From: an uncultured Sphaerochaeta sp.
GTDB taxonomy: Bacteria; Spirochaetota; Spirochaetia; Sphaerochaetales; Sphaerochaetaceae
Assembly (NCBI RefSeq): GCF_963667405.1
Contig: NZ_OY763408.1
Location: forward strand, 1,449,757-1,513,756
DNA length: 64,000 nucleotides
Reading direction: 5' to 3'
In this document: positions 1 through 64,000 of the stretch, one piece after another
Position numbering within the stretch: the stretch's first letter is position 1
Layout: the number at the start of each line of letters is the position of its first letter
The notes under the pieces: generated by a model
The model's database searches: none
The model's input: only the letters and a program-made list of their open reading frames with translations
Told to the model about the DNA's origin: nothing
Position numbers and translations under genes: made by a program

Positions 1-455
1 GATACATGCGCATGAGCATATTGGCCCAGTCGCTTGCCTCGTTGCCACCGGCACCGGCATGGATGGTGAGAAAGCAGTCATTCTTGTCGAACTTGCCGTC
101 CAGCAAAGTTTTCAGCTTGAGTTCCTGATAGCTGTGCGACAGAGCCTCGATCTGTTCGTTGATCTGTGCTTCCTCTTCAGGATTGTCAGGTTCATCACTG
201 TACAGGTCGATAAGTTCAGCCATCTCATCGATACGCTCAATCAACTCCTTCCATGGATAGTAGGAGTCTTTCAATGCATTGAGTTCGGAAAAGAGTTTCT
301 CCGCACCATTGCGGTCATCCCAGAATCCGGGGGCAAGACTTTGTTGCTCGAGATCCTGGATCTTTTTTACCATTGCAGAGGAGTCAAAGCCGCCTCCATA
401 CGGTATAGGCTTCTTCTTTTACACTTTCAAACTGACCTTTATTTTGGAAAAACAT
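1..455 (-). CDS. prfB: Peptide chain release factor 2, 5' part, with programmed frameshift (partial)
   Basis: RF2 releases the finished peptide at UGA and UAA codons. The visible part is the N-terminal helical domain followed by the start of the central domain, ending at the window edge in the RF family signature GAGGNEASDWANMLM. The gene is read in two frames: an ATG at 455, preceded by a GAAGGAG ribosome site, opens a 23-codon first frame ending in CTT TGA at 389-384. The rest of RF2 continues in the +1 frame, starting Asp-Ser-Ser. This is the classical RF2 autoregulatory frameshift, so the internal stop is not a mutation. The gene lies 16 bases after the GH57-like gene and is probably the last known member of the transcript from rnfC. 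The catalytic GGQ region is outside the window. Confidence 0.95.
383..397 (-). promoter_or_regulatory. prfB: RF2 programmed +1 frameshift site
   Basis: Read on the minus strand: GGAGG, three bases (CGG), then CTT TGA C. An internal Shine-Dalgarno-like element three bases before the CUU UGA C slip site is the arrangement known from Escherichia coli prfB. Low RF2 slows termination at UGA and lets the ribosome slip +1, so RF2 controls its own synthesis. Confidence 0.93.
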
Positions 456-471
456 GGAGTGCTCCTTCGTC

Positions 472-2370
472 TTATTTTCGCTCCACCCTGAGTCCCAGAG
501 TGAATTTTCGTTCTTCACCACATTCCAGATGAATGGGCCAGGAAGCCATGAACAGCGTGTGCTGATACAGCTTCTCATCGCCAAGGATGGTGGAGATTTC
601 AATAGTATAATCTTCCTTCAGCAAGGTAAAGCGGGTATCCGAGACCAAGGTAAGGCTGGTGCAGTTGGGCTCGTCAAAGATGCGGATCGATTTGACGTTG
701 TCCAGCATGATCTCAGCAGCTTCATGCACACTATTCTTCTTGTTCTCGAGCTGGATGAACCCTACACTCTCATGGTTGGATGCAACACACAGCGGTATTT
801 CACAACCATAGATGCACGAAATCTCGTGGTCACTGAGATTGGTCAGGGTAATATCGAGCAGTACCGTGTTCTGCCTCAGCTTGAAATGCTTGGAAATCCC
901 TATCTCCCCACCCAAGAGATCAGAATGACCGGTGGTGGAAGTGAGCCTGTACTCAGTACTTTTCCGATCCATGACGGTCAAGTCATACACTGACTGTCCC
1001 AGATCCAGACATGCTGTTCCATCCTGTTTCGCATACTCTTCCACCAACGAATTGATCGGAAGAAACACATCGGTGAACAACCTCTGCTTCTCTCCCTTTC
1101 GTATGGGATGGAGGATATGGGCACTGCTTCCAAACTGGGCGAGAGGAGAAAAAGCATCCCCATAGTTGTAGAGGGAAGGAAGATAGGTCAATTCGGCAAG
1201 CGAACCGCCTTTTGCATCAACCACGCAGCTGAGGTATTTGCCGATGACCAGATACTCATCGATTTGGTCATTATCAAAATCCAAGGCAACAGGATACGTG
1301 AAATCCTTGAGTGAGGAGAGGACGCAATCTGCCTCACTGATGTATCTCCACATAAGTTTTCGGACAGAACTTCTGAGCATGGAGGCATTTGCATCACACA
1401 CAAAAGAAGCTCCGGAACTCATTTTCTGAATCAGTTGTTCCAGACGCTTGCGAACATCCTTGTCCTTTCTGTAGGTCCTTGCAACCTCAACCATGGTGAT
1501 GTAGCGCCCATACAGGTAGGAAAGGCTTTCATCCTCCACCAATAGGTCATTGATGCAATCCAGGTGATCGCGAACAGAATCAAAACCATACCATCCGGAA
1601 CGCAGGTACCCTTTCCTGGGAAGCTCCTCACTGAGACCCACCTCATCAAGTGCAGAGCCTTCGAAAGAGAAAAGCAAGGAGCAAAGCTCATTGGTCTGTT
1701 CCTCACTGATGCCTCCCTGCAAAAGATGATCCAGGTTGAGCATGGCAAACCGATATCCTGAATCTGCAGAAAGCTGCTGACGAAGTCTGTCAAGCAACTG
1801 CGCAAACCCCAGTTCCTTCTGGGCATACCTGGACAACAGTTGGCTGACCACATCATCGGTCGGAAGCACCGTGATGGACTTTCCCATCTCCTGCATGAGA
1901 AACGGTTCGGTGAAAATTCGTTTCGAATCCTCAACATCGTGGCAGGAGATGACAATCGAATCCACACAACAGAGGTTCATGGTATTGATATACAAGGGGC
2001 TGAAGATCTGACCATAGGAGAAGAGCGTCTTGGAACGCTGTCCAAACCTTTTGCGCAAATAGGTGGTGGTCATCTCTATCTGGTTTGAACGGTCTTTGGG
2101 AGAGAGCAAACTGAGAATGCTCTGATTATACGAACCTGTCAGCAATTCAAGTTTCCCCGACCTTGCCAAATCGGCCATCAGCAACATGACCGAAGGATGA
2201 TTCGTCTCAAGCCACTCCAGGACAGGAACACCCAAAGACAATTGGAGCACTGCCTGGCTGTGGTGCAAGTGCGTGAGCAAAGGCTTGAACACAGCATTCA
2301 GTGCCCGTTCGAAAACGGGCACTGGAACGCCATGGGCAATCTGACTGTACGCACCTATCAATACGTTCAT
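472..2370 (-). CDS. GH57-like (4-alpha-glucanotransferase-type) protein, probably non-catalytic
   Basis: The 632-residue protein has the plan of family 57 4-alpha-glucanotransferases: an N-terminal barrel-like part (about 1-330) and a C-terminal beta domain beginning with DFDNDQIDEYLVIGKYLSC and a GGSLAEL motif, like the Thermococcus enzyme. The family's active-site motifs appear lost. The HQP motif near residue 9 reads SQI, and the nucleophile motif (normally T-E-R-V-W-Q-P) reads SYGQIFSP at 118-125 with Gly where the catalytic Glu should be. No clear Asp-Gly-Glu acid/base motif is seen near 206-220, where RFAMLNLDHLL stands. It starts three bases after the rnfB stop, so it is co-transcribed with the Rnf genes. 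It may be a glucan-binding or regulatory pseudoenzyme; the fold assignment is fairly secure and the loss of activity is inferred by eye. Confidence 0.7.
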   Translation of the reverse strand: MNVLIGAYSQIAHGVPVPVFERALNAVFKPLLTHLHHSQAVLQLSLGVPVLEWLETNHPSVMLLMADLARSGKLELLTGSYNQSILSLLSPKDRSNQIEMTTTYLRKRFGQRSKTLFSYGQIFSPLYINTMNLCCVDSIVISCHDVEDSKRIFTEPFLMQEMGKSITVLPTDDVVSQLLSRYAQKELGFAQLLDRLRQQLSADSGYRFAMLNLDHLLQGGISEEQTNELCSLLFSFEGSALDEVGLSEELPRKGYLRSGWYGFDSVRDHLDCINDLLVEDESLSYLYGRYITMVEVARTYRKDKDVRKRLEQLIQKMSSGASFVCDANASMLRSSVRKLMWRYISEADCVLSSLKDFTYPVALDFDNDQIDEYLVIGKYLSCVVDAKGGSLAELTYLPSLYNYGDAFSPLAQFGSSAHILHPIRKGEKQRLFTDVFLPINSLVEEYAKQDGTACLDLGQSVYDLTVMDRKSTEYRLTSTTGHSDLLGGEIGISKHFKLRQNTVLLDITLTNLSDHEISCIYGCEIPLCVASNHESVGFIQLENKKNSVHEAAEIMLDNVKSIRIFDEPNCTSLTLVSDTRFTLLKEDYTIEISTILGDEKLYQHTLFMASWPIHLECGEERKFTLGLRVERK

Positions 2371-2373
2371 CCG

Positions 2374-3174
2374 TTACCGCTTGATGATACATTTGGTCGG
2401 ACAAGCCTCAGCAGCCTCAGGTATCTGGCTGTGGGGAAGCATCTGATCAAACGTCGAAAGGAATCTGTCAACCTTGCATCCACTCTCGGGGAACTTGGTT
2501 TCACAAATCTTGCAGCCAATGCAACCGACACTGCACTGCTTGCGCACCTTGCCTCCCGGTTCATGACTATTGCACTCAATGACATATTCACTATCTTCAT
2601 AGATCATATGCATGGCATTGGTGGGACAAATCTGCACACATTTCTCACAGCTGATGCATTTCTTCTCATCGACTATGATATACCCATCCTTGTCCTTGGA
2701 GATAGCCCCAACAGGACAAACTTTGATGCACGAACCCAGATGCAGACAAGCGCTCTTGCAGTTGTTGTCACCGGTGAAGAGCAATGCTGCCGCATTGCAG
2801 TCCTCAAGCCCCTCATAGTTGTAATCCTTCACGGTGAACTCCGTATTACCCCGGCACATGACATGGGCAACTTTTCTGCGGGTATCCCCGGCAGCATCAA
2901 TCTTTGCGCCCATGATCTCAGCCATCTTGGCCACCAACGAGGGACCTCCGGGACTGCACAGGCCGATTTCCGCTTCGCCCAAGGCAACAGCGGCCGCATA
3001 GGCATTACAACCGGCATAGCCACATACACCACAGTTGGCTCCGGGCATAATCGGCTCAAGGGCAAGAACCTTGGGATCTTTTTTGATCGCCAGCTTCTTT
3101 TCCGCATAGGAGAGGCCGAATCCAAACAAGCCGCCAAGCACGGCCACTACCAGTATTGCAAAAAGAATATTCAC
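2374..3174 (-). CDS. rnfB: Rnf electron transport complex subunit B
   Basis: RnfB is the iron-sulfur subunit that takes electrons from ferredoxin at the cytoplasmic face of the Rnf complex. The 266-residue protein has one N-terminal membrane helix (about 1-24), then the RnfB cluster motif CGVCGYAGCNAYA with a later Cys (GLCSPGG). Two ferredoxin-type motifs follow (CLHLGSCIKVCP and CISCEKCVQICP), then a further Cys-rich part (CSVGCIGCKICE, CPTKC). It is longer than the roughly 190-residue proteobacterial RnfB and resembles the extended anaerobe type. It is the last rnf gene in the order C-D-G-E-A-B. Confidence 0.95.
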   Translation of the reverse strand: MNILFAILVVAVLGGLFGFGLSYAEKKLAIKKDPKVLALEPIMPGANCGVCGYAGCNAYAAAVALGEAEIGLCSPGGPSLVAKMAEIMGAKIDAAGDTRRKVAHVMCRGNTEFTVKDYNYEGLEDCNAAALLFTGDNNCKSACLHLGSCIKVCPVGAISKDKDGYIIVDEKKCISCEKCVQICPTNAMHMIYEDSEYVIECNSHEPGGKVRKQCSVGCIGCKICETKFPESGCKVDRFLSTFDQMLPHSQIPEAAEACPTKCIIKR

Positions 3175-3185
3175 GTCTCTCCCCC

Positions 3186-3779
3186 TTATACCAGATGCAG
3201 GTTGGTGATGAGCGACTTGTCAAAGGCCATGAATGCCAATGCCATCAACCCTGCACTGATGAAGGCAATCGGCATGCCACGGTACGGACCCCGTACCGGC
3301 TGCAGGTCAAGACGCTCTCGGATGTTGCTCATCAACACAATTGCCAACGTAAAGCCAAGTCCTGCTGCGAGTCCGGCCGTGAAAGCCTCCATCACATTGT
3401 AGGAGTTGGTGATGTTGATGATTGCGATACCGAGTACCGCGCAGTTGGTGGTGATCAACGGAAGGTAGATTCCCAAAGCCTTGTAAAGCGCCGGGCTGAT
3501 CTTCTGGATCACCATCTCCAGAAGCTGTACCAGACTGGCGATGACCAGAATGAAGGTAAGCGTCTGCAGATACTGCAAATTGAAGGGGACCAACAGGAAA
3601 TAGTAGATGGCCCAGGTGACCACCGAGGCAACCGTGGTAACAAAGGTAACCGAAGCACCCATCCCGATGGCATTCTCGCTGTTCTTGGATACTCCGATAA
3701 ACGGACAGAGCCCCAGGAACTGAACCAGAATGAAGTTGTTGATAAATATGAATGTCAGCAGAATTGCGATATAACTCAT
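3186..3779 (-). CDS. rnfA: Rnf electron transport complex subunit A
   Basis: RnfA is an integral membrane subunit of the Rnf ferredoxin:NAD+ oxidoreductase and is homologous to NqrE. The 197-residue, six-helix protein has the family motif FLGLCPFIGVS in its first helix, which carries the conserved Cys proposed to bind a cluster between RnfA and RnfE inside the membrane. The length is normal. It lies one base after rnfE and 11 bases before rnfB, so translation in the operon is probably coupled. Confidence 0.95.
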   Translation of the reverse strand: MSYIAILLTFIFINNFILVQFLGLCPFIGVSKNSENAIGMGASVTFVTTVASVVTWAIYYFLLVPFNLQYLQTLTFILVIASLVQLLEMVIQKISPALYKALGIYLPLITTNCAVLGIAIINITNSYNVMEAFTAGLAAGLGFTLAIVLMSNIRERLDLQPVRGPYRGMPIAFISAGLMALAFMAFDKSLITNLHLV

Positions 3780-3780
3780 C

Positions 3781-4410
3781 TTACTTGTCCTTCTTGCGTG
3801 AAGTGTTCCAGTCGAAGAACGCCTTCAGATAACCCATGATCAACAAGGCACCCGGTGCAAGGGCAAGAACCCTGATCGGATTGTCGTAGAACCAAGGGAT
3901 ATTGATGACACCACTGAAATTCCCCATCGGGAACAACGTGATAGTTCCTGAACCGAACAGCTCACGGATGAGCGCAATCAGGGTGATGCCCAAGGCAAAA
4001 CCGATGGACATGCCGATTGCATCCAGAATGCTGTCCAACACCGTATTCTTGCTTGCAAAAGCCTCTGCCCTTCCCAAAATGATGCAGTTGACCACGATCA
4101 GGGGAAGATATACGCCCAAGGCACTGTAGACCGAGGGAACAAAGGCATGCATGACCATCTCGGTGATCGTAACCAAGCTGGCGATGACAACAATGTAGGC
4201 AGGAATATGAATGCTGCCAGGGATGACCTTACGCAAGGCAGAGATGATGATGTTGCTGAAGAGCAACACGAACATGACTCCTGCTGACATACCGATGGCA
4301 TTCGAGACTTGGCTTGAGACACCGAGGACGGGACACAAGCCCAAAACAATGACAAATACCGGATTTTCCTTGAAGATTCCTTTGGTAAGTTCTTTCATAT
4401 TGGCTTTCAT
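3781..4410 (-). CDS. rnfE: Rnf electron transport complex subunit E
   Basis: RnfE is the membrane partner and paralogue of RnfA, homologous to NqrD. The 209-residue protein repeats the RnfA fold in inverted topology and carries the matching motif VLGLCPVLGVS near residue 24, with the conserved cluster Cys. The C-terminus is short and basic (SRKKDK). The start codon overlaps the end of rnfG by four bases. Confidence 0.95.
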   Translation of the reverse strand: MKANMKELTKGIFKENPVFVIVLGLCPVLGVSSQVSNAIGMSAGVMFVLLFSNIIISALRKVIPGSIHIPAYIVVIASLVTITEMVMHAFVPSVYSALGVYLPLIVVNCIILGRAEAFASKNTVLDSILDAIGMSIGFALGITLIALIRELFGSGTITLFPMGNFSGVINIPWFYDNPIRVLALAPGALLIMGYLKAFFDWNTSRKKDK

Positions 4411-4964
4411 CGTGCACCCCCAAGGCTTTTCACATACTCACTCCCTGCTGCAATTGCCTTTGCAACCGCAGTGAAGGTAACCGAAGAGCCGCTGACCGCC
4501 TGGGCGTCAGCATCGGAAAGCATGGTCTTCGAGGTGGGAATCGGCGTATCGGCGCCATTCCCCTTGAACTTATCCATGTATCCTTCCTGTTCAGCCTTCT
4601 TGCCGAGACCCGGGGTCTCGCTATGGGTCAACAGTTGTGCGAACAACATATCCCCGTCATTGGCATACGAGGCAACCAGGGTCATCTGCCCGCCATAGCC
4701 GGAACTGGTCAGACCTACGATGTAGCCGGCAACGCTGTCTTTGTCCAGCAAGTCGATCGTATAGCTTACATGAGCCTGGCCGTCGACCTCAGTGCGGGTA
4801 CCGATCGTCCAACCGTTGCTGACGGCCTCGAGAGCCTTCTTCTGGTTCATCTCGTCCTGCATCCTGATGACCGGAGCCGTAATCGAATTGGTCATGGCAA
4901 GTGCAAAAGCGCAGACTGCACAGATGGAGAGCAAAATCAGTCCGTATTTGATGTTCTTGGTCAT
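4407..4964 (-). CDS. rnfG: Rnf electron transport complex subunit G, flavoprotein
   Basis: RnfG carries a covalently bound FMN on the outer face of the membrane. The 185-residue protein has one N-terminal membrane anchor (about 7-27) and an FMN-binding domain. The flavinylation region reads DADAQAVSGSSVTFTAV, where families usually have Ser-Gly-Ala-Thr, so the FMN would be attached to a Ser or Thr of this stretch. The PGLGKKAE motif of the family is also present. It overlaps both rnfE and rnfD by four bases. No separate flavin transferase (apbE) gene is seen in the window. Confidence 0.93.
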   Translation of the reverse strand: MTKNIKYGLILLSICAVCAFALAMTNSITAPVIRMQDEMNQKKALEAVSNGWTIGTRTEVDGQAHVSYTIDLLDKDSVAGYIVGLTSSGYGGQMTLVASYANDGDMLFAQLLTHSETPGLGKKAEQEGYMDKFKGNGADTPIPTSKTMLSDADAQAVSGSSVTFTAVAKAIAAGSEYVKSLGGAR

Positions 4965-6055
4965 ACCTTTGCCTCCTTCTGCTTCTTGCGAAGTTCTCTG
5001 GTATCGCCGAATTTCCGCGGTACGATATAACGGTCAATCGTCGGGGTAAGGACGTTCATCAGCAAAATGGAGACGGAAACAGCCTCAGGCATACTGCCGA
5101 AGTAGCGGAAAAGGAACGTGAAGAATCCACAACCGATACCATAGATGATCTGGCCCTTGTGGCTGATGGGACTGGTCACATAGTCGGTTGCCATGAACAA
5201 GGCACCAAGCATGAGTCCGCCGCTGAACATCGAGGGAAAGAAACTACCGGTGAATGCCCCACGACCGGAGGGAAGACCACCGAACACCCAAGACAGCACC
5301 GCTACGCTCAACAGGTAGGTTGCAGGGATATGCCATGTGATGATCTTGCGGACCAACAGATACAGACCGCCGATCAAGAGAGCGAGTGCACTCACCTCTC
5401 CGATGCACCCGGCCACATTGCCGAGGAAGGAGTCGATGCTATAGGCTGAGAAACCGGTTGCCTGGCTGATGGACTGTGCAAAACCTGTGGCAGGATACCC
5501 AGCAGAAGAGAGCAAGCCATTGCTGTCCATTCCCAAGGTTCCCCCAGCGATTGCAGTCTTTGCAAACCCGAGAGGAGTTGCGCCACTGAGACCATCAGGC
5601 ATGATCGAAGCAAGGGTTCGTGGAGTTGCATAGGTGCTCATCGGCGTGGTGAACGAGAAGAACACGAACACACGGCCGGCCAGGGCTGGGTTTGCCCAGT
5701 TTGCCCCAAGCCCACCAAAGGTCCACTTGGCAACAAAAATGGCAAATGCACTGGCGATGAACGGGATGAACAAAGGAACCGAAGGGCTCATGTTCATACC
5801 GACCAACAGGCCGGTCAGGAACGCAGAACCATCCCAAAGGGTGGACTCCTTCCCCATTCTTCCGAGCAAATACTCTACAAGCATGGCGCTGAGAATCGAG
5901 ACTCCCAAAACCAAGAGTGAGCGCAGGCCGAATACATAGACGCCCCACAAGGAGGCAGGAGCGAGTGCAAGGGATACACTCCACATAATGGATGCGGTGT
6001 CCGCCTTCGCATGCAAGTGTGGCGAGGAGGAAACCGTCAAGGCAGGTTTATTCAT
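4961..6055 (-). CDS. rnfD: Rnf electron transport complex subunit D, flavoprotein
   Basis: RnfD is the large integral membrane subunit, homologous to NqrB. It carries covalent FMN on the Thr of the motif DGLSGATPLG, which is present. The 364-residue protein has about nine to ten membrane helices. The start chosen is the ATG at 6055 (Met-Asn-Lys-Pro), whose A-T-G-A overlaps the rnfC stop. The longer reading frame upstream lies wholly within rnfC and lacks family character. Confidence 0.95.
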   Translation of the reverse strand: MNKPALTVSSSPHLHAKADTASIMWSVSLALAPASLWGVYVFGLRSLLVLGVSILSAMLVEYLLGRMGKESTLWDGSAFLTGLLVGMNMSPSVPLFIPFIASAFAIFVAKWTFGGLGANWANPALAGRVFVFFSFTTPMSTYATPRTLASIMPDGLSGATPLGFAKTAIAGGTLGMDSNGLLSSAGYPATGFAQSISQATGFSAYSIDSFLGNVAGCIGEVSALALLIGGLYLLVRKIITWHIPATYLLSVAVLSWVFGGLPSGRGAFTGSFFPSMFSGGLMLGALFMATDYVTSPISHKGQIIYGIGCGFFTFLFRYFGSMPEAVSVSILLMNVLTPTIDRYIVPRKFGDTRELRKKQKEAKV

Positions 6056-7362
6056 TTCTTCTTTCTCCCCAGTTTCTTTCCGGTTTTCATGGTGTGGACA
6101 AGCGGCAGATGGGCTGGGCACACAAATGAGCAGCAACCGCACTCCTTGCAGTCCATAAGACTGGTCTGCATCGCCATCTCATACTCACCATGGGTGATGT
6201 AACGGTAAAGCTTTGCCGGCATCAGGCCGATCGGACAAGCCGCAACGCAGCGTCCGCAATTGAGGCATGCCGTCTGGCGTACTTTCTTCTGGGGTGCAAG
6301 GGCGAGCAAGCCGCTCGAACCCTTGGTGATCGGAGTCTCAACATCAAAGAAGGAAAATCCCATCATGGGTCCGCCACTTACCAATTTCTCCGGTTCGCTC
6401 TTGAACCCTCCGCAGAAGGCAAGCAAATCACTGACCTTGGTTCCTACCGGAGCAAGCACATTCTTGGGGTTTGCAATGCATTCGCCGGTGACACTGATCA
6501 CCCGCTCGTACAGGCTCTTGCCCAGGACGATAGCCTCATAGATGGCATTGCACGTGCCGATATTCGCAACCACGGCGCCGACATCCAGGGGCAATTTGCC
6601 TGAAGGAATCTCACGATTGATGGTCGCCTTGAGCAGCTGCTTCTCATCACCTTGGGGATACTTTATTTTCAGGCCCATGACCTCAATGGGATATCCCTTC
6701 TGGGTGATCAGGGTTCTCAAATGCTCGATGGCATCGGGCTTGTTCAACTCAACACCAATGATGATGCGTTCTGCACCGATGATCTTTGCAGCAATCATCG
6801 CGCCTTCAATGGCTTGCTCACCTTTCTCCAGCATGACGCGGTAGTCTGCCGTCAGATAGGGTTCACACTCGACACCATTGACCACAAACGCTTCCACTTT
6901 CTTGTCTTTGGGAATGGAGAACTTCACGTGTGCAGGGAACGTTGCGCCCCCCATACCCACGATGCCCAGATCCTTGATCTTGGCAAGCAGGTCACTGCTG
7001 GAAGTCGTTTTCCAATCCTCAGTGTTGCCACTGAGCTCTGGCTGGATCTCATCGGGAATGATGACAAACGCATCACACACCACGCTGTTTGCAAGGGTTA
7101 CTTTCCTGATTTCCTTGATCGTACCACTGACCGGGGAGTGGACGTCAGCACTGATGAAACCGGCGGCCTCCCCAATTTTTTCTCCGCGAACTACGGTATC
7201 TCCCTTGGCTTTGATTGCCTTTGCAGGCGCTCCAAGGTGCTGTGACAGAGCGACGAGCAACTCCCCGGGCATGGGTAATCGCTCAATCGACTGGGAACGG
7301 CTGAATACCTTATTGTCATCAGGATGCACTCCACCCTTCCTGAACGTAGGTACTTTCTGCAT
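6052..7362 (-). CDS. rnfC: Rnf electron transport complex subunit C
   Basis: RnfC is the peripheral NADH-binding subunit, with FMN and two [4Fe-4S] clusters. The 436-residue protein opens with the typical FRKGGVHPDDNK, has the Gly-rich nucleotide/FMN region GIVGMGGATFPAHVK, and ends with two ferredoxin motifs (CLNCGRCVAACPIGLMP and CKECGCCSFVCPAHLP). The start ATG has an AAGGAG ribosome site eight bases upstream. It is the first gene of rnfCDGEAB and is divergent from the P-loop gene. Confidence 0.95.
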   Translation of the reverse strand: MQKVPTFRKGGVHPDDNKVFSRSQSIERLPMPGELLVALSQHLGAPAKAIKAKGDTVVRGEKIGEAAGFISADVHSPVSGTIKEIRKVTLANSVVCDAFVIIPDEIQPELSGNTEDWKTTSSSDLLAKIKDLGIVGMGGATFPAHVKFSIPKDKKVEAFVVNGVECEPYLTADYRVMLEKGEQAIEGAMIAAKIIGAERIIIGVELNKPDAIEHLRTLITQKGYPIEVMGLKIKYPQGDEKQLLKATINREIPSGKLPLDVGAVVANIGTCNAIYEAIVLGKSLYERVISVTGECIANPKNVLAPVGTKVSDLLAFCGGFKSEPEKLVSGGPMMGFSFFDVETPITKGSSGLLALAPQKKVRQTACLNCGRCVAACPIGLMPAKLYRYITHGEYEMAMQTSLMDCKECGCCSFVCPAHLPLVHTMKTGKKLGRKKK

Positions 7363-7386
7363 GCATAACGCTCCTTATGTAGATGA

Positions 7387-7416
7387 TTGTCAGAACAGAC
7401 TGAAAATTATGATAAT
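7387..7416 (+). promoter_or_regulatory. Probable promoter of the P-loop/Asp23-like gene
   Basis: TTGTCA, 18 bases, then GATAAT (within TATGATAAT), with a start expected near 7423, about 24 bases before the ATG at 7447. A TATAAT at 7443-7448 overlaps that ATG but has no -35 box at suitable spacing. Confidence 0.45.
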
Positions 7417-7433
7417 GCAGTATTATTGTACAA
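7406..7433 (-). promoter_or_regulatory. Probable rnf operon promoter
   Basis: On the minus strand there is TTGTAC, 16 bases, then CATAAT, about 45 bases before the rnfC start. It overlaps the promoter region of the divergent gene, so the two may compete or be co-regulated. Confidence 0.5.
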
Positions 7434-7446
7434 GAAATTCTGTATA

Positions 7447-8319
7447 ATGAAAACCATGAATCGAGTATTTAAGTATGCTTTCTGGAAACTGAAAGGGACG
7501 AAAGTGTATGCACTTGTCGGAAAAAGCGGAACCGGCAAAAGCTTTCGCTCCAAGCTGGTAGCCCAGAAATATCGTATAGATCTGATTATTGATGACGGGC
7601 TTCTGATACGTGGGGACCGCATTCTTTCCGGTAAATCCGCCAAGCGGGAAGAGAATGTGCTCTCAGCTGTCCGCACTGCAGTCTTCGATGATCCGGATCA
7701 CCAGAAACAGGTGCGTGAAACGCTGGAAAAGGAGAAATACCACAAGGTTCTCATCATCGGCACCAGTGAGAAGATGGTCTACAAAATCGCTTCACGACTC
7801 AATCTTCCCCAACCGGAAAAACTCTTTCGCATCGAGGATATCGCCACCAAGGAACAGATTGAGACCGCGATGCGCATCCGCTACTCAGAAGGCAAGCATG
7901 TCATTCCCGTACCCTCGATAGAAATTACCCGCAACTACCCCCAGATTGTCTATGACTCCATGCGGGTATTCCAGAAAAACAAGAGAAATGTCCCCTTCAA
8001 GCGAAAGAATGTGAGCTTCGAGAAGACGATTGTACGTCCGGAGTTTTCCAAATACGGGAAAGTCACCGTCAGTGAGGCTGCTCTCACCCAGATGGTTGCA
8101 CACTGTCTTGATGAGTTTGACTCCCAGATAAAGGTAAAGCGCGTGCAGGTGCAGATCAAAGCCGAAGGCTATGCGCTGACGGTAAAACTCAGGGTACCGA
8201 TGCAACACCAGATCTCCACCACCTTGGGAGAACTGCAGGAGTACATTGCAGACAGCCTTGAGAAATATGGGGGGATATTCGTCTCCTCGGTCAACATAGA
8301 AATAGAGGAGTGGGGCTAA
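7447..8319 (+). CDS. P-loop NTPase with C-terminal Asp23/Gls24-like domain, function unknown
   Basis: The 290-residue protein has a Walker A motif near its N-terminus (LVGKSGTGKSFRSK) followed by a nucleoside-kinase-like region. Its last 90 or so residues (starting YGKVTVSEAALTQMV, ending VSSVNIEIEEWG) have the alternating pattern of the Asp23/Gls24/YloU family, small domains found in envelope-stress and RNA- or membrane-associated proteins. I know of no characterised protein with this combination. The start is taken at the ATG at 7447; an ATG at 7456 is also possible, and neither has a clear ribosome site. It is divergent from rnfC, and its stop overlaps the pcnB-like stop by three bases. 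The family assignment of the C-terminus is inferred. Confidence 0.6.
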   Translation: MKTMNRVFKYAFWKLKGTKVYALVGKSGTGKSFRSKLVAQKYRIDLIIDDGLLIRGDRILSGKSAKREENVLSAVRTAVFDDPDHQKQVRETLEKEKYHKVLIIGTSEKMVYKIASRLNLPQPEKLFRIEDIATKEQIETAMRIRYSEGKHVIPVPSIEITRNYPQIVYDSMRVFQKNKRNVPFKRKNVSFEKTIVRPEFSKYGKVTVSEAALTQMVAHCLDEFDSQIKVKRVQVQIKAEGYALTVKLRVPMQHQISTTLGELQEYIADSLEKYGGIFVSSVNIEIEEWG

Positions 8320-9587
8320 AGGTCATGTGCCTCGGCACTGCTCTTTGGATTTGCAGATTCCGCAATAGGGATCTGATTACCTGTGCCTGGGGTCTTCTTC
8401 GGCCCTCTGCGTCGGTTTCTCCGTTTCTTCGTAACTGAGGAAACCTCGGCATTGGCCGTTTCCGGCCTCCCCTTGCGCATCATCTGACCGCCTTTGCGAT
8501 TGGGTATCCGATTGGTAGGACGCTGGTTGCGCACACAGTTGCGTGGGGTCTTGAATCCACGTTCGGTGAGCAGCCTCTCACTAGCAAGCTCCACGTCATA
8601 GTTGGAGGGAGTCATGGGGCTGATCAGAACCTTGATCTGCCTGAAGGTCTCCTTGAACCGCTGGTCGATGGTAAGCTGGTCGTCCGCAAAGACCACCAAG
8701 GGATCCACCAATGCCTTGATCATGTCAGCAAGCACCACCTCGGGACCCTTGCCCTGCTTTGCCGATTGCACCCGTTCATCCAAGTCCTTCAAGCTCTTCT
8801 GTACCTGGGGAAAGGTGCTGTAGATGGAGAATGCCGGAAGCATGAACACCAGCAACTTGTATTTTTTCAATTCGTTGATGATCTTGCAGCTATGACCGCT
8901 TGCCAGAATCTTGTTCACTTCTTCGGTAAGCCTGCTGGTGGAAACCCTGCTCAGCTCATTGGAGTATTTGCGGATTGCCATCTTCACATTCCAGCGAAGG
9001 GAAAACCCTGTGGAAACCGAGTATTTGACCGCCCTTACCATCCGCACGGGATCTTCCTGGAAGGACTCATCAAGATCGATGATGGAACTTATTTTCTTTT
9101 TCCTGAAATCCTCCATTGCATGATTGAAGTCAAGCAACTGGCCGGTGGAGGGATCATAATAAAAACTGTTGATGGAAAAATCACGCCGTTTTGCATCCTG
9201 GTCAATGCTGCCGAACACGTTGTTGTTGCCGTCCTCAGACTCTTCGCCGCTGCGGAACGTGGATACTTCCAGCACTTTGTCCTTGAAGACCAGATGAACC
9301 AACTTGAATCGTTTGCCGATGATCCGGGCATTCCAGAAAAGACGCTGGATCTGTCTGGGGGATGCGCTGGTGGCGATATCAAAATCCTTGGGGATGTTTC
9401 CCAGCATCATATCCCGTACCGCGCCACCTACCAGATACGCTTCCGAGCCTGAGCTCTGCAGCTTCTTGATTGCCCAAAGGGCATCACGGTCAAGGAGGTT
9501 GGCTTGTATCTTATGTTCAGATTGGGTGTAGATATTTGCTACAGGCAGGGTTTTCCCATTTTCATCTTGTTTGTATCGTATCAGCAT
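8316..9587 (-). CDS. pcnB: Poly(A) polymerase / CCA tRNA nucleotidyltransferase family protein
   Basis: A class II template-independent nucleotidyltransferase that adds A residues or CCA to RNA 3' ends. The head domain has YLVGGAVRDMMLG with the catalytic metal pair DFDIAT, and RRDFSINSFYYD follows. An RNA-binding helical region and a strongly basic C-terminal tail (KKRRNRRRGPKK) complete the 423-residue protein, which resembles bacterial PcnB rather than the HD-containing CCA enzymes. The start chosen is ATG 9587 (Met-Leu-Ile-Arg); the longer frame would run into the promoter shared with hisS. A second enzyme of the family lies at 34512-35870, so the two may divide poly(A) and CCA addition. 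Confidence 0.85.
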   Translation of the reverse strand: MLIRYKQDENGKTLPVANIYTQSEHKIQANLLDRDALWAIKKLQSSGSEAYLVGGAVRDMMLGNIPKDFDIATSASPRQIQRLFWNARIIGKRFKLVHLVFKDKVLEVSTFRSGEESEDGNNNVFGSIDQDAKRRDFSINSFYYDPSTGQLLDFNHAMEDFRKKKISSIIDLDESFQEDPVRMVRAVKYSVSTGFSLRWNVKMAIRKYSNELSRVSTSRLTEEVNKILASGHSCKIINELKKYKLLVFMLPAFSIYSTFPQVQKSLKDLDERVQSAKQGKGPEVVLADMIKALVDPLVVFADDQLTIDQRFKETFRQIKVLISPMTPSNYDVELASERLLTERGFKTPRNCVRNQRPTNRIPNRKGGQMMRKGRPETANAEVSSVTKKRRNRRRGPKKTPGTGNQIPIAESANPKSSAEAHDL

Positions 9588-9606
9588 ATCGCTCTCAATG
9601 GTAATT

Positions 9607-9681
9607 TGGATGGTGTAAAAAGAACCGCATATTGCAGTGGATAAGCGATTCGTTATACACTTTGTACACCATCCACTGCAA
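9607..9681. promoter_or_regulatory. Overlapping divergent pcnB/hisS promoters inside inverted repeats
   Basis: Plus strand: TTGCAG (9632-9637), 16 bases, TATACA (9654-9659) facing hisS. Minus strand: TTGCAG (9681-9676), 18 bases, TATAAC (9657-9652) facing pcnB. The two -10 boxes overlap. The -35 regions form a perfect 11-base inverted repeat, TTGCAGTGGAT (9632-9642) with ATCCACTGCAA (9671-9681). A second perfect 11-base pair, TGGATGGTGTA (9607-9617) and TACACCATCCA (9665-9675), shares the right-hand arm. Only one promoter could be occupied at a time. Confidence 0.6.
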
Positions 9682-9704
9682 AAACACAACAGGAGTATGA
9701 ATCA

Positions 9705-11045
9705 ATGAGTGACGAAACCAAGGCCAGAAGCATAATCGAACCGAAAGTATTGAAAGGGTTCCGGGACTTCTTGCCTGCGATGGAAATTCCAAAAAAAGCC
9801 ATCACCAACAAGCTTTCCGAGCATTTCTCATCCTATGGTTTTGTTCCCATCGACACCCCTGTCCTTGAGTATACCGAAGTTTTGTTGGGCAAAGGCGGTG
9901 GGGAAACCGACAAGCAGATTTTTCATTTCAAGGACAACGGGGAACGTGAGGTTGCACTGCGCTTCGACCTGACCGTTCCGTTCGCCCGTTTTCTCGCCCA
10001 GCACCAGAGCGAGCTCGCCCTCCCCTTCAAGCGCTATCACATCGATAAGGTCTGGCGCGGAGAGAACCCCCAGAAAGGACGCTTCAGGGAGTTCACCCAG
10101 TGTGACTTTGACATTGTCGGGGTCGACAACGCCGAGGCGGATTTCGAGATCCTCTCCATGATGGACAGCTCCTTCAAGGTGATGGGTGTACAGGACTACC
10201 AGTTCTGCCTCGCCCACCGTGGACTCTTCAATGCCTTCCTTGCTCATCTGGGCGTACTGCAGCAGAGCGTGGAAATCCTGCGTTGCGTTGACAAGCTGAG
10301 AAAAATCGGGGAAGAGGCCGTCCTCTCCACCCTGTCCCAACTTATCGGCAGTGAAGAGAAGGCGCACTCGATCCTTGCTTACATCACGAAAAGTGATCCG
10401 GCGGAACCCTTCCTCTCCACCCTCTCCAGGCTCAGTACGCTCGCCGGAGGGGAGCAAGAGCATACGCAACGGATGAAAACCATCTACGCGTATCTCCAGA
10501 ATGCCGGCATTGCAGAACACTTCACCCTCGACCCCTCGATCACCCGAGGACTGGACTACTACACAGGCATCGTGTATGAAACCTTCCTCACCTCCCTGCC
10601 CTCCTTCGGCTCGGTCTGCAGCGGTGGCCGATACAATGACTTGGCCTCCCTGTACACCAAGGAGAAATTACCCGGTGTGGGATCGTCCATCGGGCTGGAT
10701 CGCTTGCTTGCGGCTCTTGAAGAGCTCAAGAGCCCCATCCTGGGAACGGCAAGGTCTTCGGATGTCGTCATCCTGAACACAGACGAGAAGCTTTTCCCCG
10801 AATTTGACCGTATCGCACGAGCTTTGCGCAGCGTGGGGCTGAACGTCGAGGTCTATCTCGCACAGAAGAAACTTGCCGCCCAGTACAAGTGGGCTGAGAC
10901 CAATGGAATACCGTTTGCCATTCTTTGTTCGGCTGAGGATATTGCTGGTCACACCCTTACGCTGAAAAACCTCAAAAGTCGCGAAACCATTACCTCGCTG
11001 ACAACCAATGAGGCAGCGTTGCACATCAAAAAGGAATTATTTTGA
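9705..11045 (+). CDS. hisS: Histidyl-tRNA synthetase
   Basis: Charges tRNA-His. The 446-residue class II synthetase has motif 1 around GFRDFLP and the following helix, motif 2 in FKRYHIDKVWRGENPQKGRFREFTQ, the histidine-specific loops (TRGLDYYTGIVYE and GGRYNDL), motif 3 in GVGSSIGLDRLL, and a C-terminal anticodon-binding domain from about residue 350. Length and motif order are normal. The stop TGA overlaps the TTG start of the downstream helicase, so the two are translationally coupled. Confidence 0.96.
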   Translation: MSDETKARSIIEPKVLKGFRDFLPAMEIPKKAITNKLSEHFSSYGFVPIDTPVLEYTEVLLGKGGGETDKQIFHFKDNGEREVALRFDLTVPFARFLAQHQSELALPFKRYHIDKVWRGENPQKGRFREFTQCDFDIVGVDNAEADFEILSMMDSSFKVMGVQDYQFCLAHRGLFNAFLAHLGVLQQSVEILRCVDKLRKIGEEAVLSTLSQLIGSEEKAHSILAYITKSDPAEPFLSTLSRLSTLAGGEQEHTQRMKTIYAYLQNAGIAEHFTLDPSITRGLDYYTGIVYETFLTSLPSFGSVCSGGRYNDLASLYTKEKLPGVGSSIGLDRLLAALEELKSPILGTARSSDVVILNTDEKLFPEFDRIARALRSVGLNVEVYLAQKKLAAQYKWAETNGIPFAILCSAEDIAGHTLTLKNLKSRETITSLTTNEAALHIKKELF

Positions 11046-13558
11046 AAGACATGAAACATTTGCCGGTTTATCTACACCGGCAGGAAATCCTCGATGGCCT
11101 TGCCCAAAACCAGGTCATCATCGTAGAAAGTCCGACCGGAAGCGGGAAAACCACCCAGATTCCGCTCATTCTCCATGAGGCAGGGTACGCTGACGCCCTG
11201 CAGGTCGGCATTACCCAACCAAGGCGCATCGCAACCCTCAGTGTCAGCGAGTTCATCAAGAAGCAGGTGGGAAAGGACGACGATTTTGTCGGCTACAAGA
11301 TGCGCTTTGAGGACACCACCGGTCCAAACACCCGCATCAAGGTCATGACCGACGGAATCCTGCTGATGGAACTCAAGGCCGATCCCCTGCTCAAGAACTA
11401 CTCGGTAATCCTTGTGGACGAGGCACATGAGCGCTCGCTGAACATCGATTTCATTCTGGGCCTTCTCAAAAGCGTCATGCACGAACGACCGGATTTCAAG
11501 GTCATCATCTCCAGCGCAACCATCAATACCAAGATCTTCAGCGAGTTCTTTGACAATGCCCCGATCGTAAGCATCGATGCACGCATCTACCCTGTTGATG
11601 TGCGATATCGCCCCTTGGAACGGGAATCGTTGGACTTCCAGGTGGAAGAGATCACCAAGATCGTGATGACCGAAGCAAAGAAACACTCCGGCGACATCCT
11701 TGTGTTCATGAGCGGGGAGTTTGACATCACCACCACGGTGAATGCTCTCTACATGGCAGATCCTGATAAGCTTTTGGAAATCTATCCGCTGTTCGGACGA
11801 TTGAGCAAGGAAGAGCAGGAATCCGTCTTCAATGAAACCTCACCGGGAAAGACAAAGGTGGTGGTTGCCACCAATATTGCCGAAACCTCGGTCACCATTG
11901 ATGGCATCACCACCGTCATCGACTGTGGGATTGCCAAGATAAACTTCTACAACCAGAAGGATTTCACCACCTCTTTGGTACCGCTTCCCACCAGCCGATC
12001 CAGCAGTGAGCAGCGCAAAGGCCGTGCAGGACGCACCGGTCCCGGTGTCTGCTACCGCCTCTACAGCGAGGACGACTACAAGAGCAGACTCCCGTACGGT
12101 ACGGAAGAGATTCTGAGAACCGACCTCAGTGAGGTGGTTCTGCGTATGAGTGACCTCTCCATCTATGATTATGAGCACTTTCCCTTCATCACCCGCCCGA
12201 AGCACAGTGCCATCAGCAGTGCTGAACAGACCCTGCGCTTCATCGGTGCAATCGACGAATATCGCCGCCTGACCACCATCGGGACACTCATGTGCCGCTT
12301 CCCCCTGCTGCCCCGTCATTCACGGGTGATCGTGGAAGCGATGATGAACCACATCGATGTGTTGGATGAGGTGTTGGTTGCCGTCTCCTTCCTCTCCACC
12401 AAGACCCCTTTCCTGTTCATTCCGGGCGAGGAAGAGCTCAGCAGGGCAGCCCATAAGCGATTCAATACCACTGAGTATGGTGACTTTGTCTCCTATCTGC
12501 AGATTTTCCGCCAATATACGGCGAACACGACGAAGGAAGCAAAACAGAAGTTCTGCAAACGTAATTATCTCGACTTCCAGGGCATGCAGGAGATAGTGCA
12601 CGTCAACGAGCAGCTTGGCGAAATCTGTTCGGACATCGGTTTTCCGCTTGCAAGCGGAGGTTCGGTGCGCGAGTATCTCAGCTGCATTGCCAGTGGCCTT
12701 CTGCAGTACGTGTGCATCAGGGCAAAAGGCAACATGTACAAGAGTCTTACCGCCGACCAGGTATTCATCCATCCCGGCAGTGCGTACTTCAAGACGCTTC
12801 CCCAATTCATCATTGCGGGAGAAATCGTGCAAACCAGCAGGCTCTATGCCCGCTCAGTCAGCCCATTGGACAAGGCATGGCTGGATGACATCTCCCCCGA
12901 ACTGCTTGGCAAGCTCACCTCCCTTGCAAAGGGCGAACGGCCTTCGCGCAAAGAGGAGCAGGAAGAGATCAAGAAAGGCAAGGCTGTCTTGCAGCGTGAG
13001 GAGAAGGGCAAAGCCACGATCACGGTATACAAGAGAACCTACCCCACCCTCGTTATGGGCAAGAAAAAAGACAGACTGGTTGCCGTCATTCCGCTTGAGG
13101 ACCTTTTCTACCTCTCCCAGGCCAATGAGAAAGCCCCAAAGCGGCCGAAGAACTTCCCCGCGACATTGCTGCACCAGGGTTTCTACATTCACTATGGAGA
13201 TAAGTTCTTCTCCATTTTGGAGTTGCAGGGCAAGCTGAATCCCGGGAAGGGCATCCTGGACAACCCACCTTCCGGCATCTACACCATTGAGTCGGGACAG
13301 AACCTGATTGACAACCTTGATTGGATCCTGGCTTTCACCAAAAACAAGAAGGATCGAAAGCAGCTGAACTTTGTGGCATTGGAAGAGAGTGGCAACGGCA
13401 ACTATCGCTTCACGTCAGTCAACGACTGCTTTGATGCGTTGGATAGCTCACTGTATACCCTGCTGCAACTGGCCGATGAGCTTGAAGCCTCCAACCAGAA
13501 GCAGCTGGCAAAACAAGTGGACAAAATCTACGGAAAGTTGCTGAAGCTGGTCGAATAG
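11042..13558 (+). CDS. DEAH-box RNA helicase of the HrpA/HrpB type
   Basis: ATP-dependent RNA helicase. The 838-residue protein shows the DEAH motifs in order: Walker A ESPTGSGKTTQ (about 29), TQPRR, DEAHER (about 125), SSAT (about 160), NIAETSVTIDG and QRKGRAGRTGPG. A ratchet/HA2 region and a C-terminal extension rich in Lys and Glu, of unknown function, follow. It is shorter than HrpA of Escherichia coli (about 1,300) and close to HrpB in length, though the core reads more like HrpA. The start is TTG 11042: AAGGA lies six bases before it, while the next ATG at 11051 would be too far. Co-transcribed with hisS. Confidence 0.88.
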   Translation: MKDMKHLPVYLHRQEILDGLAQNQVIIVESPTGSGKTTQIPLILHEAGYADALQVGITQPRRIATLSVSEFIKKQVGKDDDFVGYKMRFEDTTGPNTRIKVMTDGILLMELKADPLLKNYSVILVDEAHERSLNIDFILGLLKSVMHERPDFKVIISSATINTKIFSEFFDNAPIVSIDARIYPVDVRYRPLERESLDFQVEEITKIVMTEAKKHSGDILVFMSGEFDITTTVNALYMADPDKLLEIYPLFGRLSKEEQESVFNETSPGKTKVVVATNIAETSVTIDGITTVIDCGIAKINFYNQKDFTTSLVPLPTSRSSSEQRKGRAGRTGPGVCYRLYSEDDYKSRLPYGTEEILRTDLSEVVLRMSDLSIYDYEHFPFITRPKHSAISSAEQTLRFIGAIDEYRRLTTIGTLMCRFPLLPRHSRVIVEAMMNHIDVLDEVLVAVSFLSTKTPFLFIPGEEELSRAAHKRFNTTEYGDFVSYLQIFRQYTANTTKEAKQKFCKRNYLDFQGMQEIVHVNEQLGEICSDIGFPLASGGSVREYLSCIASGLLQYVCIRAKGNMYKSLTADQVFIHPGSAYFKTLPQFIIAGEIVQTSRLYARSVSPLDKAWLDDISPELLGKLTSLAKGERPSRKEEQEEIKKGKAVLQREEKGKATITVYKRTYPTLVMGKKKDRLVAVIPLEDLFYLSQANEKAPKRPKNFPATLLHQGFYIHYGDKFFSILELQGKLNPGKGILDNPPSGIYTIESGQNLIDNLDWILAFTKNKKDRKQLNFVALEESGNGNYRFTSVNDCFDALDSSLYTLLQLADELEASNQKQLAKQVDKIYGKLLKLVE

Positions 13559-13565
13559 ATCCTGT

Positions 13566-14630
13566 TCAGAACAGAGGCTTTGCAATGACGAGATGCTGTA
13601 CCAACGGCATCTCGACACTTTTCAGCACAGCCTTGCCCTGGCTTTCCAGCAGCACGAACAGTACCTTGCCATCGACCTTCTTCTTGTCCTTGAGCAAGTG
13701 ATCCCTGAACTCTATCCAGTCTCCCCTCCCGATGCGGTGGTCTATCTGGTAGCCGTAGCTCTTGAAGAGCTTGGTTGCCCCTCCTGCGTAGGCCTTGTCG
13801 GTCACCTGCATGGCCACCCCGGCCTCAAGGGCCCGACACGTACCCCAAGCCACCGCAGCACCATGGCTGAACTGGCCGAAATGGGAGGACGACTCCAAGG
13901 CATGCCCAAAGGTATGGCCAAGATTGAGCATCTGCCTGATACCCTGGGTCTCGGTCGGATCTTGTTCAATGTACCACTGTTTCACAGCCAGGGAGAGCTC
14001 AACAAGCTGGCCAAGCGTATTTGTATCGCGGTTGAGAATCTCGTTCTTCTTTACCAGGAGGAACTTGTAGAGCTCCTCGTCCTGGCTGAGCAGGGCGTGC
14101 TTGATCACCTCGGCAAGCCCGTTGAGGAACTCCTTGTCGCTGAGGGTCCGCAGCGTATCGATGCAAATGAGCACCTCGCTCGCAGGATAGAAGGAACCGA
14201 CGATGTTTTTCACCCCGTGGAAATCAATGGCTGTCTTTCCCCCCACTGCCGCATCAACCATGGAGAGCAAGGTGGTGGGAACCAGGGTAAGGTGGCAACC
14301 GCGCATGTAGACGGAGGCGGCGAAGGCGGCCATGTCGCACACAACCCCACCCCCGAACCCGATGATACGCCCATCACGGGCCAAACCTTCATCAAGGGCA
14401 CTGGAAAGAATGCGCTCCAGCGATGCGAAGTTCTTGCTGATCTCCCCGCTTTCAAGCACGACATGCGAGGGTGGCAATTGCTTGAACAACTTGGCGGTAT
14501 TGGTGTCAAAGACCCACATCACCAAACGCCCATATCCACCCAGATGGGAACTGAGGTCCTTCAGGTCATCGGCAAACAGGATGTCAGTCTGTTTCCCCTG
14601 CGCAAGCGTAGCTTTCATCACGTTCTTCAT
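13566..14630 (-). CDS. aroB: 3-dehydroquinate synthase
   Basis: Second step of the shikimate pathway (DAHP to 3-dehydroquinate), NAD- and zinc-dependent. The 354-residue protein has the NAD-binding stretch GFGGGVVCDMAAFAAS, PTTLLSMVDAAVGGKTAID, and the zinc ligands in EVIKHALL and LNLGHTFGHALE. The other aro genes are not adjacent. It converges on the helicase gene with only seven bases between, and a promoter-like TTGTCT/TATAAC (14667-14638, minus) stands just before its start. Confidence 0.95.
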   Translation of the reverse strand: MKNVMKATLAQGKQTDILFADDLKDLSSHLGGYGRLVMWVFDTNTAKLFKQLPPSHVVLESGEISKNFASLERILSSALDEGLARDGRIIGFGGGVVCDMAAFAASVYMRGCHLTLVPTTLLSMVDAAVGGKTAIDFHGVKNIVGSFYPASEVLICIDTLRTLSDKEFLNGLAEVIKHALLSQDEELYKFLLVKKNEILNRDTNTLGQLVELSLAVKQWYIEQDPTETQGIRQMLNLGHTFGHALESSSHFGQFSHGAAVAWGTCRALEAGVAMQVTDKAYAGGATKLFKSYGYQIDHRIGRGDWIEFRDHLLKDKKKVDGKVLFVLLESQGKAVLKSVEMPLVQHLVIAKPLF

Positions 14631-14637
14631 AGCTCTT

Positions 14638-14667
14638 GTTATACCCTACCCAAGGGGTGCAAGACAA
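14638..14667 (-). promoter_or_regulatory. Possible aroB promoter
   Basis: Minus strand TTGTCT, 18 bases, then TATAAC, ending eight bases before the aroB ATG. The leader would be extremely short, so either transcription starts very close to the ATG or this match is chance. Confidence 0.3.
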
Positions 14668-14715
14668 GGAGGACCAGCTGAGCTGTGCTTGCAAAAAATC
14701 CTGTGTTGAAGCACA

Positions 14716-15864
14716 ATGGCCTGTATGTACGAACTTAGGTATTTTGATAATGCAGCCACCACGGTCATGAGTGAATCCTCACTCAGAACCTATCAGGAGG
14801 TTGCCTCAGCATATATCGGAAATCCATCCGCTCTCCACCAGAAAGGCCTTGAGGCCAAGGCCTACCTCCAGCAGAACCGCGCACGCGTTGCGTCCTTGCT
14901 GCAGATCGGCGAAGGCCAGCTCATCTTCACCAGCGGAGCCACCGAAGCAAACGCCATCGTTCTTGAAAGCCTGATCTGGAGACAGCAAAAGGGTCATGTG
15001 ATCCTCAGCGCGATAGAACACCCGTCGGTAAGCGAGTTTGCACGGCTTCTGAAGCATCTGGGCTGGAGTGTCAGTTTTCTCAACGCCCCGGGTGGCTTCA
15101 TCCGCTGTGAGGACCTGCAGAAGGCGCTTACCAAGCAGACGAGGTTCGTTTCCCTGATGCTGGTCAACAACGTGGTGGGTTCCATCCAGGATATCAGGTC
15201 GCTGGTCAGGACGGTGCGCGAGTTTGAGAAGCAGGCAGGAGGAAGGCACATCCACTTCCATACCGATGCTACGCAGGCTTTGGGGAAGATTCGGTTCTCC
15301 CTTTCTGAGCTTGGGGTGGACAGTGCAGCATTCAGCGCCCACAAGTTCCATGGTCCGCGGGGGGTGGGCATGCTCTACAATGCCAATCCTGCACTGGAGA
15401 ACCTGAGCAGGGCCGGTGACCAGGAAGGGGGACTGCGCGGGGGAACCGAGAACCTGGCTGGGATTGCCGCTATGACCACTGCGCTGGAAGAAGCGTATGC
15501 GTCGCTTGACCGGAATCTTGGACAAGTCGGTGAGATCAACGCATACCTGCGCGAGCGGCTGGGATCATTCGTAATCCTTTCGCCATCACAATCCTGCTCT
15601 CCTTACATTCTGAACCTCTCGGTCAAGCCCCTCCCCAGCGAAGTCTTCACCCGCATGCTGTATGACCGTGGATTCTGCGTATCCAGCGGCTCGGCCTGCT
15701 CGAACAATGCAAAGCAAAAGGGAGAGGGTGTCCTCACCGCAATGCACTATCACAGCGAATTGGCAAAGAGCAGCCTCAGGCTCTCTTTCAGCAATGACAC
15801 CACCCTTTCCGATGCCGAGGCTCTGGCCGATGCAATCATTTCCCTCTATCAGGAGCATGCATGA
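14716..15864 (+). CDS. Cysteine desulfurase (NifS/IscS family)
   Basis: PLP-dependent enzyme that moves sulfur from cysteine onto its own Cys. Visible are the N-terminal YFDNAATT, TSGATEANA, the PLP-lysine segment SAHKFHGPRGVG, the catalytic Cys loop SSGSACSNN and the GGTEN region. The 382-residue length is typical. Its stop overlaps the thiI start by four bases (ATGA), which suggests a desulfurase dedicated to ThiI rather than a general iron-sulfur supplier, as with the Bacillus pair NifZ-ThiI. A second Met at codon 4 (14725) is an alternative start; neither has a strong ribosome site. Confidence 0.9.
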   Translation: MACMYELRYFDNAATTVMSESSLRTYQEVASAYIGNPSALHQKGLEAKAYLQQNRARVASLLQIGEGQLIFTSGATEANAIVLESLIWRQQKGHVILSAIEHPSVSEFARLLKHLGWSVSFLNAPGGFIRCEDLQKALTKQTRFVSLMLVNNVVGSIQDIRSLVRTVREFEKQAGGRHIHFHTDATQALGKIRFSLSELGVDSAAFSAHKFHGPRGVGMLYNANPALENLSRAGDQEGGLRGGTENLAGIAAMTTALEEAYASLDRNLGQVGEINAYLRERLGSFVILSPSQSCSPYILNLSVKPLPSEVFTRMLYDRGFCVSSGSACSNNAKQKGEGVLTAMHYHSELAKSSLRLSFSNDTTLSDAEALADAIISLYQEHA

Positions 15865-17054
15865 ACGATTCCACACTCTATCTGGTAAAGCTCGGCGAGA
15901 TATCGCTGAAGGGCTTGAACCGCGACTTCTTCGAAAAGCGTCTGAAAAACAACATCAAGCACAAACTCAAGGGCTATAGGACCCAGGTGTCCAAGCAAAA
16001 GGGACGTATCTTCTTCGAAATCAGCAATGACTGTCCGAAAGAGATCATCGAACGGACCTTCAGCACCACCTTCGGGGTGGTCGGCTACTCGCGCTGCCTG
16101 CGTTGCGAAAAGGATATGGAACAGATCAAGGAGACGGCACGCCTTCTGATCGAGGATGCCCCGTTCTCCTCGGGAAAAGGATCGTTCAAATCCATTTCCA
16201 AGCGCGCTGACAAGCAGTTCCCCTTCACCAGCTATGATATCGATTGCGAACTGGGAGGCGTCGTACTGGACACCTATCCCGAGATGCACGTGGATGTAAA
16301 GAATCCTGATATGATCATCACCTGTGAGATCCGTGACAAGGCATACCTGTACATCTCGGCGAAACCCGGTCCAGGTGGTCTTCCGGTCTCTACAGCCGGC
16401 AAGGGGATGCTCCTGCTCAGCGGAGGCATCGACAGCCCCGTTGCGGCCTACCGCATGGCCCAGAGAGGGCTGAAAATGGAGTGCATCTACTTCCATGCCT
16501 ATCCGTATACCAGTGAACTGGCCCTGGAGAAGGTCAAGACGCTTACGAGCCTCCTTGCTCCCTATCTGCAGGGAACCAGGTTGCATGTGGTTCCCTTCAC
16601 CGAAGCCCAGCTGTGGATCAAGCAGCACAGCCCCGAGGATGAGACCACGCTCATGTTCCGTGCATGCATGATGAAGGTAGCCAATAAGCTTTCCTTGCAA
16701 CAGGAAGGGCTGTGCATCGTGACCGGGGAGGCGATGAGCCAGGTTGCAAGCCAGACCCTGGAAAGCCTCTCGTTCACCGACAGCATGAGCGACCAAGTGG
16801 TGATGCGCCCCTTGGTGGGGATGGACAAGCAGGAAATCATGGATCTCGCCAAGAAGATCGGAACCTATGAGACATCCATTCTTCCGTATGAGGACTGTTG
16901 CGTCATCTTCAGTCCCCGTCATCCGCTGGTGAGACCGGACAAGAAGACCGTCACCGAGCACTATCATGCCATGGGCATCGAAGCCTTGCTTGACGAGGCG
17001 GTGACAAACACGGAAGTGTTCGACTTTGGACCGGACGGTCAGCAACGTTTCTAG
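15861..17054 (+). CDS. thiI: tRNA 4-thiouridine synthase ThiI
   Basis: Makes 4-thiouridine at position 8 of tRNAs from a persulfide donor. The 397-residue protein has an N-terminal ferredoxin-like and THUMP region (from KLGEISLKGLNRDFFEKRL), then the PP-loop ATP-binding site LLSGGIDSPVAAYR near residue 185. There is no C-terminal rhodanese domain, so this is the short type, which takes sulfur directly from a partner desulfurase. The desulfurase gene overlaps its start codon, which fits. Confidence 0.95.
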   Translation: MNDSTLYLVKLGEISLKGLNRDFFEKRLKNNIKHKLKGYRTQVSKQKGRIFFEISNDCPKEIIERTFSTTFGVVGYSRCLRCEKDMEQIKETARLLIEDAPFSSGKGSFKSISKRADKQFPFTSYDIDCELGGVVLDTYPEMHVDVKNPDMIITCEIRDKAYLYISAKPGPGGLPVSTAGKGMLLLSGGIDSPVAAYRMAQRGLKMECIYFHAYPYTSELALEKVKTLTSLLAPYLQGTRLHVVPFTEAQLWIKQHSPEDETTLMFRACMMKVANKLSLQQEGLCIVTGEAMSQVASQTLESLSFTDSMSDQVVMRPLVGMDKQEIMDLAKKIGTYETSILPYEDCCVIFSPRHPLVRPDKKTVTEHYHAMGIEALLDEAVTNTEVFDFGPDGQQRF

Positions 17055-17069
17055 ACATTTATGCAAATA

Positions 17070-17083
17070 TTGTATAAATACAA
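17070..17083. repeat. 14-base palindrome upstream of the activase gene
   Basis: TTGTATAAATACAA is a perfect inverted repeat in the 91-base gap after thiI, 63 bases before the GTG start of the activase. A TATAAA inside it could serve as a -10 box (TAGACA lies 15 bases upstream). It could be an operator overlapping the promoter, but AT-rich palindromes of this size also occur by chance. Confidence 0.35.
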
Positions 17084-17145
17084 AGAAAGCTTGCTGTACC
17101 ATTATCGGTAAATTGGCTATGGTTTGGTGAATCGGAGGCTTCACG

Positions 17146-20073
17146 GTGAGAATCGGGTTGGATGTTGGCTCCACTACCATGAAATGCGTTGTGCTTGACG
17201 AAACGCTCAACGTTGTCCATACAGAGTATCGCAGACACTATTCGCAGATATCCCAGACTGCAGTGACGATGCTCTCAGTCCTGCTCGATCGGTTTTCCGA
17301 CCGTCCTGTCTTGCTTTCTGTCTCCGGGTCGGCAGGTCTTGGGCTTGCCCAGAATCTCAATCTGCCCTTTGTGCAGGAAGTGTACGCAACCCGCATTGCC
17401 GTCAACCATTTCCTCCCCTCCACTGACGTCGTGGTGGAACTTGGCGGAGAGGATGCCAAGATCCTGTTCCTCAAGCAGGTGATGGAAGTGAGGATGAACG
17501 GCACCTGTGCCGGTGGGACCGGATCGTTCATCGACCAGATGGCAAGCCTGCTCAACGTCGGCCAGGATGATATGGACGAACTTGCGAAGAACGCAAAGCA
17601 ACGCTATCACATAGCATCGCGCTGCGGTGTCTTCGCCAAATCCGATGTTCAGCCGCTGCTCAACCAAGGAGCTGAAAAAGCGGATATTGCGCTTTCGGTC
17701 CTGTATTCGGTGGTGAACCAAACCATTGCAGGCCTTGCCCAGGGGCGACCCATCTCGGGGCAGGTCGTCTACCTCGGCGGGCCGCTCACCTTCCTCTCCC
17801 AGCTCCGACAGGCCTTCGACCAGACCCTCGGTATCGAAGGCATCTGCCCTTCAAACTCCCTCTACTACGTAGCATTGGGGAGTGCACTCAGCCCAAACGA
17901 CCAGACCACGCAACTCACAGAACTGGTCTCCAAGCTCGAACACTACCAGGTAGGCAAGGCCTTCACCTCCATCCCTGCGTTGTTCACCAACGAAGATGAG
18001 TACCGGAGCTTCGTGCAGCGTCATGCAAAGGCCCATCTTCCCAAACTCGATCCGAACCAGTACCAGGGGCAAGCCTTCCTTGGCGTCGATTCCGGCTCCA
18101 CTACGGTAAAAGCCTGTGTCATCGATGCTGAGGGCAACCTGCTCTACTCCCGTTACCAGGAGAACAACGGGAATCCGGTCCAAGCGGTCAAGGAGTTTCT
18201 CACCACGTTCTACGCATCCTATCCGCACATCAACCTGGTCAAGAGCTGCAGCACCGGATACGGGGAACTGCTGATCAGGAATGCATTCGACTTCGAGTAC
18301 TCGCTGGTGGAAACGATGGCCCACTACAAGAGTGCACGATCATTTTCACCAGACGTGGATTTCATCATTGACATCGGCGGCCAGGACATCAAGTGTTTCA
18401 AGATTGCAGACGGTACCATTGACGACATCTTCCTCAATGAAGCCTGCTCCTCGGGCTGTGGTTCCTTCCTGCAGACATTCTCAAATGCACTGGGCTACTC
18501 CGCAAAAGACGCGGCACAGCTTGCACTGCGTGCAAAGAACCCTGTCGATCTCGGCTCGAGATGCACCGTATTCATGAACAGCTCGGTCAAGCAGGCCCAG
18601 AAAGATGGGGCAAGTGTCGAGGACATCTTTGCCGGGCTTGCCATCAGTGTCGTGAAAAACGCCCTCTACAAGGTCATCCGTTCGACCGATCCTTCACTGC
18701 TGGGCAAGCACATCGTAGTGCAAGGGGGAACCTTCCTCAACGACGCAGTGCTCCGCTCTTTCGAGCTTGAGCTGGGCTGTGAGGTTGTCCGTCTCGATGA
18801 GGCCGGGCTTATGGGAGCGTATGGATCTGCGTTGCATGCACGCAATCTGCACAGGGAAAAACCACAGGCAACCACCACGCTCACCCTGGACCAGTTGCAG
18901 CACTTCTCCCACCGGACAAAGACCATCCACTGCAAAGGATGCACCAACTCCTGCCTGCTGACGATCAACATCTTTGACGGCGAACGCAAGCTGGTCAGCG
19001 GCAATAAGTGCGACCGCATCGTACGGCCCGAAACCTTCGTCAGCGATCCGGAAAATCTCAACATCTATGCCTTCAAGCAGCAGTATCTTGCTTCACTGCA
19101 TGAGGAAAGGAGTGCAAGCAGGGGGAGAATCGGGCTGCCTCTACAGCTCAATTTCTACGAGCAGCTTCCCTTCTGGCAGACCTTCTTCTCCCATCTTGGC
19201 TTCGAGGTGGTGGTGAGCAAGAGCTCCACGCGACAGACCTATCTTGACGGACAGTCCACGATTCCCAGCGACACCATCTGCTACCCCGCCAAGCTGATGC
19301 ATGGTCACATCCAGGAGCTCATCGATGCGAAAGTCGATGCAATCTTCTATCCGTGCAGCAGCTACAACGTCGATGAGAAGAAGGGTGACAACCACTTCAA
19401 CTGTCCGGTGGTGGCGTACTATCCGGAAGTGCTCAAGCACAATATCGCAGAGCTTGCAAACAAGAGCATCCGATTCATCTCGGACTATGTGAGCCTTGCA
19501 GACCCCGAGTTCCTGCCAAAACGCCTTCATCAGATACTGGGCAAGGAGTTCCAGCTCTCCAAAGGCGACATCCGTGTTGCCGTGAAAGCAGCCTATGAGA
19601 GCCTTGGTTCGTACCGAAAGGCGATTCGCGAACAGGGAGATCGTATCTGCAATCTGGCGAGAAGCAAGGGCTGGCCCATCATCGTGCTCTGCGGAAGGCC
19701 TTACCATGCCGATCCGGAGGTCAACCATGGCATCGACCAGCTGCTGCTTCAGTGTGAATGCGCCGTGATCAGCGAGGATGCCCTCTCCCATCTGGTGGAA
19801 AAGGAGAAGCGGACGGTGCTCAACCAATGGACCTATCATGCCCGCATGTACGACGCTGCCCGATATGTGGCCACCCAAAAGGACATGCATCTGATCCAAT
19901 TGGTCAGTTTCGGCTGCGGCCTCGATGCCGTCACCACCGATGAGGTGCGTGACATCCTCCGCAAAACCGACAAGATCTACACCCAGATAAAGATCGATGA
20001 GATCGTGAACCTCGGGGCTGTGAAGATTCGTATCCGCAGCTTGCTCGCTGCCATCTCGGAGGAATCGAAATGA
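17146..20073 (+). CDS. Double BadF/BcrA-type ATPase (2-hydroxyacyl-CoA dehydratase activase family)
   Basis: The 975-residue protein is an ATP-hydrolysing iron-sulfur reductase of the activase family, which fires single low-potential electrons into partner proteins. It carries two ASKHA ATPase domains in tandem. The first begins RIGLDVGSTTMKCVVLD and has cluster-binding Cys in NGTCAGGTGSF (about 118). The second begins GVDSGSTTVKACVIDAEG (about 313) and has NEACSSGCGSF (about 430). A Cys motif, CKGCTNSC, follows near 597, and then a DUF2229-type region with SDTICYPAKLMHGHI and YPCSSYN. The start is GTG 17146 with GGAGG seven bases upstream. It overlaps the HgdB-like gene by four bases. The real substrate is unknown; no acyl-CoA genes are nearby. 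Confidence 0.85.
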   Translation: MRIGLDVGSTTMKCVVLDETLNVVHTEYRRHYSQISQTAVTMLSVLLDRFSDRPVLLSVSGSAGLGLAQNLNLPFVQEVYATRIAVNHFLPSTDVVVELGGEDAKILFLKQVMEVRMNGTCAGGTGSFIDQMASLLNVGQDDMDELAKNAKQRYHIASRCGVFAKSDVQPLLNQGAEKADIALSVLYSVVNQTIAGLAQGRPISGQVVYLGGPLTFLSQLRQAFDQTLGIEGICPSNSLYYVALGSALSPNDQTTQLTELVSKLEHYQVGKAFTSIPALFTNEDEYRSFVQRHAKAHLPKLDPNQYQGQAFLGVDSGSTTVKACVIDAEGNLLYSRYQENNGNPVQAVKEFLTTFYASYPHINLVKSCSTGYGELLIRNAFDFEYSLVETMAHYKSARSFSPDVDFIIDIGGQDIKCFKIADGTIDDIFLNEACSSGCGSFLQTFSNALGYSAKDAAQLALRAKNPVDLGSRCTVFMNSSVKQAQKDGASVEDIFAGLAISVVKNALYKVIRSTDPSLLGKHIVVQGGTFLNDAVLRSFELELGCEVVRLDEAGLMGAYGSALHARNLHREKPQATTTLTLDQLQHFSHRTKTIHCKGCTNSCLLTINIFDGERKLVSGNKCDRIVRPETFVSDPENLNIYAFKQQYLASLHEERSASRGRIGLPLQLNFYEQLPFWQTFFSHLGFEVVVSKSSTRQTYLDGQSTIPSDTICYPAKLMHGHIQELIDAKVDAIFYPCSSYNVDEKKGDNHFNCPVVAYYPEVLKHNIAELANKSIRFISDYVSLADPEFLPKRLHQILGKEFQLSKGDIRVAVKAAYESLGSYRKAIREQGDRICNLARSKGWPIIVLCGRPYHADPEVNHGIDQLLLQCECAVISEDALSHLVEKEKRTVLNQWTYHARMYDAARYVATQKDMHLIQLVSFGCGLDAVTTDEVRDILRKTDKIYTQIKIDEIVNLGAVKIRIRSLLAAISEESK

Positions 20074-21323
20074 GTGTACCGTTTACCAAGGCGATGAAGA
20101 AGGACTACACGATTCTCATCCCCAACATGAGCCCGGTACACTTCAACCTTGCCAAGGAAGTGTTTGCAAACCATGGATACAAGGTGGTGTTGCTGGAAAA
20201 CCAGGGCCCGAACGTCATCCGTGAGGGACTGCGGTATGTACACAACGACATCTGTTATCCCGCTCAGCTGGTGATAGGCCAGCTCATCGATGCCATCAAG
20301 CATGGGGGGTATGACGCCAACAGGGTTGCGCTGGTAATCACCCAGACCGGTGGCGGATGCAGGGCGAGCAACTACCTGTTCCTGTTGCGCAAAGCCTTGG
20401 AGAAGTGCCAGATGCCGCAAATCCCGGTCATCAGCCTCAACCTGAAGGGAATGGAGAAGAATCCTGGGTTCAAACTCTCTTTCTTCATGCTGCTCCAAGC
20501 CTACTCGGCCTTCGTCTACGGGGACCTGTTGATGACCTTGTCCAACCAGGTTCGCCCCTACGAGGTGAACAAGGGGGAAGCGGATGCGCTGGTGGCCAAA
20601 TGGACCGCATATCTGGGTGAGCGGTTCGCCCACAACCGCGGATACATCGGCTGGGCCATGAAACGGAATCTTGAGAGAATCTGCAGCGAGTTCGCCGCCA
20701 TCCAGACACGCAAGGAAGAGCGGATCAAGGTCGGCATCGTCGGAGAAATCTACATGAAGTACTCCCCGCTGGGAAACAATCACCTGCAGGAGTACCTTGA
20801 GCAACAGGGGTGCGAGGTCATGGTTCCCTCCATGATGGGCTTTCTCTACTATGGGGCGGACAACGCCATCACCGACCGAAGCTACTACGGGGGACGCTTG
20901 GTCAGTGCCACCGTCACCCAGCTCATCCTGCGCCAGCTCTTCAAGGTGGAGAAGATGATGCGCACAGCTATGAGTGCAAGCGGGAAATTCACCGTCCCCA
21001 TTCCCTACACTGAGATGAAGAAGCTGGATGAGGGGTTGCTCGATTATGGGGTGAAGATGGGAGAGGGATGGCTGCTCACCGCCGAGATGCTCGATCTTGT
21101 CCATGCCGGATACCACAATATCGTCTGCACCCAGCCCTTCGGCTGTCTGCCCAACCATATTGTTGCAAAAGGCATGATCAGGGCGGTCACCGAGCGGGTA
21201 CCGGATGCAAACATCGTGCCCATCGACTATGACCCGTCGGCAACCCATGTGAATCAGGAAAACCGCATCAAACTGATGCTTTCCCTTGCCAAAGAGAAGC
21301 TCGAACAGGGAAAAACCCCCTGA
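20070..21323 (+). CDS. HgdB-like / DUF2229-related iron-sulfur protein
   Basis: The 417-residue protein belongs to the 2-hydroxyglutaryl-CoA dehydratase component (HgdB/BcrC) superfamily. Candidate cluster ligands are Cys in NDICYPAQLVIGQL (about 64), QTGGGCRASNY (about 95) and CTQPFGCLPNHI (about 352-363). It starts on the ATGA that ends the activase gene, so the two are made together and probably form an activase/reductase pair. It could act as a dehydratase, or as a small-molecule reductase of the double-cubane cluster protein kind. Nothing in the neighbourhood identifies a substrate. Confidence 0.8.
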   Translation: MSVPFTKAMKKDYTILIPNMSPVHFNLAKEVFANHGYKVVLLENQGPNVIREGLRYVHNDICYPAQLVIGQLIDAIKHGGYDANRVALVITQTGGGCRASNYLFLLRKALEKCQMPQIPVISLNLKGMEKNPGFKLSFFMLLQAYSAFVYGDLLMTLSNQVRPYEVNKGEADALVAKWTAYLGERFAHNRGYIGWAMKRNLERICSEFAAIQTRKEERIKVGIVGEIYMKYSPLGNNHLQEYLEQQGCEVMVPSMMGFLYYGADNAITDRSYYGGRLVSATVTQLILRQLFKVEKMMRTAMSASGKFTVPIPYTEMKKLDEGLLDYGVKMGEGWLLTAEMLDLVHAGYHNIVCTQPFGCLPNHIVAKGMIRAVTERVPDANIVPIDYDPSATHVNQENRIKLMLSLAKEKLEQGKTP

Positions 21324-21374
21324 TTCAATATATCCTACTATTCTACTACTTAAACTTTGAGTATAGTATGGGGT

Positions 21375-22031
21375 ATGGATATACTGTCATTGCACCAAAG
21401 TGAAGATCTCAGCGTGGTGGTCCATGAGGACCTGAAGAAGCTTGTACGCAGCAAGGGCGGCAGGATTGCGCTTGCACTTCCCGGTGGAAGAAGCGCTTCC
21501 CTTCTCATCCATGCCATCCTCATGCTCGAACCTGCAGAGCTGAATCGGATTGACCTGTATCTGGTCGATGAGCGGCTGGAAGGCGAGCTGAATCTGGACA
21601 CCCTGCTGGCTGCCGGACTTGGCAGTGCCATCGAACAAGGAGTCTTCCTCAGTTCCCAGCTGCATATCCCTGCAGTGGGATGCACGCTCAGCCACATCAA
21701 GTTCGACCGTGTGTATCTCGGTATTGGAGAGGATGGCCACTTTGCCTCCCTTTTTCCCGGCTCCTGGCCTGAACAGACCGAAGAGCAGGTGATCTTGGTG
21801 GAGGAGAGTCCCAAACCACCCAAGCGGAGGGCTACCCTCTCCTACACCGGGTTTCTTCAGCTGGCACACCACTGCCCGGTATACCTGTTGTTTCTGGGAA
21901 AAGCAAAACAGGAAGCCCTAGCCAGACTGACCGGCGGCACCGAAGGGGCAACCACCCTTCCCTGTGCCTTCTTTCGTGACCAGCATTTCGATGCTACCAT
22001 AGTAACAGACATCAAGGAGGGTTCGGCATGA
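21375..22031 (+). CDS. pgl: 6-phosphogluconolactonase
   Basis: Hydrolyses 6-phosphogluconolactone to 6-phosphogluconate. The 218-residue protein of the SOL/DevB type has the sugar-phosphate isomerase-like fold: ALPGGRSASLLIHAI near the N-terminus, YLVDERL, and the conserved YLGIGEDGHFASLFPG. The start chosen is ATG 21375, because the longer frame opens on TTG with no ribosome site. The stop overlaps the zwf ATG, linking the two successive pathway steps. Confidence 0.9.
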   Translation: MDILSLHQSEDLSVVVHEDLKKLVRSKGGRIALALPGGRSASLLIHAILMLEPAELNRIDLYLVDERLEGELNLDTLLAAGLGSAIEQGVFLSSQLHIPAVGCTLSHIKFDRVYLGIGEDGHFASLFPGSWPEQTEEQVILVEESPKPPKRRATLSYTGFLQLAHHCPVYLLFLGKAKQEALARLTGGTEGATTLPCAFFRDQHFDATIVTDIKEGSA

Positions 22032-23380
22032 AACGCATCATCATCCAGTTTGGCGGCACAGGGGATCTTGCCCTGAAAAAGCTCTACCCGGCATACCAGC
22101 ATCTGATGGAAAAAGAGTTCCCCTTCGAGGTGCTCTCCCTAGGTCGCCGCTATACCACACGCGAGGAGTTTCTCGCCAATTCCGTGGACAGCGATGCCCC
22201 CTCATCCTTCACCGACCACCTCGACTACCTGTATTACGACATGGCCGAGGCCAATGTGGTGGCGCTGCTCTCTGCAAAGCTCAAGGAGATGGTGGGAACA
22301 GAGACGGAAGTCGAGTTCATCTACTATCTTGCCCTGCAGCCCTCGTTGTATGAGGATGCCATCCACCAGATCAAGGAAGTTGATGCATCGCTTGACTGTG
22401 TCTGTACGCTGACCAAGAAGATTGTGGTGGAAAAACCGTTCGGGTTTGATCTGGAAAGTGCCAAACGCTACAATGAGATTCTTGAGAAAGCATTCACAGA
22501 CAAGGAGATATTCCGTGTCGACCACTATCTTGGCAAGGAGTTCATGCAGAACCTTCTGCTGATGCGCTTCCACAATGACATCATCCGGCGCATCTGGGAC
22601 AACCGGACCATAGAATCCATCCAGATCATCTTCGATGAGACGCACGGGGTGGACCAGCGGCTGGGTTTCTATGAGAAGATCGGGGTGGTCAGGGATACGA
22701 TCCAGAACCACATCATGCAGATCATCACCTACCTGACGATGAGTGAACCTGCCAGCCTCTCTCCCGAGGATATCGCAGTGGAAAAAGAGAAGGTGCTGCG
22801 CTCGATCTCTTCTGTCGAGGATTATCACATGGGCAGGTATGAATCGCTGGGAGTCAACAGCGGCCATGTGGTGCAAACCCCGACGTATGCAGCCTTCAAG
22901 CTCTTTGTGAACACCTACTATTTTGCCGACATTCCCATCTACGTCCGGACCGGAAAGATGCAGAAAGAAGCCAAATCCCTGATTTACATCAAGTTCAAGA
23001 ACATCACCAAGGAGGTGATGCACGATCAGGGGATAGCGGAGAATGCTGTCATCATCACCATCCATCCCGAGCTCACCATCGACATCAGCATGAATCTCAA
23101 GATGCCCAATACCAGTTGGAAATCAAAACCCGTGCGCTTCCGGTTCAACCAGAGCGAAACCTTCGGGGTGAACACCCCCGAGGCCTATGAGCAGATCGTG
23201 CAGAAGATTCTCATCGGGGACAAGAGCTTGTTCCCCACGATGAAGGAGATCACCGAATCATGGAGAATCGTCGAGCCCATGCTGGCCGAAGAACAGGATG
23301 TCGAGGTCTACCCGATCAGGACCCTTCCGCGCTTCGCCACCCAGCTTGCAAAGGAGAACAACTTCACGTGGTTTGACTGA
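22028..23380 (+). CDS. zwf: Glucose-6-phosphate 1-dehydrogenase
   Basis: Oxidises glucose 6-phosphate to 6-phosphogluconolactone with NADP, the entry to the oxidative pentose phosphate pathway. The 450-residue protein has the Rossmann motif FGGTGDLALKKLYPA, the active-site signature RVDHYLGKEFMQN with its catalytic His, and EKPFGFDL. It is somewhat shorter than the Escherichia coli enzyme (491). It is coupled to pgl by a four-base overlap, and its 3' end overlaps the convergent phosphohexomutase gene by 17 bases. Confidence 0.95.
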   Translation: MKRIIIQFGGTGDLALKKLYPAYQHLMEKEFPFEVLSLGRRYTTREEFLANSVDSDAPSSFTDHLDYLYYDMAEANVVALLSAKLKEMVGTETEVEFIYYLALQPSLYEDAIHQIKEVDASLDCVCTLTKKIVVEKPFGFDLESAKRYNEILEKAFTDKEIFRVDHYLGKEFMQNLLLMRFHNDIIRRIWDNRTIESIQIIFDETHGVDQRLGFYEKIGVVRDTIQNHIMQIITYLTMSEPASLSPEDIAVEKEKVLRSISSVEDYHMGRYESLGVNSGHVVQTPTYAAFKLFVNTYYFADIPIYVRTGKMQKEAKSLIYIKFKNITKEVMHDQGIAENAVIITIHPELTIDISMNLKMPNTSWKSKPVRFRFNQSETFGVNTPEAYEQIVQKILIGDKSLFPTMKEITESWRIVEPMLAEEQDVEVYPIRTLPRFATQLAKENNFTWFD

Positions 23381-24839
23381 ATCCGCTGATGCAATGGGAA
23401 AGCAGACGGTGGATCTCCAATCCAAGCGATTCATCCGATGAGAGAATCTCATAGCGCACAAGGTTGTCCTCGCTCTGGCTCAAGCGCTCAAAGACCTGGA
23501 ACCATGCTGCATCCTGACCAAGTCCTTTGCGGTACAGGGTTGCGCCCAAGGATCTTCCCTCCGGTGTTTTGGTGAGACGTTCGGCCCCAAGTTGCTGCAT
23601 GAGTGTGGAAACCCCTTCGAGCAAGGCTTTGAGCCTCTGTTGGTCACTGATTTGCACCGACCACTCCCGAACGCGAAAGAAACTGTCCTGCAACGCCCGC
23701 ATGGCTTTGAAGCGTTCAGGCTCTCTTGCATAGACTTTCAGCAGCACAAGGGTGAAAAACAGGGTGTTCTCGGTTGCAAACCGTTCTGAGGCAGAGCGAT
23801 CAACCGTTCTGGGAAACTGATGAAAATAGTGTGCGGACTCTTCCACCGCATACCGGTATCCGTCAGCTTGCATGATGCGCTTGATGATGGCATGGCCGTT
23901 CTGCACGATGCCATACTGCTTGTGTTGCCCAGCCATCGCCTTCAGCACCACGGGAGAGGCCTTCACATCAAAGAGGAATCGGATCGGCGTGGAAGATGGC
24001 TCCATCTGCAGCAGATACTCACTGATCATGAGCATCACAAAGGAGGGAGGCAACTGCCTCCCCTCATAGAGGACATCCATCCTGTCCCCATCACCATCGA
24101 AGACGAGCAGAAGTTTCGCAGGATGCGATTCCAGGTATGAGCGGGCGTCAGAAAGGCTCTCAGGCCTGCCGGGATTGGGATCACCTGCCGGAAAGGAACC
24201 GTCGCTGATAAGATGCAGGCTCTTCACGGTCACACCCAACCCTTGGAGGGCTCGGGTGACCGCACCCCCGAAACTGCCGTGCAGAAAGTCGCAGACAACA
24301 GAGAGCCCCTCCAGTTCCCCTTTCCCTATTCCGGCCAGTCTGGTCGAATAGGCAATGTAGGAAGCGAGGGTATCGGCAACATAGACGCGGCCTTCCGGTT
24401 TTGCCCGCATCCATTCGGCGTTTTCCTCAAACAGGGAACGGACTTTCTCAAGTCCTCCTTCCGCTCCTCCTCCCATCGTGATCATTTCCAGATTCCAACC
24501 CACCAACTTCACACCCAGATAACTTCCAGGGTTGTGGCTGGCAGTAATCATGAGCCCGCCACTCTCCTTTCGGGTCAGGCAGTGGTAGTAGAATTGGCAG
24601 GTCCCGATGGGGTTTGGCTCCAGATGGACATCAAGCCCGTTCGCAGTACATGCATCCAGCAAACACTGTTGAAAGCTCTCCCCTCCCTGCCGCCCGTCAC
24701 GGGCAAGCACGACCGAAGGGACCTGCAGCACCTCACGGTAGTAGCGGGCCAGTGCCCAGGCAAGTTGCTTGAGCACTGAAGCATCAACCGAGGACCTGCG
24801 AAAACGGATATCATGAGCTCGAAACATCTGTGTATCCAT
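23364..24839 (-). CDS. Phosphomannomutase / phosphoglucomutase
   Basis: Alpha-D-phosphohexomutase family: interconverts hexose 1- and 6-phosphates. The 491-residue protein has the four expected landmarks. These are the phosphoserine loop TASHNPGSYLGVK, the metal site DGDGDRMD, the sugar-specificity region around EESAHYF (GEMSAH in many family members) and a C-terminal phosphate-binding domain. Which sugar it prefers cannot be told from sequence. The start is ATG 24839. Its end lies inside the last codons of the convergent zwf gene, and the iron ABC genes follow two bases upstream on the same strand. Confidence 0.85.
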   Translation of the reverse strand: MDTQMFRAHDIRFRRSSVDASVLKQLAWALARYYREVLQVPSVVLARDGRQGGESFQQCLLDACTANGLDVHLEPNPIGTCQFYYHCLTRKESGGLMITASHNPGSYLGVKLVGWNLEMITMGGGAEGGLEKVRSLFEENAEWMRAKPEGRVYVADTLASYIAYSTRLAGIGKGELEGLSVVCDFLHGSFGGAVTRALQGLGVTVKSLHLISDGSFPAGDPNPGRPESLSDARSYLESHPAKLLLVFDGDGDRMDVLYEGRQLPPSFVMLMISEYLLQMEPSSTPIRFLFDVKASPVVLKAMAGQHKQYGIVQNGHAIIKRIMQADGYRYAVEESAHYFHQFPRTVDRSASERFATENTLFFTLVLLKVYAREPERFKAMRALQDSFFRVREWSVQISDQQRLKALLEGVSTLMQQLGAERLTKTPEGRSLGATLYRKGLGQDAAWFQVFERLSQSEDNLVRYEILSSDESLGLEIHRLLSHCISGFSQTT

Positions 24840-24841
24840 GC

Positions 24842-25960
24842 CTAGGCCTTGCTCAGTGTGCCTTGCCCGAGGTTGGTGCCGCTCTCTTTGTCAAAGAGAT
24901 TGAATTGACCGTGGGCAAACGAAAGCGCAACTTGCTTGCCTACCTCAAAATCGACATCACCGAACACCACCGAGTGCAACCGTTTCCCATCCATGTCCAG
25001 TGCAATGATGGTCTCCATCCCAGAGGGAAGCGAGCTGACGATCTCCGCCTGTGCCATGGCCTCTGTCTCATCGGCAATGGCAATGTGCTCAGGACGGATT
25101 CCCAAGGTGATGGCCTGCCCTGCGGCAACCTCAACCACTGTGGTGGGGGCAAAGAGAAGCGAGACATTTCCTGACAGCTGGAGTACCACAGGGTTGGTCG
25201 AGCGTACCGTCCCATCGACCAGGTTGATGTTCGGGGAACCCACAAAGTCTGCAGTGAATGTGTTCGCCGGCTTCCGGTACACTTCCAAAGGGGGTGCATA
25301 CTGCTGCATGTACCCGTTCTTCATCAAACAGACCATGCTGGAGAGTGTCATGGCCTCTAGCTGGTCGTGCGTGACATAGACGAACGTGGAATCTGTTTCC
25401 CGGTGAAGTCGCTTGAGTTCGGAGCGCATTTCCATGCGCAGCTTTGCATCGAGATTGGAGAGCGGTTCATCCATGAACAGTACCTTCGGTCCGGTTGCGA
25501 GGGTTCGGGCGATGGCAACACGCTGTTGCTGCCCGCCGCTGAGCTCGGAGGGATAGCGGTGGCTGAATTCGCTGATCTTGAGCATGGTGAGCAGCTCTTC
25601 CACGCGCTCCTTGATCTTGTCCTTCGGCCATTTGAGGTTTTCCAATCCGAATGCAATGTTCTTGTAGACGGTCATGTGCGGCCACAGGGCATAATTCTGG
25701 AACAAGAAGCCGACATCGCGCTTGTCCGGCGGAACATCGATGCCATCCTCAGAGGAGAACACCACCTTGTCGTTGATCGTGATGGTTCCCTCCGTAGGCG
25801 TCTCCAAGCCGGCAATCATCCTCAGTGTGGTGGTTTTCCCGCACCCTGAAGGGCCGAGCAGGGTCACGAAGGAGCGGTCATCGATGACCATATTCAGGTC
25901 ATCCACGGCAACAAACTTGCCGAATTTCTTGGTAATATGGGTCAATTCAATCCTTGGCAT
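24842..25960 (-). CDS. Iron(III)-type ABC transporter ATP-binding protein
   Basis: ATPase of a FbpABC/PotABCD-type importer. The 372-residue protein has Walker [11 protein letters not shown]-loop, signature [16 protein letters not shown], Walker [13 protein letters not shown], the switch His (YVTHDQLEA) and a C-terminal TOBE domain from about 240. The start chosen is ATG 25960 (Met-Pro-Arg-Ile), with AAGGAG just upstream; the longer frame reaches into the permease gene. It is the last gene of a three-gene importer operon reading binding protein, permease, ATPase. Substrate is inferred only from the family of the binding protein. Confidence 0.9.
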
Positions 25961-25973
25961 GCAAGACTCCTTA

Positions 25974-27776
25974 TTAGTTGTTGCCGATACCCTTGTCAAT
26001 GGAAGCTCCGGTGAGCTTGTTGATCAAGAGGTTGAAGCCGACTACGATCACGACGATCATCAGGTTGATGGCGTTGGCATACTGGTTCCACCCCTTCTCG
26101 TTGTACTGGAACAGCAGTGTGGTCAGAATCCTGGTTGAAGGGGAAACAAGCAGGATGAACAGGCTCAATTCACGCATGCAGGAGATGAATGGCAGCAGAT
26201 AGCCGCTGATGAAGGTAGTCTTCTGGATCGGGAAAATGATGTGTGTCATCCGCTTCAGCCAGCCGACGCCCATGATGGTTCCCGCTTCCTCAATCTCTCC
26301 GGAGAGCTGGAGCATGGCGTTGATGCCGCTTCGGGAAGCAAAGGGAAGATACTTCACCGCACCGACAATCACCAACAGCCAGAACGATCCGTACAAGGCG
26401 GGAATGAAGCCTCTCCTGACAGCAAACATCGACAGGAAGATGGCCCCAAATGCCATGGAGGGCATGAGGTACGGGAAGAAGGTCAGGTTGTTGACCCACG
26501 TGGAAAGCTTCGAACCGCGACGTTTTGCAATAGCATACCCGCTGAGCATACCCACGGTCCCTGCAATGAGACTGATGATGACCGAGAGCTTGAGGCTGTT
26601 GGAAAGGCCGAGCCAGATGCTGGGATTGCGCAGGATGCCGGGCTCGCTGTTGGCGATGTCAGCCCTTCCCTGACCAATCCAGAACTCGGTGGTGAAATTG
26701 GAGAGTGAATAGTCACCGGGTGCCATGATGAAAGACTCGATGGCAAACGAGACCAGCGGAAGGATGGCTATCATCAGAAGGATTCCCACCAACAGGACCG
26801 TGAGCGGGGTGCGCGCCTTGCGCAGGTTGAACAGGCTGATGTTGGAGCTCTTGCCGGTTATGGTGGTATAGGATTTGCGTCTGCCGGTGATCCACTGGTT
26901 CAGCATGAGAATCCCCACACCGATGACGATCATGACCAAGGCCATGATATATCCGTAGCCTGGGTTCATCCCGTTGAGCGTGCGGAACATCTGGGTGGTC
27001 AGCACCTGAAAGCGTACCGGGCTGCCCAGGAACGCAGGAACGGCAAATGCGCTCATGGTCGAGGAGAAGACCAGAAGGAAAGTGGAGAGCAAGGCGGGCC
27101 TGACGATGGGGATGGTGACCTTTTGCATGATCTGCCAGCGATTGGCATGCAACAGCATGGCCGCTTCCTCAAGGTTTGCGTCCATGTTTCTGAGGATGCC
27201 TCCGATGAGGATGTAGGCAAAGGGTGCATAGTGCAGACCCTGCACCACGACGATGGGAAACAGGCCGTAGGCAAACCAGTTGGGTGTCTCTATCCCGGTA
27301 AAGACGGTGAAGAGCCCCGGGGCGCCCCCGATTCTTGAGTTTCGGAAAAAGTTGAGCCATGCCATGGCCAAGGTCCAGGCCGGCATGATGTAGGGAAACA
27401 CGAAGACGGTGGATATGAAAGCCTTCGCGCGGATATTGGTGCGGGTAACCGTCCAAGCAAAAAATCCTCCGATGAGGATGGCAAGCACACAGGACAGGAA
27501 AGCCACCACCATCGTGTTGACGAATGGTTCATAGAACGTCTTTTGGCTGGTAACCCCACTGGCAAACATCTTCGTCCAATGGTAGAGCGTCAAAGACCCA
27601 GCAGGTTTCTTGACAAACCTGACTTCCGACGAATGCACCGAGATGGTATCGAAGATGATGGTAACGAGGGGTACAAGCGTCAGATACCCCAGAACCACCA
27701 GCAACACCACCAGGATGATGTTATGAGGCTTACGAAAAAATGCCTTCACTTGATTGAGCTTGCTTTTGGCACTCAT
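25974..27776 (-). CDS. Iron(III)-type ABC transporter permease (FbpB-like, duplicated)
   Basis: The 600-residue membrane protein has about 12 helices in two homologous halves, each with an EAA loop that docks the ATPase: EEAAMLLHANRWQIMQKV in the first half and EEAGTIMGVGWLKRM in the second. The doubled permease is characteristic of ferric-iron (FbpB/SfuB/AfuB) importers. It lies downstream of the binding-protein gene, separated by a strong hairpin. Confidence 0.9.
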   Translation of the reverse strand: MSAKSKLNQVKAFFRKPHNIILVVLLVVLGYLTLVPLVTIIFDTISVHSSEVRFVKKPAGSLTLYHWTKMFASGVTSQKTFYEPFVNTMVVAFLSCVLAILIGGFFAWTVTRTNIRAKAFISTVFVFPYIMPAWTLAMAWLNFFRNSRIGGAPGLFTVFTGIETPNWFAYGLFPIVVVQGLHYAPFAYILIGGILRNMDANLEEAAMLLHANRWQIMQKVTIPIVRPALLSTFLLVFSSTMSAFAVPAFLGSPVRFQVLTTQMFRTLNGMNPGYGYIMALVMIVIGVGILMLNQWITGRRKSYTTITGKSSNISLFNLRKARTPLTVLLVGILLMIAILPLVSFAIESFIMAPGDYSLSNFTTEFWIGQGRADIANSEPGILRNPSIWLGLSNSLKLSVIISLIAGTVGMLSGYAIAKRRGSKLSTWVNNLTFFPYLMPSMAFGAIFLSMFAVRRGFIPALYGSFWLLVIVGAVKYLPFASRSGINAMLQLSGEIEEAGTIMGVGWLKRMTHIIFPIQKTTFISGYLLPFISCMRELSLFILLVSPSTRILTTLLFQYNEKGWNQYANAINLMIVVIVVGFNLLINKLTGASIDKGIGNN

Positions 27777-27797
27777 GCAACAGCTTCCTTACTAAAG

Positions 27798-27822
27798 AGC
27801 CTGCAGGGAAACCCTGCAGGCT
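27798..27822. other. Intercistronic hairpin between binding-protein and permease genes
   Basis: A perfect 11-base inverted repeat (AGCCTGCAGGG / CCCTGCAGGCT) with a three-base loop. No T-run follows in the direction of transcription, so it is more likely a 3'-end stabiliser or partial terminator that raises binding-protein mRNA over the permease mRNA, as described for other importer operons. Confidence 0.7.
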
Positions 27823-27842
27823 TCAATGATGGTCAGATTCGA

Positions 27843-28994
27843 TCAATACAGGTACTGGTTGAGGAACTCTTCCACTTCGGCGCGATTGTCGAAGCAGTAT
27901 GCACCCTCTTCCTCGACCAACAGTGGTGCCCATACCTCAAAGGGGAAGTCAATGTCTTCCTGGATCGGGTTATTGGGATTGGCACTGTAGGTTCCGCAGT
28001 CGGCGCCCCAGGGAGAAAATCCTTCCTCACTGAACAGATACTCGATGAAGAGCTTTGCAGCATGCGGGCTTCTTGCACTCTTTGCAACCAGTGCATAGAG
28101 GCTGTAGTAGAATCCTGCAAACGGTTCCATCTCCATGGCGGGCTTCAGGGCAAGGTTCTTGCTGGTTGCGTAGCGTGCCTTGGAATAGACAAAGAGGCCT
28201 ACCGGGGCATGCTCGCGCTTCTCGTTCTGTCCCTTGATGCCGACGTTCTCGGCAATGGTGGTGTCACTGGTACCGACGATCAGGTCATTCTCGTAGATTG
28301 CCTTGATCCACTCATACCCTGCATTGGGGGTGGTGAGGAAAATGTCCTTGCCGAAGTAGTTCTTGTATGCCGCTGCAATCTTTGCAGACCAGTAGTCATT
28401 GGTGATCATGGTAAGGAAGTTTGCGTTCACGCCTTCCTGGAACGGGTTCTTGAACATCAGGAGGCTCTTGTACTTCGGGTCGGCGAACTGCCAGATGTTG
28501 TAGTACGGGCTCTCATCAAGTCCCTCGTCGTTGTAGATGAACACCTTGTTGATGGCGAACACCTGCAAGGGATTCTGCATGTTTTTGGGAACAACGTCCT
28601 TGAGTGTGGGAGGCACATAGTTGTACAGGTAACCGGGTTCGATGAGCTCACCCACCAGACGACCGGCATCCTGGGCCAAGACGAAGTCTGCACCTGCAAC
28701 TCCTGCCTGGGCTTCCTTCGCAACCTTCTCGATCAACTCAAAATCCTTGAGGTTGGAGTATTCCACCTCAATACCATAGAGAGCCTTGAAACCGGCGGCA
28801 GCCTTTGCAATACGGCTGGAAGTGGCATAGACCACGACTTTTCCTTCTTCTTTTGCACGTGCAACCAGTTCATCATGGCTGATTTCCTCAACCACCGGGA
28901 CGGCGGCAGGAGCAGGAGCCTCTTGCTTTCCTGCGGCAAACAAGCCGAGGGGAAGCAGCAAGGCAATCAAAAACAGAACAGAGAGTTTTTTCAT
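27843..28994 (-). CDS. ABC transporter substrate-binding protein, iron(III)-type
   Basis: Periplasmic receptor of the importer. From the ATG at 28994 the 383-residue protein begins with a signal peptide (MKKLSVLFLIALLLPLGLFA) ending in an Ala-Ala-Gly-Lys-Gln region common in spirochaete binding proteins. There is no lipobox Cys, so signal peptidase I processing is expected. An Ala/Pro-rich linker follows, then the two-lobed domain with VVYATSSR at its start, like FbpA/AfuA relatives. Thiamine, phosphonate or polyamine uptake cannot be excluded. The extended -10 promoter upstream fits high expression. Confidence 0.85.
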   Translation of the reverse strand: MKKLSVLFLIALLLPLGLFAAGKQEAPAPAAVPVVEEISHDELVARAKEEGKVVVYATSSRIAKAAAGFKALYGIEVEYSNLKDFELIEKVAKEAQAGVAGADFVLAQDAGRLVGELIEPGYLYNYVPPTLKDVVPKNMQNPLQVFAINKVFIYNDEGLDESPYYNIWQFADPKYKSLLMFKNPFQEGVNANFLTMITNDYWSAKIAAAYKNYFGKDIFLTTPNAGYEWIKAIYENDLIVGTSDTTIAENVGIKGQNEKREHAPVGLFVYSKARYATSKNLALKPAMEMEPFAGFYYSLYALVAKSARSPHAAKLFIEYLFSEEGFSPWGADCGTYSANPNNPIQEDIDFPFEVWAPLLVEEEGAYCFDNRAEVEEFLNQYLY

Positions 28995-29042
28995 GACAGT
29001 CTCCTTTGGGCACAAATTCGAGCAGATTACCCACCCATTGGC

Positions 29043-29070
29043 AGTATACCATCGGTTTGTCCCGCCTCAA
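29043..29070 (-). promoter_or_regulatory. Promoter of the ABC importer operon
   Basis: Minus strand TTGAGG, 16 bases, TATACT with an upstream TGG that makes an extended -10. The start is expected about 40 bases before the ATG. No Fur-box-like palindrome is evident around it. Confidence 0.6.
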
Positions 29071-29106
29071 AGGAGAGGTTCTTGTCAATTTCTGCACACT
29101 CTACGC

Positions 29107-29146
29107 AAAAAGCCATCATCAGGAGGTACCCAATGATGGCTTTTTT
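29107..29146 (-). terminator. Terminator after trpS
   Basis: A 13-base stem, AAAAAGCCATCAT with ATGATGGCTTTTT, around a 13-base loop and with T-runs on both strands. It ends the ileS-to-trpS transcript and could work in both directions. A separate palindrome, GACACGTGTC, lies next to it at 29147-29156. Confidence 0.85.
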
Positions 29147-29164
29147 GACACGTGTCTTAAAAAA

Positions 29165-30157
29165 TCAGATGAGCACGTGCATCTTTTCCTTGATCTCATG
29201 GAGGTTCGCATTGCCCACCTCGTTCGCTTTCCTCGTGCCTTCCACGATCAGATCCCTTACCAAGGGGCGGTGGGAGTCGTAGTAAGCACGGCGCTCACGA
29301 ATCGGATCAAGCAGTGCATTGAGCACCTCGTTGAGCCGCTTTTTGCATGCCACACATCCGATCTGGGCGTTGCGGCAGCGATCGGCAATATCATCCTTCT
29401 CCTCAGGATTGAAGACACAATGATACTTGTAGACATTGCAGATTTCCGGAGTGCCGGGAATCTTGACCGTGATGCGAGCCGGGTCGGTGACCGCATTGCG
29501 CACCCGCTCCCATACCGTCTCCGGGGTATCGGAAAGATAGATGGCATTCCCAAGGCTCTTGCCCATCTTGGCATTGCCGTCGAGTCCGCTGAGCCGTCCG
29601 ACTGCACTGAGCTTGGCCTGAGGTTCCACGATGGAGGTCCCATACAGGTCATTGAACTTGCGTACGATCTTGCGGGCCAACTCGATGTGGGGAACCTGGT
29701 CCTCACCGACGGGAACCAAATCTGCGTTGCAGAACGTGATGTCGGCAGTCTGGCTTACCGGATAGCCGAGAAAGCCGTAGGTCAGGTCTGCATAGCCGTA
29801 ATTCTTCGCTTCCGTCTTGATCGTAGGGTTGTGCCTGAGTTGGTTGACCGTAACGATCATGGAGTAGAATACGGTGAGTTCTGCAATCGAAGTGATCTGG
29901 CTCTGCTGCACCAAGGTAACTTTTGCCGGGTCCAGCCCTACGGCAAGGTTATCGATGGCAACATCATAGATGCTGCTGTTGATAAGCTCAGGATTTTCAA
30001 AATGCGTTGTCAGGGCTTGGACATCAGCAAGCAAGATGAATGTATCATAGCTGTCCTGCAACTCCACCCTACTCTTGAGAGACCCTACATAGTGTCCCAG
30101 ATGCAGTTTTCCGGTGGTTCTGTCCCCGGTAAGGATTCTCTTCTGTTTTGCTTCCAC
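29165..30157 (-). CDS. trpS: Tryptophanyl-tRNA synthetase
   Basis: Charges tRNA-Trp. The 330-residue class I synthetase has the HIGH-type motif HLGHYVGSL near residue 20, the Trp-pocket region VPVGEDQVPHIELAR, and KMSKS in the form KMGKSLGNA. Length is typical. It is the last gene of the operon ileS - lipoprotein - zinc ribbon - trpS and is followed directly by a terminator. Confidence 0.95.
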   Translation of the reverse strand: MEAKQKRILTGDRTTGKLHLGHYVGSLKSRVELQDSYDTFILLADVQALTTHFENPELINSSIYDVAIDNLAVGLDPAKVTLVQQSQITSIAELTVFYSMIVTVNQLRHNPTIKTEAKNYGYADLTYGFLGYPVSQTADITFCNADLVPVGEDQVPHIELARKIVRKFNDLYGTSIVEPQAKLSAVGRLSGLDGNAKMGKSLGNAIYLSDTPETVWERVRNAVTDPARITVKIPGTPEICNVYKYHCVFNPEEKDDIADRCRNAQIGCVACKKRLNEVLNALLDPIRERRAYYDSHRPLVRDLIVEGTRKANEVGNANLHEIKEKMHVLI

Positions 30158-30161
30158 AACC

Positions 30162-30350
30162 TTACTCCTTCGTCGTATCCGTAGATTCTGTCTCCTCTAC
30201 GGGAATGGACGAAGAGGGAATATTCACCCGCATCATCGTGTGTTCCATATTGCAGGAAGGACAGATGGCAGGGGCCTCATGCTTGTCCAGGGACTGGACC
30301 AACTCCACCCGTGCCTTGCACAGCTGGCATTCATATTCATAGGAAGGCAT
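30162..30350 (-). CDS. FmdB-type zinc ribbon protein
   Basis: A 62-residue protein with the FmdB pattern: MPSYEYECQLCKAR followed by CPSCN, giving one C-x2-C ... C-x2-C zinc ribbon, and an acidic Ser/Thr-rich tail. The family is widespread, small and of unclear role, often proposed to be regulatory. It lies between the lipoprotein gene and trpS with only four bases to trpS. Confidence 0.85.
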   Translation of the reverse strand: MPSYEYECQLCKARVELVQSLDKHEAPAICPSCNMEHTMMRVNIPSSSIPVEETESTDTTKE

Positions 30351-30371
30351 CGCTTGGTTTCTCCTCTCGGC

Positions 30372-31256
30372 TTACAGCAATCCGGTCAGGCTCTTTTTGA
30401 GTAAGGCCATCTGCTCTTCGCCCAATTCCATATGTTTGATCGTTACCAGATCATCTTCTATCAAAAACATCTTCATCAGGTCGGATATCTTGTACGGCAC
30501 CTTTTCCCGCTTCAAGCGGGCCAGGTACCCGGTTCTTACCATCTGCGAAAGCGTATTGGCAAGCTTCGGGGTATCCATCGTGATGAAAGCATCCAAACTG
30601 TAGAGCCCTTGCTCGTCCCGATTGATCAACAGCAACATCACCTTGGCTTGGGTGATGACGGTATCGGGAAGATCAAGTCCCAAATCGAAAAACGTGCTGG
30701 GTTCCAAGGCATAGACTGCCAGGGAAGCATCAGCCATGGAAAGTGCAGTTTCCAGGTCAATGAGCGTTTGTTTCGAGTCGAAACGCTCATAGGCCTTCTC
30801 ATACGAAGCATTGGTGAAAAGCAACGTGTCGCGCTTGGGTACATGCAGGGAGATGGGACCCTCCTTCTGGGTGAAGTAGGAAACCCCATCATTGGTGGTC
30901 TGCTTCTCCAGCTCCGATGCATACAGCATACCGGTATTGATCAGGAACTTCGGATAATCACCCTTGACCACCCCATAGGCCTCAATCGTTTCCATCTCAA
31001 GCGGATACGCCGGGGAGCCGGGTTTGAGTGAAAGGGAAACCCGCTCCGCCCTTCTGGCAAACTCGTCAAGCCCGGAGAAAGCCAGAGCGACCATTTCCTG
31101 TTCCTTGACTGCATCCACGGTGACAACGATCACCCCTTCTTCTCCCATGGCCTGGAAGTCGAAATACGGGACTTTCGGGGCCCTCGTGGTAGCACAGGAA
31201 CTGAGAAACACAACGGCAAGGGCAAGAGATGAAGCAAACCTGACACATCTGCGCAT
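30372..31256 (-). CDS. Predicted lipoprotein, function unknown
   Basis: A 294-residue protein with a lipoprotein signal peptide ending in the lipobox LSSC (Cys about 21), so it should be exported and lipid-anchored. The rest is soluble alpha/beta without a motif I recognise. It contains two similar-looking TLIDLETALS and DTVITQAKVMLLLI helical stretches, but no clear repeat. It is embedded between ileS and the zinc ribbon gene, five bases after ileS. Confidence 0.75.
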   Translation of the reverse strand: MRRCVRFASSLALAVVFLSSCATTRAPKVPYFDFQAMGEEGVIVVTVDAVKEQEMVALAFSGLDEFARRAERVSLSLKPGSPAYPLEMETIEAYGVVKGDYPKFLINTGMLYASELEKQTTNDGVSYFTQKEGPISLHVPKRDTLLFTNASYEKAYERFDSKQTLIDLETALSMADASLAVYALEPSTFFDLGLDLPDTVITQAKVMLLLINRDEQGLYSLDAFITMDTPKLANTLSQMVRTGYLARLKREKVPYKISDLMKMFLIEDDLVTIKHMELGEEQMALLKKSLTGLL

Positions 31257-31260
31257 GGAC

Positions 31261-34200
31261 CTATTCCTTCTCTACACGCAACCTCACGATATGATCCCCA
31301 CAATCAAACCCATCACCCTCCAGTGTACTGAAGGATAGCGAATTGGACAACGTTTCTTTTGCAATGGTCGGACCAAAGTTCGCAAAGACCCGCTGTACCA
31401 CCTCATCCCCATCGTAGGTGAGCGCAATGCGGTCTGAGACCTCAAAACCACTCTCCTTTCGCAGGTTCTGGATGGAACGGACGATATCACGGGCAATGCC
31501 TTCCTCAAGCAGAGCTTCGGTGACCTTGGTGTCGAAACCAACGGTCAAGGAGCCTTCGTTGAGCACCTTCACCCCTTCCATCTCCGTCCTTTGCACGATG
31601 ATCTCATCCTTGCTGATGGATATCTCGCCGTTCGAGTAGGAGATGCTATGGTCCTTTCCATCCAACAGGGAAGCAATGACCGACCCTGAAAGATCGGCAA
31701 TGATGGAAGCAACTTCCTTCATGTCCTTGCCGAGCTTGCTGCCAAGGACCTTGAAGTTTGCCTTTGCGCTGTAGCTTACCAAGGCACTCTCATCCTGCTC
31801 GATGTGCACTTCCTTGACGTTGAGCTCCTCGGCGATGATACTCTCCATCTTGCCCAGAATCTCACGTTCCTCAGTTTCCCGGTCCACCAGGAAGAGCTTT
31901 TGCAATGGCTGGCGGATCTTCAGGTTGTTGGAAGCCCTGAGAGCCCGGCCCATGGCAATTGCCTTCTGGGTGAGGGACATCTCTTTTTCCAAGGTGAAGT
32001 CACGCTCGGCTTCCTGATACTCAGGGTACATGCACAGGTGGATGCTCTCATCCATTGCTTCCGTCTTGAGGTTCTGGTAGATATCCTCGGTGGTGAACGG
32101 AATGATCGGGGCAGCAACCTTGATGAAGGTCATCAGGACCTTGTACAGGGTATCATAAGCCTGTTTCTTGTCCGTGTCGTTTTCACCTTTCCAGAACCGC
32201 CTGCGGCTGCGGCGGATATACCAGTTGTTCAACTCATCAATGAAAGGTACAAAGAACGCGCAGGCTTTCTGGATATCGTAGGCATCAAATGCGGAAGTCA
32301 CTTCCTGCACGAAGCGTTGCGTTGCACTGGTGATCCAGCGGTCCATCGGGTTGGTGAGATCCTCATAGGCGGTCTCGGAAGGCACATAGCCATCGATGTT
32401 CGCATAGGTGACAAAGAACGAATAGGCATTCCACAAGGGGATGATCAAAGTCTTGAGGACATCCTTGACCGTCTCTTCGCTGAACTTCAGATCCTCAGCC
32501 CGCACGACTGCCGAGTTCATCAAGGCAAAGCGCAACGAGTCGGCACCATACTGGCGTACGATTTCCATGGGATCGGTATAGTTGCGTTCACTCTTGCTGA
32601 GCTTCTTGCCCTCTGCGTTCAGCACGATTCCGTTGGTGATGCAGTGGGTGAATGCGGGTTTGTCCCACAAGCCTGCAGCAATGACGGTCAGGGTATAGAA
32701 CCATCCACGAGTCTGATCGAGGCCCTCACAGATGAAATCCGCAGGGAAGTGTTCCTCAAAATACTCCTTGTTCTCGAACGGATAGTGCAGCTGTGCATAG
32801 GGCATGGATCCGGATTCGAACCAGCAGTCGAGTACATCACCGATGCGGCGCATGGTACCCTTGCCGTCGGGGCTGGGCCAGGTGAGGTCGTCGATGAAGT
32901 GCTTGTGCAGGTCATCCACTTTCTGCCCGCATTTCTCTTCCAGCTCGGCGCGGCTGCCGATTACCTCAAGGTATTCGCTGCCGTCACACTTCCAGATGGG
33001 AATCGGGTTGCCCCAGAATCGGTTGCGGCTGATGGCCCAATCACGTGCACCTTCCAGCCACTTGCCGAAACGGCCTGCCTTCAGGTGTTCAGGAACCCAG
33101 GTGATCTGCTCATTGGCAGTGAGCATCATGGACTTGATCTTTTCCACATTGACGAACCAGCAGCTCAGAGCCCGGTAAATCAAGGGTTTCTTGGTGCGGT
33201 AACAGAAGGGATAGGGGTGCAGGAAGTTCTCGCGCTTGACCAACAGTCCATGTTCCTTCAGATAGGCGATGATATCCTTGTCGGTATCCTTTACGAAACG
33301 ACCTTGGAAATCAGGAACCTCACCGGTGAACTTGCACTCCTCATCAACCGGGCACACTACCGGAATTCCGGTGCCCTTGAGCACCTGGTAGTCGTCCTCA
33401 CCAAAGCCGGGAGCGGTATGAACGATGCCGCAGCCATCTTCGGTGGTCACATAGTCGCCGTTGACGCACACAAAGGCACCCTGCTCCTTGAGGGAGGCGA
33501 AGTACGGGAAGAGCGGCTGATAGCGCATGCCCTTGTAGAAGGAACCTTTTTGCTCATCCACAATCTCATAGGTAGAGGCATCCTTGTAGTAGTGCTCCAG
33601 ACGGCCTTTCCCCAGGATGTAGTAGTTGTTGTCAGTCTTGTCGTGCACCTTGACATAGTCGATGTCAGGTCCGAAGGCAAGGGCAAGGTTGGAGGGCAAT
33701 GTCCAAGGCGTGGTTGTCCAGGCAAGGAAGTACGTGTCCTTCTGCCCATCAACGGCAAAACGCACGGTGACGGCCTGGTCGATCACATCCTGATACCCGC
33801 CGAGGTTGACCTCGAAATTGGAGAGCGGACTCGCCAAGGCAGGGCTGTACGGAAGGATATTGTACCCTTCATAGATGAAGCCCTTCTCATAGAGGGTCTT
33901 GAACACCCACCAGATGGATTCCATATAGTTGGTATCCATGGTGCGATACCCGTGTTCCCAGTCGACCCAGCGACCCATCCTGTTGATGGTGGTCTGCCAC
34001 TCGCTGGTGTAACGCAGTACGATGGAGCGGCACTGCTCGTTGAACTTTGCAACCCCGTAATTCACCACGTTTGAGTAGCCGCTGATGCCCAGCGACTTTT
34101 CCATCTCATATTCTACGGGAAGGCCATGACAGTCCCAGCCGAAGCCACGTCTGACACGCTTGCCCTTCATGGTCTGGTAGCGGGGAATGGCATCCTTGAT

Positions 34201-34389
34201 GGTTCCAGGAACCAAGTGGCCGAAATGAGGAAGGCCGGTGGCAAACGGAGGGCCGTCATAGAACACATATTCGTTCTCCTCAGACCTTGTTTCGATTGAT
34301 TTCTTGAAAATATCCTCTGTCTCCCAAAAGGACAGAACATTCTCTTCCATCTGAGGGAAATCCACTTTGGTAGTTACTGGACGAAACAT
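31261..34389 (-). CDS. ileS: Isoleucyl-tRNA synthetase, eukaryote-like type
   Basis: Charges tRNA-Ile and edits Val. The 1,042-residue class I synthetase has the HIGH motif as PPFATGLPHFGHL, the editing domain in the first half, and KMSKS as KKLSKSERNY near residue 600. An anticodon-binding domain and a long C-terminal part complete it. The length, the PPFATGLPHFGHLVPGTIK region and the absence of the C-terminal Zn-binding Cys cluster typical of the Escherichia coli form point to the type 2 (eukaryote-like) enzyme. This type is known in spirochaetes and is often insensitive to mupirocin. Confidence 0.95.
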   Translation of the reverse strand: MFRPVTTKVDFPQMEENVLSFWETEDIFKKSIETRSEENEYVFYDGPPFATGLPHFGHLVPGTIKDAIPRYQTMKGKRVRRGFGWDCHGLPVEYEMEKSLGISGYSNVVNYGVAKFNEQCRSIVLRYTSEWQTTINRMGRWVDWEHGYRTMDTNYMESIWWVFKTLYEKGFIYEGYNILPYSPALASPLSNFEVNLGGYQDVIDQAVTVRFAVDGQKDTYFLAWTTTPWTLPSNLALAFGPDIDYVKVHDKTDNNYYILGKGRLEHYYKDASTYEIVDEQKGSFYKGMRYQPLFPYFASLKEQGAFVCVNGDYVTTEDGCGIVHTAPGFGEDDYQVLKGTGIPVVCPVDEECKFTGEVPDFQGRFVKDTDKDIIAYLKEHGLLVKRENFLHPYPFCYRTKKPLIYRALSCWFVNVEKIKSMMLTANEQITWVPEHLKAGRFGKWLEGARDWAISRNRFWGNPIPIWKCDGSEYLEVIGSRAELEEKCGQKVDDLHKHFIDDLTWPSPDGKGTMRRIGDVLDCWFESGSMPYAQLHYPFENKEYFEEHFPADFICEGLDQTRGWFYTLTVIAAGLWDKPAFTHCITNGIVLNAEGKKLSKSERNYTDPMEIVRQYGADSLRFALMNSAVVRAEDLKFSEETVKDVLKTLIIPLWNAYSFFVTYANIDGYVPSETAYEDLTNPMDRWITSATQRFVQEVTSAFDAYDIQKACAFFVPFIDELNNWYIRRSRRRFWKGENDTDKKQAYDTLYKVLMTFIKVAAPIIPFTTEDIYQNLKTEAMDESIHLCMYPEYQEAERDFTLEKEMSLTQKAIAMGRALRASNNLKIRQPLQKLFLVDRETEEREILGKMESIIAEELNVKEVHIEQDESALVSYSAKANFKVLGSKLGKDMKEVASIIADLSGSVIASLLDGKDHSISYSNGEISISKDEIIVQRTEMEGVKVLNEGSLTVGFDTKVTEALLEEGIARDIVRSIQNLRKESGFEVSDRIALTYDGDEVVQRVFANFGPTIAKETLSNSLSFSTLEGDGFDCGDHIVRLRVEKE

Positions 34390-34425
34390 ACTTACTCCTC
34401 ATATCTATGCAGTCGCATGACTGCC

Positions 34426-34454
34426 ATTCTATTCATAATGGCTTCAAATGACAA
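34426..34454 (-). promoter_or_regulatory. ileS operon promoter
   Basis: Minus strand TTGTCA, 17 bases, TAGAAT. A six-base-pair hairpin, GCAGTC/GACTGC (34409-34424), lies at the expected transcript start and a GAGGAGT ribosome site precedes the ATG. No T-box leader is present. Confidence 0.65.
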
Positions 34455-34511
34455 CCTTCAGGGCGGGTTTTTCCCGTTGACCTTCTCTCTTTGTCACGCT
34501 ACTGTCTGAGT

Positions 34512-35870
34512 ATGCACATGTTCCCGATACCACCCGTTATCCAACGGTTTGCAAAGAAGTTCACCAATGCAGGATTCTCCCTCTACATCGTGGGAGGAGC
34601 TGTGCGCGACCATCTGCTTGGAAAGCCGTGCGAGGACTACGATTTCACCACCGATGCCCTTCCTGACCAGGTCATCGGCCTGTTTCACCATGTGATTCCC
34701 ACCGGCATCGAACACGGCACGGTCACCGTACACTATGAAAAGCAGCTCTTTGAGGTCACCACCTTTCGAAGCGAAGGCGACTACCTTGACGGCAGGCACC
34801 CCAGTTCGGTGACCTATGTGCGCAATCTTGCCGAGGATCTGAAGCGCAGGGATTTCACGATCAATGCCTTCGCAGTGGATTGCTCGAATGGGAGCATCAT
34901 CGACCTCAACGATGGGATGGAAGATCTGAAGAAGCGGACGATCAGGGCAATCGGAGAACCACAGCAACGTTTTGCGGAGGATGCACTGCGCATGCTCAGG
35001 GCATGCAGGATTGCCGCAAAGCTTGACTTCACGATTGAAGAGCAAACACTCAAAGCCATCGCAACTCTGAAGCATACCTTGGCAAAGGTCAGTGCAGAAC
35101 GGATTCGCGAGGAGTTGTTCAAACTCATAGGGTCAGACCATCCCGGCAAAGGAATTCAGTATTTGCGCATCACCGGCATGCTGGAAATCATCCTTCCCGA
35201 GCTGGCCAAGGGTGAAGGCATCCTGCAAGGGGGACTGCACCACGAGGATGTTCTTTCACACAATATCTCAACCCTGGTTGCCAGCACCGCCCTCACCGAT
35301 AGCGTGGAAGTACGGCTCGCTGCCCTGCTGCATGATATCGGCAAAAGCGAGGTGGTCGAACCGGGAGAGGATCGCAATACGTTTTATCGACATGAGATTG
35401 TCGGGGAGAAGCTGACGAAGGCCATCATGAAAAGGCTGAAGGCCAGCAATGAACAGTCCAAGACAGTCTGCCATCTGGTGCGTCACCACATGTTCGATTA
35501 CCAAAGATCCTGGAGTGACAGTGCGGTACGCAGATTCATCACCAGGATCGGACTGGAGTACATCCCCCTGCTCTTCTCATTGCGTATGGCTGACCAGATT
35601 GCCATCGGCGGGAAAGCTGATCTCCAATTGCTGGGAGAATTGAAAGACAGGATCGAAGGCATCCTTGCTGCAAAGGACGCTCTCTCGATCAAGGATCTGA
35701 CTATAGATGGAAATGACCTGATGGAAATCGGGATTCCGAAAGGAAAGCGTATCGGGGATACGCTTGCATTCCTGTTTGAAACAGTGCTCGATGATCCAAA
35801 ACAGAATACACGCGAGCACCTGTTGCTGCTGGCGAAAAACTATCAGGAATTTGCTGGCTTCACCAACTGA
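34512..35870 (+). CDS. CCA tRNA nucleotidyltransferase / poly(A) polymerase with HD domain
   Basis: Class II nucleotidyltransferase. Head motifs are YIVGGAVRDHLLG with the metal site EDYDFTT and RRDFTINAFAVD. Then come the neck/body helices (EDALRMLRACRIAAKL) and an HD phosphohydrolase-type domain (LAALLHDIGKSEV with a downstream VCHLVRHHM). The HD-containing architecture is that of many bacterial CCA-adding enzymes and is consistent with tRNA genes here lacking encoded CCA. The start is ATG 34512 (452 residues); a TTG 21 bases upstream extends the frame but adds nothing conserved. Its last 28 bases overlap the convergent rnc gene. Confidence 0.9.
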   Translation: MHMFPIPPVIQRFAKKFTNAGFSLYIVGGAVRDHLLGKPCEDYDFTTDALPDQVIGLFHHVIPTGIEHGTVTVHYEKQLFEVTTFRSEGDYLDGRHPSSVTYVRNLAEDLKRRDFTINAFAVDCSNGSIIDLNDGMEDLKKRTIRAIGEPQQRFAEDALRMLRACRIAAKLDFTIEEQTLKAIATLKHTLAKVSAERIREELFKLIGSDHPGKGIQYLRITGMLEIILPELAKGEGILQGGLHHEDVLSHNISTLVASTALTDSVEVRLAALLHDIGKSEVVEPGEDRNTFYRHEIVGEKLTKAIMKRLKASNEQSKTVCHLVRHHMFDYQRSWSDSAVRRFITRIGLEYIPLLFSLRMADQIAIGGKADLQLLGELKDRIEGILAAKDALSIKDLTIDGNDLMEIGIPKGKRIGDTLAFLFETVLDDPKQNTREHLLLLAKNYQEFAGFTN

Positions 35871-36595
35871 TCGTAGGCAATCTTGGCAGCCATTTGCTCG
35901 GCTTCTTTCTTGTTGTTTCCCTGTGCAGGTCCGAACACCTGGCCATTCACATCAACCTGCACAAAGAAGGTGAAGTCGTGCTCAGGCCCTGTCTTCTTGA
36001 CCAAGGTATAGGTAGGCACCTTGCGATACCGCTTCTGCATGTACTCCTGCAAACTGGTCTTGTAGTCGCGCTTGTAGTCGTCCTCAAGCACGGATCGGAT
36101 CTGCTTTTCCAGATAGCGCATGACAAATTCCTGGGCGGCAACAAAGCCACTGTCAAGATAACAAGCGGCAAAGAGAGCTTCCATACAGTCTGCAAGCAGG
36201 GCTTTCTTATCCCTACCCCCTGTATGCTCTTCTCCTTTTCCCAAAAGCAGATAACGATCTACACCAAGCGATCGGGCGATCATGGCAAGGCTGTCCTCGC
36301 TGACCACCACACTCTTGATCTTCGAGAAATCTCCCTCCTGCTTGGCAGGAAGGTTCCTGAACAACCAATCAGCTACGCACATGCCCAAAATGCTATCGCC
36401 GAGAAACTCCAATCGCTCGTTGTTGTCAACATCCTGATTGGTCTCATTGGCAAAGCTCCGATGGGTGAATGCAAGATTGAGAAGTTCAAGATTTCCGATC
36501 GAAATCCCACTGGCTTGCTTGAATGCAAGAAGCTCCCGCTCTCGGTCTGCCGAGATTGCGGGAGCCTTTGTGAAGAGAGTGCTCTCCATGAACAA
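35843..36595 (-). CDS. rnc: Ribonuclease III
   Basis: Cuts double-stranded RNA in rRNA and mRNA processing. The 250-residue protein has the catalytic signature NNERLEFLGDSILG, the second acidic site in DCMEALFAACYLD, and a C-terminal double-stranded RNA-binding domain from about 180 (starting YKTSLQEYMQKR). The start is uncertain: TTG 36595 has AAGG six bases upstream, whereas ATG 36589 lacks good spacing. It sits directly after acpP. Confidence 0.95.
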   Translation of the reverse strand: MFMESTLFTKAPAISADRERELLAFKQASGISIGNLELLNLAFTHRSFANETNQDVDNNERLEFLGDSILGMCVADWLFRNLPAKQEGDFSKIKSVVVSEDSLAMIARSLGVDRYLLLGKGEEHTGGRDKKALLADCMEALFAACYLDSGFVAAQEFVMRYLEKQIRSVLEDDYKRDYKTSLQEYMQKRYRKVPTYTLVKKTGPEHDFTFFVQVDVNGQVFGPAQGNNKKEAEQMAAKIAYDQLVKPANS

Positions 36596-36602
36596 TCAGA
36601 CC

Positions 36603-36842
36603 TTAGAGCTGGGTAGACAGGAAATCTACAGCGTCCTTCACGGTCTCGAACTCATTTGCTTTCTCATCGGGAATGGAAATGCCCAGTTCCTCTTCAATTG
36701 CATACACCAATTCATAGGTGTCAAGGCTGTCTGCCCCGAGATCCTTGCGGAAGGAGGCATTCATAGTGATTTTTGCTGCATCAATTTCCAGCTTATCGGC
36801 AATCAATGCCTTTACTTTCTCAAAAACGTCCTTGCTATCCAT
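36603..36842 (-). CDS. acpP: Acyl carrier protein
   Basis: Carries fatty-acyl intermediates on a phosphopantetheine arm. The 79-residue acidic protein has the modification site GADSLDTYELV with the acceptor Ser. It lies between rpmF and rnc. The plsX-fab genes that commonly separate rpmF from acpP in other bacteria are absent here. Confidence 0.97.
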   Translation of the reverse strand: MDSKDVFEKVKALIADKLEIDAAKITMNASFRKDLGADSLDTYELVYAIEEELGISIPDEKANEFETVKDAVDFLSTQL

Positions 36843-36863
36843 TTCGATTCTCCTCGGTTTACC

Positions 36864-37049
36864 TTATTTGTCCTGAAGCTCAACAACCTGTACGCCACGA
36901 TAGAAACCGCACTTCGGACAGACACGATGAGGCAGAACCATATTCCCACAAGTCCCACAACGAGAGAGAGTAGGAGTTGCAAGGCGCATGTTGGCTGCCT
37001 TTCTGGAAGCTGCACTTGCCTTTGAAGTCTTATATTTGGGTGTTGCCAT
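36864..37049 (-). CDS. rpmF: 50S ribosomal protein L32
   Basis: The 61-residue basic protein begins ATPKYKTSKASAASRKA after the Met and has four Cys in CGTCGN and CPKCGF, the zinc-binding form of L32. An AGAGGA ribosome site precedes the ATG. It is the first gene of rpmF-acpP-rnc. Confidence 0.97.
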   Translation of the reverse strand: MATPKYKTSKASAASRKAANMRLATPTLSRCGTCGNMVLPHRVCPKCGFYRGVQVVELQDK

Positions 37050-37065
37050 GTTTAAATCCTCTTAC

Positions 37066-37093
37066 ACTATGCAAATTTTTGACACGTAAGCAA
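37066..37093 (-). promoter_or_regulatory. Possible rpmF promoter
   Basis: Minus strand TTGCTT, 16 bases, CATAGT, about 17 bases before the rpmF ATG. The match is moderate. Confidence 0.4.
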
Positions 37094-37109
37094 GAATAAC
37101 GGAAAAGCC

Positions 37110-37610
37110 CTAAAGCGTCAACAACTTGATTCGATTTCTCATCAATTGTACGACCAAAGGTGGAACCATCGGAGAAATGTCGGCACCGTATGCCGCCATC
37201 TCCTTGATGGCACTCGACCTGAGCTGGAAATACTTGGGACTGGTGGGCATGAACAGGATCTCAAGATCTGGGTTGAGCTGCTTGTTGGTCATCGCCAATT
37301 CGAATTCATACCCGAAATCCACAAGTGCCCGCACACCCCTGAGCATCACCCCTACCCCATGGGTTCGGGCGAAGTCAACCACCAGGCCACGGTAACTGAC
37401 CACCTCGATATTGGTGTGGTCCTTGAGGATCTGACGGAGCATCTCCATTCGTTCATCCGGAGTAAACAAGCACTGCTTCTGCACATTGTCAGCAACTACC
37501 ACATAGAGTTTCTCATAGAGTTTCGCGCTGCGTTCAATGATGTCGATATGACCATTGGTGGGAGGATCGAATGATCCTGGCAACATGGCGGTTCGTTCAC
37601 GTGCAATCAT
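37110..37610 (-). CDS. coaD: Phosphopantetheine adenylyltransferase
   Basis: Fourth step of CoA synthesis: joins ATP and 4'-phosphopantetheine to dephospho-CoA. The 166-residue protein has the nucleotidyltransferase motif GSFDPPTNGHIDI, the LRGVRALVDFGYE loop, and PKYFQLRSSAIKE near the C-terminus. Its start overlaps the stop of the preceding zinc-motif gene by four bases. Confidence 0.95.
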   Translation of the reverse strand: MIARERTAMLPGSFDPPTNGHIDIIERSAKLYEKLYVVVADNVQKQCLFTPDERMEMLRQILKDHTNIEVVSYRGLVVDFARTHGVGVMLRGVRALVDFGYEFELAMTNKQLNPDLEILFMPTSPKYFQLRSSAIKEMAAYGADISPMVPPLVVQLMRNRIKLLTL

Positions 37611-38098
37611 TGCTTGATACCCTCCACATATTTCTTCATGGCATCGAGGGCTTCCCCATTCTCCCAGACTATACGCTTCACAAACGTGAAGGAGCCGTCC
37701 TCGTTCTGTTCCACAACCGCAAAGGTACCCCGTCCGATATAGCTCACCTTCTGCTTCTCAGTAACGTGCTCTTCTTCGGCAATGTGCGCAAGCACGCAAT
37801 CAAAGTGACAGAAACCGCCCTCAGGATGGGTAAGTGCACTGGCGATGGTCTCGATGACCTGCCCACAGTATGCACAGGTCTCCAAGGGCTCAGCCACCCG
37901 CTTCACCGGAAGCTGGGGCAAGTTGCTGTGGTAGGCCTTTCGGGTGGTATCGGGAAGCAAGGTATTCTTCGGCTTGTTCGCCCCTTCCTTGGGAGCGGTT
38001 TTTCCCTTGGATTGTTTCTTGGATCGATTGCGTTTGTCCTTACGGTTCTTCTGACCCTTCGCAGGTCCCGCATCCTGGGGTTTCTTTTCTGGTTCCAT
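37607..38098 (-). CDS. Small protein with basic N-terminus and CxxC/HxxxC motif, unknown
   Basis: The 163-residue protein has a lysine-rich, probably disordered N-terminal third. A candidate zinc site follows: CAYCGQ near 75, then FCHFDCVLAH some 22 residues later, resembling a short treble-clef or zinc finger. A folded acidic C-terminal part includes GRGTFAVVEQNEDG. The basic tail suggests nucleic-acid or ribosome binding. I do not recognise the family. It is translationally coupled to coaD. Confidence 0.65.
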   Translation of the reverse strand: MEPEKKPQDAGPAKGQKNRKDKRNRSKKQSKGKTAPKEGANKPKNTLLPDTTRKAYHSNLPQLPVKRVAEPLETCAYCGQVIETIASALTHPEGGFCHFDCVLAHIAEEEHVTEKQKVSYIGRGTFAVVEQNEDGSFTFVKRIVWENGEALDAMKKYVEGIKQ

Positions 38099-38167
38099 CA
38101 GTTCTTCCTCGTCCTTGTCAGACTACCTTGTTTTGCTTTGATGAGCAAGGTCCCTGAAAACAAGCAA

Positions 38168-38187
38168 GGGACGGCGATTGCCGTCCC
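38168..38187 (-). terminator. Terminator after rplS
   Basis: A perfect eight-base-pair stem, GGGACGGC / GCCGTCCC, with a four-base loop. On the minus strand it is followed by the T-rich TTGCTTGTTTT. It closes the rpsP-to-rplS transcript. Confidence 0.7.
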
Positions 38188-38209
38188 CATGATTGTCCGA
38201 TTAAGAATA

Positions 38210-38566
38210 CTAGGCATTCTTTCTGCGGATAAGTTCCTTGACCTTGGCCTTCTTGCCCACCTTGTCGCGGATATAGTAGAGCTTTGCCCTGCGGACGCGG
38301 CCCTTGCGCACAACTTCGATCTTTTCGATACGGGGCGAGTGCAACGGGAAAATCCTTTCCACACCCACGCCATAGGAGATCTTGCGAACGATGAACGTCC
38401 TTCTGATGCCCCCGTTGTTCTTCGCAATGACCAAGCCCTCAAACACCTGGACACGCTCGTTGGTTCCCTCAATAATCTTGAAGTATACCTTTACGGTATC
38501 GCCAACGCAGAAGTTCTCTGCATTTTCCTTCATCTGTTCTGACTCAATAGCCTTAATCACATCCAT
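38210..38566 (-). CDS. rplS: 50S ribosomal protein L19
   Basis: The 118-residue basic protein has the L19 pattern: [20 protein letters not shown] and [16 protein letters not shown], followed by [21 protein letters not shown] with one substitution (FIVRK). It begins inside the last codons of trmD (14-base overlap) and ends the rpsP-khpA-rimM-trmD-rplS operon. Confidence 0.97.
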
Positions 38567-39305
38567 CGTCTACGGTCCCCTTAGCACTATGTTCTTTCAA
38601 CGTATTCAATATCTTTCTGGAGTTCGCATCCAAGGATGCCGTCTCCAACAGATCCGGTCGATGGGACAAAGTCTTCTCCAACCGTTTCTGCAACCGCCAT
38701 TGACCTATCTTGGCATGATGACCGCTCAATAATACATCAGGGACATCATTTGAGCAATAGGTTTCCGGCCTTGTGTATTGGGGATATTCGAGCAGATTTC
38801 CGTGGAAACTCTCTTCCTGCAGTGATTCGCTTGAGATCACACCGTCCAAAAGGCGGTAGACCGCATCGATTATCACCAAGGTGGAAACTTCCCCGCTGCT
38901 GATCACATAATCACCAATACTAATCTCGTCATCAACATATAGGTCTATCAGGCGTTGGTCAATACCCTCGTAGTGACCGCAGATGAAGACCAACTCCTGT
39001 TCCTTGCTCAGGTTCTCTGCATACTGTTGTGTGAATCGCCTGCCCGAGGGAGAAGCAAAGACCACCCGCTTATCGGAAGCTTTCAGCTCCTCAAGCGCTT
39101 TGGCCAGGGGATCGCATTTGATTACCATCCCCGCCCCACCACCGTAGGGAACATCGTCACAACTTTGGTGTTTGTCCGTTGCATAGCGACGGAAGTCGAT
39201 TATCTCGTACTCCACAACTTTGCTTTCAACGGCACGCTTCATGATCGAATTCCTGAAGAACCCCTCCACCATCTCTGGAAAAAGGGTGACTATCTGCATT
39301 TTCAT
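38553..39305 (-). CDS. trmD: tRNA (guanine-N1)-methyltransferase
   Basis: Makes m1G37 in tRNAs and so keeps the reading frame. The 250-residue SPOUT methyltransferase has the N-terminal [13 protein letters not shown] and [12 protein letters not shown], and the knot region [11 protein letters not shown] and [11 protein letters not shown]. Its ATG overlaps the rimM stop by four bases. Confidence 0.96.
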
Positions 39306-39808
39306 GAGAGAATCCAGGGAGCCTTCAGTTCAATCGTTCGGTCCGGCAAATTGACCTGCCCAATGAATTCCTTGAGATAAGGAACCATATAGAGCTTCTT
39401 GTCCAGCGCCTCGACCTCAAGCAAAACAGCCTGCGCACCATCCATGCTGCTGACTATGGTGCCGACCTTGTTTCCGTCGTGCACAAGGTCACAACCGATC
39501 AGGTCCGCCACATAGTACTGGCCCTTTTTCAGGGGAGCCGCTTTGCTTCGCTGTACCATCAGATGCTGTCCATTGAGGGCCCTGGCAGCCTCCGGAGTAT
39601 CAAAACCGGAGAACTTCATCAGGGCCTGGGACCCGAGCATCCTGAACGTTTCGACTGCAAGGGTTTGCTCTGTGCCATCCTTTGCACGCAGAATCACCTC
39701 CTTGAGCTTGCCAAGGTAGGAACAATCTTCGTTATGGGGATGTATCTTCACCTCACCGCTGATCCCAAATGGGCTCTTCACGGTTGCGGTCCAGAGCAAC
39801 TCTTCCAT
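39302..39808 (-). CDS. rimM: 16S rRNA processing protein RimM
   Basis: Assembly factor for the 30S head that binds ribosomal protein S19. The 168-residue protein has the N-terminal RimM barrel (ATVKSPFGISGEVKIHPH) and the PRC-barrel region with YYVADLIGCDLV, ending in the family-like VPYLKEFI. It stands in the conserved order between khpA and trmD. Confidence 0.93.
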   Translation of the reverse strand: MEELLWTATVKSPFGISGEVKIHPHNEDCSYLGKLKEVILRAKDGTEQTLAVETFRMLGSQALMKFSGFDTPEAARALNGQHLMVQRSKAAPLKKGQYYVADLIGCDLVHDGNKVGTIVSSMDGAQAVLLEVEALDKKLYMVPYLKEFIGQVNLPDRTIELKAPWILS

Positions 39809-39811
39809 ACG

Positions 39812-40051
39812 TCAGTCCAGGATTTCCAGCACGGCGCGCTTACCACCCTTGGTGGCGCTGGCACTCAGGATGGTCCTGATTGCCTTTGCAATGCGGCCTT
39901 GCTTTCCGATCACCTTGCCGACATCCTCGCTGGCGACCTTCAGCTCAAGGATCGTGGACTTTTCGCCCTCGATCACATTGATGCTGACTTCGTCAGGGAC
40001 ATCAACCAATGATTTTACAATGTATTCAACAAGATCTTTTTCCACAACCAT
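39812..40051 (-). CDS. khpA: KH-domain RNA-binding protein
   Basis: A 79-residue single KH domain with the loop [13 protein letters not shown]. This family (KhpA/YlqC) lies between rpsP and rimM in many bacteria and binds RNA, with roles in cell growth and small-RNA function in Gram-positive bacteria. Position and length match the family. Confidence 0.93.
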
Positions 40052-40061
40052 CTCCTGGAAG

Positions 40062-40328
40062 TTATTCCTGGACAGTTCTGGTTACATGTACACCATTTCT
40101 GTTGAGCAGGCTCTTTACGGTATCACTCGGCTGTGCACCCTTAGCAAGCCAACCCTGGATCTTCTCTACCTGCAGGATAACCTGCTGGTCTTTCTGGGCC
40201 AAAGGATGGTACTGGCCAACCTCATCGAGGGTCTTGCTCTGGGTGTTAGCCCTGGAGTCCATCACCACGATACGGTAGTCAGGTCTCTTCTTGCTGCCAA
40301 ATCTCTTCAGTCTCATGCTTGTGCTCAC
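40062..40328 (-). CDS. rpsP: 30S ribosomal protein S16
   Basis: S16 family: [20 protein letters not shown] and GQYHPL are recognisable. The start is taken as GTG 40328 because GGAGG lies at good distance from it; the ATG at 40316 would give the usual N-terminus but sits 19 bases from that site. The 88-residue length is normal. First gene of the S16 operon, 25 bases after ffh. Confidence 0.95.
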
Positions 40329-40353
40329 GTCAATTCCTCCTACGAATTCAACT

Positions 40354-41688
40354 CTACATACCCATCTGTTTCAGCATTGCAGCCTGGTATTTTTTATTTT
40401 TTGCCAACTTCTTCATCGTAAGTCGCATTTTCTCAAACTTTTTCAGCAGGCGATTCACATCAGAGACGGTAGTTCCGCTTCCGTTTGCAACCCGCTTGCG
40501 TCTAGTCGGACCCATTATATGGTAATTTGCCCGTTCCGCATAGGTCATGGAAAGAATAATTGCTTTCTCCCTGCGAATTTCCGCCTTGTCGATGTCTTCT
40601 TCGCTGATCTGGCCTTTTGCTCCGGGGAGCATCTCCAGAAGCTGTTCCATCGAGCCCATTTTGTCCATGTTGTTCAACTGGTCCAGATAGTCCTGCAAGT
40701 CGAAGGTGTTCTTTGCCATCTTCTCCTGCATGCGCAAGGCATCCTTCTCATCGATGGCGCTCTGAGCCTTCTCAACCAAGCTGACGATATCGCCCATGCC
40801 AAGGATTCGGCTGGCTATGCGTTCAGGATAGAAAGGTTCCAGATCCTCGGTTTTCTCACCGACACCAATGAACTTGATCGGCTTGCCAACCACACTCCTG
40901 AGGGAAAGGGCGGCACCACCGCGGGTATCGGAGTCAAACTTGGAGAGGACAACGCCGGAAATGCCTACCTTCTGCTCAAACTCCTGGGCTATGGCAACAG
41001 CATTCTGGCCGGTCATGGAGTCGGCGACAAACAGCGTCTCATCCGGCCTTATCGCATCACGGACACGCTGGATCTCACCCATCAGGGTCTCATCAAGGTG
41101 CATGCGTCCGCTGGTATCGACGATCAGGATGTCATACTGCTCTTTCTTTGCCTGGGCAAGCGCACTCTTGGCCACTTTGACCGGATCTTTCTCACCCTCG
41201 ATGCTGAAGACAGGAACGCCAACGGCCTCACCAAGCACCTTCAGTTGCAAGACAGCTGCAGGGCGTACCAAGTCCGCGGCTACCAGCATGGGTCGCCGTC
41301 CCTCTTTCTTCAGTCGGGCGGCGAGCTTGGCGCTTGTGGTGGTCTTGCCAGAACCTTGCAGGCCCATCATCAGGATGACGGAGGTGGTGTCGGGACCCTT
41401 GAGCAAAAGCTTCTGGTTCTCTTCGTCCCCGAGCAGTGCAACCATGCGGTCGTAGACAATCTTCACAAACTGTTGACCAGGATCGACTGCCTTGAGGACT
41501 TTTTCCCCCATTGCTTCTTCCATGGTGCCGTTGATGAAGCGCCGTACCACCCGAAGGTTTACGTCGGCATCCAGCAATGCCACCTTGATTTCCTCAACGG
41601 CATCCTGGATATTCTTCTCGGTTATTTTGGACTTGCCGGCCAGTGTTCGCATGATGCCGGAGAACTTATCGCTTATTGAATCAAACAT
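40354..41688 (-). CDS. ffh: Signal recognition particle protein Ffh
   Basis: GTPase of the signal recognition particle, which targets membrane proteins. The 444-residue protein has the N domain, then the G domain with GLQGSGKTTTSAKLA, DTSGRMHLDE and SKFDSDTRGGAALS. The Met-rich M domain follows, with its RNA-binding helix-turn-helix at SMTYAERANYHIMGPTRRKR. The second G-motif reads DTSGR where DTAGR is usual. The 4.5S RNA gene was not found in the window. Confidence 0.96.
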   Translation of the reverse strand: MFDSISDKFSGIMRTLAGKSKITEKNIQDAVEEIKVALLDADVNLRVVRRFINGTMEEAMGEKVLKAVDPGQQFVKIVYDRMVALLGDEENQKLLLKGPDTTSVILMMGLQGSGKTTTSAKLAARLKKEGRRPMLVAADLVRPAAVLQLKVLGEAVGVPVFSIEGEKDPVKVAKSALAQAKKEQYDILIVDTSGRMHLDETLMGEIQRVRDAIRPDETLFVADSMTGQNAVAIAQEFEQKVGISGVVLSKFDSDTRGGAALSLRSVVGKPIKFIGVGEKTEDLEPFYPERIASRILGMGDIVSLVEKAQSAIDEKDALRMQEKMAKNTFDLQDYLDQLNNMDKMGSMEQLLEMLPGAKGQISEEDIDKAEIRREKAIILSMTYAERANYHIMGPTRRKRVANGSGTTVSDVNRLLKKFEKMRLTMKKLAKNKKYQAAMLKQMGM

Positions 41689-41750
41689 TACCTTACTCTA
41701 TTGTGGATTTCGCTCAAGTTACATCTTATACCGTACAGCCGTCTTTTCTG

Positions 41751-44600
41751 TCAAGGCGTGGCATTTGCCGTTCCTTGCTCGTCAAAGACGACTTCTTTCT
41801 CCTCATCGTTGAGGATCACCGACTCCCCTTCCATCCTGCCGATGCGATAACTGACCATCGTAGAGACACCTGCCTCCATCTGCGTCACGCCAAGCAGGGT
41901 TTGGCTTCCCATGACGGTATGCTTGTTGTGGGTGATGATGATGAACTGGCTCTTTGCGGCAAACTCGTCCAGGACGGAGAGGAAGTAGCCGATGTTGCGG
42001 TCATCAAGGGCTGCATCAATCTCGTCGAGGATGCAGAAGGGAGAGGGTTTGACCAGGTAGGTGGCAAACAGGAGAGCTACTGCCGTCATCGACCGTTCCC
42101 CACCGCTGAGCAGGGAGAGATGGGTAAGCTTCTTGCCCGGTGGTTGGGCCAGAATATCGATGCCGCTTTCCAGGACCTGCTCGGGATCGACCAAGGAGAG
42201 CTCTGCCCTGCCTCCTCCGAACAGTCGGCGGAACATCTCCTGAAAGTTCTGGGAAATCTGCTTGTAGGAAGTGAGGAACATCTCTTCGCTGCGCTTCTTG
42301 ATCTCCTGCACCACTGCATCAAGATCGTTCTTCGCCTTGTAGAGGTCGTCGAGCTGCTTGGAGAGGAAGTCATACTGCTCCTTCACCTCCCCGAACTCCT
42401 CTTCAGCCATCTGGTTGATGTAGCCCATGCCGTCAATCTTTCTTCTGACTTCCTCAAGACGGGTTTTCAGTACGGGGATATCGACGATCTCCTCACCCAG
42501 TCTCGACTCGAACTCCTTCAGGCTCTTTCCGTAGCTGTCGAAGAAGTTGGTGTAAAGCATGGCGATGTTGCTTGCAAGCTGCTCTATCTGCAGTTCGAGC
42601 TTCTCTTTTTCCGAACGGAGGTTCTGCAGCAACTCGTAGTCGGAGTTTTTCTGTTCCTGTTTGGAACGAATCTCCTGGCTCTGCTCATCGATAACCGCAA
42701 TCAGGGCTTTCAGATCCTCATTGAGGGTGGCAATCCGTTGCCTGATTTCCCGCACCTCGCCTTCTACGCTTCGGATGTCTTCCTGTGTTTCGTAGATGCG
42801 TTCCTGGGCTGTCTCGCTGAGCTTCAGTGCATCCTTGTACTGGTACTGTTGCTCGGTCACCGAACGCTGCAGCTTGTTGACCCACTCTTTTGCTGCCTGC
42901 TTCTGCAACTGCAACTGGTTCAGGGCTACCTTCTGGTCGCTGATCGTCTCCAGGTATCGGTCCAGCTCCAAGGCCAGGCGGTTGTTTTCCTCACGCAGAT
43001 AGACGATGCGGTCACGGTTTGTCTGCACCGAATGGCGAAGTTTTGCCATCTGGTCATCAAGGCGATGTTTCTCGGCTATTGTGCCCTCTTCGGCTATCAG
43101 CTCGTCGATGAACGTCGGCTGCATCTGCTCATAGGAAGCGAACAGGGCTTGTATGTGCTCCAAGCTGGCGAGCAGGCCTGTTTGGAACTGCATCTGTCGG
43201 GAGAGCAGATCCTCAAAGGAGAGTTGGCTGTGTTTCAATTTCTCCAGGAAAGCTTGTTGTTGCCCAACGGTGGACTTCAGGTGATCCAAGCTCTGCTGCA
43301 GGGAGAGGCGAGCCTCGTTCTTCAGCTCCAGATTGTAGCCGCTCTCCTTCAGTTTTTGCTCAAGCTCAACCACGATGACGTCAGTCAGCTGCTTGATGCG
43401 CTCCGAGAGCTGGTCACTCTTTTGTTCGCTGGCAAGGTTCTCCGACTCCAAGCCGGCAATTTCCTGATTCTGGCTGTTGATGAGGAAGCGGGTTTTTTCC
43501 ACTGAGGCCTGGTTGGCCCGCATCTCCGCTTCAAGGGCCTCGATCGATTCATCGATATCGGCTGTCTCATTCAGCTTCTGGTCAATTTCTGCTGTGTCCC
43601 GCTCAATGTGTTCCAAAAGGACCTGTGCCCGTTGGGCTGCCTGGTCCTTTTGCAGAAGGAAATCCCGGAAGCGCTGGGTGAGCAGGTCGAGCTTGTCAGC
43701 CTTGCCCTTGGTCGACTCGTCGAGGCGCTGCAGTTCCGTCTGGATGGAGATGCGCTCCGAGCCCAAGGATCGGAGGCGTTCCTGCATCTGCTCGATCTCC
43801 TGGTCCCTATCGGTCAGATTCCCCTTCTTCGCCTCAAACTCCCGCTCGCACCGCTGTTTGAGCTCAATCTTGTTTTCGCGGAGCAAAAGATAGGATTTGA
43901 GGGTGGAAAGCTGTACGTCAACTTCCAGGGAAAACTGCTCCCGCTTGAGATCGCGATAGGAGATGGCTTTTGCGGCTTGGTTCTTCTTTGTCTCGTAGGT
44001 CCGCTTGACTTCCTTGAGGATGGTCTCCACTTGCAGGATGTTTTCGTCGGTCTTGACCAGTTTGCGCTCCGCTTCCTGGCTCTGGATCTTGAAGCGGGAG
44101 ATTCCCGCCGCTTCCTCGAAGATGTACCTTCTGTCCTCGGGTTTGGAGCTGAGGATCTGGTCAATCTTTCCCTGTTCCAGAATGGAATAGGCACTTTTCC
44201 CTACTCCGGTGTCAAAGAAGAGTTCCCGAATGTTTTTGAGCAGTACACGATTGCGGTTCAGGTAGTATTCACTTTCACCGCTGCGGAAGATTCTTCGCTT
44301 GATTTCCACCTCGGCATCGTCGGTGGGAAGATGGCGCTCCTCGTTGGAAATAACCAAGGTGACTTCGGCAACCTGCAAGGGCTTGCGGGAGTCGGTACCG
44401 TTGAAAATGACGTCTTCCATGCGCCCGGCGCGCAGTGTCTTTGTCGATTGTTCTCCCAATACCCACTTGATGGCGTCCACAATGTTGCTTTTTCCACACC
44501 CATTGGGACCAAGCAGACTGGTTATCCCATCGGCAAATTCCAAGTTCACTTTATCGGCAAAGGACTTGAATCCGTATATTTCCAGACTCTTCAGAAACAA
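41751..44600 (-). CDS. smc: Chromosome segregation protein SMC, short form without visible hinge
   Basis: SMC ATPase that compacts and organises the chromosome. The 949-residue protein starts at TTG 44600 (AAGG six bases upstream; Leu-Phe-Leu-Lys-Ser). The N-terminal head has Walker A GPNGCGKSN (31-39); the C-terminal head has signature LSLLSGGERSM (about 828-838) and Walker B FCILDEIDAALDD (855-867). Between about 175 and 775 the sequence is coiled-coil. The globular Gly-rich hinge normally in the middle, which gives about 1,150-1,200 residues, is not seen. The centre (470-510, with the only proline-containing break, EQMQPTFIDE) looks like a tight turn. The scpA/scpB genes are not in the window. 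Confidence 0.9.
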   Translation of the reverse strand: MFLKSLEIYGFKSFADKVNLEFADGITSLLGPNGCGKSNIVDAIKWVLGEQSTKTLRAGRMEDVIFNGTDSRKPLQVAEVTLVISNEERHLPTDDAEVEIKRRIFRSGESEYYLNRNRVLLKNIRELFFDTGVGKSAYSILEQGKIDQILSSKPEDRRYIFEEAAGISRFKIQSQEAERKLVKTDENILQVETILKEVKRTYETKKNQAAKAISYRDLKREQFSLEVDVQLSTLKSYLLLRENKIELKQRCEREFEAKKGNLTDRDQEIEQMQERLRSLGSERISIQTELQRLDESTKGKADKLDLLTQRFRDFLLQKDQAAQRAQVLLEHIERDTAEIDQKLNETADIDESIEALEAEMRANQASVEKTRFLINSQNQEIAGLESENLASEQKSDQLSERIKQLTDVIVVELEQKLKESGYNLELKNEARLSLQQSLDHLKSTVGQQQAFLEKLKHSQLSFEDLLSRQMQFQTGLLASLEHIQALFASYEQMQPTFIDELIAEEGTIAEKHRLDDQMAKLRHSVQTNRDRIVYLREENNRLALELDRYLETISDQKVALNQLQLQKQAAKEWVNKLQRSVTEQQYQYKDALKLSETAQERIYETQEDIRSVEGEVREIRQRIATLNEDLKALIAVIDEQSQEIRSKQEQKNSDYELLQNLRSEKEKLELQIEQLASNIAMLYTNFFDSYGKSLKEFESRLGEEIVDIPVLKTRLEEVRRKIDGMGYINQMAEEEFGEVKEQYDFLSKQLDDLYKAKNDLDAVVQEIKKRSEEMFLTSYKQISQNFQEMFRRLFGGGRAELSLVDPEQVLESGIDILAQPPGKKLTHLSLLSGGERSMTAVALLFATYLVKPSPFCILDEIDAALDDRNIGYFLSVLDEFAAKSQFIIITHNKHTVMGSQTLLGVTQMEAGVSTMVSYRIGRMEGESVILNDEEKEVVFDEQGTANATP

Positions 44601-44618
44601 GATGTACCTTCTTTTCGC

Positions 44619-44647
44619 TTGACGCAGTATTCGGTGGATTATAGCAT
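44619..44647. promoter_or_regulatory. Overlapping divergent rnhB / smc promoters
   Basis: Plus strand TTGACG, 17 bases, TAGCAT (44642-44647) leads to rnhB. On the minus strand a consensus TATAAT (44643-44638) precedes smc, with only a weak -35. The two -10 boxes share two bases. Confidence 0.5.
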
Positions 44648-44682
44648 AGGTTTGCCCGGGAAAAAAGTAGGAGGAAGTTTGG

Positions 44683-45309
44683 ATGGAGCGTGAGTTGTTT
44701 GCCTTTGAGACACCAGGCCTTATCTGCGGCATCGACGAGGCGGGACGTGGTCCGCTGGCCGGGCCGGTGGTTGCTGCGGCAGTGGTTCTGGGCCCCAACT
44801 TCCCTCTTTCCATTCTTGGTGATTCCAAACAGCTCACCGAGAAACAGCGTCTGTATGCTGAAGAGGTGATCAAGGCCGAAGCACTGTATTGGGCTGTTGC
44901 TTCTGCCAGTGCCCAGGAGATCGATCGCTACAATATCCTCGGCGCCAGTCTGCTGGCGATGAAGCGCAGTTACCTGAAGATCAAGAAGGATGTCCCCGTC
45001 TCCCTTGCCTTGGTAGACGGAAACCAGAGACCGGATCTTGACTGTGCCACCAAGACCATTGTCAAGGGTGATGCCACCATCCCCCAGATCATGGCTGCTT
45101 CCATCCTGGCAAAGAACCAGCGTGACCGGTATATGGTGCTCTGTGACAAAAGGTGGCCGCTCTACCAGTTTGCTAAGCACAAGGGGTATCCTACCGAGGA
45201 ACATAGAAAAGCATGCCTTCTGTACGGTCTATCCCCGATCCACCGCCGCTCGTTTCATATTGAGATTCCGGCCAAGCAGGAGCATGCCGAACAGCAACTG
45301 TTATTCTGA
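44683..45309 (+). CDS. rnhB: Ribonuclease HII
   Basis: Removes RNA primers and ribonucleotides from RNA:DNA hybrids. The 208-residue protein has the first acidic pair in CGIDEAGRGPLAGPVVAAAV, GDSKQLTEKQR, ALVDGN with the third acid, and ASILAKNQRDRYM. The ATG has GGAGGAAG upstream. Divergent from smc; it ends nine bases inside the convergent GNAT gene. Confidence 0.96.
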   Translation: MERELFAFETPGLICGIDEAGRGPLAGPVVAAAVVLGPNFPLSILGDSKQLTEKQRLYAEEVIKAEALYWAVASASAQEIDRYNILGASLLAMKRSYLKIKKDVPVSLALVDGNQRPDLDCATKTIVKGDATIPQIMAASILAKNQRDRYMVLCDKRWPLYQFAKHKGYPTEEHRKACLLYGLSPIHRRSFHIEIPAKQEHAEQQLLF

Positions 45310-45774
45310 CAGGTACTTTCTCATAGGGACAAACCTGATACCGTCTGTTTCCTGTTCTTCTGAAGTCGGGACAAAGCCCATTTTCTGGTAGAAAGACACA
45401 GCATTCGGTGCGGCATTCACATCCATCCAGGAACTGTCTGCACACCGCTCTTGGGCTTTTTGCACCAAAAGCGAGCCCACCCCTTTTCCTTGCCAGGCCA
45501 GGTCGGTGAACAAGAGGCAGATGTGGGAGAGATCGCGAACCTCGATCATACCGATGAGAAGCCTCTCACTGTATGCGCCTAGGGCGAAGTGAGCGGGTGT
45601 TGCCAGGCGGCTTGCAAATGCAATGGGATCGACAAAGCTGTGGAAGTGCTCTCGTCCTTGTTTCTGATACGTAGCGGCGATTGTCGCGTCAAATACCCGT
45701 TGTACCAACGCACAGGCTTCTTCTGCCTGCAAGGATGACAAGGCCACGATATCTTTTTCAGAAAGCGCTTCCAT
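45301..45774 (-). CDS. GNAT family N-acetyltransferase
   Basis: The 157-residue protein has the acetyl-CoA motif A (LLFTDLAWQGKGVGSLLVQKA) and the C-terminal YQKMGFVPTSEEQ typical of GNAT enzymes, with a helical N-terminus. The substrate cannot be predicted; protein, amino acid or drug acetylation are all possible. Confidence 0.85.
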   Translation of the reverse strand: MEALSEKDIVALSSLQAEEACALVQRVFDATIAATYQKQGREHFHSFVDPIAFASRLATPAHFALGAYSERLLIGMIEVRDLSHICLLFTDLAWQGKGVGSLLVQKAQERCADSSWMDVNAAPNAVSFYQKMGFVPTSEEQETDGIRFVPMRKYLSE

Positions 45775-45797
45775 AGGTTTCCCGCCCCCAATGATTG

Positions 45798-45817
45798 GGG
45801 CAGCCTTCCGGCTGCCC
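45798..45817 (-). terminator. Stem-loop after the PUR-domain gene
   Basis: A perfect eight-base-pair stem, GGGCAGCC / GGCTGCCC, with a TTCC loop just past the stop. No T-run follows on the minus strand, so it is a weak terminator or an RNA-stabilising structure. Confidence 0.5.
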
Positions 45818-45824
45818 TGTTCTG

Positions 45825-46067
45825 TTATTGCTGTTTGGTATTCTGCTTGATGAAATCCAAGGATTTCTGCAACTCTTTCAGAAATTCTCCAAGGTCTTCC
45901 TGATAGACAATGATGGATTGTCTGATGAATCGTTCTGATTCAGGAGTACCTTTGCTTTCGACCATGTTCAGAAACATGTCGCCATAGATGTTCTCTTTTA
46001 CATTAAAGAAATAGGTCCTGTCATTCTTGACAAGCCTTGATGAATACACTTCTCCACGCTGTCCCAC
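45825..46067 (-). CDS. PUR-domain nucleic-acid-binding protein (DUF3276, BpuR-like)
   Basis: An 80-residue single PUR-alpha domain with the family opening RGEVYSSRLVKNDRTYFFNV, then KENIYGDMFLNMVESK and the helical end. The Borrelia member BpuR binds RNA and DNA and tunes gene expression, so a post-transcriptional regulator is likely. The start is GTG 46067 with GAGGA seven bases upstream. It is divergent from tRNA-Gly. Confidence 0.85.
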   Translation of the reverse strand: MGQRGEVYSSRLVKNDRTYFFNVKENIYGDMFLNMVESKGTPESERFIRQSIIVYQEDLGEFLKELQKSLDFIKQNTKQQ

Positions 46068-46151
46068 GCTGATATCCTCGCTTCGTAACTTTTACACGTT
46101 TGTATAGGCTACTTGTAGCAGTGTTTTGCCATCCCTGTCAACTGGAGGTAC

Positions 46152-46180
46152 TTGACGAAGATTTGAGAATGAATTATATA
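46152..46180 (+). promoter_or_regulatory. tRNA-Gly promoter
   Basis: TTGACG, 17 bases, TATATA, with the start expected about seven bases before the mature 5' end. Confidence 0.7.
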
Positions 46181-46193
46181 AAGTACATCACAC

Positions 46194-46264
46194 GCGCCTT
46201 TCGTATAATGGTATTACCTCAGCCTTCCAAGCTGAAGAAGCGGGTTCGACTCCCGTAGGGCGCT
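46194..46264 (+). tRNA. tRNA-Gly (anticodon TCC)
   Basis: A 71-base cloverleaf: acceptor GCGCCTT with AGGGCGC, anticodon stem TCAGC/GCTGA around CTTCCAA (anticodon TCC), T-loop GGGTTCGACTCCC, discriminator T. CCA is not encoded and must be added after transcription. Confidence 0.96.
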
Positions 46265-46297
46265 CTAGAAAGAACTTCTTCCATTGCAAGAACTTAT

Positions 46298-46326
46298 AAA
46301 CCCACACAATTGCGTGTGGGTTTTTT
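46298..46326 (+). terminator. Terminator after tRNA-Gly
   Basis: Stem AAACCCACAC / GTGTGGGTTT around a six-base loop, followed by a T-run. A clean rho-independent terminator. Confidence 0.85.
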
Positions 46327-46367
46327 GTGTCTTTCGATTGATTCCACATTTACATCAGAATATCAAT

Positions 46368-46401
46368 TGGGAGCTGTTGCCCTGGTTTGCAGCAGCTCCC
46401 A
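46368..46401 (-). terminator. Probable terminator of the ppk-CHAD-ParA-pfk operon
   Basis: A 12-base-pair stem (TGGGAGCTGTTG with CAGCAGCTCCCA, one G-U pair) and a ten-base loop, 17 bases past the phosphofructokinase stop. Only a weak T-rich tail follows on the minus strand. Confidence 0.55.
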
Positions 46402-46417
46402 TTCTGTCGATTTTTGG

Positions 46418-47491
46418 TCAGGAACCCAAGCAAACACCCATGTGCCTGGCGCACTCCACAAGATAGTGGTTTTCCGGAATATATTTGACAGGACCTGCCA
46501 CTTTCTTCAAGGGTACCGGAACAATGGTGTTTTTCTGGTATGCCATCATATGGCCCCAGTTCTCAGCCATGATCTCCAACGCACACCGGCTTCCCAGCGC
46601 TGTGGACAGCAACCTGTCATAGGGAGTGGGCGTGCCACCCCGTTGCAAGTAACCCAGGATGGTGACCCTGGTCTCCCGTCCTGTGAGCTTCTCCAGATTG
46701 GCAGCCAACTCGCCGGTACGTGTCTTCAGCATTGCCTCAACCTTTTCCTCGCCATCCTTCTCTTCCTGCCTGATCGCAGCCATCCGCTTTGAGATGGCAC
46801 CTTCGGCCACCACCACAATGCTGAACTTCTTTCCTTCACGGCTTCTGCGCAAGATTGCATCAGCCACCACCTGCTCATCATAGGGGATTTCCGGAAGCAG
46901 GATGACATCGGCACCTCCGGCCAGACCACTGCCAAGTGCCAGCCATCCCACCTTATGCCCCATGGTCTCCAGAATGATGATCCGGTGATGACTGTGGGCG
47001 GTGCTGTGCAGACGGTCTACAGCCTCGGTTGCAATCATCATGGCGGTGTCATAACCAAAAGAGACATCAGTGTGCATCACATCGTTGTCGATGGTCTTGG
47101 GCAAGGTCATCACATTCAGCCCGGCACTCGCCAGTCGGTGGGAGTTTTTCTGGGTTCCCCCTCCCCCAAGACAGACAAGACCGCTGAGATGGTTGTCATG
47201 ATAGTTCTGCACGATGACATCGGTCATATCCATGATCTTCCCACCCACCGGCATCTTGTGCGGCTTGTCACGGCTGGAACCCAGGATGGTACCGCCTCGG
47301 GTGATGATGCCGCTGAGATAGCTGTCATTGAGCTCGACGAAGCGATTCTCCATCAGCCCGCGATACCCATCCAGAAAGCCGATAAGGGTGTAGCCGCCCT
47401 CATGAAGCAGTGTTTTCCCCACTGCACGAATTGCTGAGTTCAAACCCGGTGTATCACCACCGGAGGTAAGGATGCCAATCAGTTTGCTCAT
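46418..47491 (-). CDS. 6-phosphofructokinase with altered phosphoryl-donor motif
   Basis: Phosphorylates fructose 6-phosphate. The 357-residue protein has the PFK landmarks [15 protein letters not shown], the catalytic PKTIDNDV (131-138; Asp as base) and [15 protein letters not shown]. The donor-site loop, GGDGS in ATP enzymes and GGDDT in pyrophosphate enzymes, reads GGGGT (109-113), so the Asp that orients the magnesium-nucleotide is Gly. The Lys of PKTIDND is otherwise typical of pyrophosphate-type and group III enzymes. Donor choice (ATP, pyrophosphate, polyphosphate) cannot be settled by eye. It is the last gene of the polyphosphate operon, overlapping the ParA-like gene by four bases. 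Confidence 0.88.
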
Positions 47492-48279
47492 AGGTTCACC
47501 TCGTTCGTCTCGTGTTCGCCAGAAGGTCTTTCCCCCTCTGCATCCAACAGCACAAGCACCTCATCAAACAACTCCCTGCAGGCTTTTGCACCCCGACCGT
47601 TCGGGTGGAAGAGAAACACCGGCTCCTGAAGCTGTGCAACCTTTTCCAAATCCGCCGTACTTGGTATTTCCGTCCGAAACACCCCGTCCATGGCATGCAG
47701 GCTTTCAGCAACCTGCACCTGGATCCGTTTTCTCCGGTCAATGAGCGACACGCAGGGGTGTATCTTCTCTTGCGAAGCCCCCTTTGCAATCATCAGTGCG
47801 AGCACCTGCTCAAGCGCACGCACCGAAAGAGGCGTGGGAATCACCGGAATTATCACCAGTGTTGATACATTGAGCAGATTCTCGGCAAGCACATCCAGTG
47901 CAGTCGAACCGTCCAGCACCACCAGGTCATAGGAATCCTCAAGACTGGAGAAGCTTCTCTCAAGCCGGTGTTTCGGATGCTTTTTCCCTGCCATCAAGGC
48001 AGACAAGGCGAAATAATCCGAAGATGAAGGCAATACATGCAACAGCGGCACATCGGTAGGCTGGATGGATGCAAGCAGTTGCTTCCCCCCTTCCAGCAGG
48101 ACACTCGCATCATGATCCTTGCGTGCTTTCACATGCAGGCAGTGGGAGCTCGAGCCAAGAGAATCAAGGTCCACAAGCAACGTGCGATACCCCTTCTGGG
48201 CACCCAGAAAAGCCAATTGCACACTCAACGTACTCTTGCCTACCCCACCCTTGGGGCTGTACAGGGAAACAACCTTCAT
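47488..48279 (-). CDS. ParA/MinD-like ATPase in polyphosphate operon
   Basis: The 263-residue protein has the deviant Walker A motif [12 protein letters not shown] (8-19) and the A' motif [11 protein letters not shown]. Position-defining ATPases of this family bind DNA or membrane in the ATP-bound dimer state and move cargo such as plasmids, carboxysomes or storage granules. The switch II region reads VVLDGSTAL, where Asp-x-Pro-Pro is usual. There is no ParB gene, no parS-like site and no Min partner here. Instead it is coupled by four-base overlaps to a CHAD protein upstream and a phosphofructokinase downstream. A role in placing polyphosphate granules is an inference. Confidence 0.85.
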
Positions 48280-49262
48280 AAGCGCTCCTCCCAGAAGGGG
48301 GTGGTAAGCGCACGATACTCTGCAAGCCGCTCATCGATATCCCGCTGCAAGGCAACCAGCGAATGTTTCTCATCCAAGCTGAGCTTCTTTTGCGATTGCA
48401 GTTGGTCTTGCACCATGATCATATCGTGCCAGGAGCCCAAGCAATCCTGCAAGGCAACAAGCTGGGGATCCTGCTCGATCTGGGCAAGTTCCCTCACATA
48501 CCGCAGAGCCTTGACACTCTTGCGTACCCGATGCATCGCCTTTATGTCGCGTGCAGAACGTACTGCATGCACAGCCTTTACCAGGGACCCGTACCGTTTG
48601 GCCGCCATTCTTGCAGGATCGAGGGAGGCACAATGGTAGAGCGAGACATCAACAGCATGTTGCATGTCGGCAAGCACCGTGCTGTCCAGCAAAGCGTACA
48701 GAGTATGCTTCCTCATATCCTGGCGCGCCCCAGAGGAGTGAACAACCACCCCGTAGGAGGCCAGAAGCTGCTGTTGCACCTCCGTATCCCGTATCTTGCC
48801 GGTGAGGCGGGCAATCTTTTTCACCCGCTTCGAAAGCTTTTCCTGTTGGGAGTCGGAACAGGAGGAAAGCAGATGAGGCAGTATGGTGCGCAGCTTGCGC
48901 AAGGCAACGCGGAAATCATGCATGGCCTCATAGTGGCCAAGCTGTGGCATGAGTGATTCCATCTTCCGTATCTGGTTTGTTGCGTACGTGGAGACAGGGT
49001 TGCTTGCAAGCGCTTGGAAGGATGGGAGAGCAAGCAAATCCAAACAGAGTTGCAACTGACCTTCCAACGGATATAGCTCCATGCGCTTCTCCACGGGATG
49101 GAACAGCACATCGGCAATCGCCCTATTCTCCTGAAGCAGGGTGCCTCGATACAAGGGTTCTGTCTCACCCCACATAAAGCGGAACGGTTCGAAGGCAGTC
49201 TCCCATGCCAGGCCATCCACACCAGTGCGCAGAAGAAGGGTAATACCTGCATCACTTCTCAT
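48276..49262 (-). CDS. CHAD-domain protein (polyphosphate-binding type)
   Basis: CHAD domains are helical bundles that bind polyphosphate through conserved His, Arg and Lys; some localise to polyphosphate granules. The 328-residue protein has the two hallmark repeats, MHDFRVALRKLR (about 113) and MHRVRKSVKALRY (about 242), plus further basic helices. The first 85 residues lack the pattern and no CYTH (triphosphatase) domain is evident, so it is probably a stand-alone binding protein. It is coupled to ppk upstream and the ParA-like gene downstream by four-base overlaps. Confidence 0.88.
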   Translation of the reverse strand: MRSDAGITLLLRTGVDGLAWETAFEPFRFMWGETEPLYRGTLLQENRAIADVLFHPVEKRMELYPLEGQLQLCLDLLALPSFQALASNPVSTYATNQIRKMESLMPQLGHYEAMHDFRVALRKLRTILPHLLSSCSDSQQEKLSKRVKKIARLTGKIRDTEVQQQLLASYGVVVHSSGARQDMRKHTLYALLDSTVLADMQHAVDVSLYHCASLDPARMAAKRYGSLVKAVHAVRSARDIKAMHRVRKSVKALRYVRELAQIEQDPQLVALQDCLGSWHDMIMVQDQLQSQKKLSLDEKHSLVALQRDIDERLAEYRALTTPFWEERL

Positions 49263-51319
49263 GATTCAACCTCCAGCAAACTCTGATAATAGCGATACAG
49301 ATCCTGTTGGGCCCGTTTCTCACCTGAAATCCCTGTCTGCAGCCGCTGGTTGTAGGAACCTTGCTCCAGACTGAAGGAAGAGTAGGTGTCCTCCCAGTGC
49401 ATCGTGAGAAATACCTCAAGCTCCTCCTGGATTTCCTTGCTGTAGACAGGGACCATCACCTCGATGCGGGTATCGAGATTCCGTTCCATCCAGTCGGCAG
49501 AACCGAGGAAGTACAACGGCTTGCCGCCATTGTGGAACTTCACGACACGGGTATGCTCAAGGTACCGGTCAATGAGGGCCTTTCCCCTGAGATTCTTCTG
49601 GTCCTTGTGCAGGGCAAGCGAACAGATTCCCCTGATCATCAGGGTGATGGGAACCCCACTGGCCTCTGCCTTCACCAGATGCTTGATCATCTGCTGGTCA
49701 ACCAGATTGTTGAGCTTGAGCACAATCCCAGACTCCTTGCCGGCAAGCGCTTGCTCCATCTCCGCCTTGATCAGGGAGATGAACCGCTTGCGGGTGTGGA
49801 ACGGGCTGACGATCAGGTGCTTGAACTTCACATCGGCGAACCCACGCTCCAGAAGCAGGAAGAGCTGATCGATTTCACCTGTCAGCTTGGGGTTGGCGGT
49901 AAGCAGGATGTGGTCGCTGTACTGACTGGCCGTATTCTCGTTGAAGTTGCCTGTCCCCACCAGTGCAACACGTTTCAGTTTCTTACCGACGGTGCGGGTG
50001 ATGAGGGCGAGCTTGCTGTGCACCTTCATCCCCTCCACCCCACTGATGAGGTTGATATGCCGTTCACGGGTGAGGATTTCCGTCCACTGCATGTTGATCT
50101 CCTCATCAAAGCGTGCCTGAAGCTCAAGATAGAGTGTCACTTCCTTGCCGTTTCGTGCTGCATTGCGCAGGGCGTTGATCACGCTTGAATTCTCCGGCAC
50201 CCGGTAGAGGGTCATTTTGATGGAGGTGACCTGCCTGTCCAAGGCGGCCTCGCGCAGCAGGTCTATCACCGTGTCGTACCGGTGGTAGGGCAAGGTGACC
50301 AGATGGTCCCGCTTCTCTATCTGGTCGAGCAAACTGAACTGGTCGGACAGTGTGTGGTGCTTCAAAGGCCGCTGTTCCTCAAAATAGAGAGCGGGAATCT
50401 CAATCTTCGGAAAGCGCAGCAAGTCACGCGCGTTGTGATACCTTCCCCCTGCTATGATGATCCTGCACTCCTTCAGCTGAGCTTTCTCCATGAGGTAATT
50501 GAGCATGTGCTTGGGCATGTCACGGTCATAGACAAAGCGGACAGGGTCCCCCTGGCTGCGTTGCTTGATTGAGGTGGAGAGCTTCTCATAGAGGCTTCGG
50601 GTTATCTCATCGGTCAGGTCATATTCGCCGTCACGGGTTATCTTGATGGTGTAGGCATCATACCGATCATACGGAAGCGCCTTGAAGATCTCATTGAGCT
50701 TGAGACGGATGACATCCTCAAGATTGATGATGTGGTGCCAGCCCCCGCGGGAAGGCAATTCGACATACCGATCCATGGTGTTGGGCACTTCAACCAAGGC
50801 ATACCGGAAATCGGAAGGCTGGGTGCTGTGGTACATGTGTACGGCAAGGTAGAGCGTCACATGCTTGAGGTAGGGAAATGCAAGATTGGGATCGAGCAGG
50901 ATGGGGAAGAGATTGCGCCTGAGTTTCTGTGCCGCAAAGCTGTCAAGAAACTCACGCTGGCGATCGGAGAGCGTCTGCTCGTCAACCATGCAGATGCGAT
51001 GCTTGCGCAGCTCCTCAAACAGATGTTCTGTAACTGCGTCGGTCCGGGCATTCAGACGTTTCACCTCATGCAAGATCTCCTTGAGCAGTGTCTTCAGGTT
51101 CCCGCTTCCTTTCAGCGGATGATGTTCCGGATCGATGAGGGCACGGTGTATCGACCCCACACGAACAGCATAGAATTCGTCCAGATTCGATGAGAAGATT
51201 CCCACAAACTTCAGCCTCTCCATCAGCGGAATCGACTCATTCTCTGAGGCCATGAGCACCCGTTCGTTGAAACTCAGCCATCGCAATTCACGATTCACAT
51301 ATGCTTTGCTTGCTCCCAT
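49259..51319 (-). CDS. ppk: Polyphosphate kinase 1
   Basis: Makes long-chain polyphosphate from ATP. The 686-residue protein has the N domain (from YVNRELRWLSFNERVLMAS), a head domain, and two phospholipase-D-like C domains. The phosphorylated His is in GMKVHSKLALITR (about 432) and the second catalytic His is in YLEHTRVV (about 587), both close to the Escherichia coli positions. It is the first gene of a four-gene, fully overlapping operon. No exopolyphosphatase (ppx) gene is adjacent. Confidence 0.96.
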   Translation of the reverse strand: MGASKAYVNRELRWLSFNERVLMASENESIPLMERLKFVGIFSSNLDEFYAVRVGSIHRALIDPEHHPLKGSGNLKTLLKEILHEVKRLNARTDAVTEHLFEELRKHRICMVDEQTLSDRQREFLDSFAAQKLRRNLFPILLDPNLAFPYLKHVTLYLAVHMYHSTQPSDFRYALVEVPNTMDRYVELPSRGGWHHIINLEDVIRLKLNEIFKALPYDRYDAYTIKITRDGEYDLTDEITRSLYEKLSTSIKQRSQGDPVRFVYDRDMPKHMLNYLMEKAQLKECRIIIAGGRYHNARDLLRFPKIEIPALYFEEQRPLKHHTLSDQFSLLDQIEKRDHLVTLPYHRYDTVIDLLREAALDRQVTSIKMTLYRVPENSSVINALRNAARNGKEVTLYLELQARFDEEINMQWTEILTRERHINLISGVEGMKVHSKLALITRTVGKKLKRVALVGTGNFNENTASQYSDHILLTANPKLTGEIDQLFLLLERGFADVKFKHLIVSPFHTRKRFISLIKAEMEQALAGKESGIVLKLNNLVDQQMIKHLVKAEASGVPITLMIRGICSLALHKDQKNLRGKALIDRYLEHTRVVKFHNGGKPLYFLGSADWMERNLDTRIEVMVPVYSKEIQEELEVFLTMHWEDTYSSFSLEQGSYNQRLQTGISGEKRAQQDLYRYYQSLLEVES

Positions 51320-51349
51320 ATCACCTCGAAATCATTCAGAAGTGCATAT

Positions 51350-51379
51350 AGTATAGGTGGCCGTTCCAAGCGATGTCCA
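51350..51379 (-). promoter_or_regulatory. Probable ppk operon promoter
   Basis: Minus strand TGGACA, 18 bases, TATACT, about 30 bases before the ppk ATG. No pho-box-like direct repeats were recognised. Confidence 0.5.
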
Positions 51380-51467
51380 TTGCTCATCCTCAAGAAACCG
51401 TTAATTTTGTTCATGGGATATCAATTTTGTCTATGATTTTCAGTATACCCGGACCAGCGTTTTCCCA

Positions 51468-51496
51468 TTGACAGGGTGTCGCTTCACCCATAAATC
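51468..51496 (+). promoter_or_regulatory. Promoter of the M29 gene pair
   Basis: Consensus TTGACA, 17 bases, TAAATC, with a start expected about 25 bases before the ATG at 51528. Confidence 0.55.
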
Positions 51497-51527
51497 TGCT
51501 ATAGTATGCTCGTTCAACGGAGGCCTC

Positions 51528-52727
51528 ATGGAAAACCTATTGAGACGGTATGCACGTCTTGTCATTTCTGCGCAACTCAAGCTGATGGAGGGAGACACGC
51601 TCTCCATCAATACCGAGTCGAGCACCATACAGTTCGCCCGCCTGCTGGCCAAGGAAGCAACGCTTACCACCCGGCAGACCGTCATGATCGTGGAGATCAA
51701 CCATGGCAAGGTCGTTCAGGCCTATCCCATTGACCCGGCAGAGAAAGAAATCTTCCGTCCCCCGGTACGCATGGTGGTTATGTGCCACCTCATCGACCTG
51801 GACAGCAAGCCCTATCTCAGTGACTTCGATCTGAATCAGGCGAAGGATGAAGTTACCGTTCTCTCCCAGTTCGGCATGCTCAGTGAACCCGTGTTCCTGG
51901 ACCGCCGCATAGCGGTACCCTGGGCCAACATCCCCTACCCCGGATACAACTGGGCAGCACAGCTTCTGGGAAAGCATGCAAGCGATGAGGAGATGTGGAA
52001 CCTGTTCAGTGCCCTGTACCGCCTGGAGAACGACTGGGCTTCCTCATTCTGGGAAGAACAGGGAATGATGCTTGAGTATCGCAAGCAGCGGCTCAACGCA
52101 CTGGGGGAAAGCAAGCTGGTCCTGGAGGGGGATGGTTGGTCACTGAGTGCCGACCAAGCGAAACAGACCCTCTGGGCGGGAGGGAGAGCCAAGCTGAGCA
52201 ATAATCGAAGCTTCGTTCCCATCTTGCCGATGCAAAGCATTCATGCAAGCGTTGATTCTGCATCTGCAGAGGGAAGCTTCATCGCCTCCAGGCCCTTCCA
52301 GGTGCTCGGGCGCGAGGTGGTCGGCGCACGCTTCACCATCAAGGATGGCAAGGTTGTCGCCTTCCATGCTGATCAGGGCGAGGATGCACTCGCTGCCTTC
52401 TTTGCCGTCGATGAAGGGGCAAAAACAGTTTCGGAAATCTCCATCGCCGACAATGATACGATGGAGAGCAGGTACCTGGGCAAATCCGTACATCCCCACT
52501 TTGCCAAGGAACTTACCACATCGGTGGTCTTGGGCGGATTCTCCATTGATGTGCTGACCACTCAGATGGATGATGAGGATGTGGATGCCAGCAAGCTGTG
52601 CCGCTCCCTGGTACGCCTGGAAATCCCGGTGGGAGACAGCCATCTCTCGCTGAAGCTGACCAACGCCAATGGCGATGAGCAGCTGGTCATGTACGAGGGA
52701 ATCTACACAGAAACAGGAGGCGTATGA
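51528..52727 (+). CDS. M29 aminopeptidase paralogue, metal site degenerate
   Basis: The 399-residue protein (ATG 51528 with CGGAGG upstream) aligns along its length with M29 metallo-aminopeptidases and with its downstream neighbour. The metal-ligand positions differ. The neighbour's NLPTEEIF appears here as ILPMQSIH. The neighbour's LDENASCHLALG becomes roughly AKELTTSVVLGG with the His lost, and the SLMHIDFMIG region is replaced near PVGDSHLSL. Only the Glu of SEISIAD looks kept. It is therefore probably inactive alone, perhaps a partner subunit of the active enzyme encoded immediately downstream (four-base overlap). Confidence 0.75.
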   Translation: MENLLRRYARLVISAQLKLMEGDTLSINTESSTIQFARLLAKEATLTTRQTVMIVEINHGKVVQAYPIDPAEKEIFRPPVRMVVMCHLIDLDSKPYLSDFDLNQAKDEVTVLSQFGMLSEPVFLDRRIAVPWANIPYPGYNWAAQLLGKHASDEEMWNLFSALYRLENDWASSFWEEQGMMLEYRKQRLNALGESKLVLEGDGWSLSADQAKQTLWAGGRAKLSNNRSFVPILPMQSIHASVDSASAEGSFIASRPFQVLGREVVGARFTIKDGKVVAFHADQGEDALAAFFAVDEGAKTVSEISIADNDTMESRYLGKSVHPHFAKELTTSVVLGGFSIDVLTTQMDDEDVDASKLCRSLVRLEIPVGDSHLSLKLTNANGDEQLVMYEGIYTETGGV

Positions 52728-53950
52728 TGGATGAGCTCTTGATGAACCGCTATGCGGATCTGGTGATCAGAAAGGGGATCAACCTGCAGAAAGGAAAAGC
52801 CGTCCTGATCCTCACCGGACCGGGAACCTACGCGTTTGCCCGACAGCTGGCGAAATCGGCCTATCGCCACGGCGCAAGCTATGTGCAGGTCATGCTCGAT
52901 GACCTGGATGTGTTGGCAGAACGGCTCCAGCACCAGGAGGCCGATGAGCTCTCCTTCAACCCTGCCTTCCTCAAAGCACTCGACTATGAGATGTGCAGCG
53001 AAGGCTGGTCCTACATCAGGATCGACAGCACCGAGGACAGGCTCGACCACGGTCCATTTGACAATGCGAAGTATCAGGTGCTGGGAACCGCAAAGAGAAA
53101 GTTCAGCGAGACCAGAACCAAGAAACTCATGCGCCATGAGCTTGCCTGGTGTGTCTGCTGTGCACCCGGCCCGCGCTGGGCGAAACAGGTGCTGGGCGAA
53201 CAAGCCACCGAGGATGATCTCATGGATGTACTCAAGCCCATCCTCCTGCTCGACCAGGAAGATCCGCTTGCAGCATGGGAAGGGAAAAAGCAGATGCTGC
53301 TCAAGCGTCAGGCCTACCTGAACAACCTGGGCATCGACAGCATCCACTTCAAGAGCAGCAAGACCGATCTGGTATTGGGACTGAGAAGCGAAGCCAGGTT
53401 CATCGGAGGGGGAGAGACACTTCCCGACGGCAGACCGTTCTTCCCCAATCTTCCTACTGAGGAGATTTTCACCACTCCCGACAGACTGCGTGCAGAAGGA
53501 TACGTCACCACCACCAAACCTGTCTCCGTACTCGACAACACCACCGAGGAGGTGAGGCTCACCTTCAAGGACGGAAAGGTGGTCGATCATACGGCTCGTG
53601 TGGGCAAGGAAGCGATGGATGCATTCTTTTCCATCGATGAGGGAACCAGAAGACTTGGGGAAGTGGCACTGGTGGACCAGAGCAGTCCCATTGCAGCCAG
53701 CAACCTGGTCTTCAACTCCATCCTGCTTGATGAGAATGCTTCCTGCCACCTCGCCTTGGGCGAAGGCTACAGCACCGCTCTCACCAACGGCGTTTCGCTC
53801 ACCTCACAGGAAGCAATGCACCAAGCTGGGTGCAATACCAGCCTGATGCATATCGATTTCATGATCGGCTCCGATGACATGGACATATACGTCCATACCA
53901 GGGACGGAAACGAGATCCAGATCATGAAAGAGGGGTTGTTTACGTTCTAG
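52724..53950 (+). CDS. M29 family aminopeptidase
   Basis: Metal-dependent aminopeptidase of the AmpS/AmpT/PepS family, a cytosolic peptide trimmer. The 408-residue protein keeps the ligand motifs: NLPTEEIFTTPD (Glu), GEVALVD (Glu), LLDENASCHLALG (Glu, His) and SLMHIDFMIGSDDMDI (His, Asp). The ATG overlaps the stop of the degenerate paralogue, and a second ATG follows immediately. Its stop overlaps the convergent coaX stop by four bases. Confidence 0.92.
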   Translation: MMDELLMNRYADLVIRKGINLQKGKAVLILTGPGTYAFARQLAKSAYRHGASYVQVMLDDLDVLAERLQHQEADELSFNPAFLKALDYEMCSEGWSYIRIDSTEDRLDHGPFDNAKYQVLGTAKRKFSETRTKKLMRHELAWCVCCAPGPRWAKQVLGEQATEDDLMDVLKPILLLDQEDPLAAWEGKKQMLLKRQAYLNNLGIDSIHFKSSKTDLVLGLRSEARFIGGGETLPDGRPFFPNLPTEEIFTTPDRLRAEGYVTTTKPVSVLDNTTEEVRLTFKDGKVVDHTARVGKEAMDAFFSIDEGTRRLGEVALVDQSSPIAASNLVFNSILLDENASCHLALGEGYSTALTNGVSLTSQEAMHQAGCNTSLMHIDFMIGSDDMDIYVHTRDGNEIQIMKEGLFTF

Positions 53951-54708
53951 TTGAGGTCGCTGATGAGCTTGAGCCCATCAAGGGTGTGCATCCCTGAGAT
54001 CAGATTGATCCTCTCGATAAGGGGTGCAATGGTCCGGGAGAGTCCTCCGGTGGCTATGACAAAGACTTCCTTGCCCAGCTCAAGCTCAGTCCGCTCGATG
54101 ATCGCCTTGACCATCCCCGCGTACCCGAACATGATGCCGCTCCGAATCGATTCCTGGCTGTTCCGCCCGATGGCCGAGAGAGGAATCTTCAGCTCAACCT
54201 GGGGAAGCTGGGCGGTGTTGCCGAAGAGCGCATTCACCGCGGTTACAAGGCCGGGGGCAATGGCGGCTCCGAGTACCGTCCCGTCCGAATCAACCGTCGT
54301 AACGGTCAGGGCGGTTCCGAAATCCACGACAGCAACCGCACCCTGGGGATGCATGAAGTGAGCCTGCGCAGCATTGGCCAGCAGGTCGCTTCCCAATTCC
54401 TGAGGGATGGTTTCTTTCTTCAATCCTGTCTCCACCGCATGATCAACCATCAGAGGCTGGACATCGAAGAGCCGGATGATATTTTTCTGGATCGACCGGG
54501 TGAGATTGGGCACAACGCTGCTGATGACTGCCCGGTTGATGTCATGCTTGAAGAGCTGGGCATGACTGAGCAAGCTGTCCAATACGACAAAGTACTCGTC
54601 GCTCGTCTTCTTCTGGTCGCTGTAGATCCTGAATGACTGCACCCATTTCTGCCCATCATGTACGGCAACGACAATGTTGGAGTTTCCGATATCCACAGCT
54701 AGCAGCAT
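53947..54708 (-). CDS. coaX: Type III pantothenate kinase
   Basis: First step of CoA synthesis, ATP-dependent, insensitive to CoA feedback. The 253-residue ASKHA-fold protein has LLAVDIGNSNIVVAVHD at the N-terminus, VDFGTALTVTTVD in the middle and VIATGGLSRTIAP near the end. Together with coaD it gives two CoA genes in the window, though not linked. Confidence 0.94.
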   Translation of the reverse strand: MLLAVDIGNSNIVVAVHDGQKWVQSFRIYSDQKKTSDEYFVVLDSLLSHAQLFKHDINRAVISSVVPNLTRSIQKNIIRLFDVQPLMVDHAVETGLKKETIPQELGSDLLANAAQAHFMHPQGAVAVVDFGTALTVTTVDSDGTVLGAAIAPGLVTAVNALFGNTAQLPQVELKIPLSAIGRNSQESIRSGIMFGYAGMVKAIIERTELELGKEVFVIATGGLSRTIAPLIERINLISGMHTLDGLKLISDLN

Positions 54709-54717
54709 GAAGACCTC

Positions 54718-56355
54718 CTAGAGCGCTATCGCCTGATGCGATCCACGATACTTCTCATCACGCAGGACCTTGACCGAATCATCACTGAAATAGTCCTCGA
54801 ATCGCATCATCCTGTCAATCACACCATCAGGAGTGAACTCAATGATGCGGTTGGCAATGGATTCGACAAACTGGTGGTCATGGCTGTTGAAGAGCAACAC
54901 ACCGGTGAAGTCGATGAGCCCATCGTTGAGGGCCGTGATAGCCTCAAGGTCGAGATGGCTGGTAGGCTCATCAAGAATCAGGCAGTTCGCCCCCTCAAGC
55001 ATCATTCTCGAGAGTACGCAGCGTACCTTCTCTCCCCCACTGAGGACAGTACAATCCTTGAGGGCCTCATCACCACTGAAGAGCATGCGTCCAAGGAAGG
55101 AGCGGATGTACGTGTCATCCTTGTCCTCGCTGTAGGTGCGCAGCCAGTCGGTGATGGAGATATGCTCGGCAAACATGTGGCTGTTGTTCTTCGGGAAGTA
55201 GGAAAGGCTGGTGGTGACACCCCAGGTGTAGGTACCGCTGTCCGGTTCCATGTTGCCTGCAAGGATCTCGAACAGAACGGTCTTTGCAAAGTGATTGGGA
55301 CCGACGAAGGCCACCTTATCACCGCTGTTCAGCACCAGATCAAAGTTGTCCAGGATCTTTTCGCCCTCAATCGTCTTGGTCAGCCCCTTCACTTCAAGAA
55401 TGTTCTTTCCACACTCCCGGTTGGGTTTGAATGCGATGTACGGGAACCGGCGGCTGGAGGGCTTGATGTCATCAATGGTGAGCTTGTCGATGAGTTTCTT
55501 GCGGCTGGTTGCCTGCTTGGCCTTTGCCACATTGCTGGAGAAGCGCATGATGAACTCTTTCAGTTCGGTTATCTTCTCTTCCCTTCTCTTCTTGTCGTCC
55601 TTCATCTGCTTTGCGGCCAGCTGGCTGGAAAGATACCAGAAGTCGTAGTTGCCTACATAGAGCTGGATCTTGCCGAAATCGATGTCCGCAATGTGGGTGC
55701 AGACGGTATTGAGGAAGTGACGGTCGTGGCTGACTACGATCACCGTGTTGTCGAAATTGGCCAGGAAATCCTCAAGCCAGTGGATGGACTCCAGGTCAAG
55801 GTGGTTGGTAGGTTCGTCCAGAAGCAGGATGTCAGGATTGCCGAACAGAGCCTGGGCAAGCAAGACGCGGACCTTGATGTTGTCCTCAACCTCGGACATT
55901 TTCTTCTCTTGGAGGTCGGTGGAAATACCAAGACCGCTGAGCATCTGTGCAGCCTGCGCCTCGGCTTCCCAGCCGCCCATGTCGGCGAAGTCGCCTTCAA
56001 GCTCTGCTGCCCTGATGCCATCCGCCTCGGTAAAGTCTTCCTTGGCGTAGATGGTGTCGCGCTCCTTCATGATGGCATAGAGTTGCTCATAGCCCATGAC
56101 AACCGTCTCCAGCACGCTGTAGTCGTTGAATGCAAAGTGATCCTGGCGCAGGACAGCCATTCTCTGGCCGGTGGAGATGATGATCTCACCGGTGTCCGAT
56201 TCAATCTCCCCGCTGAGAATCTTCAGGAAGGTGGACTTGCCGGCACCGTTGGCACCAATGATGCCGTAGCAGTTGCCCGGGGTGAATTTTATGTTGACTT
56301 CCTTGAACAGGACCTGGGTCCCATAGGCAAGGCTGATATTTGACGCTGTAATCAT
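54718..56355 (-). CDS. ABC-F ATPase, YbiT-like
   Basis: Soluble duplicated ABC protein acting on the ribosome as a translation factor, not a transporter. From ATG 56355 the 545-residue protein has two ATPase domains: Walker A GANGAGKST with Walker B ILLLDEPTNHLDLES, and an atypical second Walker A, GPNHFAKTV, with CLILDEPTSHLDLEA. A charged linker lies between (about 240-300), and there are no membrane helices. The AKT form of the second P-loop is usual in the YbiT subgroup. The longer frame upstream reads through a tRNA gene and is rejected. Confidence 0.93.
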   Translation of the reverse strand: MITASNISLAYGTQVLFKEVNIKFTPGNCYGIIGANGAGKSTFLKILSGEIESDTGEIIISTGQRMAVLRQDHFAFNDYSVLETVVMGYEQLYAIMKERDTIYAKEDFTEADGIRAAELEGDFADMGGWEAEAQAAQMLSGLGISTDLQEKKMSEVEDNIKVRVLLAQALFGNPDILLLDEPTNHLDLESIHWLEDFLANFDNTVIVVSHDRHFLNTVCTHIADIDFGKIQLYVGNYDFWYLSSQLAAKQMKDDKKRREEKITELKEFIMRFSSNVAKAKQATSRKKLIDKLTIDDIKPSSRRFPYIAFKPNRECGKNILEVKGLTKTIEGEKILDNFDLVLNSGDKVAFVGPNHFAKTVLFEILAGNMEPDSGTYTWGVTTSLSYFPKNNSHMFAEHISITDWLRTYSEDKDDTYIRSFLGRMLFSGDEALKDCTVLSGGEKVRCVLSRMMLEGANCLILDEPTSHLDLEAITALNDGLIDFTGVLLFNSHDHQFVESIANRIIEFTPDGVIDRMMRFEDYFSDDSVKVLRDEKYRGSHQAIAL

Positions 56356-56375
56356 GCTGTCGTGTCCTTTCTTCC

Positions 56376-56405
56376 AGTATATCGATAAAAAAGGGCAACC
56401 CTCAA
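56376..56405 (-). promoter_or_regulatory. ABC-F gene promoter overlapping the tRNA terminator
   Basis: Minus strand TTGAGG, 18 bases, TATACT. The -35 box lies in the loop of the tRNA terminator hairpin, and the -10 box follows its T-run. The leader to the ATG would be about 14 bases. Confidence 0.45.
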
Positions 56406-56413
56406 GGCTGCCC
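56387..56413 (-). terminator. Terminator after tRNA-Glu
   Basis: On the minus strand GGGCAGCC, five-base loop, GGTTGCCC (one G-U pair), then six T. A typical rho-independent terminator of the two-tRNA transcript. Confidence 0.85.
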
Positions 56414-56429
56414 CTTCTCACGCTTGTTT

Positions 56430-56501
56430 TAGTTCCTAGGGGAATCGAACCCCTATTTAGAGACTGAGAATCTCCTGTCCTAACCATTAGACGAAGGAAC
56501 C
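56430..56501 (-). tRNA. tRNA-Glu (anticodon CTC)
   Basis: A 72-base cloverleaf: acceptor GGTTCCT, D arm GTCTAATGGTTAGGAC, anticodon stem GGAGA/TCTCT around TTCTCAG (anticodon CTC), T arm AGGGG TTCGATT CCCCT. The first acceptor pair reads G-U rather than G-C. CCA is not encoded. Confidence 0.93.
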
Positions 56502-56506
56502 GATGC

Positions 56507-56577
56507 CTGGGATGGAGGGATTCGAACCCCCAAAGGCAGAACCAGAATCTGCAGTGTTACCATTACACTACATCCCA
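56507..56577 (-). tRNA. tRNA-Gln (anticodon CTG)
   Basis: A 71-base cloverleaf: acceptor TGGGATG with CATCCCA, anticodon stem GCAGA/TCTGC around TTCTGGT (anticodon CTG), discriminator G. CCA is not encoded. It lies five bases before tRNA-Glu in the same transcript. Confidence 0.95.
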
Positions 56578-56595
56578 ATTTCAAAATCCTGTGGT

Positions 56596-56624
56596 AGGAT
56601 ACGGAAATGCGGGTGCTTTGTCAA
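56596..56624 (-). promoter_or_regulatory. tRNA-Gln/tRNA-Glu promoter
   Basis: Minus strand consensus TTGACA, exactly 17 bases, TATCCT, about 19 bases before the tRNA-Gln 5' end. Confidence 0.75.
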
Positions 56625-56699
56625 GTATTCCTGCAAATTTCTTCCTGTTCCCATGGTATACGCAAAGGCATCTTCATGAACAGTAGGGAGCTACGCCCA

Positions 56700-57143
56700 T
56701 CAATGCCGCGGTTCTTTGATCTGCTGCGATTTCTCGTGCAGGTACCTGACGGTGCAGAGATAGAACATCAGAAAAAGCATCTGGCTGATCTGTCCGAAAT
56801 TGATCACACCGAGAATTCCTTTCGTAGAGATCATGAAGGTGTAGTTGATGATCACATCAGTCAGTATGACCAGGCCGTATGCCACCAACCCCAGATCAAT
56901 CGAGATGAACAGCAAAACGATGGCCAGCGGGTCAGCAAGGGTAAGGAGCGTCCAATAGGCATTGAGCAGGGGAGAAACTGCATCGTTGAGCCTTTGGTAG
57001 GGAAAAAGGCCATGGAGGATGAGGTCCATCGCATGATTGTAGGTGGCACCAAGAAAGGATGCCACGTAGACGATGAGAAAGAATTTGAGCAACCTTGCAT
57101 CCTTTGCCGAGAAAACCCCAAGCAAGGAAACACGCTTGTGCAT
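56700..57143 (-). CDS. Small integral membrane protein, unknown
   Basis: A 147-residue protein with about four hydrophobic helices (roughly 19-38, 63-85, 85-105 and 110-130) and a basic C-terminal tail. No motif is recognised. The start is ATG 57143. It has no close operon partner: 205 bases separate it from apt upstream, and the tRNA promoter follows. Moderate confidence that it is a real gene, because no competing frame is convincing and the hydrophobic pattern is consistent. Confidence 0.6.
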   Translation of the reverse strand: MHKRVSLLGVFSAKDARLLKFFLIVYVASFLGATYNHAMDLILHGLFPYQRLNDAVSPLLNAYWTLLTLADPLAIVLLFISIDLGLVAYGLVILTDVIINYTFMISTKGILGVINFGQISQMLFLMFYLCTVRYLHEKSQQIKEPRH

Positions 57144-57348
57144 GATGGTTTCTCCCCCGAAAGCTCCCCCATTCTACCCTATGCAGGACAAGGGCGCACC
57201 CCTCTTGTCAGGACCGAAACAAGAATTCAGTGCAAAAACCTCGGTTGCCTGCCCGATCCATTGCACGGAGTATGCCTCAAGACAGCATTCACCCGTCTTT
57301 CGACAGGTGAATACGGTTTCTCAGCTTTGGTGCGGACCGAAGGTTGGG

Positions 57349-57882
57349 CTATTCGCCGTGGTACTCCTGCAGGACATCCACAGGATAGCCTGCAAGCACC
57401 TTCCCATAGTCAAGGAACGGCAGCCCGATGACACCAAGGAAGCCAACCACCTTCGCTCCATGCTCCTCGAACATGGAAGCGGCGGCCTGCAGTGTTCCAC
57501 CGGTGGCAATGAGATCATCGACCAACAGCACATTGCTGTTCGGTATCACATCCACTTCCTGGACACAGACAACATCACAGCCATACTCAAGTTCGAAGCT
57601 CTTGGTGTAGGTCTTGTTGGGCAGCTTTCCCATCTTGCGCACCAGCACCAAGGGAAGCCCGAGCTTCTGGGCAAGCGGAGCCGCAAAAACAAACCCACGG
57701 GCCTCCACTGCTGCAATGCTGTCGATCGGCTTTCCCTTGCACAATTCTGCCATCCTGTCGATGCAGTACTGGAAAGCCTCGGGAACGGCAAGAATACCGG
57801 TGATGTCATAGTAGAGAACTCCCGGCTTGGGAAAATTGGGAACCTTCCTGATTACACTGTCCAAATCATAGTTTGCGTCCAT
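57349..57882 (-). CDS. apt: Adenine phosphoribosyltransferase
   Basis: Salvages adenine to AMP using PRPP. From ATG 57882 (AGAGG just upstream) the 177-residue protein has PNFPKPGVLYYDITG, IAAVEARGFVFAAPLA and the PRPP-binding VLLVDDLIATGGTLQAAA. A GTG 12 bases upstream is a less likely start. It follows tsaD closely on the same strand. Confidence 0.95.
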   Translation of the reverse strand: MDANYDLDSVIRKVPNFPKPGVLYYDITGILAVPEAFQYCIDRMAELCKGKPIDSIAAVEARGFVFAAPLAQKLGLPLVLVRKMGKLPNKTYTKSFELEYGCDVVCVQEVDVIPNSNVLLVDDLIATGGTLQAAASMFEEHGAKVVGFLGVIGLPFLDYGKVLAGYPVDVLQEYHGE

Positions 57883-57893
57883 ACTGCCTCTCA

Positions 57894-58913
57894 CTAGGGA
57901 TATTGTTTCTTGAAAGCTGTTACCCGAGCACTTGCCGACTCGGTGAAATCGCTGGTGATGCCATCACGAAGATATTGGTAGGCCAATGCCGCGATCATCG
58001 CACCATTGTCCGTACAGAGCTTGAGCGAGGGGAATGCGACCTCATAGCCGCCTTCACGCAGACTGAGCAACTCACTTCTGAGATAGCTGTTTGCTGCAAC
58101 CCCTCCCCCTACGCTCAGGCGCCTGAGTCCGGTTTCCTGCAAAGCAAGGCGTACACGCTTGACAAGCATGTTCACTGCACTGCGCTGGAAGGATGCTGCT
58201 ATGTTCTCCGGGCTCTTCTCACTTACGCCATCCCAGAAGGAGTCCAGCTGGTTGATGGCAGCGGTTTTCAGCCCACTGTAGGAAATGTCGTACGGATGGT
58301 CCTTGGCATGCAGGGAAGAACCGGGAAAGAGGAAAACCAAGGGATTGCCTTGCTTTGCCAGATTGTCTATTGCCACGCCACCCGGATAGCCGAACCCATA
58401 GTGCTTGGCGACCTTGTCGAACGCCTCGCCGATGGCATCATCGATGGTGGTGCCCAGCACTTCGATCGTATCATAGCCATCTACACGGCAAATGACTGTA
58501 TGGCCGCCGCTGACCAACACCCCAAGGTAGGGATATTCCAGTTGTTGTTCTATTTGGGAGGCAAACAGGTGTGCGCGGATATGATCAATGGTGATGAACG
58601 GGAGGTCGAGCGAAGCGGCAAACCCTTTTGCAAAGCTCAAACCCACCAACAGCGAACCGAGCAAACCCGGCCTGTTGGTGACCGCGACAGCATCAATGTC
58701 ACTGCTTTTGAGGCCAGCCCTGTCCAAGGCGGTCTGCACCACGGTGGAAATCCATTCCGTATGGAGACGGGAAGCGAGTTCGGGAACAACACCCTCAAAG
58801 GGCTTGTGCTCCTCTATCTGGGTTGCAATGATATTGCTGAGAATGATTCTGCCATCCTCAACCACTGCAGCTGAGCACTCATCGCAAGAGGTCTCAAGAC
58901 CCAGCACCCTCAT
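57894..58913 (-). CDS. tsaD: tRNA N6-threonylcarbamoyladenosine transferase TsaD
   Basis: Catalytic subunit for the t6A37 modification of tRNAs reading ANN codons. The 339-residue ASKHA protein has LGLETSCDECSAAVVED, the metal-binding His pair in DHIRAHLFASQ, YLGVLVSGGHT and GGGVAANSYLRS. Its start overlaps the stop of the small acidic gene by four bases. The other t6A genes (tsaB, tsaC, tsaE) are not in the window. Confidence 0.96.
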   Translation of the reverse strand: MRVLGLETSCDECSAAVVEDGRIILSNIIATQIEEHKPFEGVVPELASRLHTEWISTVVQTALDRAGLKSSDIDAVAVTNRPGLLGSLLVGLSFAKGFAASLDLPFITIDHIRAHLFASQIEQQLEYPYLGVLVSGGHTVICRVDGYDTIEVLGTTIDDAIGEAFDKVAKHYGFGYPGGVAIDNLAKQGNPLVFLFPGSSLHAKDHPYDISYSGLKTAAINQLDSFWDGVSEKSPENIAASFQRSAVNMLVKRVRLALQETGLRRLSVGGGVAANSYLRSELLSLREGGYEVAFPSLKLCTDNGAMIAALAYQYLRDGITSDFTESASARVTAFKKQYP

Positions 58914-59197
58914 AGATCATCATCCTCGTCATCATCAAATTCATCGAGAAAATCGTCATCGTCGAGCAAGTCCATGTCTTCCAGGTCAAAGGAGAATTCA
59001 TCCTCACTGACCAAGGCGGCGATATCGGCAAGCTCGAGGCCGTTTTCCAACGCAGAAGGAAACATGTCAAGCAGGAACTGTGCAACATCCGGCTGCCAGC
59101 CTACTCCGACTTTCGTCCGCACTTTGCTTTTTCCGGTATTCAGCAAGACAACCACCTCCTGGGCGACGGCATGACTGAACAAAGAATGTGTTTTCAA
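58910..59197 (-). CDS. Small protein with extreme acidic tail, coupled to tsaD
   Basis: The start is TTG 59197 with GAGGG six bases upstream, giving 95 residues. A basic N-terminal half (HAVAQEVVVLLNTGKSKVRT) is followed by about 30 residues dominated by Asp, Glu, Phe and Leu, ending DDDDFLDEFDDDEDDDL. No ATG start is available that keeps the conserved-looking part. I do not recognise the family. The four-base overlap with tsaD suggests joint expression; it may modulate TsaD or another partner by charge, but nothing proves it. Confidence 0.6.
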   Translation of the reverse strand: MKTHSLFSHAVAQEVVVLLNTGKSKVRTKVGVGWQPDVAQFLLDMFPSALENGLELADIAALVSEDEFSFDLEDMDLLDDDDFLDEFDDDEDDDL

Positions 59198-59320
59198 CGT
59201 ATTCCCTCTTACAGGGTAAGCGTACAAGACAAGCGGGGCGAAGGTCAAGGTAAGGTTTGCACTGCACCAGCCTGAAACCAGAGACGGAGCTCTCCTGCAA
59301 ACACGTATGTACAGAAGCGG

Positions 59321-59353
59321 TGATGTACCATTCCCCAAAAGGGATGGTACATC
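59321..59353. other. Stem-loop after the SDR gene
   Basis: GATGTACCAT-T-CCC pairs with GGGATGGTACATC, a 13-base-pair stem with one bulged T. It lies 19 bases past the SDR stop and has no T-run, so it is a 3'-end structure or weak terminator. Confidence 0.55.
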
Positions 59354-59371
59354 CTGCCCAAGGAAAGGAAG

Positions 59372-60115
59372 CTAGAATCCGTACGCCAAGGCTCCCCCGT
59401 CCACCGCATAATCCACACCGGTGATATAGGTGGCATGCTCGGAAAGCAGGAATGCGGCAAGAGAGCCAAGATCACGGGCCTCACCAAAGGCATGCATCGG
59501 CATTCGGTTGAGAATGAATCGCTTGCGTTCCTCGTCCATGACCTGCTTGGTCATCTCGGTAGGAAACCAGCCCGGTGCGATGCTGTTCACCGTAATGTTG
59601 TTCTGTGCCCATTCGACAGCCAAACCTCTGGTCAGTCCGACAATGCCACTCTTGCTTGCACTGTAGGGAACTACCTGCGAAAAGCCCAGATGAGCGGCCA
59701 TGCTGGAGATGTTGATGATCCTTCCCTTGTGCTTTGATGCGGACAGGTAGGGAAAACAGAGCACCGAGAGATTGAACGGAGCGCAGACATTCACCTGCTG
59801 TACCTGGGCAAACTCATCAAAACCCATCTCCTCTGCACGTTTCTTGATGGTAATACCTGCATTGTTGATCAGAAAGTCCAATCCACCACTGCCGGCTATG
59901 CCATCGATGATCGATTTCATCTGCTGTGCATCACAGATATCACCGGCGATATGGGTGACGAGCTCGGGAACCTTTGAGGACTCATCCTTGGGTTTCCCCG
60001 TCCTGCTGACGCAGAACACCTGGGCACCACATTCTGCCAAAACCTCGGAAATAGCCAAACCAATCCCACTGGAAGCACCGGTGACAATCCCTCTCCTACC
60101 CTGCAAATCTATCAT
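59372..60115 (-). CDS. Short-chain dehydrogenase/reductase
   Basis: NAD(P)-dependent oxidoreductase. From ATG 60115 (AAGGAG upstream) the 247-residue protein has the cofactor motif TGASSGIGLA, LINNAG, the catalytic Ser region NISSMAAHLG, YSASK with the catalytic Tyr/Lys, and APGWFPTEM. Its similarity to the SDR at 63244-63996 and its place in the sugar-acid cluster suggest a keto-sugar-acid or polyol substrate. The long shared intergenic region with the enolase gene suggests common control. Confidence 0.88.
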   Translation of the reverse strand: MIDLQGRRGIVTGASSGIGLAISEVLAECGAQVFCVSRTGKPKDESSKVPELVTHIAGDICDAQQMKSIIDGIAGSGGLDFLINNAGITIKKRAEEMGFDEFAQVQQVNVCAPFNLSVLCFPYLSASKHKGRIINISSMAAHLGFSQVVPYSASKSGIVGLTRGLAVEWAQNNITVNSIAPGWFPTEMTKQVMDEERKRFILNRMPMHAFGEARDLGSLAAFLLSEHATYITGVDYAVDGGALAYGF

Positions 60116-60321
60116 GCAACCGCTCCTTGTGATTCTCCTCATATACCAGAGATATTTCTCTGAAATTGCAAGGATAATCCATAATATTCATGGCAACAAT
60201 TCAATATATCACACGTATTCAGTCAATTCAAGCAAGTACCCTGTTTTTGCATAGTGAAAAACTGCGAGTACAGACTAGGCTTTTGCCGCTAGTGAATACT
60301 TCTAATATATCTTATCGGATA

Positions 60322-60335
60322 CCCAAACGTTTGGG
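60322..60335. promoter_or_regulatory. LacI/GalR-type operator palindrome
   Basis: CCCAAACGTTTGGG, a perfect 14-base palindrome with the central CG and AAACG half-sites typical of LacI-family sugar repressors. It lies between divergent genes for sugar-acid catabolism. No regulator gene is in the window. Confidence 0.6.
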
Positions 60336-60584
60336 GAAGTACTATTTCTCTTGCATCAGGTGAACCTCCTTTTGCAACTCTTCACCAAATGAAGCAGTTC
60401 ATGCAGATATCCGCACCACAAAAGCTGACTGAACCGCAGAATTCAGAAACCAGGCATCTGGATACCGCATGGAGTAGTGCTCAGAGGATATAGCAATGTG
60501 AATTCCTTTGATATATTTTTCAAATAAACATTCAATTTCTTTATTTACTGTGATTTGAAAATTTCTGAATGGCATTTTTTGTAC

Positions 60585-60614
60585 TTGCTATACGATTGTT
60601 GCTTATGCTAATAT
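60585..60614 (+). promoter_or_regulatory. Promoter of the enolase-superfamily gene
   Basis: TTGCTA, 18 bases, TAATAT, with a start expected near 60621 and an AGGAG ribosome site at 60654-60658 before the ATG. Confidence 0.5.
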
Positions 60615-60667
60615 ATCTTTGATATTCCCAGAAGCATACAATCGCTAGGGTACAGGAGTGAACAAGC

Positions 60668-61786
60668 ATGCGCATTGAACGATTTGAAACGTGGTGGGTT
60701 GAACGCAACCGCTGTCTCTTTGATAAAAAACGGCAAGGCAATGCAGCCATGCCATGGGATGTGGTGGTACTCAAACTCACCACTGATACAGGCCTTGAGG
60801 GTATCGCCACGGCGTTGGCGGCTCGAAGCGGCAGCATAACCGAAAGCTATCTGCACGAGACGATTGCTCCGGTGGTGCTTGGGCGTGATATCCATGACCG
60901 GGAAAAAATCTGGCATGAGTTCTGGACCATTGACCGCCACCTCACCTTTTTCCCCGTCTACCTCCCCGGTCCGGTCGATGTGGCCCTGTGGGATCTGGCA
61001 GCCAAGGAAGCGAACCTTCCGCTGTACAAGTATCTGGGGGCATACAGAACCCAGTTGCCGGTCTATGCAAGCGGCAATTTCCATGCAACCATCGAGGAAT
61101 ATGTCGAGGAAGCGTTGAAATACAAGGCGCGTGGCATCAAAGGCTACAAGGCTCATCCTGCCGGTCCCATCTCGTTCGACATGAAAGTGCATGAAGAGCT
61201 GAGAAAAGCAGTCGGTGATGAGTATGTGCTCATGAGCGACCCTGTAGCCGAATACTCGTTGCATGAGGCGATCAAAGTGGGAAGACAACTGGAAGAGTTG
61301 GGGTACCATTGGCTGGAAGAGCCGTTCAGGGACTTTGAGCTGGACAAGTACCAACAGCTTTGCAGTGCACTCGACCTGCCCATCGCCGCAACAGAAACCA
61401 CCCGCGGATGCCACTGGGGTGTCGCCCAGTCGATAGCCCAACACGCCGCCGACATCGTGCGTGCGGATGTAAGCTGGAAGGACGGGGTGACCGGCACCAT
61501 GAAGATCGCCCATCTGGCGGAAGCCTTCGGGATGAACTGCGAAATCCATACCACCACGATGAACTATATGGATATTGCCAATCTGCACATAGGCTGTTCC
61601 ATCAGGAACACCGAGTACTTCGAGTACTTTGTTCCCGAAGAGAACTACCAGCTTCCCATGCAGGGGATGCTGCCCATTGATGCACAGGGCATGATCACGG
61701 TTCCCGAAGGAGTCGGTCTTGGAGTCGACCTTGATTGGGACCTCATCAAGCGCAGCTGCAGAAGCTACAAGGAAGCAAGACTGTAG
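60668..61786 (+). CDS. Enolase-superfamily (mandelate racemase type) sugar-acid dehydratase
   Basis: The 372-residue protein has the capping domain and barrel of the mandelate racemase/muconate lactonising group. The barrel Lys/His is in KGYKAHPAG, the three metal ligands are in MSDPVA (Asp), WLEEPF (Glu) and AATETTR (Glu), and the His-Asp pair is in VRADVSW and EIHTTTM. Members with this layout mostly dehydrate aldonic or aldaric acids. Which sugar acid is unknown. The neighbouring uxaC and SDR genes point to hexuronate or aldonate breakdown. Confidence 0.88.
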   Translation: MRIERFETWWVERNRCLFDKKRQGNAAMPWDVVVLKLTTDTGLEGIATALAARSGSITESYLHETIAPVVLGRDIHDREKIWHEFWTIDRHLTFFPVYLPGPVDVALWDLAAKEANLPLYKYLGAYRTQLPVYASGNFHATIEEYVEEALKYKARGIKGYKAHPAGPISFDMKVHEELRKAVGDEYVLMSDPVAEYSLHEAIKVGRQLEELGYHWLEEPFRDFELDKYQQLCSALDLPIAATETTRGCHWGVAQSIAQHAADIVRADVSWKDGVTGTMKIAHLAEAFGMNCEIHTTTMNYMDIANLHIGCSIRNTEYFEYFVPEENYQLPMQGMLPIDAQGMITVPEGVGLGVDLDWDLIKRSCRSYKEARL

Positions 61787-61792
61787 GTAGCA

Positions 61793-61826
61793 AAAAAGGC
61801 GCTCCCCTGATGAGGAGCGCCTTTTT
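61793..61826. terminator. Bidirectional terminator between enolase gene and uxaC
   Basis: A 13-base-pair stem, AAAAAGGCGCTCC / GGAGCGCCTTTTT, with an eight-base loop and T-runs on both strands. It ends both convergent genes. Confidence 0.93.
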
Positions 61827-61829
61827 GGA

Positions 61830-63230
61830 TCAGAATCCGAAATACTCTTTCACGTTGGTGATGCAGAGTCTCTCGATGATTTCCCTCAGATAGGACTCAC
61901 CACCGAAGTACTCTCCCCGTTCCACCAGCCTTGCAAGGTATCGGCAGAGCAGACGGCGGTACAACTCATGACGCGGATAGCTGAGAAAGCTCCTGCTGTC
62001 AGTGAGCATTCCCACGCCCAAGGAGAGAGGATACAGGTTGGAGACGCTCTCGAACTGATGCTCCATCCCATACACCTGATCATTGAACCACCAGGGAGCC
62101 CCCAACTGCACCTTTGCCTTGGCATCGCTGTCGCAGAACCCTGCGGCAAGGACTGCAAAGGTCTCAATCTTGGCCAGGTCGAGTGGATACAGGATCGTCT
62201 TGGGCAGGGTACCGGCCTTGGTGAGGCGATCAAGCAGCAAGCCGATGCTGTGGACACTGCTGCGGTCATCCGTGCAATCGAAGCCGGTGGACTGCCCTAT
62301 CGCTGCAACCTTTGAGGTATTCGCATCAAGAAACGTTCCGACATGCAACTGCATGACAAAGCCATGCTTGTGATAGAGTCTTCCCATCTCAGAGAGAAAC
62401 GCCGTTCGGTAGGCATCAATCTCCAAGCCGGCAAGATCCTTGTTCCCAAGCGCCTTGGAAAAGATCTGCTCAACCTCGGCCTCGGTCGCAGCAACATAGG
62501 AGAAGTACGGAATCCCATCGTCGCTTACGGTTGTCCCCATGCTCTTGAAAAAGAGCAAGCGCTTCTCCAGTGCACCGATGAGATCTGCAAAGCTTGCAAT
62601 GCTGATGCCACTGGCAGCTTCGAGTTTCTTCAGGTAGGAAGCAAACCCTTCCCGCTCACAAAACATTGCCTGGTCGGGTCGGAACGCAGTCAAGATCCTT
62701 GTCTTCGTCTTGCCGGCCAGCTGCCTGTGATAGGAGAGCTCGTCAATCGGGTCTTCGGTCGTGCAGACCAATTCCACGTTGCTCTTCTCCATACACCACT
62801 GCGGCGTGATGTGGTTGCTCTTGATCAGGGCTTTAGTCTGGGCGTAGATGCGCTTTGCATTTTCGGCACAGAGCATCTCCTCGATGCCGAAATAGCGCTT
62901 CAGCTCCAAGGCACACCAGATATACAAGGGATTGCCGATCAGATAGGGCACGATCTCTGCAAACTTACAGAACTTCTCCTCATAGGAAGCTGAACCGGTG
63001 ATGTAGGTCTCCTCGATGCCGAAGGTACGCATGGCCCTCCACTTGTAGTGGTCACCGGCAAGCCACATCTGCCCGATATCCTCGAACTCCCTGTTCTCAA
63101 AGATCTCCTGAGCCTGCACGTGGCAATGGTAATCGATGATCGGAAGGTCCTTAGCATACTGGTTGTACAGATGCTTCGCCAAATCGCTCTCCAAATACAG
63201 ATTTTCGTCAAACACTCTGTTGTCCACCAT
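61830..63230 (-). CDS. uxaC: Glucuronate isomerase
   Basis: Isomerises D-glucuronate to D-fructuronate and D-galacturonate to D-tagaturonate. From ATG 63230 (Met-Val-Asp-Asn) the 466-residue protein has the metal-binding IIDYHCHVQAQEIFEN and the near-C-terminal signature LTDSRSFLSYPRHE. The longer frame upstream lies inside the SDR gene and is rejected. It follows the SDR at 63244 with 13 bases between, so the two form an operon. Confidence 0.95.
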   Translation of the reverse strand: MVDNRVFDENLYLESDLAKHLYNQYAKDLPIIDYHCHVQAQEIFENREFEDIGQMWLAGDHYKWRAMRTFGIEETYITGSASYEEKFCKFAEIVPYLIGNPLYIWCALELKRYFGIEEMLCAENAKRIYAQTKALIKSNHITPQWCMEKSNVELVCTTEDPIDELSYHRQLAGKTKTRILTAFRPDQAMFCEREGFASYLKKLEAASGISIASFADLIGALEKRLLFFKSMGTTVSDDGIPYFSYVAATEAEVEQIFSKALGNKDLAGLEIDAYRTAFLSEMGRLYHKHGFVMQLHVGTFLDANTSKVAAIGQSTGFDCTDDRSSVHSIGLLLDRLTKAGTLPKTILYPLDLAKIETFAVLAAGFCDSDAKAKVQLGAPWWFNDQVYGMEHQFESVSNLYPLSLGVGMLTDSRSFLSYPRHELYRRLLCRYLARLVERGEYFGGESYLREIIERLCITNVKEYFGF

Positions 63231-63243
63231 CCTGACCTGCTCC

Positions 63244-63996
63244 TCAGAACCCGATGAGCGCACCACCGTCGACCGGCAGACACACCCCGTTGATGTACCG
63301 AGCAGCCTCACTGCTCAAATATGCGGCAGCCATGCCGACATCCAACGGCTCGCCTACCTTGTTCATGGGGATTCTTCCCAGAATCTTGTTGAGGCGGGGA
63401 GGATCGTTGTCGGTTGCCTTATGGAACATGGGGGTATCGATCCAGCCCGGGGCGATGGCGTTCACCCGTACGTTGTACGGTCCGCATTCGGTTGCCAGGG
63501 TATGCACCAGGCCAAGCAATCCTGCCTTGGCAGTGGAGTAGCCGGCAACAGCCGGCTGACCGATGTAGCTGGTCATACTGGCCATGTAGAGGATGCTGCC
63601 CATCTGTTGCTGCTTCATGTGCGGCACCAGGGCTTTGGTCAGTGCAAAGGCGCCGACCAAATGGACATCCAGCACACCCTGGTACTCCGCCACCGACATC
63701 TCCTCGATGGGTTTCTTGCAGTGGTTGCCTGCGTTGTTCACCAGAATGGTGATCGGCCCGTGCTCGGCGATGAGCGAATCCACCAAAGCCTGGGTCTTGT
63801 CGGTCTCGGTGATGTTGAACTGGGAGAACGCCACGGCAGAGCCAAACTCCGCAAGGGCTTCCTGGGCCTGCTCCTTCGGTTCAAAACTCAGGACAAGCAC
63901 CTTTGCACCGCTTGCAACCAAGCAGCGGGTAATCGACAAACCCAGACCGGTGGACCCACCGGTGACAATCGCGGTTCTTCCCTCCAGGGAATACAT
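63244..63996 (-). CDS. Short-chain dehydrogenase/reductase, probably a hexuronate-pathway reductase
   Basis: A complete 250-residue SDR with TGGSTGLGLS, LVNNAG, the Ser of MASMTSYIG, YSTAK and APGWIDTPM. Immediately upstream of uxaC, an SDR is expected to reduce fructuronate or tagaturonate, since the Bacillus mannonate oxidoreductase UxuB is also an SDR. Gluconate or other keto-acid reduction is equally possible on sequence alone. The gene begins four bases from the window edge, so its promoter and further operon members are out of view. Confidence 0.85.
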   Translation of the reverse strand: MYSLEGRTAIVTGGSTGLGLSITRCLVASGAKVLVLSFEPKEQAQEALAEFGSAVAFSQFNITETDKTQALVDSLIAEHGPITILVNNAGNHCKKPIEEMSVAEYQGVLDVHLVGAFALTKALVPHMKQQQMGSILYMASMTSYIGQPAVAGYSTAKAGLLGLVHTLATECGPYNVRVNAIAPGWIDTPMFHKATDNDPPRLNKILGRIPMNKVGEPLDVGMAAAYLSSEAARYINGVCLPVDGGALIGF

Positions 63997-64000
63997 GACT

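Follow-up and report, generated by a model that had tools for sequence, protein, structure and literature searches.

Organization of the operon

The window, as the whole stretch of 64,000 nucleotides analyzed here is called, contains a minus-strand operon of four genes in the order ppk1-CHAD-parA-pfk, all of which start with ATG according to the ORF list and the sequence (Table 1). Each of the three gene junctions is a four-base ATGA overlap. ORF coordinates and junction sequences confirm the operon claimed in an earlier note on this DNA, and Pfam and NCBIfam matches agree with the identities given there, namely, polyphosphate kinase 1 (PPK1), a CHAD protein, a ParA-like ATPase, and a phosphofructokinase (PFK). 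A promoter-like site precedes ppk1. The region holds six such sites against a mean of 3.7 (standard deviation, 1.8) in shuffled sequence, so that they are unsupported as a class, and promoter and terminator scans of the region gave site numbers near chance level.

Table 1. Genes and sequence features of the operon, in coordinates of the window
Feature	Position	Strand	Basis
ppk1, polyphosphate kinase 1, 686 aa	51319-49259	-	ORF, Pfam/NCBIfam, catalytic His positions
CHAD-domain protein, 328 aa, proposed cargo adaptor	49262-48276	-	ORF, Pfam, AlphaFold2/Foldseek, residue alignment
ParA-type ATPase, 263 aa, CHAD-linked subfamily	48279-47488	-	ORF, Pfam, alignment, tree, model
6-Phosphofructokinase variant (PFK), 357 aa	47491-46418	-	ORF, NCBIfam, donor-site residues
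ATGA overlap ppk1/CHAD gene	49259..49262	-	sequence
ATGA overlap CHAD gene/parA	48276..48279	-	sequence
ATGA overlap parA/pfk	47488..47491	-	sequence
Promoter-like site 5' of ppk1, TGGACA-18-TATACT, 10/12	51350..51379	-	consensus match only

PPK1 and the CHAD protein

The window PPK1 matches TIGR03705 over its full length with 657.5 bits (NCBIfam cut-off, 465.85) and contains both catalytic histidines, the equivalents of E. coli H435 and H592, which identifies it as a member of this family. The CHAD protein is assigned to its family by a PF05235 score of 63.6 bits (Pfam cut-off, 25.6). The domain spans residues 96 to 288, and the N-terminal ∼95 amino acids contain no known domain. At 328 amino acids, this protein is short and lacks an N-terminal part of ∼200 amino acids found in the proteins from other phyla. 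Its AlphaFold2 model (mean pLDDT, 82.0) has the CHAD structures 6rn5 and 6qva as best Foldseek matches, the latter being a CHAD with polyphosphate.

CHAD domains bind polyphosphate, and mutants with weaker binding are described in the accessible text of PMC6537752; the earlier claim of polyphosphate binding is thus a known property of the family. That these domains sit on granules is likewise taken from the literature. The window protein shares with the CHAD proteins known as phosins (same source) the domain, the ligand, and the core binding residues: the equivalents of CtCHAD H253, R256, R260, R296, R418, and Y419 are all kept, together with one of the six basic positions of the outer patch (K386). 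L039, a sister Sphaerochaeta sequence, has changes at four of the six core positions. The ParA-adjacent CHAD of Chlorobaculum thiosulfatiphilum matches 3e0s and 6qv7/6qva at an E value of about 1e-178 and has the same residue numbering as the CtCHAD of these structures. The crystallized CtCHAD is, judging by these matches, probably an ortholog of the ParA-adjacent CHAD in another Chlorobaculum. For five long CHAD proteins encoded at other loci, Pfam gave no CYTH match at an E value of ≤0.01, although a YDTFDWRL stretch in them resembles a CYTH motif.

A ParA-type ATPase apart from chromosomal ParA

The third protein matches AAA_31 of Pfam with 97.3 bits and scores below the curated threshold for all 22 NCBIfam models listed, the best of which is a generic ParA partition model. 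It has the deviant Walker A motif KGGVGKS. Across 48 aligned ParA rows, K10, K15, D39, and D123 are invariant; these include the signature lysine of the deviant Walker A motif and the aspartates of Walker A' and B, which places the subfamily among ParA/MinD ATPases. The basic residues R183 (87%) and K184 (97%) are also conserved. The structural model (mean pLDDT, 91.6) is nearest to Soj/ParA (Z about 32), followed by McdA (28.5), FleN (26), BcsQ (25), and FlhG (24), with McdA structures matching over 240 residues at 13% identity in the aligned region. Residues 250 to 262 are unstructured with low pLDDT, and the tails of relatives, judged by eye only, show no C-terminal amphipathic helix of the membrane-targeting type known from MinD/FlhG ATPases.

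The window parA has no adjacent ParB gene, its neighbors being the CHAD gene and pfk; ParB is found beside a separate Soj of the same genome, which bears out the earlier statement that no ParB partner is present at the locus. In the ParA tree, from which Mrp and MinD were excluded because of very long branches, six controls including Soj fall outside the subfamily (support, 94/87). The window ParA does not group with Soj and is sister to the ParA of locus L096 with weak support (50/82). The ParA subfamily of the CHAD-ParA loci is distinct from chromosomal ParA.

A phosphofructokinase linked to PPK1

The window PFK (PF00365, 315.4 bits) has a donor site that reads, in E. coli numbering, G103, G104, T105, Q106, K107, N108, and K124. 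D103 is thereby lost, and F73 and R77 are replaced by aspartate and lysine. According to section 12 of PMC10339645, in its accessible text, a glycine at position 108 admits the ribose of ATP, and a bulky asparagine or threonine marks pyrophosphate-dependent PFKs. Compared with the latter, the window enzyme has the bulky N108 and lacks Asp104, having G104; compared with ATP-PFKs, it keeps Gly104 and lacks Gly108. These residues favor a donor other than ATP, and the donor pocket seems shaped to accept an inorganic chain of phosphates.

PFK and PPK1 genes occur together in 43 family genomes. In 39 of these, their coordinates lie within about 2 kb of each other, with Ppx/GppA between them in several; co-occurrence gives a Fisher p of 5e-26 with kinship ignored. 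Since this linkage also occurs without CHAD and ParA, the PFK is part of polyphosphate metabolism rather than of the ATPase. The earlier proposal for the sugar kinase thus survives in its donor, which the residues favor as non-ATP, and is amended in its partner, which is PPK1 and not the ATPase.

The linkage was compared over 54 PFK loci, five contig edges being counted as unlinked, with wider stretches fetched for 39 of the 71 genomes that have a PFK match; locus L211, in which no motif could be read, was left out. PPK1 lies within 3 kb of none of the eight PFKs with D or E at position 103. Among PFKs that lack D103 and have K107, 19/30 are PPK1 linked with the window uncounted, a figure biased by 16 family loci fetched after the PPK1/PFK coordinates had been seen (14/16 linked); outside the family, the count is 5/14. 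The PPK1 label changes 5 times on the PFK tree, against a shuffled mean of 18, and in a quick tree the window PFK is sister to that of L096 (SH-aLRT, 99), a stronger relation than for the corresponding ParAs. Loss of D103 alone as the mark of a polyphosphate PFK was rejected, as Treponema-type PFKs (GGNGTNTT and similar) also lack this residue and PPK1 is within 3 kb of 0/16 fetched. The donor site of the candidate PFK class carries G103 or A103, G104, K107, and N108 or T108.

The genes could be cotranscribed solely for phosphate and energy metabolism, with CHAD and ParA serving granule upkeep and the PFK being a normal ATP enzyme. The PFK-PPK1 linkage without the other two genes and the retained G104 fit such an arrangement, but it is improbable given that N108 takes the place of the ribose-admitting glycine, that D103 is lost, and that a second PFK of the genome carries D103, G104, and G108. 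A PFK reported to use polyphosphate is Pfp of Thermotoga maritima, likened to the window enzyme on its kinetics alone: its Km is 0.0038 mM for polyphosphate versus 0.067 mM for pyrophosphate, and its Vmax is also higher with polyphosphate (Table 4 of PMC10339645, as far as accessible). The phrase “polyphosphate-dependent phosphofructokinase” and two variants were absent from the literature searched, a scope that leaves out most subscription journals and bioRxiv.

Conservation in the family and in Spirochaetota

CHAD is found in 9 of 100 family genomes (the source genome, seven more from its genus, and one from a different genus), and ParA (E ≤ 1e-25) is found in 7, the source genome included. 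All nine CHAD-bearing genomes have the order PPK1-CHAD-(ParA)-PFK, an arrangement that is therefore more than chance; the four-gene order also occurs in a MAG labeled Actinomycetota. Relatives keep the first two overlaps; in the six other genomes whose ParA is intact, parA and pfk are separated by a gap of 5 bases. Among those six, dN/dS values of about 0.04 to 0.17 for CHAD and ParA point to purifying selection; in comparisons with the window sequence, silent sites are saturated. Within the same genus, parA of G059 is frame disrupted, and in the neighboring genus, ParA of G021 is shortened; PPK1, CHAD, and PFK are open in both. G036, of the same neighboring genus, has PFK-PPK1 without CHAD or ParA. 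The pair is thus dispensable in places.

Across a sample of Spirochaetota, ParA lies within 1.5 kb at 1/21 other CHAD loci and is lacking at 20/21. The CHAD-ParA pair is rare among spirochetes outside its own clade, and its wide conservation is that of other phyla. Of the co-occurrence that the earlier note proposed to look for, the gene order is kept in seven other same-genus genomes, one of them with a disrupted parA, whereas in other spirochetes the CHAD-ParA pair is seldom seen.

The CHAD-ParA pair in other phyla

A genome-wide scan of the nearest 80 ParA loci found a same-strand CHAD ORF within 700 bases in 50, of which 19 have a 4-base CHAD/ParA overlap and one is from Sphaerochaeta. The rest comprise 4 contig edges and 26 loci without CHAD (25 Methylococcales and 1 Lentisphaeria), so that CHAD is absent from 26 of the 76 evaluable relatives. 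Two CHAD-adjacent ParAs of Methylococcaceae (L103 and L117) are nested among nonadjacent ones in the ParA tree. PPK1 is present at 20/50 CHAD-ParA loci within the limited length of these loci. The pair occurs in many bacterial phyla and in one archaeal MAG.

The same pairing was seen when starting from CHAD. In another class, that of genome G384, CHAD occurs in 80/144 genomes, and the best 30 loci have an adjacent ParA of full-length score in 23 cases, a partial one in 3, and none in 4. The subfamily profile used in the alignment, the paralog control, and the CHAD-first counts had the ParA rows as its input, so that their high scores with it follow by construction. With the window ParA alone as the query, the best copies in 12 genomes score 126 to 148 bits and the next at most 82. 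In the paralog control on 12 genomes, 0/18 other ParA-like loci are CHAD adjacent and 9/18 are ParB adjacent, these 18 being the ones with retrieved loci among 42 matches. Plasmid copies in two Paracoccus species are arranged as CHAD-ParA-CYTH-NUDIX, one of them adjoining pstB-phoU-phoB. Two of six plasmid ParA matches opened are CHAD adjacent and four are not, the latter including Pontibacter (304 bits) and Marinobacter (263 bits), which score high with the subfamily profile; match H1 is without annotation, and H3, H4, and H6 lie outside these six.

The CHAD-ParA pair is conserved across phyla and is a larger finding than the four-gene set; a curiosity of spirochetes alone is ruled out by the ParA-first scan and the CHAD-first test. 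A partition ParA of the common chromosomal or plasmid kind, brought into the operon by chance, could explain the Soj-like fold and the best, sub-cut-off NCBIfam match. This explanation is extremely improbable, as cross-phylum pairing stands against the 0/18 CHAD-adjacent paralogs and Soj lies apart from the subfamily in the tree; it was rejected on the paralog control and the genome's own Soj-ParB pair. The placement among chromosomal ParA or FlhG proteins that the earlier note named as a contrary outcome was not found, Soj being separate and outside the subfamily clade. The earlier interpretation is partly supported: given the conserved pair, the separate Soj-ParB, and this tree position, neither of the two sequence-based outcomes named there as refuting it was found.

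A possible system for positioning polyphosphate granules

The CHAD-ParA pair is a good candidate for a machinery that places granules. In the reading that we favor, with some reserve, polyphosphate granules are spaced or partitioned by ParA through the CHAD protein as adaptor, and the PFK takes a phosphate chain instead of ATP. Polyphosphate made by PPK1 would condense into granules and be coated by the CHAD protein. ATP-loaded ParA would sit on the nucleoid and contact this protein as its partner. Repeated partner-stimulated hydrolysis, release, and rebinding would then space the granules along the nucleoid and share them between daughter cells. CHAD would be to polyphosphate what McdB is to carboxysomes and ParB to DNA. 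The PFK may use polyphosphate, tripolyphosphate, or pyrophosphate, and with such a donor the store would feed the committing step of glycolysis.

Alternatively, the pair may act on polyphosphate without positioning it, ParA being a nucleotide-dependent switch or scaffold for PPK1, granule nucleation, or granule size. BcsQ and FlhG/FleN have such roles for cellulose and flagella, the folds of BcsQ and FleN are likewise close, the conserved pairing fits equally, and the damaged ParAs of G059 and G021 beside otherwise open genes are what an accessory regulator would leave. Soj/ParA and McdA are nevertheless nearer folds than FleN, BcsQ, and FlhG, and the basic R183 and K184 are conserved, making this alternative rather unlikely.

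For granule positioning, the closest parallel is McdA/McdB of carboxysomes, likewise a ParA/MinD-family ATPase with a cargo-bound partner (accessible text of PMC13052382). CHAD-ParA loci similarly encode a ParA-type ATPase with a cargo-binding partner, but the proposed cargo is a granule of phosphate polymer and the partner is a CHAD protein. ParABS (Soj-Spo0J) shares the ATPase fold and motifs and provides the nearest structures, whereas the window ParA has no adjacent ParB and belongs to a separate clade, the Soj-ParB pair being elsewhere in the genome. AlgP of Pseudomonas aeruginosa is a known factor for the even spacing of polyphosphate granules; unlike the window ParA, it is a histone H1-like DNA-binding protein and no ATPase (PMC9239181, accessible text). 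In the accessible part of a 2025 review (PMC13052382), AlgP is the one polyphosphate-positioning protein in a table, those of Caulobacter are given as not identified, and the ATP dependence of granule positioning is given as unknown. The accessible text of PMC6537752 names no ParA partner for CHAD proteins or phosins, and a role for ParA in polyphosphate granules was not found in the accessible parts of the literature searched, a scope outside which lie most subscription journals and bioRxiv.

A folD-ppk-parA-CHAD cluster of Acidithiobacillus is called highly conserved in PMC10892726. It differs from the window in that the accessible text names no PFK, gives no joint function, and mentions ParA for plasmid partition only. 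The earlier statement that no described system with this set is known therefore fails in part, ppk-parA-CHAD being reported there.

More speculatively, and doubtful at present, CHAD-ParA may be a widespread, unnamed granule-positioning system to which the operon of this clade adds PPK1 and a new PFK class with polyphosphate itself as donor; a single genetic unit would then cover synthesis, placement, and use of the phosphate store. The pair provides named genes for deletion in cultured strains, such as Chlorobaculum thiosulfatiphilum DSM 249 (L115), and assaying the PFK would test directly for glycolysis driven by polyphosphate without ATP. If granule positioning is correct, it would explain the ATPase neighbor of the kind of polyphosphate-binding CHAD protein that has been crystallized, and a polymer granule would join the cargoes of ParA-type ATPases.

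Operon layout and identity of the ATPase

The operon consists of four ATG-start open reading frames (ORFs) encoding, in order, PPK1, a CHAD protein, a ParA-type ATPase, and a phosphofructokinase (PFK), with a 4-base overlap at every junction. These identities and overlaps, claimed in an earlier note on this DNA, are seen directly in the window sequence, and both catalytic histidine positions are present in PPK1. The source genome is a single contig of 3.23 Mb. In three relatives (loci L132, L137, and L138), two ORFs comparable in size to the M29 aminopeptidase genes flanking the operon also lie upstream of ppk1.

The ATPase belongs to the ParA family, yet it is not part of a ParABS system, as it lacks an adjacent ParB and falls in its own clade. 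The absence of a ParB partner was likewise borne out: the operon's neighbors include none, and the genome's ParB adjoins a separate Soj. The AlphaFold2 model of the window ParA (mean pLDDT, 91.6) matched Soj/ParA best (Z of about 32), followed by McdA (28.5), MinD (26.5), BcsQ (25), and FlhG (24). A maximum-likelihood tree built from 54 rows sets the CHAD-linked ParAs apart from six controls at 94/87, with a long branch between them and Soj; placement among chromosomal ParAs, which would have counted against a positioning module, was not found there. Methylococcales ParAs nest among the CHAD-linked proteins in the same tree. Four residues never vary across 48 ParA rows: the signature lysine K10, K15, and the two aspartates, D39 and D123. 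Of the basic pair, R183 is kept in 87% of these rows and K184 in 97%. The source genome has further ParA-like genes; one (253 amino acids, locus L143) has flanking ORFs that look glycosidase-like by eye and no ParB within 1.5 kb.

Coordinates of features in the window and in fetched loci
Feature	Location	Strand	Remarks
ppk1-CHAD-parA-pfk operon	window 51319-46418	-	
Two consecutive M29 aminopeptidase genes	window 51495-53950	+	4-base overlap between them; upstream of operon, divergent
tRNA-Gly	window 46194-46265		downstream of operon
Small DUF3276/PurA-like gene	window 45825-46067		downstream of operon, past tRNA-Gly
parA split over two frames	L130 3234-3795		genome G059, same genus; neighbors remain open
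parA internally shortened	L131 4497-4793		genome G021, another genus; neighbors remain open
PFK, Ppx/GppA exopolyphosphatase, PPK1, without CHAD/ParA	L120 3208-4134; L122 4125-5030; L133 4300-5205		two other genera of the family
phoU, phoB, CHAD, ParA, CYTH, NUDIX, CYTH in one stretch	L148 607-7249		Paracoccus marcusii plasmid
306-aa ORF between PPK1 and CHAD genes	L041 3510-4430		Chlorobiaceae
Subfamily ParA, then ORF of ~482 aa	L062 6001-8296		Methylococcales
ParA-like gene, 253 aa	L143 1450-2211		source genome

Conservation in the family and phylum

Among 100 Sphaerochaetaceae genomes, CHAD is present in nine (the source genome, seven others of the same genus, and G021) and ParA (E ≤ 1e-25) in seven. 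Co-occurrence beside ppk1 was seen within the family, where all nine CHAD-bearing genomes keep the order PPK1-CHAD-(ParA)-PFK; elsewhere in the Spirochaetota sample, ParA lies within 1.5 kb of CHAD at only one of 21 CHAD loci (genome G173). Within the genus, identity to the window proteins is 76 to 77% for PPK1 and 85 to 89% for PFK; it is 44 to 46% for ParA and 31 to 35% for CHAD, and the CHAD-ParA pair is therefore fast evolving. Despite this, its dN/dS is 0.04 to 0.17 in six related genomes.

Pairing of CHAD and ParA across phyla

Scanning a ParA alignment (A1) against 84,980 species genomes yielded at least 405 candidate stretches with an encoded relative; of these, the top 80, ranked by similarity alone, were retained. 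The nearest named relative of the window ParA, among the matches listed, is from a Sphaerochaeta metagenome-assembled genome (MAG; L039). A same-strand CHAD ORF adjoins ParA in 50 of these 80 loci, with a 4-base overlap in 19 of the 50; four loci are at contig edges, and CHAD is absent from 26 (25 Methylococcales and one Lentisphaeria MAG). By their record labels, which can be wrong for MAGs, the 50 loci include Chlorobiota, Desulfobacterota, KSB1, Latescibacterota, Gemmatimonadota, Bacteroidota, and Deferribacteres, as well as two Methylococcaceae and one Methanophagales archaeon. Twenty of the 50 loci contain PPK1 and four contain a PFK, L039 being one of these four; L096, labeled Actinomycetota, carries PPK1, CHAD, ParA, a small ORF, and PFK on one strand.

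The ORF between the PPK1 and CHAD genes of L041 matches no Pfam family over the cutoff, and L048 has a 261-amino-acid ORF in the same position. In some Methylococcales (L062, L076, and L090), an ORF of ~482 amino acids follows the subfamily ParA instead of CHAD; in L062 it encodes an MgtE Mg2+ transporter. Mg2+ is a usual counter-ion of polyphosphate.

The pairing was examined against paralogs in 12 genomes picked as holders of such loci (10 CHAD-adjacent and 2 Methylovulum). With the window ParA as sole query, the best match per genome scored 126 to 148 bits and the top of 42 other matches 82 bits. Loci were obtained for 18 of these 42; none has CHAD within ~1.5 kb, and ParB adjoins nine. Searching with CHAD first, in another class than the window's (that of genome G384), found CHAD in 80/144 genomes, and at the best-scoring 30 loci an adjacent subfamily ParA scored full length in 23, partially in three, and was lacking in four. 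Six matches in plasmid records were opened: two, from Paracoccus, are CHAD-ParA-CYTH-NUDIX sets, one adjoining pstB-phoU-phoB, and four have no adjacent CHAD, one of them being ParB adjacent.

Probable polyphosphate binding by the CHAD partner

In Chlorobaculum thiosulfatiphilum, the CHAD protein adjacent to ParA matches the structures of C. tepidum CHAD (PDB 3e0s and 6qv7/6qva, with polyphosphate in 6qva) at an E value of about 1e-178, and the published contact numbering (H253 and others) fits it exactly. CHAD binds polyphosphate, and mutants of contact residues bind it more weakly or not at all (excerpt of PMC6537752). The window CHAD, the model of which matches CHAD structures, retains equivalents of H253, R256, R260, R296, R418, and Y419, and its domain has a pI of 9.6; of these six residues, the sister Sphaerochaeta protein (L039) has R256 and R296 only.

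The phosphofructokinase

PPK1 (E ≤ 1e-50) and PFK of this kind (E ≤ 1e-60) each occur in 44 of the 100 family genomes and together in 43, in 39 of which they lie within about 2 kb by listed coordinates. What separates them in the fetched family loci is CHAD-ParA, Ppx/GppA, or nothing, and PFK therefore goes with PPK1 rather than with ParA. With residues numbered as in E. coli, the window PFK has G103, G104, K107, N108, and K124, where the E. coli enzyme has D103, G104, M107, G108, and G124; the source genome's two other PFKs have D103-G104-G108 and D103-D104-N108. G108 lets the ribose of ATP in, Asn or Thr there blocks it, and D104 blocks the alpha-phosphate site (PMC10339645, section 12). The combination of G104 and N108 therefore leaves space for a third phosphate and none for a nucleoside. 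From these residues we infer that the donor would be polyphosphate or tripolyphosphate; the chances that an inorganic phosphate chain is used at all appear evenly balanced. A PFK of Thermotoga maritima has its lowest Km for polyphosphate (PMC10339645, Table 4). In fetched phylum loci, PPK1 lies within 3 kb of 19/30 PFKs with K107 and without D103 (14/16 in the family, where stretches were chosen by coordinates, and 5/14 elsewhere) and of 0/24 other PFKs.

Proposed role of the CHAD-ParA pair

The earlier claim that no described system has this gene set stands in part: a ppk-parA-CHAD neighborhood has already been reported in Acidithiobacillus (excerpt of PMC10892726), but our literature searches found no experiment on CHAD with ParA. 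A review (excerpt of PMC13052382) presents the placing of polyphosphate granules as an emerging question that is still largely open. The pair is proposed to work like McdAB, with a CHAD protein as the partner, and like ParABS, although here without adjacent ParB and in a separate clade. CHAD and the window-type ParA almost certainly act together, very probably on polyphosphate as cargo, and the outcome may, on balance, be its positioning or partition.
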